This document shows positions 1 to 41,154 of a stretch of 41,154 bases of DNA, in pieces. Both the position numbers and the translations under genes were made by a program. The notes under the pieces were generated by a model. The model worked only from the letters and a program-made list of their open reading frames with translations. It did no database searches and was not told where the DNA came from. Source of the stretch: Candidatus Poribacteria bacterium (GTDB taxonomy: Bacteria; Poribacteria; WGA-4E; PCPOR2b); the NCBI GenBank assembly GCA_021295755.1, contig JAGWBT010000019.1, positions 6,887 to 48,040 on the forward strand. Direction: 5' to 3'. Each line of letters begins with the position of its first letter. Position 1 is the stretch's first letter.

Positions 1-131
1 CCTTCAGCCTTACTCACCCGATCCGTGATCTGTGTGATCTCAAGGTCAGGGGAGACTTCGGCTTTGATTCGCTTTAATTCGCCGGCTCGTTCTAACTTTC
101 TTACAAAATCTCTCAGACTGGAGTATGCCAT
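1..131 (-). CDS. UbiD-family decarboxylase, N-terminal fragment
   Basis: The first 43 residues of a minus-strand gene run off the left edge. The start ATG is at 131. The visible peptide begins MAYSSLRDFVRKLERAGEL and continues through a PDLEITQITDRV segment. This matches the N-terminus of the UbiD family (4-hydroxy-3-polyprenylbenzoate / menaquinone-type decarboxylases), where a short helix with a GELKRI-like turn is followed by D-x-E-I-T-x-I-x-D-R. Members are prenylated-FMN-dependent decarboxylases of aromatic or unsaturated acids in the cytosol. The gene lies 45 nt downstream of the amidohydrolase on the same strand, so the two are probably cotranscribed. The active site is outside the window, so the substrate cannot be judged. 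Confidence 0.75.
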   Translation of the reverse strand, partial: MAYSSLRDFVRKLERAGELKRIKAEVSPDLEITQITDRVSKAE

Positions 132-176
132 TTTTCACCTTATCATAATGAACGTTAGGATAGACAGGAAAAACCG

Positions 177-1325
177 TTATCCCTTGCGAGCTTGCCGATA
201 TACCCGCCCGCCTTTGACAACAGTAACCGGCACAAAGTTCTGCCTACTGGTACGGGCCTCACCACGCGAATCCATCAGTTGGAATTCACCTTCTCGCAGT
301 TCAGAGATAATCGCGTCTCCCCAAGCGCCGGGTGCCAGTGTGCCGATTTTGTCCGACATCAAAATCACTTCAGCTGGGACCGCAGTAACCTTTGCGATGG
401 CGTCGTCGAGCGACATGCCAAGATGGAGGAATTTTGTCACGACATTCGCCAAGTCATAGACGGGACCGTTGACATTGTAAATATGCAGGTCTGATGAGAT
501 TGTTTGTGGTGCAACCCCTTGGCTCATCGCGGTTTCAACGGTATCCCACGAGAAAGACCCGGCACCGTGACCCACATCAAAGACGACACCGCGCTCCATC
601 GCCTCATGCACTGACTTCCGCACCTTCCCGTCGTCGTCCAAGATACCACATCTACTTCCATGGAAGCAGTGCGTCACGATGTCACGTTCACCCATGACCG
701 CCAAGATATCATCTATCGAATCGCACCAAGCGTCTTGCGGATGCACCATAATGGGTAGACCTGCTGCATCTGCGGCTTCGCGTGCATGGTGCAGCGGAAT
801 CATCCCTGATCGTTCACTGACGATGCTATGTTTTGTCAGTCGCACCTTCACCCCCAAAATTACATCGCGATGCTTTTCAATCATCGCACAGGCTTTGTCT
901 ACATCGGCATATTCGGGGATTTCAAACTCGCCGATTTCTTGGGTCAACATCCCCTGCGACGAGATATTAATTTGCGCCAAGATCCGCGTTTCGCTCACGT
1001 CGATCACATACTTGCGAAAGCCGGGAAAAATGTCGGCACCCGCGGAGCCAGCATCAACTACCGTCGTTGCGCCCTTTGCCAAGCAGGTCGGATCTGGTTC
1101 AATGCCATAATGACTGACACCGTAGAACACGTGAACGTGTAGATCAATCATGCCCGGCGTGACAAGGCAGCCACTAGCGTCCAATACCTCAAGCGCGTCT
1201 GCATTTGATAAATTGTCATCTACTGCGGCGACAACGCCGCTTGAAAATGCGACATCTTTGTTTGCGTGAATATTTTGTGCGGGATCAATCAGGGTTCCGC
1301 CTTTGATTAGTAAATCGTAAGCCAT
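177..1325 (-). CDS. Amidohydrolase/deacetylase family metallohydrolase
   Basis: A 382-residue cytosolic amidohydrolase-superfamily enzyme. The ATG at 1325 is chosen over an upstream TTG at 1349 because it has a GGAGG Shine-Dalgarno site about 6 nt upstream and starts directly with the beta-strand MAYDLLIKGGTLIDP typical of the family. Visible metal-site elements are HxH at residues 63 and 65 (after GMID), a GVKVR segment whose lysine could be the carbamylated bridging ligand, a VHP and a THC histidine, and a late SSDLH aspartate. The pattern resembles the dihydroorotase-like 'amidohydrolase/deacetylase' group (hydrolysis of cyclic amide or N-acyl bonds) rather than true dihydroorotase. The substrate is unknown. 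The gene lies 43 nt after the LRR gene and upstream of the UbiD-like gene, in a minus-strand operon. Confidence 0.85.
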   Translation of the reverse strand: MAYDLLIKGGTLIDPAQNIHANKDVAFSSGVVAAVDDNLSNADALEVLDASGCLVTPGMIDLHVHVFYGVSHYGIEPDPTCLAKGATTVVDAGSAGADIFPGFRKYVIDVSETRILAQINISSQGMLTQEIGEFEIPEYADVDKACAMIEKHRDVILGVKVRLTKHSIVSERSGMIPLHHAREAADAAGLPIMVHPQDAWCDSIDDILAVMGERDIVTHCFHGSRCGILDDDGKVRKSVHEAMERGVVFDVGHGAGSFSWDTVETAMSQGVAPQTISSDLHIYNVNGPVYDLANVVTKFLHLGMSLDDAIAKVTAVPAEVILMSDKIGTLAPGAWGDAIISELREGEFQLMDSRGEARTSRQNFVPVTVVKGGRVYRQARKG

Positions 1326-1368
1326 GTGTAACCTCCAAGCTGTTTTCAACGGTTATATATGCGTTAAG

Positions 1369-2517
1369 TTAATCCATGGAAAGGCGCACCTCCCGCGCTT
1401 TCAATCCATGGATATAATGTTTGATAGAGTCTTCATTCAAGGGATTGGATTTTACGGAGATGACATCACCTTGTCCGATTCCGGGGTTCTTGACTAATGG
1501 GTGAATATCGTGAATCCGATTCTCCTGCAAGTCAAGTTCATACAAGTTTACCAGTTCTGCGAGAGGGTTTACATCGTGGATCCGATTCTTCGCCAGATAA
1601 AGCCACTTCAGATTTTTTAACCCAGCGAGGGGATGCACATCGCAAATTTGATTGTCAGTTAGCTCAAGTCGTTCGAGATTTGCTGATTCTGCAAGTGGAC
1701 GAACGTCGTCGATCTGGTTTTCATTCAGGTTAAGCCGAAACAGTTTCTTTAGTCCGGCGAGTGGACTCACATCGCGAATTTGATTTATTTCGAGGTAAAG
1801 TCTCTCTATATTTTTTAATTTTGCAAGTGGGCGAATATCGTCAATCTGATTTTCACCGAGATAAAGCCATTTCAGATTTGTCAACTCGCCTAAAGCCCGA
1901 ATATCATGAATCTGATTCTTGGGTAGGTCCAGACTCTCCAAGTGTATCAGTTCTGTCAGCGGGTATATATCATGGATTTGGTTGTTATTTAAGTAAAGCC
2001 GTTCCAGGTGTATCAGTTCAGCAAGCGGTTGAATATCGCGAATCTGATTATTATTTAAGTCAAGTCGCTCTAGGTTTATCAATCCAGCGAGTGACTCAAT
2101 ATCACGAATCTGATTATTGTTTAAGTCGAGCCACCGCAGGTTGGTTAATGCAGCGATCGGGCGAATATCACTGACCTGATTATTGCCTAGATCGAGCCAA
2201 TGTAGGTTTGTTAACTTTTTGATTGGACGAATATCTTTGACTTTTACACCAATCAGGCTAAGATGTACCAAGTTCCTGCAATGCTCCAATCCCTCTAGGT
2301 TGGCGATCTCTGTGTGTATTACCGAAAGGTGTGTGACACTTACCAGATCGCTGTCGGTGAGTAGATCGGAAGGGATACCTAACTGCAATCGAAGCGCGCT
2401 TTCCAGATTTGCATCAGGGATATTCACCGCTGCCCCGATTACGTCGGGATTCAAAATAACTTCTGAGCTAAAGATAAAAATCAATAGGGATATACAAAGT
2501 AAGCTGATGTATCTCAT
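1369..2517 (-). CDS. Secreted leucine-rich repeat protein (internalin-like LRR)
   Basis: 382 residues. A hydrophobic N-terminus (MRYISLLCISLLIFIFSS) reads as a signal peptide. It is followed by a cap with the motif NIPDANLESALR, which is common before bacterial SDS22/internalin-like LRR domains. I count 12 successive 22-residue repeats of the form L-x-x-L-x-L-x-x-N-x-I-x-D-I-x-P-L-x-x-L-x-x, so the DNA has a 66-bp periodicity. The curved solenoid would be exported to the periplasm or surface and probably binds protein or glycan; no catalytic motif is seen. It is the first gene of a minus-strand run with the amidohydrolase and UbiD-like genes. An enzyme operon led by an LRR protein has no obvious biochemical logic, so cotranscription may be incidental. 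Confidence 0.85.
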   Translation of the reverse strand: MRYISLLCISLLIFIFSSEVILNPDVIGAAVNIPDANLESALRLQLGIPSDLLTDSDLVSVTHLSVIHTEIANLEGLEHCRNLVHLSLIGVKVKDIRPIKKLTNLHWLDLGNNQVSDIRPIAALTNLRWLDLNNNQIRDIESLAGLINLERLDLNNNQIRDIQPLAELIHLERLYLNNNQIHDIYPLTELIHLESLDLPKNQIHDIRALGELTNLKWLYLGENQIDDIRPLAKLKNIERLYLEINQIRDVSPLAGLKKLFRLNLNENQIDDVRPLAESANLERLELTDNQICDVHPLAGLKNLKWLYLAKNRIHDVNPLAELVNLYELDLQENRIHDIHPLVKNPGIGQGDVISVKSNPLNEDSIKHYIHGLKAREVRLSMD

Positions 2518-2539
2518 CTAGGTCATCTCAGAAGCAGAA

Positions 2540-2568
2540 ATGGTATAAAATCACAGACAATTTGTCAA
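2540..2568 (-). promoter_or_regulatory. Candidate sigma-70-type promoter for the LRR operon
   Basis: Read on the minus strand there is a perfect -35 TTGACA (2563-2568), a 17-nt spacer and TACCAT (2540-2545). Transcription would start about 15-20 nt before the LRR start codon at 2517. A second TATAAT lies further upstream on the same strand near 2576-2585, with a weaker TTGTTT 17 nt before it, so more than one start is possible. Prediction from sequence only. Confidence 0.45.
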
Positions 2569-2671
2569 GTTGATAGACTATTATACCCCAACACAGGTTT
2601 GAAAACAAACCTTTGGATTTGGAGTTGTGGCTGTTGGTTGAATTAGAAATAAAAATTGACCAGTTTTTCCG

Positions 2672-2700
2672 TTGCAAGGATATGTGAGGTGTGCTATAAT
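2672..2700 (+). promoter_or_regulatory. Strong sigma-70-type promoter with extended -10
   Basis: TTGCAA at 2672-2677, exactly 17 nt of spacer, and TATAAT at 2695-2700 preceded by TGC (extended -10, TGnTATAAT). It points rightward towards the pyrophosphatase-like gene at 2962 and leaves a transcribed leader of about 250 nt. It is divergent from the LRR promoter. Confidence 0.6.
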
Positions 2701-2818
2701 GTCCGCAAAACATTGGTAAGTCAAAACGTTAAAACTTGAAACTTTTTGATTAAAGTTTAATAGATTTTCAGGATTGAATTGATGAATTATTTAGGATTTG
2801 TCCTGTTCGATAAGAGTT

Positions 2819-2937
2819 GAGGAACGGACTGGTTCATTCCCTTCCTCATCCGTTATGGAGGGGCTGCATACCTCCTTTGAAATTTTGGACTGTTAAGGTT
2901 ACCGGGCATCGTTAACCTTTCCCCATTTTGATGGGGA
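2819..2937 (+). promoter_or_regulatory. Hairpin-rich 5' leader, possible cis-regulatory RNA
   Basis: Within the roughly 250-nt leader I see consecutive inverted repeats. GAGGAA (2819-2824) pairs with TTCCTC (2842-2847). GGAGG (2857-2861) pairs with CCTCC (2871-2875). AAGGTTA (2895-2901) pairs with TAACCTT (2913-2919). CCCCAT/ATGGGG (2921-2926 and 2931-2936) has a TTTG tetraloop. No T-run follows the last stem, so it is not a clear intrinsic terminator. I could not match the leader to a riboswitch consensus I know, including the fluoride and SAM classes. The remainder of 2518-2961 holds only the two promoters and AT-rich sequence. Confidence 0.35.
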
Positions 2938-2961
2938 TATACTCAAAGGCAGGGAATAAGA

Positions 2962-3609
2962 ATGAACTTGCGAGATATTTCACTTGGACGCCATGCACCC
3001 TCAATCATTAATGTCGTTATCGAAGCACCGAAGGGGAGTCGAAAAAAATATCGTTATCACGCAAAAAGTAGAAAATTCCGATTAGCATATGAATTTAGTA
3101 TACCAGTGCCAACAGAATACGGTTGGATTCCAGAAACAGTTGCTGAAGATGGGCATTTCCTGAATGCAATGGTAATTGCTGCCAACGCGAGCCACCCTGG
3201 CTACGTTTGTGAGGCACGACCCATTGGCGTACTAAAACGTAAGGACCGAGACCATCACGTCATCTGTGTGATGTTAGGCGATGAGCGTTACACTTCAGTC
3301 AAGGACATTTCGGACTTAGACGTTAAGTTACTCAAAAAAATTGTGCAATTTTTTGAACCTTATTTTGAATTATCCGGTTGGCTAAATCGTGCCGAGACGG
3401 TTGAGACAATTAAAAAAGCACACGACGCATTCATTGCGGGTCCCAAATCCCGTAGCCCCGAAGCCCAAATAGACAATGATCCCGGCGACGATGAGGACGC
3501 GGAAGGCTTCGACGAAAATCTTGACGAAACCAGCGTGGCAGAAGCGACTGCTGAACGAGTAGACCATGACGATCAAGGGGAGGCGGAAGATGCCGATTCC
3601 GACAATTGA
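2962..3609 (+). CDS. Family I inorganic pyrophosphatase-like protein, degenerate active site
   Basis: 215 residues. Residues 15-150 follow the soluble family I pyrophosphatase fold: IEAPKGSRKKY near 20-30, an EYGWIPETVAEDG block at 52-64, an RPIGVL strand at 86-91 and a late FFEPYFEL helix. Key catalytic positions are changed. The signature D-x-D-P-x-D reads D63-G-H65-F-L-N68, losing two of three metal-binding aspartates. The NKYE glutamate is Arg31, the LDR arginine is Tyr43, and the lysine after the second aspartate cluster is His. Ordinary enzymes are about 175 residues; this one carries an acidic tail of about 55 residues (roughly 160-215, rich in D and E). It is probably a pseudoenzyme or has a changed activity. 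Its last 20 nt overlap the start of mtnA, suggesting translational coupling. Confidence 0.75.
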   Translation: MNLRDISLGRHAPSIINVVIEAPKGSRKKYRYHAKSRKFRLAYEFSIPVPTEYGWIPETVAEDGHFLNAMVIAANASHPGYVCEARPIGVLKRKDRDHHVICVMLGDERYTSVKDISDLDVKLLKKIVQFFEPYFELSGWLNRAETVETIKKAHDAFIAGPKSRSPEAQIDNDPGDDEDAEGFDENLDETSVAEATAERVDHDDQGEAEDADSDN

Positions 3610-4596
3610 ATGGGCTGATGGTAGAATCCACCTAATCGATCAAACGCTGCTGCCAAATGAATTCAACCAGATTTATTGTGACGATGTAGAAAGTGTTTGG
3701 GAGGCGATTAAATCACTTCGGGTTCGCGGAGCACCCGCGATCGGTATTGCAGGTGCATTGGGGGCGGTGCTTGGAATCTGGAAGTCAGAGGCGACTAATT
3801 ACCCTGACTTTGCAGCCGAGCTTAAAGAGGTCACAGATTATCTTGCCACCTCACGTCCGACAGCGGTGAACCTGTTTTGGGCGCTGGAGCGCATCAAGCA
3901 AACAGCAGAAAAGCATAAAGATCTTGAGATCGTACAACTCAAGGACGCTCTGCTTGATGAAGCACAGAATATTATTGAGGAGGATCGTGCGAAATGCCGT
4001 GCTATCGGTCAACACGGATTAGACCTCATCCATAACGGCGACACCATTTTGACACATTGCAATGCAGGAGGACTTGCAACCTCTGATTACGGCACAGCAC
4101 TAGCGGTTATGTTCTCTGCACACGAGTCAGGAAAGAACATCAGTGTTTACGCCGATGGACAGCGTGGGAACTTATGCAAGCGGGGATTGATGTAACGTTG
4201 ATTTGTGACAACATGGCTGCACAGGTCATGAAGGAAGGCAAGATTCAGTGTGTCATTGTTGGAGCAGATCGCATTGTCGCAAACGGCGACACCGCTAACA
4301 AGATTGGGACCTATAACGTTGCGATCTTGGCAAAGGCACACGACCTCCCTTTCTATGTTGCCGCACCAACTTCAACGCTTGATCTGTCCCTTGAAACAGG
4401 CGATCTGATTCCGATTGAACAGCGTGCCGCCGAAGAAGTGACGGAAGGTTTCGGCAGCAGAACAGCACCTGAAGGGGTCAACGTCTATAGTCCCGCCTTT
4501 GATGTTACTCCCGCCCACCTTATTACAGCAATCATCACAGAGAAAGGCATCGCCCACCCTCCCTATGAGAAGAGTCTTGCCAGCCAAAGCGATTAG
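3590..4596 (+). pseudogene. mtnA: Broken methylthioribose-1-phosphate isomerase (mtnA)
   Basis: Two adjacent frames together encode MtnA, which converts 5-methylthioribose-1-phosphate to the ribulose form in methionine salvage. The first part starts at the ATG at 3590 (GGGGAGG Shine-Dalgarno) and carries RVRGAPAIG and the catalytic-cysteine motif THCNAGGLAT. It loses frame after VYAD and stops at 4195. The second part reads in another frame from [12 protein letters not shown] (about 4160) through VGADRI (catalytic Asp) and [12 protein letters not shown] to 4596. Between D and TAW the family has a conserved ETRPLxQGARL stretch. Only 2 of the expected 33 nt remain, so about 31 nt are missing, which removes substrate-binding residues and shifts the frame. 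This looks like a real deletion rather than a one-base read error. Expected intact length is about 346 residues. Confidence 0.85.
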
Positions 4597-4648
4597 CGAA
4601 GCACAAACCGCCGGATAGTTATTTCTCAAGAAAGACATCTCTCCGAAT

Positions 4649-5929
4649 TTATCCATGTGCACCCTGAAGTAGCCGAATCGCTGTTGCTGCAATTCGATCC
4701 CCGGCATCTGGACAGAGCTTGCTAGACCGCGCAGTTCGGGGTTCATAACCCCCACCGACCAATGCCTGTGGTGTTGGGACGTATCCCACACAACCGTTAG
4801 CGAGGGAGACAATAAACGTCGGATCGAAGGGAGAACACCTCTGAATATCTAACCCATACTGACAGAAGTATTCCGCAGGCACAGCGATCAGTCCTGCTTT
4901 TCCGATCTGCATCATTTGTACCTCTGCGGATACCCTCGGTTCAATTTCCTTGATTTCTTTGAGCAATTCAAGTTCTCTTGCCCAAACTGCTTGATCTCCC
5001 CAAGACTGTGCTTGGTTGAGCGATGCATCGTCGAGGTCTCGTAAGGGAAGTTCAAGTGTTTCAGTTGCACATCCCAATGGCGCTTCATCTGTATAATCCA
5101 TTCGTGCCAACACCTTGATGACCTCCGCACCAACCGTTGTGCCAACATGCCAACCCCAGCATTCTCCGGACTGCTTCCCTCTATCTCTAAGGTTATCGAC
5201 TTGCGTGACATCGCCTGATGCCCCGTTTCCGAAGACGATGATCGCATGGTCAGCTCGCATTGCCTGCTGAACGGTTTTTCTCAAATAGTAGATATAATCG
5301 GCAGAAAAACCACCTCCGCCAACCCCTAGTGTGGCATGGCAACAGTAGTTGACCCAGCACCCAAGAAATTTGCACGATTGATTTATAGCACCGATGACCC
5401 CGACCATTGGATCAATAGGTCCTGCGACTTGAACGATATCGGGGTTGCCTACCCCTGGATGCGTGCGCTCCGAGCCATCTTTCATACGAAAGCGTCGGTT
5501 AAACGCAACGCTTCCTTCATGTCCCGCACCAATAACCAGTGTTGTAGGTTCTCGTTTTTCGTATCCCTCAATTGCTGCTTGTGCTATCTGTGCAGCAACG
5601 AAGTCGCAGTAAGCCGCATCCGATTCGCTCATGAAGACATCTGCGATAGGTCCGCCGTTGTGTGTGTGGCTTGCTGCGATTAGTACATTATCAGCGGGAA
5701 TACCGGTCGCATCTGCGATTTGTCCCCGTGCATTCTGTGTTGTTGACCGTTTTATTGATAGTGCATCAAGCCCCGCTAGGACAAGCTGTGTATCGCCGTC
5801 GTCTATTACCATTGCATTTACAAGGAGGTCGTCATGCACATTTTGAGAAAAGCGCTTGTTAATACTTCCGGGCATTTCTGCACCGATTTCTGGTGTAACG
5901 ATGCGTTGACCGAATCCTGCCTTAATCAT
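4649..5929 (-). CDS. Neutral/alkaline ceramidase N-terminal-domain-like hydrolase
   Basis: 426 residues with no signal peptide; the start ATG at 5929 is preceded by AGAGGAAAG. The order of motifs follows the neutral ceramidase N-terminal domain. There is an opening GFGQRIVTPEIGAEMPG strand, then LVLAGLDAL, then the zinc-binding AASHTHNGG (family: TxTHxGP-like), then NYCCHAT (family: HPT-like histidine) with SADY downstream, then GNGASGDVTQ (family: GNxGDVSP-like), and a late NGCVGYVPT with a tyrosine. Full ceramidases are about 650-700 residues and have a C-terminal beta domain that is absent here. Such short forms are common in uncultured FCB and planctomycete-like genomes, where the substrate is unknown. 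N-acyl amide hydrolysis is the family expectation. It is convergent with mtnA. Confidence 0.8.
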   Translation of the reverse strand: MIKAGFGQRIVTPEIGAEMPGSINKRFSQNVHDDLLVNAMVIDDGDTQLVLAGLDALSIKRSTTQNARGQIADATGIPADNVLIAASHTHNGGPIADVFMSESDAAYCDFVAAQIAQAAIEGYEKREPTTLVIGAGHEGSVAFNRRFRMKDGSERTHPGVGNPDIVQVAGPIDPMVGVIGAINQSCKFLGCWVNYCCHATLGVGGGGFSADYIYYLRKTVQQAMRADHAIIVFGNGASGDVTQVDNLRDRGKQSGECWGWHVGTTVGAEVIKVLARMDYTDEAPLGCATETLELPLRDLDDASLNQAQSWGDQAVWARELELLKEIKEIEPRVSAEVQMMQIGKAGLIAVPAEYFCQYGLDIQRCSPFDPTFIVSLANGCVGYVPTPQALVGGGYEPRTARSSKLCPDAGDRIAATAIRLLQGAHG

Positions 5930-6110
5930 TGTGTACTTTCCTCTGATTTGAGTGTTGTTGAGTTAGATGTTTACGGTTTTGTGGGTTGTGAATGAAAGAC
6001 GGTGTGATGATTATCTGTGGCTCACCAAAATATGCTGAAGAAACCAGATCCTTTCGGAGTTTCATCCAGAAAGTCATTACTAGAAATTCACAAATGTTAC
6101 TTTACTCCAC

Positions 6111-6139
6111 TTGAAGGCTTTATACGCCTGTGGTATAAT
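6111..6139 (+). promoter_or_regulatory. Sigma-70-type promoter for the propeller operon
   Basis: TTGAAG (6111-6116), a 17-nt spacer and TATAAT (6134-6139), pointing towards the start codon at 6266. The expected start site is near 6146, giving a leader of about 120 nt. The rest of the gap 5930-6265 shows no gene and no other structure that I can support. Confidence 0.55.
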
Positions 6140-6265
6140 TCTCAATTTAACACATATTAAATCATTCTATCATGAATTCAAGTGAAGCGTGGCTGAAAAA
6201 GATCCGCTCTGGGGCGAGAAAAACGGGCGAAAGCTTGTAGGCTTGGGGTGCTTGAGGTGCAAAAA

Positions 6266-9200
6266 ATGACATTAGACTGGCGAGGGTTTTTGGTTGTTGT
6301 TTTGTTATTTTTTATCGGATGTATTTTTACTGCGCCTGACGAGACGCCAGAAGTGGTAGATCAGTCCATGCCTTGGGAGGCAACCGCGCTTTTAAGCGAT
6401 CAGGTCAACGCTATCGCGGCAGATGCCGAACACATCTGGGTTGCAACCGACAAGGGGATCAATCGCTTCATCAAACACGAAAGTTTGTGGATAAGCTACA
6501 CCGTCGAAGATGGGTTGGCGAATAACAAGGTTTCTAGCGTGGCGGTAGATGGGGAGGCTGTCTGGTTTGGCACAGAATCCGGCGTTTCAAAATACCAACC
6601 CAAAATTGATGAATGGATGACCTACACCCGCGACGACGGTCTGCCGAGCAATCGTGTTAGGGCTATCGGTGTGGATGGAAACTACATCTGGTTTGGCACG
6701 GATAAAGGCTTGAGCCGATACAATAAAGCGATTGATATTTGGGCACTTCGCACGACTGACGATGGCGGTTTGACCAGTAATGAGATTTCCGCTATCGCGG
6801 TGGAGGATGAATATGTCTGGTTTGCAACCGACAAAGGTGTATCCAGATACGATAAGAAGATTGATTCTTGGACACAGTTGACCAAAAGTGAGGGCTTGGC
6901 GGACGACAAGGTCACAACTATCGCTATTGATGAGGATTTCATCTGGTTCGGCACAGAAAATGCCGGCGTGAGTTTATACAGCAACACAGAGCAAACATTT
7001 GTAAAAACCTACACGCGCACCGGTCTACTTGAAACAGACAAGATCAATTACATCTTGGTTGACGGTCTGTATGTTTGGATCGGCACGGCGAATGAGGGTG
7101 TCCAAAGATACATTAAACCGGTTGACACATGGGTTCACTACAAAATGCAAGACGGGCTCCCATCTTCAAACATCACAGCGATAGCAGTCGATGGTAAGTA
7201 TGTCTGGTTCGGCACTTATGAGGACGGGCTAGCACGATTCGATAAGATTCGTGGGCTTTGGAGTGTAGTCAAAAAGGCAGAAGGCTTGGTGAGCGATAAT
7301 ATCAAATCAATTGCCGAGCAGGATGGTGCCCTTTGGATCGGCACAGCGATGGGACTCAGTCGATTTAACTTGCAATCTGAGGAGTGGAAAACCTACACCA
7401 AAGCACAGGGATTAACGACCAATTATATTACCCGCGTTGTCGCTGCTGCTGATGCAATCTGGGTTGGAACATCAAAGGGAGTAGGACTATACCAGAACAA
7501 TCGGTGGAAATTCTGGCGGCATCAACACGGTCTTCCAAGCGACTTCGTCCTCGATATAGTGGTCATCGATCAAACGGTCTGGGTTGGCACGCGCAATGGG
7601 CTTTGTCGATACAATCAAGAAAACGATAAATGGCAAACTTTTGAAGACCTGACAGGAATGTGGATAAATGCCATCGCTGTTGACGCTGGTTCCCTATGGC
7701 TCGGAACCGGTCGAGGGCTAGCCCAACTCACCGATCAACGCGTCATGTTTCACACATCGCACATCACGCATCACGTCAATGCCATTGCAAGTGAGCGGGA
7801 TATGCTCTGGGTCGGTACACAGGGTGGGCTCTTCATGTTCGATAAACGGGAGAAAAGATGGCATAATTTCAACACGGAGGATGGGCTGCCGAATGATAAC
7901 GTGCGAACACTTGCCATCACTAAAGATGCGCTTTGGATCGGTACACCGGGTGGGTTAGGCGTACTCCCCCGTAACGAGTGGCGCCCCTCAGCGACAAGAT
8001 TGGGTGGAGGGCAGCACTTTGATTTAACCCGGCCAGGGATAGAGATGGGCCACGAAAATGTACGGGATATTTGTGTGGTAGATGATCAAATCTGGCTGGG
8101 GACAATCGGCGGATTGGGCATTTACTCCGTCGAGGACAACTCTTGGCGAGCAATTCGTGCAAAGGAGCGGACAGTTGTTTTGCGCCACAGCAGTATAGTA
8201 CACACAGCGCTAGATGGCGATTGGGTGTGGTTTGTAGCATGGCCGGGCACCTCCAACGGAGAGATCATTCGGTATGACAAACGCACAGGAACTTGGACGC
8301 ACTACATGAAAGAGGATGTGACGGAAATTCACCAGAGGGGTTTACTGAAAGGGAGAAAACGAGAAGACGAGAAAACGAAAGGACGAGGAAGCGAGGAAGC
8401 AGGACAGGGAGGGAGCGAGAAAAAAAATATGCTCCCATATTCCCACGTTCATTTGCCACAAGTTGGTGAGGAGATTCCACCTTCACACACTTTGAATAAT
8501 GAAACACCAAAAGGCAAGGACCGCTACGATCAAAAAAGGAATGGTTGGCCGAACTTGCCTTTCATTACTCAAATTGATTGGATGGCGGTGGCTGATGACA
8601 GTGTATGGTTTGCCACGGACGGTGGGGTGCTCGCTTATTACAAAAACTCGGATATATGGCGGCACTACACAACCAGAGATGGACTGGCAGCGAATAAAAC
8701 GACAACATTGATGGTCGATGGAGATGACGTATGGGTGGTCTTGAGGGATAATCGCATCTGTCGCTATCGGCGGGATACGGACGAATGGGAGACCCATCAG
8801 GTAGTTTTTAAGGAGATTTCCCCTGATATGGAATCATACCGTACGCGCCTTGCCGCAGACAGACGTTATGTCTGGGTTCCCGCACAAATGGAGGGGGTAG
8901 CACGTTACGACAAACAGAATGGAACATGGAAACGTTACACCGCAGCGAATGGTCTATTAGATACGATGATCGGTTTTGTTGTCGTGGACAACGATGATGT
9001 GTGGGCTTACGGTGGCTGGGGTGAAGGCTTGAGCAAGTATGACGAGAACATAGATAGCTGGGTCATCATTGATTCCAGCAAAGGGTTAGTTGCTGATCAG
9101 ATTCGGGAAGTTATCTCCGGAGTTGACTATATGTGGGTGTTGTATAACCAAAGTTGGTGGGAAAACGACGATACCGTTCCCGCAAGTGGATTTCATAGAG

Positions 9201-10441
9201 TCAATCAGACTTGGCAGGTCTTCCGAGGTCATCCAGAGAGTGTAGGAAACAATTTCAGAGATGTTCAAGAAACGGCTGAATTCGTGTGGTTCGGAAGCCG
9301 AGAGCACGGTATCAGTCGATACGATAAAGCGTCCTCATCTTGGACGGTTTTTACGGAAGAGGATGGACTGCTGAATAATCGCGTAAACTATCCAACTTTG
9401 AAGGCTGATGGAAACTTCCTCTGGCTGGGCTGTCCCGACGGTATCAGTCGCTATGACATGCGTAAAGATAGCTGGACGGTGTACACGGGAATGCGCTCTG
9501 TACCGGCTGATGTGGTACATGCCATTGCTGTTGACTCGCGCTATGTTTATTGTGGAACCGATCAGGGTGCAAGACGGTACGATAAACAACATGACTTATG
9601 GCTGGAGGAACGCATTGTAGAGGAACCCGTGAACGATCTTGCTACCGACGACAAATATTTGTGGATAGCAACAGCCAAAGGCGTTACCCGGTTCGACAAA
9701 TCAGCACATTGGGCAGACTTGCATGAAGCAGAAAATGGGTTAGCTGACACATTCGTCAAGGTTGCCGATGTGGGTGGGCGCACCTTATGGATCGGTACTG
9801 AGAAAGGGGTGAGCAAATACAATACACTTTCGGATGACCCTAATGCTTGGGAGACTTTTAGGCGCGCGGACGATGTGGACACTATGCTATTGTCCCAGGA
9901 ATATGCCAATAGCCTCATAGATAACCGTGTTACTAGTATAGCAGTGGGGGATCGCTACGTCTGGGTGGGGACAGAGAGAGGTATCAGTCGCTATGACATG
10001 AAGAAGGAGGTCTGGGTGACTTACGCGCAGCAGGAGGGATTGCACCACGACAAAGTGAGCAGTATCTGCATTGATGGCGACTGGGTGTGGTTTGGCACGG
10101 AGGATGGCGTCAGCAGGTTAAACACAAAGACGGAGGAATGGAGTGTCTTCACATCGTCTGACGGTTTAGCCAGCGATCAGATTACCGGCATCGTTGCAGA
10201 AGATGAATTCGTCTGGTTCGGCAGTTTCGATGCCGGCGTATCCTGCTACAATAAGGCAACAGCGGAGTGGAAACACTTTACACAAAAGGATGGGCTCAGT
10301 CATAATCGTGTGTTTGCGCTTGCGATAGATGAGGATTTCCTTTGGGTGGGGACTGAGCGCGGATTGAGTCGGTATGATACATTGACAGATACCTGGACAA
10401 TCTTTACCACACATTTCGATGAAGAAGAAGACCGAAGGTGA
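6266..10441 (+). CDS. Giant beta-propeller lipoprotein 1 (29 Reg_prop-like blades)
   Basis: 1391 residues from the ATG at 6266 (GAGGTG site upstream; an in-frame GTG at 6248 is less likely). The N-terminus has a hydrophobic core ending in lipobox FIGC, so it is probably an acylated lipoprotein. The rest is about 45-residue repeats of the type DGLxxNxVxxIAVDGxYVWFGTxxGLSRYDKxxxxW, the pattern of two-component-regulator propeller blades (Reg_prop family). I count 29 VWxGT-type cores, enough for four 7-bladed propellers plus one. No kinase, receiver or DNA-binding domain follows. Blades 15-20 are the most divergent. Between blades 15 and 16 there is an extra stretch of about 70 residues rich in K, R, E and G, encoded by an 8-bp-period repeat. 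It is the first gene of a four-gene plus-strand operon, with 11 nt to the next gene. Likely a cell-surface or periplasmic binding scaffold. Confidence 0.85.
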   Translation: MTLDWRGFLVVVLLFFIGCIFTAPDETPEVVDQSMPWEATALLSDQVNAIAADAEHIWVATDKGINRFIKHESLWISYTVEDGLANNKVSSVAVDGEAVWFGTESGVSKYQPKIDEWMTYTRDDGLPSNRVRAIGVDGNYIWFGTDKGLSRYNKAIDIWALRTTDDGGLTSNEISAIAVEDEYVWFATDKGVSRYDKKIDSWTQLTKSEGLADDKVTTIAIDEDFIWFGTENAGVSLYSNTEQTFVKTYTRTGLLETDKINYILVDGLYVWIGTANEGVQRYIKPVDTWVHYKMQDGLPSSNITAIAVDGKYVWFGTYEDGLARFDKIRGLWSVVKKAEGLVSDNIKSIAEQDGALWIGTAMGLSRFNLQSEEWKTYTKAQGLTTNYITRVVAAADAIWVGTSKGVGLYQNNRWKFWRHQHGLPSDFVLDIVVIDQTVWVGTRNGLCRYNQENDKWQTFEDLTGMWINAIAVDAGSLWLGTGRGLAQLTDQRVMFHTSHITHHVNAIASERDMLWVGTQGGLFMFDKREKRWHNFNTEDGLPNDNVRTLAITKDALWIGTPGGLGVLPRNEWRPSATRLGGGQHFDLTRPGIEMGHENVRDICVVDDQIWLGTIGGLGIYSVEDNSWRAIRAKERTVVLRHSSIVHTALDGDWVWFVAWPGTSNGEIIRYDKRTGTWTHYMKEDVTEIHQRGLLKGRKREDEKTKGRGSEEAGQGGSEKKNMLPYSHVHLPQVGEEIPPSHTLNNETPKGKDRYDQKRNGWPNLPFITQIDWMAVADDSVWFATDGGVLAYYKNSDIWRHYTTRDGLAANKTTTLMVDGDDVWVVLRDNRICRYRRDTDEWETHQVVFKEISPDMESYRTRLAADRRYVWVPAQMEGVARYDKQNGTWKRYTAANGLLDTMIGFVVVDNDDVWAYGGWGEGLSKYDENIDSWVIIDSSKGLVADQIREVISGVDYMWVLYNQSWWENDDTVPASGFHRVNQTWQVFRGHPESVGNNFRDVQETAEFVWFGSREHGISRYDKASSSWTVFTEEDGLLNNRVNYPTLKADGNFLWLGCPDGISRYDMRKDSWTVYTGMRSVPADVVHAIAVDSRYVYCGTDQGARRYDKQHDLWLEERIVEEPVNDLATDDKYLWIATAKGVTRFDKSAHWADLHEAENGLADTFVKVADVGGRTLWIGTEKGVSKYNTLSDDPNAWETFRRADDVDTMLLSQEYANSLIDNRVTSIAVGDRYVWVGTERGISRYDMKKEVWVTYAQQEGLHHDKVSSICIDGDWVWFGTEDGVSRLNTKTEEWSVFTSSDGLASDQITGIVAEDEFVWFGSFDAGVSCYNKATAEWKHFTQKDGLSHNRVFALAIDEDFLWVGTERGLSRYDTLTDTWTIFTTHFDEEEDRR
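8348..8452 (+). repeat. 8-bp-period array inside propeller gene 1
   Basis: The array consists of successive octamers CGAGAAGA, CGAGAAAA, CGAAAGGA, CGAGGAAG, CGAGGAAG and so on to about 8430. It then switches to pyrimidine-rich octamers (TCCCATAT, TCCCACGT) to about 8452. It encodes a K/R/E-rich, then low-complexity peptide in the loop between blades 15 and 16. The two paralogous genes have only about 8 residues at this point, so roughly 200 nt have been gained in frame. Confidence 0.75.
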
Positions 10442-10452
10442 TTTGAAAAAAG

Positions 10453-13400
10453 ATGCGTCAAATTCGTTTAATCTTAGGGTTTATAATACTCCTGTCTTTG
10501 GCAAACTGTTCCACACATGATCCGCAGCAAATACACCCCGATTTTTTTGTTGATGGGGAAGGGAGCGTGATTAGTCAACTCCTCAGTGACCGCGTCCTAT
10601 CTTTAGCTGTCGATTCGCGTTATTTGTGGGTAGGGACCGACCGGGGGTTAAGTCGATATGATAAAACGCAAGGGCGATGGACTAATTTCACTGTGAGGGA
10701 CGGTTTGGCTCACAACCATGTTTTATCCATTGTTTTGGACGGTGCCCAGGTCTGGATTGGCACACGCGATGGCGTGAGTCGTTATGAGATCCCTACAAAT
10801 ACGTGGAGGCGTTACATGCCGCGTGATGGCTTGGCGGGACGTGAAGTCTCCTGCATTGCTGTTGATTCGAGATTTATCTGGTTCGGTACGCCAAACGGGC
10901 TCTCTCGCTATGACAAAGAGACAAACAGTTGGGCGCGGAAGGGCGGGGAGAATGGACTCGCGGGTGACTTTGTTACGCAAATCGTGATTGATGATGATTA
11001 CATCTGGGTCGGTACGGAGAATGGGGTTTCCAGATATGACAAACTTACCGATTCATGGAACAACTATGATAAGGAAAGTGGACTTATTGATAACAGTGTG
11101 ACTGCGATTGCCGCTGATGAGGATTCCGTCTGGTTCGGCACGGAGAATAAGGGGCTTAGCCGCTACGATCAACGCAATTCGGAGTTCGTCAGGGCGTACA
11201 CCAAAAGAGATCGGCTGACAAGCGATCAGATAAACGCACTGGCAGTGGATGGAACATCGCTGTGGTTAGGGACTGCCGACAGCGGTGCACAGCGCTACAT
11301 CTTATCCGTCAATACATGGCGGGAGTACACAGCAGAAACAGGATTGGCTTCCAATCATATCACGGCAATTGCTGCAGATGGAAATGTCGTGTGGTTCGGT
11401 ACGTATGAGCATGGACTGGTACGGTATGACTTACGCCATGAAACGTGGAGAACTTACAACGAAATTAAAGCGTTGAGTGATAATGATGTCAAGGACATTT
11501 TAGTGACGGATGAGTCAATTTGGGTGGCAACACGATCCGGATTGAACCAAGCAATCGATCTCGAAAATGTGGGGGATTCGACGACACTCAATTGGCGGAC
11601 GTTAAGTAAGGCAGAAGGTTTAGCGGACAACTACGTTACTACTGTTGTGGAAGTTGGAGAGGATCTCTGGATTGGCACGCCACGCGGTTTAGGAGTACGA
11701 CATGAAAATGAGGATAGGTGGACGTTTTTTACGGCGAAAGATGGATTAGCACATGACTTTGTGACCTGCATCGCATGGGAGTCGGGACGCAGCGGGACCG
11801 AGGGAACGTCTCCACGTCTATGGGTCGGAACGAGGACGGGGCTTTCAACCTACGAACCCCAAACCCGAAAATGGAATACACATTCGTCGAAGTTGCAAAT
11901 CTCCGGTAGGATCAACGATATCAAATTAGGTAACGATTTTGTATGGATCGCGACCGCAGATGGGCTTGTCTACAATAATCCGTCTGCCGGAGTGTCGGGA
12001 AAATTGACCGAAAAACATGGGTTGCCTTCAAAGATGATTAACACCATTGAAATAGGAGGTAACTCTGTCTGGATAGGCACACTGTCCGGTTTAGCGCAGT
12101 TAGATAAGTCTTTCATAACGCCTCACATTTCACGTCCCGACATATCGAGGATCCTCATCCCTGCACATCGGGATTCCGCTCTACGGAACGAGCGGGATTT
12201 CACGTTTCATGCCAACGTCAGAGCGATTGTCGCTGATGGTGACAATACCATTTGGATAGGGACACCGTCGGGATTGGTAAAGTACAACATTACAGAAGAC
12301 GCATGGACGCATTATACCCACGAGAACACCAATGAGGGACTCGCCTCCGATAACGTTAAAACCATTTCAAAAAGCGGTGACAAGATCTGGGTAGGTACAA
12401 TCGCCGGAGTCAGTTGTTTGGACGAGAGGACAGGTAACTGGTCGAAACACGTTGCAGCAATAACGACGGAAGTGCTGCACTCGAATTGGGTCAGCAAGCT
12501 GGCGGAAGATGGAGATGGACTCTGGTTTGGTAACTGGAAGGACTCCACGGAAGGCGCGATTGTAAGGTATAACAGACAAATAGATACGTTCCGTTTCTTC
12601 AGCAAAGAAGACCTTCCATTGAAATCCATTGAGAGACCAATCACACGCATACACGGTCTGACCGTGGGTGAAAATGAAGTGTGGGTCGGCACCAATAGCG
12701 GGTTGTTACGCTACGACAAAAAGACGGATACGTGGCGTCATTATACGGTCAAAGACGGTCTGCCAAACAATGAAGTCTGGGCGATTGTTCTTGATGCTCC
12801 ATATCTCTGGACAGCGCATATTGGCGGTGTAGTGAGTCGTTATTCGCTCGAGACGGATGCCTGGAAAACGTATGAAATCGTGCCAAGTGTAGAATGGAGT
12901 AATATTGGAACTATTGCCGTCGATTCGCAATATGTCTGGGTGACGACGGTTTGGGAAGGAATTAAGCGATACGATAAATTGACGGATCAGTGGGGTAGTA
13001 TCACGGAAGCGGACGGTTTGGGAAATAATGAAGCCAATGACCTACTCATCGACAGCGATTATATTTGGGTCACGGGATGGGGCGATGCTAGCCGTTACAA
13101 TCGACGAACTGAAGAATGGGAGATATTCTCAAGCCAGCGGGTGCTCTCAGGCGTGAATTTCGGGATCTACAGGGGACTGGATGGTGTTTGGCTGACGTAC
13201 TCAGGTTGGAATGAGACTGGTGCTATTGCGTCGAAGTATCACAATAAAACCGATTCGTGGACGACATTGAAACTCCCACAAATAGAAGGGGTTGATTTTG
13301 ACCGCGCCAAGCAAGTTATAGAGACCACCGACGTTGTTTGGTTCACGGCGGACGAACAGGGACTGGCTCGGTATAATAAAGCCGCAAAGGATTGGACATT

Positions 13401-14526
13401 CTTTAGTGAGGAGAATGGTCTTGCAAGCAACGACCTCATTGAGCATTCCCTAGTGGTAGATGACAATTATGCTTGGGTGGGGACAGCCGGGGGATTAAGC
13501 CGATATGACCTAAAGAAAGAGGTATGGACCACTTTCACTCGGTCGCCTCTGACGCGGACGCTCCGCGAGTCGAAAGTGTACGCAATAGCCGCCGAAGGGC
13601 GTTATGTGTGGTTAGCGACAAGCAATGGCTTGCATCGCTATGACAAGCAAACAGATCGTTGGTTTGCCCCTCGTCTAAAGGGGATGGAAGATATGGAGGA
13701 TGACACACCAAGTATCACTTGCCTGACAATTGACGAAAAATATGCTTGGCTCGGTACGAACAACGGCGTCCTGCGCTACGATAAAGCTGGAGATCGCTGG
13801 GAAACCTACACCGTTGAAAACGGTTTGCCTTCCAATATTATCCGAGATCTGGATGTAAGGGACTACGACTTATGGATCTCAACAGATCGCGGCGTTGCAA
13901 CCTTCAATCGTCTATCTGATGATCCGAATGCGTGGGAGTCCCACACACAGGCGCTGGCAGTCGAAGGCATGGGTGATAATAAGAAATATGCACAAACACT
14001 TTTGAGCGATGATGTCCGTTGCGTTGCGGTCGGCGAGAAGTTGGTGTGGTTTGGCACGGACAAAGGGGCTTGCCGATATGATAGAGAGAAAAAAACATGG
14101 GCAGTCCTGACCACAGATAGCTCTGTTCTTGATAAGATCGGAATTCAGAGCAACCTGACAGATACTAGCGTCATCGTTATTGATGAAGCAGATATCTGGT
14201 TCGGCACAAGTAAGGGGGCAACAAAGTACAACGCCGAATCCGGGGACTTCGTTACCTACACCCGATCGGACGGTTTGGCAAGCGATGTTGTTACCTGCAT
14301 CGCATTGAACGGGGAGGAAATCTGGTTCGGTTCAACAGATGCGGGAGTCACGCGGCTGGATAGAACTACGGGCGACTGGCGCGTTTTTAATATAGACGAT
14401 GGGTTGCCGCATAACCGAGTCGAGGCAATTGCGCCTGACGGCGATCAGCTCTGGTTTGGCACGGAGCGGGGGTTATGTCGATACAATCAGAAAACAGGAA
14501 CGTGGACAAGTTATGCGGAAGACTAA
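10453..14526 (+). CDS. Giant beta-propeller lipoprotein 2 (29 Reg_prop-like blades)
   Basis: 1357 residues. The N-terminus MRQIRLILGFIILLSL ends in lipobox LANC with Cys19, so a lipid anchor is predicted. It shares the blade pattern of its upstream neighbour and again has 29 VWxGT-type cores by my count. Idiosyncratic blades match in order: blade 5 has ENxGLS, blade 6 ADSGAQRY, blade 7 TYEHGL, and blade 15 has NWKDSTEGAIVRY. A non-blade segment with LSDDPNAWE lies between blades 25 and 26, as in both paralogues. The gene therefore arose by whole-gene duplication. An insert around residues 558-590 is encoded by a palindrome-rich stretch. The gene starts 11 nt after gene 1 and overlaps gene 3 by 14 nt, which indicates cotranscription. 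No enzymatic domain is visible. Confidence 0.85.
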   Translation: MRQIRLILGFIILLSLANCSTHDPQQIHPDFFVDGEGSVISQLLSDRVLSLAVDSRYLWVGTDRGLSRYDKTQGRWTNFTVRDGLAHNHVLSIVLDGAQVWIGTRDGVSRYEIPTNTWRRYMPRDGLAGREVSCIAVDSRFIWFGTPNGLSRYDKETNSWARKGGENGLAGDFVTQIVIDDDYIWVGTENGVSRYDKLTDSWNNYDKESGLIDNSVTAIAADEDSVWFGTENKGLSRYDQRNSEFVRAYTKRDRLTSDQINALAVDGTSLWLGTADSGAQRYILSVNTWREYTAETGLASNHITAIAADGNVVWFGTYEHGLVRYDLRHETWRTYNEIKALSDNDVKDILVTDESIWVATRSGLNQAIDLENVGDSTTLNWRTLSKAEGLADNYVTTVVEVGEDLWIGTPRGLGVRHENEDRWTFFTAKDGLAHDFVTCIAWESGRSGTEGTSPRLWVGTRTGLSTYEPQTRKWNTHSSKLQISGRINDIKLGNDFVWIATADGLVYNNPSAGVSGKLTEKHGLPSKMINTIEIGGNSVWIGTLSGLAQLDKSFITPHISRPDISRILIPAHRDSALRNERDFTFHANVRAIVADGDNTIWIGTPSGLVKYNITEDAWTHYTHENTNEGLASDNVKTISKSGDKIWVGTIAGVSCLDERTGNWSKHVAAITTEVLHSNWVSKLAEDGDGLWFGNWKDSTEGAIVRYNRQIDTFRFFSKEDLPLKSIERPITRIHGLTVGENEVWVGTNSGLLRYDKKTDTWRHYTVKDGLPNNEVWAIVLDAPYLWTAHIGGVVSRYSLETDAWKTYEIVPSVEWSNIGTIAVDSQYVWVTTVWEGIKRYDKLTDQWGSITEADGLGNNEANDLLIDSDYIWVTGWGDASRYNRRTEEWEIFSSQRVLSGVNFGIYRGLDGVWLTYSGWNETGAIASKYHNKTDSWTTLKLPQIEGVDFDRAKQVIETTDVVWFTADEQGLARYNKAAKDWTFFSEENGLASNDLIEHSLVVDDNYAWVGTAGGLSRYDLKKEVWTTFTRSPLTRTLRESKVYAIAAEGRYVWLATSNGLHRYDKQTDRWFAPRLKGMEDMEDDTPSITCLTIDEKYAWLGTNNGVLRYDKAGDRWETYTVENGLPSNIIRDLDVRDYDLWISTDRGVATFNRLSDDPNAWESHTQALAVEGMGDNKKYAQTLLSDDVRCVAVGEKLVWFGTDKGACRYDREKKTWAVLTTDSSVLDKIGIQSNLTDTSVIVIDEADIWFGTSKGATKYNAESGDFVTYTRSDGLASDVVTCIALNGEEIWFGSTDAGVTRLDRTTGDWRVFNIDDGLPHNRVEAIAPDGDQLWFGTERGLCRYNQKTGTWTSYAED
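12127..12210 (+). repeat. Palindrome-rich insert inside propeller gene 2
   Basis: The segment contains GAGGATCCTC (a 10-bp palindrome) and a hairpin ATTCCGCTC - 8 nt - GAGCGGGAT. It encodes a low-complexity linker (SRPDISRILIPAHRDSAL) between blades 12 and 13 that has no counterpart in the paralogues and looks unlike a blade. It resembles small palindromic elements that settle inside coding sequence; I cannot check whether other copies exist. Confidence 0.45.
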
Positions 14527-17500
14527 CAAAGACGAGAAGACGAGAAGACGAGAGAACGTGAAAACGAGACAATTCACTCCTTTTTTGAATACGTGTGGAA
14601 GTGTGGAAGCGAAGGGTCGAGAAAAACACCCGCTCCCTCAAAAACTCGCTCCCTCGCACACTCGTTTTGTCGTTTTCCTGTTATCTCGTTTTCCTGTTAT
14701 CCTCCTGCTTTTTCACCTTGGGTGTGGTCTCACCCAAATTGATCCGTCGGAGAAAAAATCGGCGGCGCTAGAAGAAGCAGCGATTACCCAAACAGCAGCG
14801 GAACAAGCATTGGTGAGCGATAATGTCCGTTGTGTTTCAACTTCAGCTAATCACGTTTGGGTAGGAACAGATCGAGGTGTCAGTGTCTATCATAAAGCGG
14901 ATAACCGTTGGACGAAGTTAGACCGGGAGGACGGCCTACTCTCTGATGATGTTACCGCAATTGCCGCCGATGGGAAATCGGTCTGGATAGGTACGACTCT
15001 CGGCATCAGTTTTTATAACTTGGAAACTGAACATTGGGGAAAGTTCCAGCGTCGCGATGGCTTGGCAAGCAACAAGGTTACTTCCGTTGCTGTGGACGGA
15101 AATTATATCTGGGTTGGGACCGAGGCAGGCATTTCGCGTTATGATAAGACAACGAGGGCGTGGGCATTACAACAAGAGCAGGATAAAGATCAATTTAATG
15201 CAATCACCGCAGTTGCTGTGGAATCCGAGTATGTTTGGTTCGGTACAGAAGACGGGCTCCGACGCTACGATAAGCCCAAGGACTCATGGAACACTTACAC
15301 GAAGGAGGAGGGGCTGGTAGAAAACCATATCCGGTATATCGCTTTGAGCCCTGATGCCGTTTGGGTGGGTACGGAGAAATCAGGTGTAAGCAAGTACAGT
15401 ACAATCAATCAAACCTTCACTGAAAGCCATACCCGGACGGATCGTATAGAGAGCGATTTCATCAGAGCGATTGCCGTTGATGGGGACAATGTCTGGTTTG
15501 GCTCGGCGGACCGTGGAATCCGGCGGTACATCACAACGGTGGACACTTGGTTCAAGTACACCACAGCACAAGGATTGGTTAGCGATCACATTACCGCGTT
15601 GGCTGTTGATGGTAGGACTATTTGGATTGGCACTTACGAGCACGGTTTGAGTCGATACGATAAAGTGACAGATGGGTGGACATGGTATTCCAAACGGGAT
15701 ATGCTGGCGTCGAATCAGGTTAAGACACTGGTTTCAACTGGAGATGCACTTTGGGTTGGTACAAATAAAGGTTTGAGCCGCTACGCGTTTCGGGAAAAAA
15801 CGTGGAAAACCTACACCAAAGCAGATGGTTTAACGACAAACTATATTACCTCTTTAGTGGGTGATGGCGATGACGGAACGCTATGGGTTGGGACGTCCTT
15901 GGGGCTAGGAAGACTAGAAGGCGAGCGATGGCGTTTCTATACCGAGCGAAATGGACTGGCAAGCAATTTCGTTACCTGCATTAGCGTCACCAATCAGGTA
16001 TGGGTCGGGACGAAAGGTGGATTAAGTGTCTTAATAGAAGAAGCCCTAACCTCTTCGCCACCATCAGGAATTCAAACGATCAGCGAATCAACAAATCAAC
16101 AAGATTCGTCAATAGGGAAGTCCTCGGATTTCAACTCATCACGCATAACCTTTCGCGCCTCACATTCCTACCTCACTAGTAAGTGGGTGACAGCGGTGCT
16201 GGCAATTGGTGAGGAGGTTTGGGCGGGAACGACTGAAGGATTGTATCGAAGAGATACTACGACAGATAAATTTGAACCCTTTCCGGGCGTAACAGATTAT
16301 GTCAACACACTTGCATTAAGCCCAGATGGACGCTTGCTCGTCGGCACACGGAATGGATTGTGGATTATTCGACCCCCCTTTTATCCCCCCGCTAGCGGGG
16401 GGATAAGGGGGGTAACCAACCTTACCGATGGTTTGCCGAACCTGAATGTTAGGACTGTCGCGATAGATGGAGAAACCATCTGGGTGGGCACACCGGGTGG
16501 GGTTGCGCGTTCCGATGGAGCTAGGGTTCATCGGGTCTTTACGATGCAGCCAGATGGCTTGCTACACGATAATGTTCAGAGCATTGCCGTTGTAGATAAG
16601 CAGATTTTTTTCGGTACGGTTGCCGGACTCGCTGTCTATGAGATAGAGGAAGATCGGTGGGAGAAGCATACGCCATATCACGATACAGAGGTTCTGAGAG
16701 AAGATGAGGCACGTTGGATTGAGTTAGACGGGGACCACCTGTGGGTGCTCAACTGGGGGGCTTCGCCAAATGGTGCAATTCTGAAATTTGATCGGCGCAC
16801 CGATACGTGGGTGGAGTACACGAAGGACGCACTACCACTCTCCTCCGACGTTCCATTTATCACCGCAATTCGCCGGCTGGCGGTGGGGACAGCAGATGTC
16901 TGGTGTGCCACAGGGGATGGCGGTGTACTGCGATACAACAAAGTATCGGATACATGGACGCACTTCACAAGGTCATCTGGACTACCGGGACACCACGCCA
17001 CGCTGGTTGAGGTTGACGAACCAGATGGCGTTTGGGTTGCCTTCCTAGGTGGCGTGGCGGCGCACTATGATACGCAGACAGAGAAATGGGAATCAGTAAA
17101 AGTAACGGAAGCGGGCCCCGGGACGTACATTGAAGATATTGCCTGTACGAAAGATTATGTCTGGTTTTCCACAAATGGCGTTGGGGTCAAGCGGTATGAG
17201 CGGGCGACGAAAACTTGGCGGTCATACACAGAAGCGCAAGGTATGGCGTCACGCTCCGGTCAGTGGATTGCCGCAGACGGAAAAGGGGTATGGACCAGCG
17301 GCGGAAGTTCTTATTCATGGGTCAGTGACCGGGGAACAAGCGGTGTGAGTTACTATCATCCCACCGACGATACTTGGACAATTTATGATAGACGCAAGGG
17401 GCTGCGGGTTAATTGGACCAGGTATGGACAGGTCAGTGAGGATTACGTCTGGTGCTTCGGTTGGGATGGCATCAACAGATACGATAAAGCTGGCAAGTTG

Positions 17501-18811
17501 TGGACCTCCTTCACCCGTAGCGATGGACTTCCCGAATCATCAGTTGAAGCTATTTCCGAGGATATCGATGATTTCTGGGTCGGCACAGGTAGTAAAGGCG
17601 TGCTAAAATACTCGCAAGCGTCCGGTGCATGGACAGTTTTTACGGTCGAAGACGGGCTCGTTCATGATAGCGTCTGGAGATATCAACTCAAAGTCGATTC
17701 AAAATATGTATGGGTAGGTACATCAAGGGGCTTGAGTCGATACGATAAGGAGAAAGGGACGTGGACCTCCTTCACCAAACCAACAACTTTAGCAGATCGG
17801 CGAGCGGTGGCTGTTGCCACCGATTCTCGATACGTCTGGGTCGGTACACACCGTGGCTTGAGTCGATACGACAAGCGGTACGACAGATGGAAACACTTTC
17901 AGCAATCGGAGGAGGAATCAGAGACAGATGAAGAAGGCAATGGGGATGAGGAGGAAGAAGAGGAGGTTGGGGAAAAAGAGGAGAAAAATGAACTTGTTGA
18001 TAACAATGTCATTGACCTATCTGTTGGAAAGCAGTATATTTGGATTGCTACTGAGGGTGGTGTTGGTCGGTATGATAAAATCGCGGATCGGTTTGAATCG
18101 TACACCAAAGACAATCAACTGCCCAGTGTTGATATTCGGGCGATAGTCGAGAATCGAAGCGATGTGTGGATTGGCACAAAAAACGGTATTAGCAAGCATA
18201 GTATTCTTTCCGATGATCGGAATGCGTGGGAAACATACAACGCCGCTATTGAAATTTTGCCAACGGTGGAAGGAAAATACGCCAAGAGTCTGAAAAATGA
18301 TGATGTTCGGTGTCTAGCGGTCGATGAGAATCACGTTTGGGCCGGAACAAAAACCGGTGTCTCGCTCTATGCGCTCAGACAGGGGACGTGGACCACCTTT
18401 ACCCAAAAGGAGGGACTAGCCAGCGATGAAGTTAGTTGTATTACCATCGACAATGAGCGGGTATGGTTCGGAAGCGGGCGCGGCGTAACAGTTTACGACA
18501 CGGCAAATAAAACGTGGAAGATACTTACGGAAGCAGATGGCTTGGGATCGAATCTGATCACATCGATGGCAATCCGTGGGGATCAGGTCTGGTTCGGCAC
18601 ATTCGACAAGGGGGTTACCGTGTTGGACAAAACCACCGGGCAGTGTACGACGTTTACTAAAGCCGATGGACTTCCCCATAATGGCATCCTATCGATTGCG
18701 ATTGATGGCGACTACCTCTGGTTTGGCACACATGGCGGATTGACCCGATATGATTCTCTAACGGGCACATGGACGGTTTATACTGAGCGATTTGACCATG
18801 ATGGAATATGA
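14513..18811 (+). CDS. Giant beta-propeller lipoprotein 3 (29 Reg_prop-like blades)
   Basis: 1432 residues from the ATG at 14513, which overlaps the end of gene 2 by 14 nt; a longer open frame upstream is only antiparallel luck in gene 2. The hydrophobic segment FVVFLLSRFPVILLLF ends in lipobox LGCG with Cys71, so a lipoprotein is predicted, but with an unusually long basic lead of about 50 residues. In-frame GTG/TTG codons at 14558, 14585 and 14603 are alternative starts. Both the lead and the hydrophobic core are encoded by an octamer array. I count 29 blade cores, with the same LSDDRNAWE insert between blades 25 and 26. Extra inserts are an octamer stretch near 16078, a 40-bp palindrome at 16373 and a Glu-rich loop (about 17907-17990) between blades 23 and 24. 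Third gene of the operon; the barrel gene follows after 43 nt. Confidence 0.82.
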   Translation: MRKTNKDEKTRRRENVKTRQFTPFLNTCGSVEAKGREKHPLPQKLAPSHTRFVVFLLSRFPVILLLFHLGCGLTQIDPSEKKSAALEEAAITQTAAEQALVSDNVRCVSTSANHVWVGTDRGVSVYHKADNRWTKLDREDGLLSDDVTAIAADGKSVWIGTTLGISFYNLETEHWGKFQRRDGLASNKVTSVAVDGNYIWVGTEAGISRYDKTTRAWALQQEQDKDQFNAITAVAVESEYVWFGTEDGLRRYDKPKDSWNTYTKEEGLVENHIRYIALSPDAVWVGTEKSGVSKYSTINQTFTESHTRTDRIESDFIRAIAVDGDNVWFGSADRGIRRYITTVDTWFKYTTAQGLVSDHITALAVDGRTIWIGTYEHGLSRYDKVTDGWTWYSKRDMLASNQVKTLVSTGDALWVGTNKGLSRYAFREKTWKTYTKADGLTTNYITSLVGDGDDGTLWVGTSLGLGRLEGERWRFYTERNGLASNFVTCISVTNQVWVGTKGGLSVLIEEALTSSPPSGIQTISESTNQQDSSIGKSSDFNSSRITFRASHSYLTSKWVTAVLAIGEEVWAGTTEGLYRRDTTTDKFEPFPGVTDYVNTLALSPDGRLLVGTRNGLWIIRPPFYPPASGGIRGVTNLTDGLPNLNVRTVAIDGETIWVGTPGGVARSDGARVHRVFTMQPDGLLHDNVQSIAVVDKQIFFGTVAGLAVYEIEEDRWEKHTPYHDTEVLREDEARWIELDGDHLWVLNWGASPNGAILKFDRRTDTWVEYTKDALPLSSDVPFITAIRRLAVGTADVWCATGDGGVLRYNKVSDTWTHFTRSSGLPGHHATLVEVDEPDGVWVAFLGGVAAHYDTQTEKWESVKVTEAGPGTYIEDIACTKDYVWFSTNGVGVKRYERATKTWRSYTEAQGMASRSGQWIAADGKGVWTSGGSSYSWVSDRGTSGVSYYHPTDDTWTIYDRRKGLRVNWTRYGQVSEDYVWCFGWDGINRYDKAGKLWTSFTRSDGLPESSVEAISEDIDDFWVGTGSKGVLKYSQASGAWTVFTVEDGLVHDSVWRYQLKVDSKYVWVGTSRGLSRYDKEKGTWTSFTKPTTLADRRAVAVATDSRYVWVGTHRGLSRYDKRYDRWKHFQQSEEESETDEEGNGDEEEEEEVGEKEEKNELVDNNVIDLSVGKQYIWIATEGGVGRYDKIADRFESYTKDNQLPSVDIRAIVENRSDVWIGTKNGISKHSILSDDRNAWETYNAAIEILPTVEGKYAKSLKNDDVRCLAVDENHVWAGTKTGVSLYALRQGTWTTFTQKEGLASDEVSCITIDNERVWFGSGRGVTVYDTANKTWKILTEADGLGSNLITSMAIRGDQVWFGTFDKGVTVLDKTTGQCTTFTKADGLPHNGILSIAIDGDYLWFGTHGGLTRYDSLTGTWTVYTERFDHDGI
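14527..14703 (+). repeat. 8-bp-period element at the start of propeller gene 3
   Basis: Left part: purine octamers (AGACGAGA repeated, AAACGAGA), then GTGTGGAA twice. Right part: pyrimidine octamers (CGCTCCCT, CGCACACT, CGTTTTGT, CGTTTTCC, TGTTATCT, CGTTTTCC, TGTTATCC). The two ends are in opposite polarity, so the element as a whole is a loose inverted repeat of about 175 bp. It encodes residues 5 to about 64 of the protein. Confidence 0.75.
16078..16110 (+). repeat. Short octamer stretch inside propeller gene 3
   Basis: GATCAGCG, AATCAACA, AATCAACA, AGATTCGT: 8-bp steps encoding an NQQ/ST-rich linker between blades 10 and 11. The surrounding peptide (roughly 16040-16160) has no blade character, so the inserted tract is probably larger than the recognisable octamers. 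Confidence 0.5.
16373..16412 (+). repeat. 40-bp near-perfect palindrome inside coding sequence
   Basis: Six C, TTTTAT, six C, GCTAGC, six G, ATAA, six G. The arms are complementary apart from two extra T. The element is read in frame as PPFYPPASGGIRG within blade 12/13 of propeller protein 3, replacing a segment of similar length in paralogue 1. It behaves like a small mobile palindromic element carried inside a gene. Confidence 0.8.
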
Positions 18812-18854
18812 GGGGTGGAACACAACATGCGAAACGTAAAAGGAATCTCAACAT

Positions 18855-20813
18855 ATGAATAAATGGCAGTTGAAGGCGAAGTTTTCGATCTTCGGCTTTG
18901 TGTTTCTTTTCCTCTTCAGCTTTCTGACCGTTCCGGCGGAAGCGGAGGATGTCTATAGTCTATTTGGTAAGCTGTTTCTATCGGGTCGTGTGGAATATGA
19001 TTTTACCAATAAACGAGACTTTCTCGCAGATACGGAGGAGGATTCAGTCCGGCAGAACGAGTTCGATTTTGACCGCGTGTTTCGGCGTGGTTTCCACAGC
19101 GTCATGATTATTGAGGAGACCGCCGGCAATGTCAAAAACATTTTGAGTTTGGGAGAGGTTCCTACCACCTTCACGAAGTTTACCTTCGATCAGATTGACC
19201 TTTCAGGGGTACGCTGGGATGTGCGCTCCGAACGCACCGATTGGATGATCTTGATGGTTCCCGGTCTGCTCAATCCGGTTATTGGTCAAGAAGATGTCAA
19301 GGGATCTGGCATCGGCATACGCGAAGTGACAAAATTCGGGAAATCCAAGTTGGGGGCTTCTTGGTACTTCCGCGATACGCCGGTATGGGCTTTAGACATG
19401 GAGACCAACTTTGCAAACTACGGTCTGAAAGCAGAGTTTGCGACGACGCCAAAAAGCGCGTTGAGAAAAGATCTCAGTTCGCGTTTTGAGGCGACGACGA
19501 CGGTGTTCAAGGCATTCCGCACTGTTGGGGACACAATCTTTCAGGGGGAAGCCTTTCGCGTCGGTCCCCGTTTCGATGCCTCCCGCTCTGTTGGGGATAA
19601 CGATGATCAGGATCGGTACACTGATAACATGTGGCTAGATCCGCCTTCCCTGATTATCCCCGGAGACCTTGATAAAAACAACAACGGCACCTTCGATTAT
19701 GAGGACGATATTCTGCTTTTTGATGTCGATGAGGACTTTCTTGACGAAAGAGATCAGAACAACAACGGTCTCCGGGACGAGGAAGAGAACGATAAAGACC
19801 CTAACTATGAATTTGACGTTGGCTTGCGAGGTCTGCGGCTGCTGATGAAACGGAAGACAAATCGTAGCGGAAGTTCCACGGACCTTGATATCGGCTTGCA
19901 GTTTGAAAAAGACCTCAGAGATACAGCATTTCGTTACTCTTCGACGGCGACAAAAGCATTTACCAATGTAGTTTACAACAAAGATCTCTCTCAGGATGCT
20001 GCCCTGATTGTCGAGAACGAATTAAAATGGGTAAAAGACCGTATCCCCGATGAGACTTGGTACTTTGCTGGTTTCTTGAGCCGGGAGGAAGGGCAACTGT
20101 ACCGGTCTCAACCTGATGTGCAAAGAATGGAAGCGAGAGGGGATTTAACGTTTTTTCCCATAGACGGTGGCGTTGAGGTTGAAAAGCGACGCAAAGATCC
20201 ATTGTTGATGCAGAATGATCTTTTTAATACCGCTAAAGTCACTTGGGAATATTCGGGGATTAAGCAGATGGTGACAACGGGACGTTTCAAACTACGATAT
20301 AATATTGATTTTGACCGGGATAACAAACATTACGAGGTCGGCATCCTGAAAACAAATTACCGCATACGACCATCCAAATCGCTCGAAATCACGCCGATGT
20401 TCAAGTACACGATCCGCAACGGATTTCAGATGGCAGAAGATCGTCTGGAACATCTCTCATTGGTTGGGGAGATCGATGGTGAGGAGGCTTTACGCAATAT
20501 CCGACTGCGCGTGATTGAAGCGGCGGATGTGCGTGATGCAGCGGCTGCGTTTATTCTCAAAGTGGTTTATCAGTTCACCAAGACAATCAAAATCACTGGA
20601 GGCGGGCAGGTTCTGTTCTTCAACGATATGCTTGATGATGGAAACGATTTTATCCGCCAAGCTCTTCTCGTGGAGATGGAAAAAAGTTTTGTCGCGTACG
20701 AAAAAGAGCTGTTTCTCCACATCGGCGCCCAATACATCGATCAACGCGCCAACGCGGATGTGAACGACGATAACTTCATGGAAACCTTTGTGCGTGTTTT
20801 TGGAAAGTTCTAG
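18855..20813 (+). CDS. Outer-membrane beta-barrel-like protein with acidic Ca-binding-type loop
   Basis: 652 residues. It has a clear signal peptide (FGFVFLFLFSFLTVPAEAEA-type, cleaved near residue 31). The mature chain alternates short amphipathic strands and turns and ends in Phe (VFGKF), the usual C-terminal signal for BAM-dependent barrels. Around residues 270-320 there are two D-x-D/N-x-N-N-G-x-x-D segments (DLDKNNNGTFDYEDD and DQNNNGLRDEEEND), like EF-hand or thrombospondin-type calcium loops. I do not recognise a named family. It follows the three propeller lipoproteins in the same operon (AAGGAA site about 10 nt before the ATG), which suggests it anchors, exports or partners them at the outer membrane. 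It ends 12 nt from the convergent DUF4159 gene. Confidence 0.7.
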   Translation: MNKWQLKAKFSIFGFVFLFLFSFLTVPAEAEDVYSLFGKLFLSGRVEYDFTNKRDFLADTEEDSVRQNEFDFDRVFRRGFHSVMIIEETAGNVKNILSLGEVPTTFTKFTFDQIDLSGVRWDVRSERTDWMILMVPGLLNPVIGQEDVKGSGIGIREVTKFGKSKLGASWYFRDTPVWALDMETNFANYGLKAEFATTPKSALRKDLSSRFEATTTVFKAFRTVGDTIFQGEAFRVGPRFDASRSVGDNDDQDRYTDNMWLDPPSLIIPGDLDKNNNGTFDYEDDILLFDVDEDFLDERDQNNNGLRDEEENDKDPNYEFDVGLRGLRLLMKRKTNRSGSSTDLDIGLQFEKDLRDTAFRYSSTATKAFTNVVYNKDLSQDAALIVENELKWVKDRIPDETWYFAGFLSREEGQLYRSQPDVQRMEARGDLTFFPIDGGVEVEKRRKDPLLMQNDLFNTAKVTWEYSGIKQMVTTGRFKLRYNIDFDRDNKHYEVGILKTNYRIRPSKSLEITPMFKYTIRNGFQMAEDRLEHLSLVGEIDGEEALRNIRLRVIEAADVRDAAAAFILKVVYQFTKTIKITGGGQVLFFNDMLDDGNDFIRQALLVEMEKSFVAYEKELFLHIGAQYIDQRANADVNDDNFMETFVRVFGKF

Positions 20814-20825
20814 TCACGTTTTACG

Positions 20826-21578
20826 CTAATGTGTTAAGGCATAGACCACAGCGTTGATTCCCAGACGGTACGCCCAATCCGAGTACTTACGTGGATAAAA
20901 GCCCTCCGCTGCATGTTCCCACGCATCCCCTAGATCGGTATTGAAATTAATCATCATCATTAAGCGACCGTGTTCATCATAAACACCCCGACAATGAGCA
21001 GGATAGCCGTCTCGCCGCTCATAAGTGCGTCCGTTGTATAGAGATCTTATTCCGGGAATCTGAACGAGGGTATCGATATCGAAAAAACAGTGGAATATAG
21101 AGTGGGTGATGGGGATGTCTTCGGGTTCACGTTCTGGGAAAATTTTCTTGAGTTGACGGTAAAAATGGCGCCATTCTGTCCCGCCGTGGAAGTCGTCCAC
21201 CATAATAAAACCGCCACGAAGTAGATACTCCCGAAGGTTTGCCGCTTCCGCATTGCTCAGGTTGAGCGTGCCAACTTCCAAGATATAAGCGAAGGGGTAG
21301 TTAAAAAGCGCTGGGGAGCCAACCGAGATAATCTTTTCATGACGGGCAACGGGCATGTCTGTCGCTTGGGTGAGCTTTCGGATAAAATTTCTATCGGAGG
21401 CAGGCAAATCGACATCCCAGCCGTTGCCAAACCAACTGTTGCCCCCTGTGTATCTTAGCCTCACAAAAGTGAAAAGATCACTATCATCATTCTCATCGGA
21501 GTAGCTTGGATGAGATATAGCCATACTGAGACTAAGGACGAAAAGTAAGAGCAAGCTGAGGGAACTTTGTTGGTTCAT
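20826..21578 (-). CDS. DUF4159 domain protein, exported
   Basis: 250 residues with a signal peptide (MNQQSSLSLLLLFVLSLSMA). The body fits DUF4159: an opening FTFVRLRYTGG, then DRNFIRKL, then a central strand-turn with FAYILEVGTLNLSNAEA and YLLRGGFIMVDDFHG, then HSIFHCFFD, and a late AYRLGINAVVYALTH. The middle resembles a ThuA/GATase-like Rossmann core, but no catalytic residues are established for the family. Function unknown. The start codon at 21578 lies inside an 8-bp-period array. It is the last gene of the minus-strand run after PorU and PorV and has its own candidate promoter at 21732-21759. Confidence 0.8.
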   Translation of the reverse strand: MNQQSSLSLLLLFVLSLSMAISHPSYSDENDDSDLFTFVRLRYTGGNSWFGNGWDVDLPASDRNFIRKLTQATDMPVARHEKIISVGSPALFNYPFAYILEVGTLNLSNAEAANLREYLLRGGFIMVDDFHGGTEWRHFYRQLKKIFPEREPEDIPITHSIFHCFFDIDTLVQIPGIRSLYNGRTYERRDGYPAHCRGVYDEHGRLMMMINFNTDLGDAWEHAAEGFYPRKYSDWAYRLGINAVVYALTH

Positions 21579-21816
21579 TAGTTCAGAGGTTCGTTGGTTG
21601 ATCGAAGCGCGGAAGCGCGAAACAATGAAAGTGAGAAGGGGAGAGAGTGAGAAATTGAGCCAAGATCTATTGCGCTATAGCTCCGGGTATTCTCCTCTCA
21701 ATGCTGATACCTCGCTGAACCGGCAAGTGAAATTATATCACGTTTGCCAATAAACTCAACAGAAATACGCGCTCGGACCCCAAGTTCATCAGTTCATTAA
21801 TGAACCAATCAGAACC
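21572..21816. repeat. 8-bp-period element between DUF4159 and porV-like genes
   Basis: The left array (21572-21661) runs GGTTCATT, AGTTCAGA, GGTTCGTT, GGTTGATC, then GAAGCGCG, GAAGCGCG, and on to TGAGAAAT. The right array (about 21782-21816) is AGTTCATC, AGTTCATT, AATGAACC, AATCAGAA. GGTTCATT at the left and AATGAACC at the right are inverted, so the arrays bracket the whole 230-bp intergenic gap. The GTTCATTA-type unit contains stops when read on, and here it is confined to gene edges. Confidence 0.65.
21732..21759 (-). promoter_or_regulatory. Candidate promoter for the DUF4159 gene
   Basis: On the minus strand: TTGAGT (21754-21759), a 16-nt spacer and TATAAT (21732-21737) preceded by TGA, an extended -10. 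It leaves a leader of about 150 nt, most of it octamer array. Confidence 0.45.
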
Positions 21817-23047
21817 GCGTCATCAAAGAGATCCGATTGCTATTTCCCAACTCACTGTTGTTCAAGAAAGCGTAATCCACGGAGAAAGCGGCGCCAGTTA
21901 AGAATGAAAGCCGTAACCCTGCACCAGCCGTCATTAAACGGATTGTATTGATGCCTTTCCGCTCCTGAACACCAATCCTTAACGACAGGAGTTCTGCGAA
22001 AACGTACTCCGCACCGTAGTGCATTTCAAACGAGTACAAGCTATCGGTATCAACCGTCAGCAACAAGTGGCTTTTCAACGGTTTGATCGATTGTTTGTAA
22101 GAGAACCCGATCTTCAGGTTCGGCTCAATCGTGTCTGTATTGGACGCTTCACCCGGTTTTTCGGGTGGTGTATTCCAGTATAGCTTTGTTCTAAAAAAAT
22201 CCTGCGCGACGATGCCGATCGACAATTGGCGGGATCGTTCAATAGGGGTTGTCCAGAGCAAACCGAGATCCCCACCGACACCAAGCGCGTTTGTGTTGCG
22301 CAGCGCAGTGATGTAGATTAATTTAGTGCTGCCACCGAGGAACATGTTCAACCGCTTTGATCCTATATTAAACCTGACCTGCCTGCCATAGGATAGGAAG
22401 AAGGCATTGTCGGTGATGTTAAAAGTTCCGACTTGTTTGGGGCGGTTAGCTGGACTGACAGGATTTCCAGGACGTAGGAGTGATGTAATCGGGATATCAT
22501 CAACGCCCACGCGCAGCCAACTCAACCCAAGCGATGCAACCTCACCGATTGGATGAACATAATTGACGAAATCGTAACTATCTAATTCGCCAAGACTGGA
22601 GTGCATAAAAGCTGCTTCGGAATGGCGCAAACGCCCAAGTCCAGCCGGATTCCAATAAGCTGCGGTGGAATCATCAGCGATGGCTGCAAAACTTCCTCCC
22701 ATCCCCAATGGTCGCGCTCCGACACCGAGCGTTAAGAAATCTCCCGCATACTTTTCTGCAGCATGGGCAACGGTGTGACAACAGAGAGCAATGAGAATGC
22801 AGAAAGCCAGAAAGCAGGAAAACGGGAAAGCGGTAAAACGCAAGAAAATTAACCGCAGAGACGCAGAGAACGCAGGGGAAAACAATGAAACAGGAAAACA
22901 AGAAGAAACGGAACGCAAGGACGCCAGGACGCGCAGATGCGGAGGAAAATAATAAAAGTTCTTCTTTGCACCTTTGCGCCGTGGCGACATTGCGTTAAAT
23001 TTCACTTGTTTTCTCGTCTGCTTGTTTTCTCGTTTTCTCGTTATCAT
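21809..23047 (-). CDS. PorV/PorQ-family outer-membrane protein
   Basis: 412 residues from the ATG at 23047 (AGGA about 5 nt upstream); a GTG at 23062 overlapping the porU-like stop is the alternative. The mature part begins AEKYAGDFLTLGVGARPLGMGG and continues AIADDSTAAYWNPAGL, the hallmark opening of the PorV/PorQ/UPF0164 (FadL-like barrel) family, and ends in Phe (SLMTRF). PorV is the shuttle or scaffold subunit that brings type IX cargo to the PorU sortase at the outer membrane. Its position directly after the PorU-like gene supports that pairing. The first 96 residues are odd: a K/R-rich lead, then a very long F/L/S-rich stretch and AHA cleavage site, nearly all encoded by an octamer array. 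Confidence 0.8.
   Translation of the reverse strand: MITRKRENKQTRKQVKFNAMSPRRKGAKKNFYYFPPHLRVLASLRSVSSCFPVSLFSPAFSASLRLIFLRFTAFPFSCFLAFCILIALCCHTVAHAAEKYAGDFLTLGVGARPLGMGGSFAAIADDSTAAYWNPAGLGRLRHSEAAFMHSSLGELDSYDFVNYVHPIGEVASLGLSWLRVGVDDIPITSLLRPGNPVSPANRPKQVGTFNITDNAFFLSYGRQVRFNIGSKRLNMFLGGSTKLIYITALRNTNALGVGGDLGLLWTTPIERSRQLSIGIVAQDFFRTKLYWNTPPEKPGEASNTDTIEPNLKIGFSYKQSIKPLKSHLLLTVDTDSLYSFEMHYGAEYVFAELLSLRIGVQERKGINTIRLMTAGAGLRLSFLTGAAFSVDYAFLNNSELGNSNRISLMTRF
22781..23046. repeat. 8-bp-period element over the start of the porV-like gene
   Basis: Plus-strand units include TGCAGAAA, GCCAGAAA, GCAGGAAA, ACGGGAAA, GCGGTAAA, then GCAGAGAC, GCAGAGAA, CGCAGGGG. After about 22970 the polarity flips to TTTGCACC, TTTGCGCC, GTGGCGAC, ATTGCGTT and TTGTTTTC, TCGTCTGC, TTGTTTTC, TCGTTTTC, TCGTTATC. 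Total about 266 bp, all within the first 90 codons of the porV-like gene. Confidence 0.75.
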
Positions 23048-23058
23048 GAAATCCTGCT

Positions 23059-26000
23059 TCACTTTAATTTCATCATTTTGATGTATTCGGTCAAATCCTT
23101 CTCCCCCGGCATCTTAACGCGAATCTTGCAGTAGTACACGCCGTTGGCGACATTATCGCCATCTCGATCGCGTCCGTCCCAAGGTATCATCGTGAACCCT
23201 GCCCGTGCCGGTTCGGTAAACTCATTGACCAATCGCCCCGACAGACTGTAAATTTTAACCGTCATTTCATCAGCGGCTCCAGTCAGCTCACAGGTAATTA
23301 CAGTTTTATCGCCGAATGGGTTAGGGTAGTTCATTGCATTGAGGAGTTGAAGGATTTTGTGGATACGGAATTCAATCTCTTCCTCCGATTTGTTCCCATC
23401 AAGATCACTGGCACTTAGGCGGACCCGATAGGTTCCCGGTTCTAACTTAGGTGACTGGTAGTTCAGACTAACCTGATTAGACCCTGAAACGTTATTCAGC
23501 CGATATTCCGTCTCTGAGATTGACGTGAATTGCTGATTATCCCGGCTGATTTCAAGATAGACCGGGCGAGTAATGTAATCAATACCGTTCTCGTCTGTAA
23601 GTGTTGCTTGGATGAACGGTTCTGTAGATACTGGATCTCCATCAATAAAATTCTGTTTGCCAATTGTCAACTGGAGGTCAGGAGGGATAGTGTCATTGCT
23701 TTGCATCAGTGTCAACGTACCGGACATCGGGAGTTCAGCGCGGATTCGTCCCGTCTCTATTGTATTAAACCGGAAGCTATCTCCCGCCTCAAATTCTCGC
23801 TGACCAGCTAATATCTTGATGCGCAGACCGAATTCAGGGTAAACGAACTCGCTGCCGACCTTACCGCGTACAGTCTGACCGTTCCGTGATAGGTGACCAT
23901 GTTTTTCCCCTTCAATCTGGAAATGTTCCGAATCCGTGAGCAGAATGATCCATTGATCCGGTGGCATTGATGAATTTTCGTCGAGACGGACATATTGGAG
24001 GCTGCCTCTCCCAATATTTTCTTCGCGGAAAGAAGAGGCAAAGTACGTTGTATCGGAACCGCTGGACACACTGCCAAAGATTTGGAAAGTGATAACATCT
24101 CCAAACTGGAAATCATTCTCGCCTAAATCTATTCCGATGGCAACGCCATCGCTAAATATACCCGGAACTTCGAACGATGGGTCCACGAACCGATTTGGAT
24201 TGATGAGTTCGAGCGATCTGCCTTCTTCGCTGATTAGCAGGCGGTAAGTTTCGGATGATGTAAACAGCAACACCCACTTGCCCACCCGTGCGGCCGTTGG
24301 CTCAATTCTAACTGTGCGGATTTCACCATCACCGTGGTTCGATGCGCTGATGTTTGCGAGCGTAGATTGAATTTCCATCAGTCCGTCGGATGATGTAACC
24401 AATTCGGAATCAAGCCGAACCCAGTTCTTCAGTGTCTCCACCCACAGATACATGCCAATCTCTTTTGCGATAGACTCCGTACCTTCATCAATCGTCACGA
24501 TCTGATCAGGAGCCGGATCTGAAATTTCTTCTAATCCTAGCTCGTCCTTAATTGTTTCTTGCAATGCCAAACGATCGAATCGCAGCTCCACTGTTATTGG
24601 CTGTTGCAGCAGATTTTGATTCAATGACGCTGTGTCCAGCGCCGCATTGTAGGCAACAGTGTCCTCCCCGCTTGGCAGCGTGACAGGGACGAGACTCGAT
24701 GAATTCACCGGTTTCGGCTGCTGGTGGCTATTTAGCGGTGTGATCGTCAAAACAGCGGGTTGCGGAACAGCGTGAGCGGGTATGCGGAAATCGATCGCTG
24801 CATCTTGGCTAAAAATATGCTGATCTCTTTGACCGATGAGGACACTCTGAACTGGAATGAGACGCGATGTAATATTGTCTTTCTCATCGCCTTCGCGCAG
24901 TTTTCCATAAGGCATTTCGCTGGGGTTGAAGGCAGGATCGACATAGACGAAAACCTCGTGATTGCCGATCGACAATTCATGTTTAAGGGTTGCTGTTGCG
25001 ATCCAGTTGGTGTTAAGAGGTCTATCCCTGAAAGCACGAGGACGGCCTAGGCTATCGGTTTCACCCCCGGTCTTGAGTGAATTTTTGTGAGGTTCTACCG
25101 GATCTCTGCGCTGCCATGCGCTAGGGGGAATCTGGGTCTTCCCAAGCAGCTTTGCACTAGTATCAACAACGCCATCCCCATCACGATCAGGGTTGCCTGC
25201 AAAAAAAGCGACTTCTAGATTCTCTTTGAGTTCTATATCTTCAATCTGCTCAATATCTGCGTTAATCGTCCATGCACTATCTTCGCGGGAGTGGTCATAG
25301 TAGATTAACGGACCTGAGAATCCCAGGCCGGATGTAACTCGCACGTCGGGAAATACAAACGGACGATATGTCCTCCGTCCGGAATAGACGTGTCGACTGT
25401 CGATATCAACCACCGTAATCTCATATCGGATGCTGGCTCGGTTGGTTGGTAATGGTAATGGCTTGGGAGTTGTATACCAGCCGTTGCCGCGCGATGTATC
25501 CCGGATCATCACTTCTTCAAACGATTCCCGTTTTTCCGGGTCTCGCCACTCTAGGATAACTAACTTGATACCTTGTTCATTCAATTCATCGGAAACCTGT
25601 GTGGATATACGAAAATGAGAAGGCTCACTACCCGGGCTGCCAGCGACGAGTTCCGGCTGTATATCAAGGATCTTCGGTACAAGCACGGTAAATGAGCGTC
25701 CAGTGGCAGCGATACTGGTCGCACTTTCGGCATAAAATTCAACATGGCCCTCGCCTGCACTAATTCCTTTGGGCACAGGGATGGAAAGTCCGGAGAATTT
25801 TCCGTTTACGACGGTTGTCTCTTGGGTGACAGGAACATTGCCTAAGTATACCTTCAAGAGCTCTTCTTCGCCTTCAATGTTTGAATAGGTGCCGGGAAAA
25901 ACTGCTTTTGCATAGAGCCGTCCATTGAAATTTGAAATTGGCGTAAACCGTTTTTGCTTAATTGCAGGGTCGTAGGTAGCTTCGACAATCTGCCCCGGAG

Positions 26001-29000
26001 AGATTTTGAGAAATTGTCCGGCTGTAACGGTTCGCGTTTCAATATCTGCCTCAATCTCATAATCCGCCATAGCGAGTTTCATCGCCGGATCTCCAAAGAG
26101 GGTGTATTCCAACATGACGTTGAGTTGTCCACGGCCATCCTGTATTAACTGTTCGATCTTTGAGTCGAAGCTGATTGGTCCGAGTTGCCGTATATTTCGC
26201 TGGAAAATCATATCAAAAATGATGTTATTGAGTGCATCGTTACCGCTGCCGTAGGTCAGGCGCGTGGCGCTCAACATGGCGACAATTCCGCTTTTATCCT
26301 TTCGGAGCATCTTTTCCGCCATGCTCGGTTCGCCGGGCGCATCAAAATAGCCGTTGTAACAGCTCAACACTAGCATGAATGGGAGGTGATCCGTATCACT
26401 AACCTGATCAATTGCCCGATTGTCAAAGATTGCCTCATGTGCCCAAACAATTCGACCGCCATGCCCTGCATATTGCGCGATAACCGCACCGTCGCCCATT
26501 GCGTCAATAATCATGTCCTTTGCCACTCGCTGTGGCAGTTCAGGGTAGGCTGCTTTATTCGCTTCAACCATGTTCTTTACGTCTTCGAGGTAAATCGGGA
26601 CGGTTTCGTAACCGAGCAGCGCTTGGTTTTTTGAAATCGAGGCTAAACTTTTCTTGAAGATCTCATCGCTAGAGTTATTGATTTCGTCATCTGCTACGGA
26701 AAGGATCCGGCGGCGCCAGTTCCCGTTGGGTCGTTTATCCTCATAGTTGATGAGTTTCTCGACAACGTTTTCGGCTTGCTCGAGTGTTTCCACACTCAAT
26801 CTTCCAATGTAGAAATCGGGCAGTTCATCAATGCCGTTTACTGTTGTATACCAGTGATCAACTGAGGTCTTCCCGAAGGAGATGGTCCAGATGTAATGGG
26901 TTGGGATATATCCCGTCAATTCTGGAGGTTCTGGATAAACTTCCCTATCAACCCCACGGTGATCGTACGTGCCATCTCCCATAATTGTGACATAAGAGAG
27001 CGCGGGCGATTGCCAATTTTTATAGGCATAGGTCAGGAAGTCCTTGATAGCTTGCGGATTGACCATGCCGTTGCTGAAGATGTCGTAAATCTGTGTAACA
27101 TCAACGACCTTCGTTCGGTATCCACCGCCCTTTGGTGTTGATCTCCATCGTGCCAACCTGTTCGATGGCTCAAGGAATATTGGATGACTGATGATCAGGT
27201 AATCTGCGCCATTGCTAGTAGAGAGTAGATCGCTCGGTGTCTCCGCCTCAACCTGAACCGGCTGACGTACACTCGCCGAGGAGACCGCGATATACTTCCC
27301 ATCGTGTGCATCGCGTACTTGGAACGTTGCGTTGTAGGCAACCCGCGGGATGTCGTGTAGTGAAGGTTGACTTGTGCCGTTGGCATCGGCATTGATGCGG
27401 TTGATTTCGCGGAGGCGGTTGCGTTCAACTCGATCCAGATCTATACGGTCAATTTTGAGATTTTGGAACTTTGATACCAGCACCTCACCGTCATGTTCAA
27501 AGATTGCTACATCTGGGGATAAGAAGGTTTGGACATTATACTCCAACCGACGCCGTATCCGGGCATTGTATGGGTCGGTGGTAGCAGGTGTGGCGAATTC
27601 AAGAGAATCGTTGACTGCTTTTAGCAGGCGCGTATACTCGACCCCGAAAGAATTAATATAAATGTGATGAGAAAAGGCTAGGGTATTTTCTTCTTCTGTG
27701 GTATCAATTCGAGCGAGGGTAATCGCATTCTTTTCGCCTTGGGTTGCATCCCGCAAATTGTTCCAGACCCGTAGTTTTTTATCAACTATGACAACTTCTT
27801 GGTCTGACCACTTCACCTCATCAATCCGAATATTGTTAATTGAAACCAGAGCCTCATGATCGGTTGGTGTACCACCTTGCAAAGTGATGCGGATACTCGG
27901 TGGATCAAAGCTCTGCGTGAGGTCGTAAAGCGGAAATTCGAGATCCACTTCATTTGCATCAGCTAAGTTTTTGACACCGGTCCAGTACCAGAAGTCAAGC
28001 GCTTCAAACCAGCCGTGTTTGTCATCTGGCGATACATCTTTAGGTTCAACATGTCGCAGGTTATTGTGGAAATGATCCTCTTCAAAGTACAGTTTCGAGC
28101 GGAAACTAGGAACCAGCTTTGCTGTTGGGTCATCAGGACTACCATGGATTTCGGAAATACGCGCCCCTCGCGTGCGTTCAGCACTGAGCCAATAGACATT
28201 CCACCTTGTATATCGACTCTTTGCATCTATACCGAGAAAATCTATGAAATCGCCACGGTCAAAACGCCCATCCGCTTCACCATGAATGTATATCGGAATC
28301 TCCTTACCGTTTGTTCTAAGGTGTAAACGCCGCGGATCAACCCCGCTCAAATTAACCCCCCATTTCCGACGCAAGTCATCGCTCGTCAGGCGATAGATAC
28401 CGGTTTTATCGACGAGAATCTTATACCGGTTTCCATTCGTTTGTTCCTGTACTGCGGGCCCTGCTCCGATGCTGCGATCGAGATCCAAAGCGCCCGGCGC
28501 AGCAGCCGCGCTTGTCGTCGGGACACGCCAATGTTTAGCCTCATTGTAGTTTAACAGAACGTTTTGGTACATCCGTTCAAATGATGCCGGCTCTGCGGGC
28601 GTAAATTGAGAACGTGAAGCACTAGCGCTGTGGAATCTGTTATTTGAACTTTGGCGTATAAAGTGGACGCGGACGGTCATACGAGAATGAATCCGCAACA
28701 TTCTCGATTTTGGTTGATACTGGACTGGACGGAGTTCTAGATAAAGCACCCGTTGGGAGCGGATATAACCGTCATAAATCCTGTTGGAACTGTAGGCGGG
28801 ACCATCTTCGCGCCATTCTTCTTCGAGTGTTTCGAAGTTTTCGGGATGGGAAAAGGAAGAGGTGCTCTCACTACGAAGCTTAGGAACACGGTGTGGCACA
28901 GGCGAGATGCGATAACCGGACCGTGTTTCTGTCGTGGTATGAAGGACTTCAACGCGAAACTTGACGTTTGGTGGCACACCAAGCGTTACGCGCGACACAG

Positions 29001-29286
29001 GGAGTTGTGGATTTCCTGCTTCATTGGTAAATCCACTTCCTTCAAAACTGACAGTCTGATACCGAATCCCATTCCGTTTAACTGTCGAGACTTCAAGTTT
29101 TGGAAGATTAACCTCGACGGTTATTCCGTTCTGATCGGTGCTAGCGTTTGTATTTGCGTGAACGTCTAAAGTCCAGGTGTCAAACAGATGGAAACAACAT
29201 AATGCGTAAAGCGTCAAGCGGAAAACGTAAGAATCCCATAGATTCAGCATTGTGGAATCACTGTTTTGCCGGTTCAGACGGTTCAT
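23059..29286 (-). CDS. PorU-like type IX secretion sortase / C25-family cysteine peptidase
   Basis: 2075 residues, start ATG at 29286 with AGGAGG 10 nt upstream and a signal-like segment near residues 18-45. The peptidase C25 (gingipain-fold) core has its catalytic His in QYAGHGG (His942) and Cys in VLSCYNGYFD (Cys976), followed by PSMAEKML and GIVAMLSATR, as in PorU. The N-terminal part has PorU features (LPVSRVTLGVP, YKILVDKTGIYRLT). The last 90 residues form a FlgD-like / type A sorting-type C-terminal domain (NYPNPFGDKT, VKIYSLSGRLV, WDGRDRDGDNVANGVYYCKI). PorU removes the CTD of type IX cargo and attaches it to surface lipid. At about 1100-1300 residues PorU is usually much shorter; here about 900 residues of beta-rich sequence lie between the peptidase and the CTD. 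A C25 protease cargo is the alternative. Confidence 0.82.
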   Translation of the reverse strand: MNRLNRQNSDSTMLNLWDSYVFRLTLYALCCFHLFDTWTLDVHANTNASTDQNGITVEVNLPKLEVSTVKRNGIRYQTVSFEGSGFTNEAGNPQLPVSRVTLGVPPNVKFRVEVLHTTTETRSGYRISPVPHRVPKLRSESTSSFSHPENFETLEEEWREDGPAYSSNRIYDGYIRSQRVLYLELRPVQYQPKSRMLRIHSRMTVRVHFIRQSSNNRFHSASASRSQFTPAEPASFERMYQNVLLNYNEAKHWRVPTTSAAAAPGALDLDRSIGAGPAVQEQTNGNRYKILVDKTGIYRLTSDDLRRKWGVNLSGVDPRRLHLRTNGKEIPIYIHGEADGRFDRGDFIDFLGIDAKSRYTRWNVYWLSAERTRGARISEIHGSPDDPTAKLVPSFRSKLYFEEDHFHNNLRHVEPKDVSPDDKHGWFEALDFWYWTGVKNLADANEVDLEFPLYDLTQSFDPPSIRITLQGGTPTDHEALVSINNIRIDEVKWSDQEVVIVDKKLRVWNNLRDATQGEKNAITLARIDTTEEENTLAFSHHIYINSFGVEYTRLLKAVNDSLEFATPATTDPYNARIRRRLEYNVQTFLSPDVAIFEHDGEVLVSKFQNLKIDRIDLDRVERNRLREINRINADANGTSQPSLHDIPRVAYNATFQVRDAHDGKYIAVSSASVRQPVQVEAETPSDLLSTSNGADYLIISHPIFLEPSNRLARWRSTPKGGGYRTKVVDVTQIYDIFSNGMVNPQAIKDFLTYAYKNWQSPALSYVTIMGDGTYDHRGVDREVYPEPPELTGYIPTHYIWTISFGKTSVDHWYTTVNGIDELPDFYIGRLSVETLEQAENVVEKLINYEDKRPNGNWRRRILSVADDEINNSSDEIFKKSLASISKNQALLGYETVPIYLEDVKNMVEANKAAYPELPQRVAKDMIIDAMGDGAVIAQYAGHGGRIVWAHEAIFDNRAIDQVSDTDHLPFMLVLSCYNGYFDAPGEPSMAEKMLRKDKSGIVAMLSATRLTYGSGNDALNNIIFDMIFQRNIRQLGPISFDSKIEQLIQDGRGQLNVMLEYTLFGDPAMKLAMADYEIEADIETRTVTAGQFLKISPGQIVEATYDPAIKQKRFTPISNFNGRLYAKAVFPGTYSNIEGEEELLKVYLGNVPVTQETTVVNGKFSGLSIPVPKGISAGEGHVEFYAESATSIAATGRSFTVLVPKILDIQPELVAGSPGSEPSHFRISTQVSDELNEQGIKLVILEWRDPEKRESFEEVMIRDTSRGNGWYTTPKPLPLPTNRASIRYEITVVDIDSRHVYSGRRTYRPFVFPDVRVTSGLGFSGPLIYYDHSREDSAWTINADIEQIEDIELKENLEVAFFAGNPDRDGDGVVDTSAKLLGKTQIPPSAWQRRDPVEPHKNSLKTGGETDSLGRPRAFRDRPLNTNWIATATLKHELSIGNHEVFVYVDPAFNPSEMPYGKLREGDEKDNITSRLIPVQSVLIGQRDQHIFSQDAAIDFRIPAHAVPQPAVLTITPLNSHQQPKPVNSSSLVPVTLPSGEDTVAYNAALDTASLNQNLLQQPITVELRFDRLALQETIKDELGLEEISDPAPDQIVTIDEGTESIAKEIGMYLWVETLKNWVRLDSELVTSSDGLMEIQSTLANISASNHGDGEIRTVRIEPTAARVGKWVLLFTSSETYRLLISEEGRSLELINPNRFVDPSFEVPGIFSDGVAIGIDLGENDFQFGDVITFQIFGSVSSGSDTTYFASSFREENIGRGSLQYVRLDENSSMPPDQWIILLTDSEHFQIEGEKHGHLSRNGQTVRGKVGSEFVYPEFGLRIKILAGQREFEAGDSFRFNTIETGRIRAELPMSGTLTLMQSNDTIPPDLQLTIGKQNFIDGDPVSTEPFIQATLTDENGIDYITRPVYLEISRDNQQFTSISETEYRLNNVSGSNQVSLNYQSPKLEPGTYRVRLSASDLDGNKSEEEIEFRIHKILQLLNAMNYPNPFGDKTVITCELTGAADEMTVKIYSLSGRLVNEFTEPARAGFTMIPWDGRDRDGDNVANGVYYCKIRVKMPGEKDLTEYIKMMKLK

Positions 29287-29469
29287 GCGGATGTTGCCTC
29301 CTTGTTGCGGATAGTCGTGATGAATCGTGTGCTAACATCATCGTTAGTAGATTGTTAAGATTTGATTCTTCACGTTGTTTGAATGGTACGCATTCTTATT
29401 CCACGATTCCGTAACTTAGCTCACAAACTATTTATAGTGGATTTTAGAATTAATGAGACACTCCAAACC

Positions 29470-29531
29470 GGTGCGGTTGAAAACCGTACCTACCGGGTTG
29501 GACTGCATTCGGTGCGGCTGGAAACCGCACC
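29470..29531. repeat. Pair of REP-like hairpins
   Basis: GGTGCGGTTGAAAACCGTACC (29470-29490, given here as a 9-bp stem with a 3-nt loop) and GGTGCGG...CCGCACC (29511-29531) are two related hairpins, each followed by ACCGGG-like sequence. They lie in the 303-bp gap 29287-29589 upstream of the porU-like gene, which otherwise holds AT-rich sequence and no gene that I can support. Confidence 0.6.
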
Positions 29532-29589
29532 GACCGGGGAGCGAAAGTGTCTATTTATTTTTAGAATTCACCATATTTGCTATTGAAAG

Positions 29590-30426
29590 TCAAAGCTCGA
29601 AGCAGGTAAGCCTTTCCTGTGCATAGACAGATAAATCACACGCGGGGGGCTGATGTAGATAACCAATCGGAGAACAGATTGCATTGACATTGCCAACTTG
29701 TTGCCTAACTGGAGTGTGCGTATGTCCAAAGAGAGCGTGTGTGACGAGTTGTTCTTCGAGGCAGGTCTTGCCGAGTCCTTGACTCCCCATGTATGCACCG
29801 AAGAAATCCCCCGGCAATGTTCCGCGATAGTGAACGCACTCTTGGAAGGGGACGTGGTGGGTTGTCACAATAATTTGCGAGACGGAATCTTTGATTGAAT
29901 GAATCTGGGCCCGCAACTTATTCTCAAATCGGTAGGCGATTTCCGGGTCTGTTCCATCCCATTTTGCGTAATTTGAGTCGTTCCAAACGGATCCCAATAA
30001 CTGTTTCGATGCGTATGTCTCCTCTGAAAAATTGTACTCCTTGCATCGAAATGAGTAGTCATACCATCCGATTGTACCGCAGAATCCAACGCTGTTTTTT
30101 ACGAAGGGTGCAGCGTCCAGTGGATAGAAATCGCACTCACGACAAACTACTGTGATGGCATCGTGTTTCTGCTCGCTCGTAATGTCGGGATGTTCGCTCA
30201 CCCAAATGTCGTGGTTTCCGGGAACGAATAATTTGGGGCAATCCAAGTTAGATTCGGTGAATGCGTTCAGGATGTTGGCGAGTTCGAGCAGGTTGGGCGA
30301 TAGATCCCCAGCGAGGATGAAGATATCCAAGCCTGCTTTCTCAGCCGCTTCGACGATATGCGGAAGAATCTGTTTATTCAACGGGGTGACATCGGTATGC
30401 AGATCGGAGGTAACGCCAATTTTCAT
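29590..30426 (-). CDS. Calcineurin-like metallophosphoesterase
   Basis: 278 residues, cytosolic. All the dinuclear-metal motifs of the family are present in order: SDLH (Asp8, His10), AGD (Asp41), PGNHD (71-73), TTHHVP, and GHTHTP near residue 238. The fold supports phosphomonoester or phosphodiester hydrolysis with Mn/Fe/Zn ions; the substrate cannot be told from sequence. The start ATG at 30426 opens directly with the first strand MKIGVTSDLH, although the Shine-Dalgarno is weak. It lies between lipoprotein genes and the porU-like gene on the same strand with gaps of about 190 and 300 nt, so it may be transcribed separately. Confidence 0.88.
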   Translation of the reverse strand: MKIGVTSDLHTDVTPLNKQILPHIVEAAEKAGLDIFILAGDLSPNLLELANILNAFTESNLDCPKLFVPGNHDIWVSEHPDITSEQKHDAITVVCRECDFYPLDAAPFVKNSVGFCGTIGWYDYSFRCKEYNFSEETYASKQLLGSVWNDSNYAKWDGTDPEIAYRFENKLRAQIHSIKDSVSQIIVTTHHVPFQECVHYRGTLPGDFFGAYMGSQGLGKTCLEEQLVTHALFGHTHTPVRQQVGNVNAICSPIGYLHQPPACDLSVYAQERLTCFEL

Positions 30427-30447
30427 CTGATTGGGAGTTAGCTTGCA

Positions 30448-30468
30448 GTTCCCGATCGGATCGGGAAC
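30448..30468. repeat. Perfect 10-bp-arm palindrome
   Basis: GTTCCCGATC - G - GATCGGGAAC in the 186-bp gap between the metallophosphoesterase and PDZ/HEAT genes. It could act as a terminator-like or REP element; no T-run follows on either strand. The rest of the gap shows further short GC-rich inverted repeats but no gene. Confidence 0.55.
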
Positions 30469-30612
30469 CTCGCTTCGCGGGACTGGTATTTATCTTCTTG
30501 AAGGGCAAACCCGTTGTCCGCATCCCCTGAACCTCAAAATGCACCCGAATCCATCACTCGGGTCAGACCTCGGTTTTCTCATATTTGGTGGTGCTATGCA
30601 AACTTGGGTTTA

Positions 30613-32271
30613 TCAGTTTGTGACCGAATACGACATTGATTGTGCATCAAGCGGTTCATAGATGTTGAGCCTACCCTCTTCTTTACGGGCTTCTTTGCGG
30701 ACAATGTACATTCGTTGATTATCCTTATCATCTATCCACCACTCGCTATCTTTCTTTTGAATCGAAAGGATGGCATTTTGAGAAAGCGGGATTTTGTTAT
30801 CTTTAAACTCTTGTCGTAACTCCGCTGAGATATTTTCACTGTTCAGATGAGTTTGATACTTTAACTCAACATTAAACAGCAATACCTGTAGCTCGTCGAG
30901 AAATGTCCTTAAACCACTTCCTTCTGGAAGCGCTTCCCTCTGAAGACGAAGTGCCTCAATTGAAGGGGAACGACCGACTTTGGCAACGGCATCGGCGACA
31001 GTCAATTTAATCGTTGGGTTGTCTGTCGTTTTGAGAGCGTTGATTAACGTGTTCCGTGCCTTGTTTCCACCGATGTTGCCGAGCGCCGAGGCGGCAATAT
31101 CTTTAACGCTTGCATCGCCACGATCAAAGGCAGCAATGAGCGCATCAACGGAGTCCTCGCCGATCTGACTCAGCGCAAGCCCCGCCTTGAAACGGATGCC
31201 GGGAATCTCCATGCTATCTTCCATCACGGCAATCAGATCCTCAATGGCAGCGGTCGGTTTGAGATGTCCCAAAATGGAGATACATGCCCGCCGAATCTCC
31301 TGATTCGGTTCAACCTCCCGTTTGATATATTTCTGTCCTAATTCTACCATCTGTCCATCAATTATCTTCTGGTATAAGGCTGCGGAGCGCTGCCGAAATT
31401 GTGTGCCGAATGGGTCGTTGAGGGTAACGCGGTTGTTCTCAAGATCGCTCGTAAGCAGTCCCAAGATTTCGGCGGATTCACGCTGCCGCGGGTTTAGCTG
31501 ATCGGCAGGTAATTCATCAACATTGGCTTGCTGAAATTGCTGAAATAGCGTATTCAATTGACTTAAGGCAACGAGACGTTCTAAGGCTTGGGCAGCCGGT
31601 TGACGCAAGGTACTGCCTTCGCTCTCTAGAAGCACAGTCAATGGCTGAACAGCACGCACATCGCCCAAGTTACCGAGTGCATTGACGGTGCCAATCTTTA
31701 TACCAACTAATTCAATTGTGCGGAATGTAACCTTAGAATCGTGCTTTGCAAATTCGTCAAGTGCTTTCTTATAGTCTTTAATGGTTTGGAGGTTTCGTTC
31801 ATCAATTACGCTTTGGATCATGTCACCCACTTTGATGTTGCCTGTGTCAGCGGGACTTCCCGAAGTCACTTTGCTAACGCGTGATCCATCAACTTCCAAG
31901 CCAACTTTATCGCCCTTTCTTCGGACAGCCAACCGAATTTCTCGACCATCCGTCAGCTTGATGATAAAGTTGTTATCCTCTTTCATTGCACTTTTGACAG
32001 CTTGTTTATAATCCCCTGTACTTTGAATTGTTCGTTCACCAATCACATAGGAGATTAGTTCGCCTTTCTCAAGGTTGGCTTGGCTTGCGGGACCGTTTGC
32101 ATTTACGTCAATTACAACCACGCCGGTGGTTGACCAACGATTGTCGAGATCGTTGTCCAACTGCTGGAGTTCCATTTGCAATCGATCGTCGTAATAACGG
32201 TTGTCACTGCATCCAGCAACACATAGGATTGTGAATATTAAAAGAAAACTAAGTTGTATTTTCCAAATCAT
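30613..32271 (-). CDS. Lipoprotein with two PDZ domains and HEAT repeats
   Basis: 552 residues. The signal peptide ends in lipobox VAGC (Cys21). Residues about 45-115 and 118-188 are two PDZ-like domains; each has a GPAS/GSPAD carboxylate-loop-like turn followed by GELISYVIGER or GDMIQSVIDER. They are followed by HEAT-type alpha repeats (VNALGNLGDVRAVQPL near 195, then AGLALSQIGEDSVDALIAAF and ASALGNIGGNKARNTLINAL near 365-410). The C-terminal 120 residues have no recognised domain. PDZ domains bind C-termini or hydrophobic tails and HEAT solenoids bind proteins, so an envelope scaffold or quality-control adaptor is likely; no protease triad is present. It lies just downstream of a second HEAT lipoprotein on the same strand. 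Confidence 0.8.
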   Translation of the reverse strand: MIWKIQLSFLLIFTILCVAGCSDNRYYDDRLQMELQQLDNDLDNRWSTTGVVVIDVNANGPASQANLEKGELISYVIGERTIQSTGDYKQAVKSAMKEDNNFIIKLTDGREIRLAVRRKGDKVGLEVDGSRVSKVTSGSPADTGNIKVGDMIQSVIDERNLQTIKDYKKALDEFAKHDSKVTFRTIELVGIKIGTVNALGNLGDVRAVQPLTVLLESEGSTLRQPAAQALERLVALSQLNTLFQQFQQANVDELPADQLNPRQRESAEILGLLTSDLENNRVTLNDPFGTQFRQRSAALYQKIIDGQMVELGQKYIKREVEPNQEIRRACISILGHLKPTAAIEDLIAVMEDSMEIPGIRFKAGLALSQIGEDSVDALIAAFDRGDASVKDIAASALGNIGGNKARNTLINALKTTDNPTIKLTVADAVAKVGRSPSIEALRLQREALPEGSGLRTFLDELQVLLFNVELKYQTHLNSENISAELRQEFKDNKIPLSQNAILSIQKKDSEWWIDDKDNQRMYIVRKEARKEEGRLNIYEPLDAQSMSYSVTN

Positions 32272-32436
32272 GAGATCCCTTTCATACAGATTTTCGAGTA
32301 CAGATTCTCAACACGTTAAAAATCGGTTAGAGTTAACCTTTGAAACACTTATCGGGCCGCACAAATTTACAGTCAAGTCGGCAGTCGGAGGAGTTGTTTC
32401 TTCCAAAGGTTTTCGTGGAGGATTTTAATTTTCGGG

Positions 32437-33330
32437 TCAGAAGTTGACAACGACCTCTCGGTTGCCTTGTTCGCTTAAGACCTCTAGCAATGGCTTAACC
32501 GCCCTTTCATCACCGAGTTGCTCTAACGCCTGAATCGCATCAACACGCATTGAGGACCCCTTGTTCTCGACGATCTCGACCAATTGTTCTACCGCGGTCC
32601 CTCCGATTTTGCCCAATGCTTCGACAGCAAGCCCACGTATTTCAGGATCTTCCCTGTCTCTTTGCCATTTGGCTGCACCAGAGTTGACGACCTCTACTAA
32701 TAACGGAATTGCGCTTTTATCCCCGATTGCACCAAGCGCCTTGATAACGTTCAAACGGGTTTCCCTGCGTTTATGGTCTAGCAAGTCTATAAGAATCGGC
32801 ACAATCTCCTCCGGGTGGTCTCTGCCAAGGGAAGCCAACACCCACTGTGCATCGTGTCTGTCGCGGTTATCCTTGGACTTAATTGCTTTTTTCAAGGCAT
32901 TGAGTAACTTTTTTCGATCAGCTTGTTGGTAGATGCGCTTGAGTGCATCTAACGCTGCGTTCTGAACGTCAGGCTCACGGTTTCTTAATGTCTCAAAGAC
33001 AAGGATTTCGAGGTATTTTCGCTTGTCGTTTTGGTAAGCTTGAAACATGTGCTTACCTCGTTCTTCGATCGAGGCGCTCATCTTGTCTGGGGTTGCATCT
33101 GCGTAAAACAGTTCAGAATCGTAGTAGCCGAGAAGATAGTGTGCTTCCGCATTATCTTGCTCATGTTGAATTGCCAGCTTGAACTGTTGGGCGGCACGTT
33201 CCTCTTTCCGTCGTTTGTCAGATTTGATCAGTTCTTTGCCCTTGGAAAGGTACGGATTTTGGCTTCCGCAACTGATGAGAAAAGCGGCGATGCCAATTGC
33301 AACGATAGGTAACTTAAAATATCTCTTCAT
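32437..33330 (-). CDS. HEAT-repeat lipoprotein with N-terminal TPR-like segment
   Basis: 297 residues. The signal peptide ends in lipobox LISC (Cys21), and the ATG at 33330 has GGAGT 5 nt upstream. Residues about 45-75 (AAQQFKLAIQHEQDNAEAHYLLGYY) read as one TPR. From about 110 onwards there are HEAT or PBS-lyase-like repeats, including VLASLGRDHPEEIVPILIDL, VIKALGAIGDKSAIPLLVEV, AVEALGKIGGTAVEQLVEIV and AIQALEQLGDERAVKPLLEV. It is probably a protein-binding envelope scaffold. It is 165 nt upstream of the PDZ/HEAT lipoprotein gene and may act with it. The final residues (REVVVNF) end the solenoid abruptly, which could be natural. Confidence 0.82.
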   Translation of the reverse strand: MKRYFKLPIVAIGIAAFLISCGSQNPYLSKGKELIKSDKRRKEERAAQQFKLAIQHEQDNAEAHYLLGYYDSELFYADATPDKMSASIEERGKHMFQAYQNDKRKYLEILVFETLRNREPDVQNAALDALKRIYQQADRKKLLNALKKAIKSKDNRDRHDAQWVLASLGRDHPEEIVPILIDLLDHKRRETRLNVIKALGAIGDKSAIPLLVEVVNSGAAKWQRDREDPEIRGLAVEALGKIGGTAVEQLVEIVENKGSSMRVDAIQALEQLGDERAVKPLLEVLSEQGNREVVVNF

Positions 33331-33377
33331 ATTTACTCCAATCGGTAAGGCACGATATGTAGCGCGCTAAACAAGAT

Positions 33378-33967
33378 TTATAATAGTTTTTGTTGCTGTT
33401 CTTCAATATGGGAATCCTCCGAATTTTCAGAGGAATCTTCGGTGTTTTCTTCTAGTTGAAGATCTTCTTCGGTCTCTTCTTCTGGTTCAAGGGTTGCGTC
33501 GGTGGCCGCTTCTTGGTCAGAGGCGCTCGCCGTATCAGAAGAGCCGACTGTTTTTTGCAATGTGATAACGGGACGTTCATCAAATCCCCATCCTTTGTAA
33601 GCGTTTATGATTGCCTCCTCCGACGGAGACAGTTCAATCTGAAGCGTTGTGATGCCATTTTCTTCTGCAACCTGCTCGGTGGCTTCGATTAACCTATCTG
33701 CGACTGCGAACTGTCGAAAGGGCGCAGAAACCGCCAACTGGCCCACTTCGCCAATTTCAGGGGCGAGGGGGTGCCGCTCAAGCCGGATATTTCCGATCGC
33801 ATGTCCGCTCGCTTCAGCGACAATTCGATAGACCTCTCCCTGCTGCGTCCGTGAGAGATCTTTGTGGTTTTGCCGGTAAAGCAGTACTGCTCCAAAGCTT
33901 TCGCATCGTTTGCAGCGGCGGGTCGAATTCGTAATGTTGTAGTGAGTTCAAATTCTTGGTTTGCCAT
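33378..33967 (-). pseudogene. Frameshifted GNAT acetyltransferase with acidic tail
   Basis: The ATG at 33967 has GGAG upstream. The first frame gives TTTLRIRPAAANDAKALE, a typical GNAT opening, then loses homology near 33885-33893. In another frame the sequence continues as VLLYRQNHKDLS, VAEASGHAIGNIRLERH, EVGQLAVSAPFRQFAVADRL (motif A, with R-x-x-A-x-A in place of the usual R-x-x-G-x-G/A), ITTLQIEL and AYKGWGFDE. One base lost at about 33889 explains the break. A Glu/Asp/Ser-rich tail of about 50 residues follows to 33378. GNATs move the acetyl group of acetyl-CoA to amines; the substrate is unknown. A sequencing or assembly error cannot be excluded. Confidence 0.7.
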
Positions 33968-34086
33968 GTTTTTTCTCCATTGGTTAAAGATGTGCAAGGT
34001 TGTTGTATTCACATAATAACAAACAGATGTTAACTATTGTAACATAATATAAATTTGAGGGCAAGCGAAAAGTCCACTGACGAGGC

Positions 34087-36462
34087 TCATAACGCCTCCT
34101 GACCAGCGCGCAACTGACGTTCAGCGTCTATCACGTCACGGTTGATTTTGTCGAGGCACCGATCTACCTTATCCAGTAGTGCATCATGTCCGACCGCTGC
34201 TCGGCGTACCTGCCGGAGCAAATCTATTACGAGTCGAAACGCTCGCACAAAGTCGCCGTCAGCTAAGTTTACGTATTGGGGCAGCGTCTCAAACTCACAA
34301 CCTTGACTCCACGCAAGCATCGCTGCGCTCAACTTCGTTACTAGCTTGGGTGTCACCGGATCAACCTGGTACTTTTCCTCCAATATCCGGATTGCTTCGA
34401 TTTCCTTGTCTACTGTGCGCAGTAGCCTTTTAATCTTTTTATCTTCGAGCTTTCTATAGTATCCCCAGTCCTTTTTGTCCTCACAAACAATTGCCATTGC
34501 TAGGACATTGAGCTCGTCTTCACTCAATTTTTCAAAATAACCTTTGAAAAAGAGTTGCGTTACCTGTACTTCGTAGCCGTAAATTTGCGAAGCCATCTGG
34601 CCTCGACCGAGTAATCCGGAGGTATCGGTATATCCAAGTTCTTTGAGAATTTTCAAGCGCGACGCAATCTGTTTTCGCTGATAACTTTCAAGCAAGGCTT
34701 TCCTATTTTGAAGTTTCTCAATCCGATTCTCAGCTTGTATGATTTTGCGGTAGCTTTGGTCGCAGCTTTTGAATTGTTTGCAGTTATGACAGAGATTTTC
34801 ATTTTTTGTGGATGCAATGTGCTGCAGCCGACGTTCAGCCCGGATGAAATTTTGACGTAGAGCTTTCCGATGTTTTCGCTTCCCCCCTTTTCGCTTGAGT
34901 GCACGGCGTTCCGTTTTCAGATGTCTGCGCTGTTCGATGATCTGGTCTTGAAGATGGTTATAGCTGCCAACCTGATCAAATCCATCAACACCGTCATGAA
35001 TACAGGTTGGTTCAGAGAGTTTTTTTAGGGTTGCGGATGTATGTTGAATCTGTGCTTCTGTCTTGTCCACCCGCCCAAGGTTTTGGAAGTTACTCAGGCT
35101 TTGGGTGCATACATCGTAAATATCGCCTCCATATTTTTCATAAAGATTCAGGATACTTGAATATGAGAGGTTGAACTGGCTTTCAATCGGTTCAATTTTG
35201 CCTGAGAGGATCCGTTTGACACTCTCAAAATGCGCAAATTTTGGAAAAATGCGTGCATAAACATAGCCAACTGGATCAATACCACGTCGTCCAGCCCGTC
35301 CCGACATCTGATGATACTCACGCGCTTTCAGGTAGCGGAAATTAACGCCATCATATTTTTCTAAACTCTCAAAAACAACCGTGCACGCCGGCATATTAAT
35401 GCCAACCGCAAAGGTTTCCGTTGTGAAAAGTAGTTGAATCAGCCCAGAGGTGAACAGTCGTTCGACTACCTCTTTCAAGGTCGGCAGCATACCCGCATGA
35501 TGGTATGCAATTCCTTTAGAAACAAGGCGACGGAAGGCTTGGATATTACGTTCGTTTCGGATATTATATTGCGTACATAACAGATCGAACAGACGAAGAA
35601 TTTCTTTTCGTTGTTCGGAGGTCAGGAAATTCTGTGTGGCATAATGCGCTGCATTTTGCTCGCAAACCTTGCGACTAAAACAGAAATAGAGACAAGGGAA
35701 CTTGTGCTGGTGTTGAATGTAGGCAATTAGATCTTCCTGAATGAGATAATCGCGTAACCTATCTTCAAGCGTTTCACCCTCATCGAGATTATCGGAGTCT
35801 TCGTCGATGTCGTGGAAATCGTCACGGTCATAGATTATAGACTCTTGGATCTGTTGCAGTGCCTCAAGATTACCGATGCCGTATCCTTCCAAATAAAGGT
35901 GGTGCTCCAAAGGAACGGGGCGTTCCAGTTCCTCAATAACGTTAATCTCAACCTCTCGGACCGTGCGCATCCATTCAGCGAATTGGGCGATGTTCGGGAT
36001 TGTCGCACTCAAACAGACAAATTTGATATTCTGAGGGGCAAAAATGATGCTCTCTTCCCAAACTGTCCCACGTTCAATATCGTTTATATAGTGGATTTCA
36101 TCGAAAATAACGTATTCTACATCTTCTAAGCGGGTAATATCATCAAAGATTGTATTGCGGAAAATTTCCGTTGTCATCAACAGCACTTGAGCCGATTGGT
36201 TTAGCACTACATCGCCCGTGACAATTCCAACACGATCGCCATAAACCCCATAGAAATCTCGATACTTCTGGTTGCTCAGTGCTTTAATCGGTGCCGTATA
36301 AATCACGCGACGATCCATCTCCATACATTTTTCGATGGCATATTCGGCAAGCACGGTTTTGCCTGCTCCCGTCGGGGCAGTGACAAGTACGGAGTGATTC
36401 CGATCTATGGCATGAATCGCCTCCTCCTGAAACGGATCTAATTGTAGCCCCTTGTAAAGCAT
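34087..36462 (-). CDS. Ski2-like DExH-box helicase
   Basis: 791 residues, ATG at 36462 with AGGAGA upstream. Superfamily 2 motifs are complete: Q-like PFQEEAI, Walker A APTGAGKT (29-36), TAPIKALSNQK, TGD, DEIH (121-124), LSATIPN, then YHHAGM, TTETFAVGINMPA and QMSGRAGRRGID. The arrangement and the C-terminal helical region (from about residue 600, with EDELNVLAMAIVCEDKKD) match the Ski2/Mtr4-type DSHCT group. These unwind RNA 3'-5' in eukaryotic exosome feeding and also occur in some bacteria. A basic stretch (KRKGGKRKHRKAL, about 530-545) is followed by a Cys cluster C-x2-C-x5-C, perhaps part of a metal site or RNA-contact arch. The role here is probably RNA processing. Confidence 0.88.
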   Translation of the reverse strand: MLYKGLQLDPFQEEAIHAIDRNHSVLVTAPTGAGKTVLAEYAIEKCMEMDRRVIYTAPIKALSNQKYRDFYGVYGDRVGIVTGDVVLNQSAQVLLMTTEIFRNTIFDDITRLEDVEYVIFDEIHYINDIERGTVWEESIIFAPQNIKFVCLSATIPNIAQFAEWMRTVREVEINVIEELERPVPLEHHLYLEGYGIGNLEALQQIQESIIYDRDDFHDIDEDSDNLDEGETLEDRLRDYLIQEDLIAYIQHQHKFPCLYFCFSRKVCEQNAAHYATQNFLTSEQRKEILRLFDLLCTQYNIRNERNIQAFRRLVSKGIAYHHAGMLPTLKEVVERLFTSGLIQLLFTTETFAVGINMPACTVVFESLEKYDGVNFRYLKAREYHQMSGRAGRRGIDPVGYVYARIFPKFAHFESVKRILSGKIEPIESQFNLSYSSILNLYEKYGGDIYDVCTQSLSNFQNLGRVDKTEAQIQHTSATLKKLSEPTCIHDGVDGFDQVGSYNHLQDQIIEQRRHLKTERRALKRKGGKRKHRKALRQNFIRAERRLQHIASTKNENLCHNCKQFKSCDQSYRKIIQAENRIEKLQNRKALLESYQRKQIASRLKILKELGYTDTSGLLGRGQMASQIYGYEVQVTQLFFKGYFEKLSEDELNVLAMAIVCEDKKDWGYYRKLEDKKIKRLLRTVDKEIEAIRILEEKYQVDPVTPKLVTKLSAAMLAWSQGCEFETLPQYVNLADGDFVRAFRLVIDLLRQVRRAAVGHDALLDKVDRCLDKINRDVIDAERQLRAGQEAL

Positions 36463-36757
36463 TCACATCTCCTAGAAATAATGCAAGTTGCCGCTGCCTG
36501 TCTGAATCAGAATTCTCTGGATTTACAGGATAGATCCTATGAAACGACCCATAACACGAACGAAGCCAAGTAGTCTGACTATGTACATTGCACACCACCA
36601 CGATTCCGCGGTTTGGCAGGGCACTGACAGGTGAAAAAAAATATTTCAATGCCCTAGACGGGTATTCATAATTCGCGGGTGTGCCGCGAATCCCGATGGC
36701 CACTATACTTGAGCGGTATTACATAAGTGTGCTATGCTATAGCGGTTGTCTGTAAAA

Positions 36758-36852
36758 GGTTTGTTGACCTGCCATTTAGCATCGACTAAGGTTTGCTGAT
36801 GCCATATTAGCATTGACTAAGGTTTGCTGACCTACCAGATCAGCATCAATTT
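36758..36852. repeat. Tandem repeat, about three units of 31-32 bp
   Basis: Each unit begins GGTTTGCTGA (first unit GGTTTGTTGA), continues CCTRCCAKWT-like and ends AGCATYGACTAA; the third unit is more divergent. There is no spacer between units, so it is not a CRISPR. Confidence 0.65.
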
Positions 36853-36940
36853 ATGAGCAAATTTCCTGATAAATGTCAATACGCTCTAGCAACTTGGCTT
36901 ATACTAGCTGTAGGACTCACGCACTTCAGTTTATTAAGAA

Positions 36941-37250
36941 TAACCTAAGTTGCTAGTTGCGTGATGATACCACATACATGTCGCCCCGGTGTCATCATCA
37001 GGCAGTCTGCCATAAGTAGCGCGAACTGTTAGTTTGCAGGTTGGGATCACAATCTAACAGATCGTGGTACAAAAGTAGATTGTAGGTCTATATTCATATC
37101 TTGACAAAATACACAGCGTGGCGTGCAACAAGCCGGGGTCATTGATCCAAAACATGTCGCCCCGGTGGGGCTATGAGTCGGGCAAGATGCCCGACCTACA
37201 AGTATCGGAGTTTGACTTTTACTGCATCGCATATAACTAGCAACTGACGT
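36941..37250. mobile_element. MITE-like segment with imperfect terminal inverted repeats
   Basis: Left end TAACCTAAGTTGCTAGTTG at 36941; right end, read inverted, TAACGTCAGTTGCTAGTT at about 37233-37252. The arms share an exact 11-bp core AGTTGCTAGTT plus the outer TAAC. GAA flanks both ends (36938-36940 and just after the right TAAC), which could be a 3-bp target duplication. A third related end (CTAGCAACTT) sits at 36886-36895 in the inverted orientation. The interior is non-coding and hairpin-rich, and no transposase is present. Confidence 0.4.
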
Positions 37251-37591
37251 TAGAAACAGCTGGTAGAATGATTATAACCGTTTCCTTTTTTTTTGTCAAT
37301 TATGAAATGAGTTTATTACGGTCATTTAGCTTTCGGTTTTTTAACCATTTTGCTTGAAAAGTTGCAACCGGGAGATGTCGGGATTCGGAGATCCCTCCTA
37401 CAGGAGAATTAAATGCCCCTATGAGTTTATAAAGTGTGATTGATGTATTTGCTCCGTTCAAGATTCAACTTGCCAACCGTATTAAAGCGTGCTATGCTTT
37501 TGCATCCAATATGTCAAATTACCGTTTATAGCAAGAACGGATCAACCCTTGCAAATTCGCACCATCAGTTCCATAAGGAGGGTGTCCCTTT

Positions 37592-38731
37592 ATGTTTCGT
37601 CATTTCATTTCCGCTTTGATTGGTTTCTGTCAGAAACAGTGTCTCAGCGTCTGCATCGGTTTATTGATGTGCATCTTGGGTTATCAAACAGTATCTGCCC
37701 AACAACAGATAGCCCTAGACACCCACGCGATCTTCCAACAAAGCTGTCTCATTTGTCATGGTCCTGATGGTGCTTATAAAGAAACACTCTTAATGGAACA
37801 CAATGCACTCATCGAAAAAGGGAAGCGTTGTTCCGGGAAACCCTGATGCCTCTGAACTGTATAAGCGACTCATAACCACTGAAACAGCCAAACGGATGCT
37901 CAGTCAATTGATACGATTCGGAACTGGATATTGGCTGGGGCACCCGATTGGATCGCAACCTCCACAACCGATGGCGACTTCATCTCTCCTAGTGAAGTCC
38001 TCAATACCATTGAGACTCACCTGATGTCCCTTGCACCATTTGACCGTGCCTATGCCCGGTACTTCACAATGACACATCTCTATAATGCGGGGGAGTCAGC
38101 ACAAATACTCCAAGAATATCGTAAAGCACTCAACAAACTGATTAACAGCCTCTCATGGGGGAGTGTAGTTATCAACCCACAACCCATCGACCCACAATGG
38201 ACTATCTTCTATATCGACCTCAGACACTATGAGTGGGACGTCAATGATGGGTGGACGAAAATAGAAGCAGAATATCCCTACCATATTGGGTTTGATGCCC
38301 CAACACAGACCGCACTGAAGGCACAACTGGGGCGGTTACAGGGGGAGATGAAGTGTGATATAACATCGGTTCATGTCGATTGGTTTGTCGCACAAGCATC
38401 TCTACCCCCACTGTATCATGATTTACTCTCTCTCCCATTGACAGATAGGGAATTGGAAACCCGATTGGAAGTCGATGTCCTCCGTAACATCAACGATGCA
38501 CCGGGGGTGCGCGTGTGGAGGGCAGGGACAAACAATTCAGGGGTGTCCAATAACAATCGGGTGATAGAACGGCATAAATCTCGGTATGGCGCATATTGGA
38601 ACACAGAACATCTTCACCCACCCACTTTCATTCACCCATGATGGTGGAGAGGTTATCTTTAATCTTCCCAACGGGTTACAAGCCTACTACATATATAGGG
38701 GATGACCACGGTTATCTCATACTCAGAAAGG
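37592..38731 (+). pseudogene. Decayed planctomycete-type cytochrome c gene
   Basis: Begins well: AAGGAGG site, ATG at 37592, signal peptide (about residues 15-36) and a heme-binding CLICH in HAIFQQSCLICHGPDG. The frame then changes near 37825 (VVPGNPDASELYKRLI) and again near 37900 (DTIRNWILAGAPDWIA), where a conserved stretch also seems to be deleted. The third frame runs to about 38600 (FDRAYARYFTMTHLYNAG through SRYGAYW). It then shifts again to GTQNIFTHPLSFTHDGGE and once more near 38691 (YIGDDHGY), after which homology ends at the next gene. This is the layout of PSCyt1-type cytochromes of uncultured FCB and planctomycete genomes, which continue much further. At least four frameshifts plus 3' truncation mean it is not functional. 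Confidence 0.8.
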
Positions 38732-38743
38732 AACAAGATAGAT

Positions 38744-39511
38744 ATGGCAGAAAAAAAACGGGTGCTCATTACCGGTGGAGCAGGTAAAGTTGGCAGTACA
38801 TTGTGGGGTGCTTGGGAAAAGGAAGATAAATACACCTTGACATTGGTAGATCTCAAGGAGGCTGATAGCACGAAATCCCGCGTTGAATTGGGAGATGTTC
38901 GGGGCTATCAGCGAATGCGAGAACTTTGCAAAGATCAAGATGTCGTTGTGCACCTCGCGCTTGTGTCCTCAAACCAATTTGGCAAGGTGCCGGGCGAAGT
39001 GACCGATATTGGGGCATCAATGCTGCTATTTGAAGCTGCCCGCGAAGAGGGTGTCCAAAAGATCGTGTTTGCGTCCACAAACCATGTCACCGGTTGGAAT
39101 GAACAGATAAGTTCACCGCCGCGATTCTCGACAGCGGAACAGATCAATCCTGATGGTTGGTATGGCGCGATGAAAGGGATGGCAGAGGTTGCCGGACGCT
39201 ACCTCGTTAATGAGTTCGATATGCGCTTTATCAGCATCCGTATTGGCACATTCACAGGTGGGTATGAAGCGGAGCATTTACGCACCTGTAGCACACTTCT
39301 GACACCGCGCGACTGTGCCCAACTTTTCGGACGGGCAGTTGATTATGAAGGACCTGTGAAATTTCTTATCACGTATGGCAGGTCTGCCAATTCGACCGCC
39401 TACCAGCAGAGCTATCTTGATATCAGTGGTGCCGTTGAGATCCTCGGTTATCAACCGCAAGATAACCTGATGAAAACGCATCTTCCTCAGTTGCTAGCCG
39501 ATGATGCGTAA
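38744..39511 (+). CDS. NAD-dependent epimerase/dehydratase (extended SDR)
   Basis: 255 residues. The ATG at 38744 (AAGGAAC upstream) is chosen over one at 38702 because the protein then begins MAEKKRVLITGGAGKVGS, with the dinucleotide-binding glycines at residues 11-17. Other features are GDVRG (acidic residue contact), VVHLALVSS, VFASTNHV (catalytic Ser/Thr strand) and the catalytic WYGAMKG (Y-x-x-x-K). Length and spacing resemble uronate dehydrogenase-type SDRs, so oxidation or epimerisation of a sugar or sugar acid is plausible. The next gene, an oxidoreductase often found in sugar catabolism, follows after 22 nt, so the two probably form an operon for sugar-derivative metabolism. Confidence 0.85.
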   Translation: MAEKKRVLITGGAGKVGSTLWGAWEKEDKYTLTLVDLKEADSTKSRVELGDVRGYQRMRELCKDQDVVVHLALVSSNQFGKVPGEVTDIGASMLLFEAAREEGVQKIVFASTNHVTGWNEQISSPPRFSTAEQINPDGWYGAMKGMAEVAGRYLVNEFDMRFISIRIGTFTGGYEAEHLRTCSTLLTPRDCAQLFGRAVDYEGPVKFLITYGRSANSTAYQQSYLDISGAVEILGYQPQDNLMKTHLPQLLADDA

Positions 39512-39533
39512 AATGTGAAAGGAGCATGTCATC

Positions 39534-40604
39534 ATGGCAGAGAAAATCAAAATTGGAGTAATCGGGTGCAGAGTTGGTCGGGCGTGGGTAGCGGGTGCAA
39601 GTGCGGGCGAAGATACTACCGCTTGGGCGGTGGCAGATCTGAATCAGGAACTCGCTCAGCAGGTTGCTGCCGATAACGATGTCTCCAAAGTGTATGGCGA
39701 CTATCAGGAATTGCTCGCGGACGACGAAGTGGAAGCGGTTGGGGTTGCCACATCCCCTGATGTGCGGAAGCCGATGGTAATTGATGCGTTGAATGCGGGC
39801 AAGCATGTGCTGGTGCAGAAGCCACACGGTCGCAACGCCGCCGATGTGGAGGAGATCAACAAAGTGGCGGCATCCACCGGGCAAACCCTTGTATACTCCT
39901 ACTTCATGCGGCACGAAGCAGAAAATAAAAAGACCCGTCAAATCATCGTCGCAGGAGAAATCGGGCAGGTATACCACGCACGGGTGCACTATCATTACCG
40001 GGAACGCGGGGTCAACTATGAACCGGGACCGGGCAGAGATTGGCTGTATCGGTGGGGGTTAAAGGGTGGTGCGTTGGGTCAACACGGCTCACACTATCTC
40101 GATCAGGCGTGGTTTCTGATGGGCTGTCCACAACCCGAATGGGCGTTTGCTGTCAGTCATAGCGCATTTCCAACGACGCTAGCGGTAGAGCATCATTCTG
40201 AGGATTACCTCAGTTTTCTGGTTGGGTGTGCCAACGGTATCACGATCCAGATGGACACCTCCTCCGTCATTCCGACATGGACAGACCGTGCATGGGATCT
40301 CCGTATACGAATTTTAGGCACGGCTGGCACAATCGAGCAGGAATCTACCTCCCAACCTTCGGGTGTGAAGCGTTCGGGGACACGCCGACTGCTTGGTGGG
40401 ATCTATACTGAAGGCGACGATTTCATCGACGAATATGTGGCACACAGCGATGGCGATTTCAACGGAGAGATCCGCGATTTCGCTGGCGCAATTCGTGGGA
40501 CAAACCCGCCCGATGTTTCCCCCACCGATGCGCTGACGTTTATGAAATTGTTGGACGCGATCTATTTGAGCGCGGAGACCGGAGAGAAGGTGCAGATCTC
40601 TTAG
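39534..40604 (+). CDS. Gfo/Idh/MocA family oxidoreductase
   Basis: 356 residues, ATG at 39534 with AAAGGAG upstream. An N-terminal Rossmann domain opens IKIGVIGCRVGRAW, then GDYQELLADDEVEAVGVATSP, then HVLVQKPHGRN, where QKP replaces the common EKP. The C-terminal domain has GGALGQHGSHYLDQAWFLMG, with the conserved histidine and aspartate region, and a LGTAGTIEQE strand. Members oxidise or reduce sugars, inositols or related polyols with NAD(P); the exact substrate cannot be read here. It is 22 nt downstream of the SDR and probably cotranscribed. Confidence 0.88.
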   Translation: MAEKIKIGVIGCRVGRAWVAGASAGEDTTAWAVADLNQELAQQVAADNDVSKVYGDYQELLADDEVEAVGVATSPDVRKPMVIDALNAGKHVLVQKPHGRNAADVEEINKVAASTGQTLVYSYFMRHEAENKKTRQIIVAGEIGQVYHARVHYHYRERGVNYEPGPGRDWLYRWGLKGGALGQHGSHYLDQAWFLMGCPQPEWAFAVSHSAFPTTLAVEHHSEDYLSFLVGCANGITIQMDTSSVIPTWTDRAWDLRIRILGTAGTIEQESTSQPSGVKRSGTRRLLGGIYTEGDDFIDEYVAHSDGDFNGEIRDFAGAIRGTNPPDVSPTDALTFMKLLDAIYLSAETGEKVQIS

Positions 40605-40606
40605 TT

Positions 40607-40810
40607 GTGATTATCATTTACTATGGAAGTTTGGGTGCCTCGCTGGAGCCGTATGTAGATTTTCTCTGCCGGGCTGATGATAGTTGTCAATTTGAAGGAA
40701 CAGACGAAACACTACATCCTGCATTGAAAGTATACCGCGATATAGATAGAGAATCTCAATTATACAAGGAATATGGACCTCATGCGTGGATTGCAGGAAG
40801 TAAAACATAA
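40607..40810 (+). CDS. Small orphan open frame, possible gene remnant
   Basis: A 67-codon frame beginning with GTG 2 nt after the oxidoreductase stop and ending 1 nt before the convergent dockerin gene. The peptide (FLCRADDSCQFEGTDETL, LKVYRDIDRESQLYKEYGPH) has protein-like composition but matches nothing I recognise. There is no Shine-Dalgarno of note. It may be the C-terminal remnant of a larger gene. Low confidence. Confidence 0.3.
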   Translation: MIIIYYGSLGASLEPYVDFLCRADDSCQFEGTDETLHPALKVYRDIDRESQLYKEYGPHAWIAGSKT

Positions 40811-41154
40811 TTAGTGACTAAACTGTTTTGCTACATAATTAAGATCCATTCTGTTGCTTGTGCCATCACCATTAACATCACCGGCAGTAGTGCCAAACGA
40901 TTGAGAGACGAGGATTAGATCGAGGGCGTTGATAGTCCCATCTCTGTTCAGGTCAAACGGCTTGCCTACACGGATATAAATTTCGCCGTGGAGGTCGGGG
41001 AGCAGGTGGGTGATGTCCTGTTTGTTGCTGGACGCGCTTGTTGATGACTGGGGAAGAGTTATGGTTTGTTCTTTACCGCTTCGGTTATAGACTGCCCAGC
41101 CGTTGGTGAACTCGCGGATAAATAGCCCGTCGATGTTTTGATAGGATTCGGCTT
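40811..41154 (-). CDS. C-terminus of a secreted protein with dockerin-like domain
   Basis: The last 114 residues of a minus-strand gene that enters from the right edge. The upstream part (IREFTNGWAVYNRSGKEQ, TLPDL-like LLPDLHGEIYI) looks like the end of a carbohydrate-active or secreted enzyme domain. The final 50 residues hold two dockerin-type calcium loops: DLNRDGTINALDLILVSQSF and DVNGDGTSNRMDLNYVAKQF. Dockerin-like tails of this type are common on secreted proteins of uncultured FCB bacteria; no cohesin is visible in the window. The stop is at 40811-40813. Confidence 0.8.
   Translation of the reverse strand, partial: AESYQNIDGLFIREFTNGWAVYNRSGKEQTITLPQSSTSASSNKQDITHLLPDLHGEIYIRVGKPFDLNRDGTINALDLILVSQSFGTTAGDVNGDGTSNRMDLNYVAKQFSH

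Follow-up and report, generated by a model that had tools for sequence, protein, structure and literature searches.

An inverted octamer element probably extends or remodels signal peptides of exported proteins in Candidatus Poribacteria

Octamer element at the 5' end of the propeller gene

The 5' segment of gene 3 in the window (the whole 41,154-nucleotide stretch of Candidatus Poribacteria DNA that was analysed) is probably a dispersed inverted octamer element that extends or remodels an existing signal peptide, and the same probably holds in other families of exported proteins. The octamer is in frame in the predicted signal peptides of gene 3 and of at least three other such families. The element, its dispersal, its position, the conservation of the reading frame and the occurrence of element-free orthologues were all read directly from the sequences compared. 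The genomes were mostly metagenome assemblies with mechanical gene calls (the relatives, by their protein matches, were Candidatus Poribacteria metagenome assemblies), and G001, which carries the UPF0164-like case described below, was a single contig.

Gene 3 matched the Pfam family Reg_prop at 1.6e-40. The octamer array originally described at its 5' end was present, with five pyrimidine units in the gene 3 frame (Table 1). Lag-8 identity from the gene 2 stop to the signal-peptide core was 0.52, compared with 0.25 +/- 0.03 in dinucleotide shuffles (z 8.2), and the purine arm had a lag-8 periodicity of its own (z 4.7). The purine arm, absent from the original description, was the inverted partner of the pyrimidine arm, with 33-nt arms that were 76% complementary, and the element strand folded into a long stem-loop of -57.7 kcal/mol, better than shuffles (z -3.1). 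An Rfam search of the window at the gathering threshold gave no match. The signal-peptide translation across the array was ...TRFVVFLLSRFPVILLLFHLGCG. The units had been expected to encode the hydrophobic core; they encoded the first half of the hydrophobic region, and the signal-peptide end, VILLLFHLGCG, was one common to four species. The Cys codon (14723-14725) fell just beyond the interval 14527-14722 in which the array was originally described. The paralogues had plain signal peptides, MTLDWRGFLVVVLLFFIGC and MRQIRLILGFIILLSLANC, as had also been claimed.

Table 1. Positions of gene 3, the octamer elements and their parts in the window
Feature	Position	Strand	Sequence or remark
Gene 3, Reg_prop propeller protein	14513..18811	+	Probable start ATG 14513, overlapping the gene 2 stop codon
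Whole inverted octamer element in gene 3	14529-14702	+	Order: purine arm, loop, pyrimidine arm
Purine octamer arm	14529..14568	+	(GAGAAGAC)n; directly after the gene 2 stop; read as basic EKTRRRENVKTR
Inner part of the element and loop	14569..14662	+	Inner octamers CTCGCTCC, CTCGCACA; based on alignment and fold
Pyrimidine octamer arm, five units	14663..14702	+	Codes for RFVVFLLSRFPVI, first part of the hydrophobic region
Pyrimidine unit 1	14663-14670		CGTTTTGT; gene 3 frame
Pyrimidine unit 2	14671-14678		CGTTTTCC; gene 3 frame
Pyrimidine unit 3	14679-14686		TGTTATCT; gene 3 frame
Pyrimidine unit 4	14687-14694		CGTTTTCC, same as unit 2; gene 3 frame
Pyrimidine unit 5	14695-14702		TGTTATCC; gene 3 frame
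Common signal-peptide end LLLFHLGC	14703..14725	+	Conserved Cys; near-identical in G003/G004, close in G005
Second octamer element	22795..23049	-	Signal peptide of the UPF0164-like gene 21809-23062 (-)
Second element, purine arm	23049-23005	-	Just after ATG (about 23047)
Second element, pyrimidine arm	22846-22795	-
Third octamer array, purine sense	8344..8420	+	Gene 1, hydrophilic insertion between propeller blades

The gene 3 sequence had the basic n-region and hydrophobic core expected of a Sec signal peptide (core of 7-15 residues), and its best 14-residue hydropathy was 2.49, similar to that in G003 (1.82) and G004 (2.25). The predicted peptide would be atypical in two respects: its n-region would be unusually long, at about 50 residues, and its hydrophobic region would be interrupted by an Arg, which is also unusual. 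The PROSITE pattern PS51257 disallows His or Tyr at position -3. Residue -3 of gene 3 was His in G000, G003 and G004 and Tyr in G005 and thus fails the pattern (compared by eye), and the orthologue in the family-level relative G006 had a plain peptide, MKKQVKCTIQILHYLLLISLIGSGLAQ, without Cys at the corresponding position. The name lipobox, given originally to this site, was therefore too strong, and because of the residue at -3, lipidation of the gene 3 product is doubtful.

Gene 3 signal peptide in related genomes

An equivalent of ATG 14513 was conserved and in frame in G000, G003, G004 and G005. These four species kept both the M(R/L)K(I/T)NK start and the signal-peptide end (LLFHLGCG or, in G005, LLFYLGCR), and differed in the sequence that separates the two. 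In G005 a short octamer hairpin stood between start and end; G000 had the same plus a 78-nt in-frame stretch, which the alignment placed within the inner part and loop of the element. G003 and G004 had a homologous signal peptide whose pyrimidine part was at chance for lag 8 (z 1.1 and 0.4), indicating that the array is dispensable for the predicted signal. A faint lag-8 signal remained over the whole segment in both (z 2.8 and 3.7), and a search of further genomes of the genus showed no close gene 3 orthologue, so that the polarity can be read both ways, as gain in G000/G005 or as decay in G003/G004.

The array had been thought to have replaced or extended the original signal. Extension or remodelling agrees with the start and end kept in four species, but the array is a remodelling of the predicted gene 3 signal and not its source. 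The original prediction had itself named an orthologue with the same signal peptide and no octamer pattern as evidence against it, and such an orthologue was found, in substance, in G003 and G004.

Arrays in other exported-protein genes

The UPF0164-like gene carrying the second element had a UPF0164 match just below the Pfam cut-off. In G003 and G004 this gene had no element and a plain signal peptide, MTTRFRTIFILIALCCHAVAHA or close to it; in G000, G005 and G001 the element separated the start from this same core, its edges being sharp in comparison with G003/G004, and G002 had a degenerate insert. In the window, the second element encoded the greater part of this gene's N-terminal extension. 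The Omp85-domain gene (G000:C150) had Peptidase_MA_2, PD40 and Omp85 matches. In G000, MMKT... and ...FLSVGSGWAQ flanked RFLSRFLVFSFSRRPVF, a similar stretch was present in G005, and the others were without it; this array was read as a single gain because G000 and G005 form a supported clade. In both the UPF0164-like and the Omp85-domain genes, the dispersed element was in frame within genes whose orthologues lack it. In LRR genes of G003, G004 and G005 the array (MKFSFSRFLVFAVAVVSLITQAPAQ and variants) came immediately after ATGAAA, with a ribosome-binding-like site upstream, and coded most of the n- and h-regions (MKFSFSRFLVFAVAV). Several LRR paralogues had plain signal peptides.

Array contexts were read from fetched loci and mechanical ORFs for the arrays of G000, G003 and G005. 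Because they showed recurrence, we abandoned the reading that array and signal peptide are unrelated and simply overlap. The start-plus-array ORFs of L004, L028/L167, L117, L120 and L144 were rejected as 5' untranslated arrays followed by a better start. A search for a start with a relaxed pyrimidine array added only L254 (G005), whose two octamers may be due to chance; the mirror control, a start codon with a purine array, gave many matches and few long ORFs. At L155 (G007:C596:3138), purine octamers were found right after an ATG of uncertain standing as the start, upstream of a lipoprotein-like signal peptide (MLCVSRFIWFSLLPMLLVAC), a possible further case.

In its strong form, the original prediction was that the array created or replaced the export signal and offered a route to new secreted proteins. 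An octamer that occurs in four exported families, making half of the gene 3 hydrophobic region and most of the LRR n- and h-regions, would agree with this. However, octamer-free orthologues of gene 3 and of the UPF0164-like and Omp85-domain genes have signal peptides of their own, as do several LRR paralogues, and no cytoplasmic protein that had gained a signal peptide was found among the cases compared. With this form already refuted for gene 3 by G003/G004, it is very unlikely that the pyrimidine repeat supplied an export signal to a protein lacking one.

Translation and maintenance of the reading frame

We infer that gene 3 is translated from 14513 and that its product is actually exported. 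No in-frame ATG, GTG or TTG was found between 14603 and the gene 3 core; therefore the pyrimidine arm would be read if the core is made. Start-to-core lengths were 126, 135 and 204 in gene 3, 72, 174, 225, 291 and 294 in the UPF0164-like gene, and 108, 132, 153, 174 and 210 in the Omp85-domain gene, so that all 13 different lengths in these three genes, whose starts and cores were aligned, were divisible by three. By our calculation, the chance that ten length changes would all keep the frame is about (1/3)^10 = 2e-5.

These results bear on the alternative that the segment is not translated but forms a leader hairpin near the 5' end of the gene 3 mRNA, acting in termination, stability or coupling, and that translation begins further downstream. 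Many copies of the octamer were indeed intergenic or 5' untranslated (e.g., L004, L028, L117 and L120), and the strand folds well. However, the absence of a start codon after 14603 and before the core, the preservation of the frame in 10 of 10 length changes and the upstream ATG conserved in four species make such a leader improbable.

A phase-variation switch was also considered, in which changes in octamer number would alter the reading frame and thereby switch the exported protein on or off. In Neisseria opa genes, a pyrimidine-rich tandem repeat, (CTCTT)n, codes for part of the signal peptide (PMC3960869, PMC4534519). The octamer arrays resemble opa in being pyrimidine tandem repeats within signal-peptide codons, and their unit length, 8, is not divisible by 3. 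Unlike opa, which has a pentamer in one gene family with on/off switching, the octamers were imperfect and belonged to a dispersed inverted element, and every start-to-core length compared was in frame. Since the arrays are also short (five units) and imperfect units lower slippage, switching of this kind is highly unlikely.

Dispersal and coding properties of the element

With one mismatch allowed, CTCGTTTTCYYGTTWTC had 29 matches in the 5.03 Mb genome of this sponge-associated bacterium (G000), compared with none in the reversed control. It was also abundant in G003 (37 matches) and G005 (32 matches), two of the genus's five other genomes; among the genomes searched, it was low in the rest of the genus and close to background across most of the order. 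Where paired arms were adjacent, the purine arm came first in all nine cases, which by our count represent six independent sites. An ORF stop was found within 30 nt upstream (<=30 nt) of 31 of 90 R-sense arrays, compared with 7 of 90 Y-sense arrays, indicating that the usual site of an R-sense array is often directly downstream of a gene. Dense clusters with several pyrimidine arrays on one strand, mostly intergenic, were observed at G003:C58 160500-166500 (L127) and at L138. A repeat of another type (CGCAAAGACGCAAAG / CTTTGCGTCTTTGCG) was often found within or beside octamer elements (window 22853-22990, L004, L016, L126 and L127), and a 31-nt tandem repeat of 2.4 copies was present at window 36756-36831.

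Across 90 arms in all frames, the mean Kyte-Doolittle hydropathy was -2.45 for the purine reading, which was hydrophilic and basic, and +0.86 for the hydrophobic pyrimidine reading, against a background of -0.36. The stop-free fractions of frames were 0.63, 0.89 and 0.63 for purine, pyrimidine and background; the purine arm was thus as open as background in general, and it was open at the signal-peptide sites. Because the element is inverted with purines first, either strand reads basic and then hydrophobic, in the same order as the n- and h-regions of a signal peptide, and because eight is not a multiple of three, all frames yield the same cyclic peptides when they are free of stops.

Coding arrays found outside signal peptides were of purine sense only, namely the gene 1 loop and the tails of L012 and L139. 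At the gene 1 site, G005 was shorter by 8 residues (24 nt, three octamers). The insertion around this array was hypervariable among relatives, and array-coded C-terminal tails (RRENEKTR* / QRENETTR*) were observed in the related genes L012 and L139 (G000:C25, G003:C65). Overall, four of the six independent coding families had the array in the signal peptide. Signal peptides make up, as a rough estimate, under 2% of coding sequence, and on this rough basis the placement is far above their share. Selective tolerance suffices as an explanation.

Alternatively, slippage or selection for hydrophobic codons might have generated the octamers locally, so that they merely resemble the dispersed arrays. 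Pyrimidine codons are largely hydrophobic (F, L, and V from GTT), signal peptides are prone to such tracts, and the three-octamer difference between G000 and G005 inside gene 1 fits slippage. However, the dispersed arrays have the same unit, the element also contains the purine arm and inner octamers, and comparison with G003/G004 shows the insertion in the UPF0164-like gene to be sharply bounded. An origin in place is thus rather unlikely.

Discussion

The explanation we favour is that the segment is one copy of a stem-loop of purine and then pyrimidine octamers dispersed in this genus of Candidatus Poribacteria, with R-sense arrays favouring sites behind stop codons. As genes 2 and 3 overlap, a site just behind the gene 2 stop lies within the 5' end of gene 3, downstream of the start codon and upstream of the signal-peptide core. 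Having no in-frame stop there, the element would be translated, its purine arm giving a long basic n-region and its pyrimidine arm the first half of the hydrophobic region, while the older end VILLLFHLGC would stay. Arrival or growth may have been by transposition, by recombination between arrays or by slippage, and local slippage could build such arrays; the variable arrays blur insertion edges. Among coding segments, a signal peptide would best tolerate an insertion that reads basic and then hydrophobic, which would account for the recurrence in other exported families.

Several known repeats have a comparable architecture. The Yersinia element YPAL/RU-2 is a 168 bp dispersed palindromic element, mostly intergenic, with an open frame in which hydrophobic residues abound. 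It contributes to one signal peptide, at locus YPO1552, for which a new exported protein was proposed (Delihas 2007; PMC2229807). The octamer element resembles it in architecture and placement, being dispersed, palindromic and located in a signal peptide. Unlike that one highlighted case, it consists of octamer arrays and is found in several families, in pre-existing signal peptides and with octamer-free orthologues. Rickettsia palindromic elements (RPE) are stem-loop repeats that are intergenic or translated in frame, in 19 reading frames, many of conserved proteins (PMC2229807). Like RPE, the octamer element is a stem-loop repeat found both between genes and in frame inside them, and with YPAL it shares the character of a dispersed repeat with inverted arms. 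By contrast, it belongs to another phylum and is built of octamer repeats, and RPE are not said to concentrate in signal peptides. The R-sense arrays just behind stop codons recall REP and other 3'-end palindromes in position, but they differ from REP in consisting of octamers in variable copy number. A search of the literature on octamer arrays in Poribacteria, or on signal-peptide-encoding tandem repeats in general, found nothing direct.

A more far-reaching idea, which we offer tentatively as a possibility, is that the inverted element serves as a prefabricated signal-peptide module. In this genus, tight operons would have captured it repeatedly, at the 5' ends of genes for exported proteins, where it would drive the turnover of signal peptides and sometimes their origin (perhaps in the LRR genes). 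For annotation, the arrays call for caution because they produce long extensions at the N-terminus and lead to wrongly chosen starts. Signal peptides evolve quickly, and their emergence is seldom observed directly; here one dispersed repeat occurs in the predicted signal peptides of several unrelated families, and because closely related genomes lack the repeat, its capture, frame keeping and decay can be followed. The order of the arms, basic and then hydrophobic, suggests why such insertions are tolerated.
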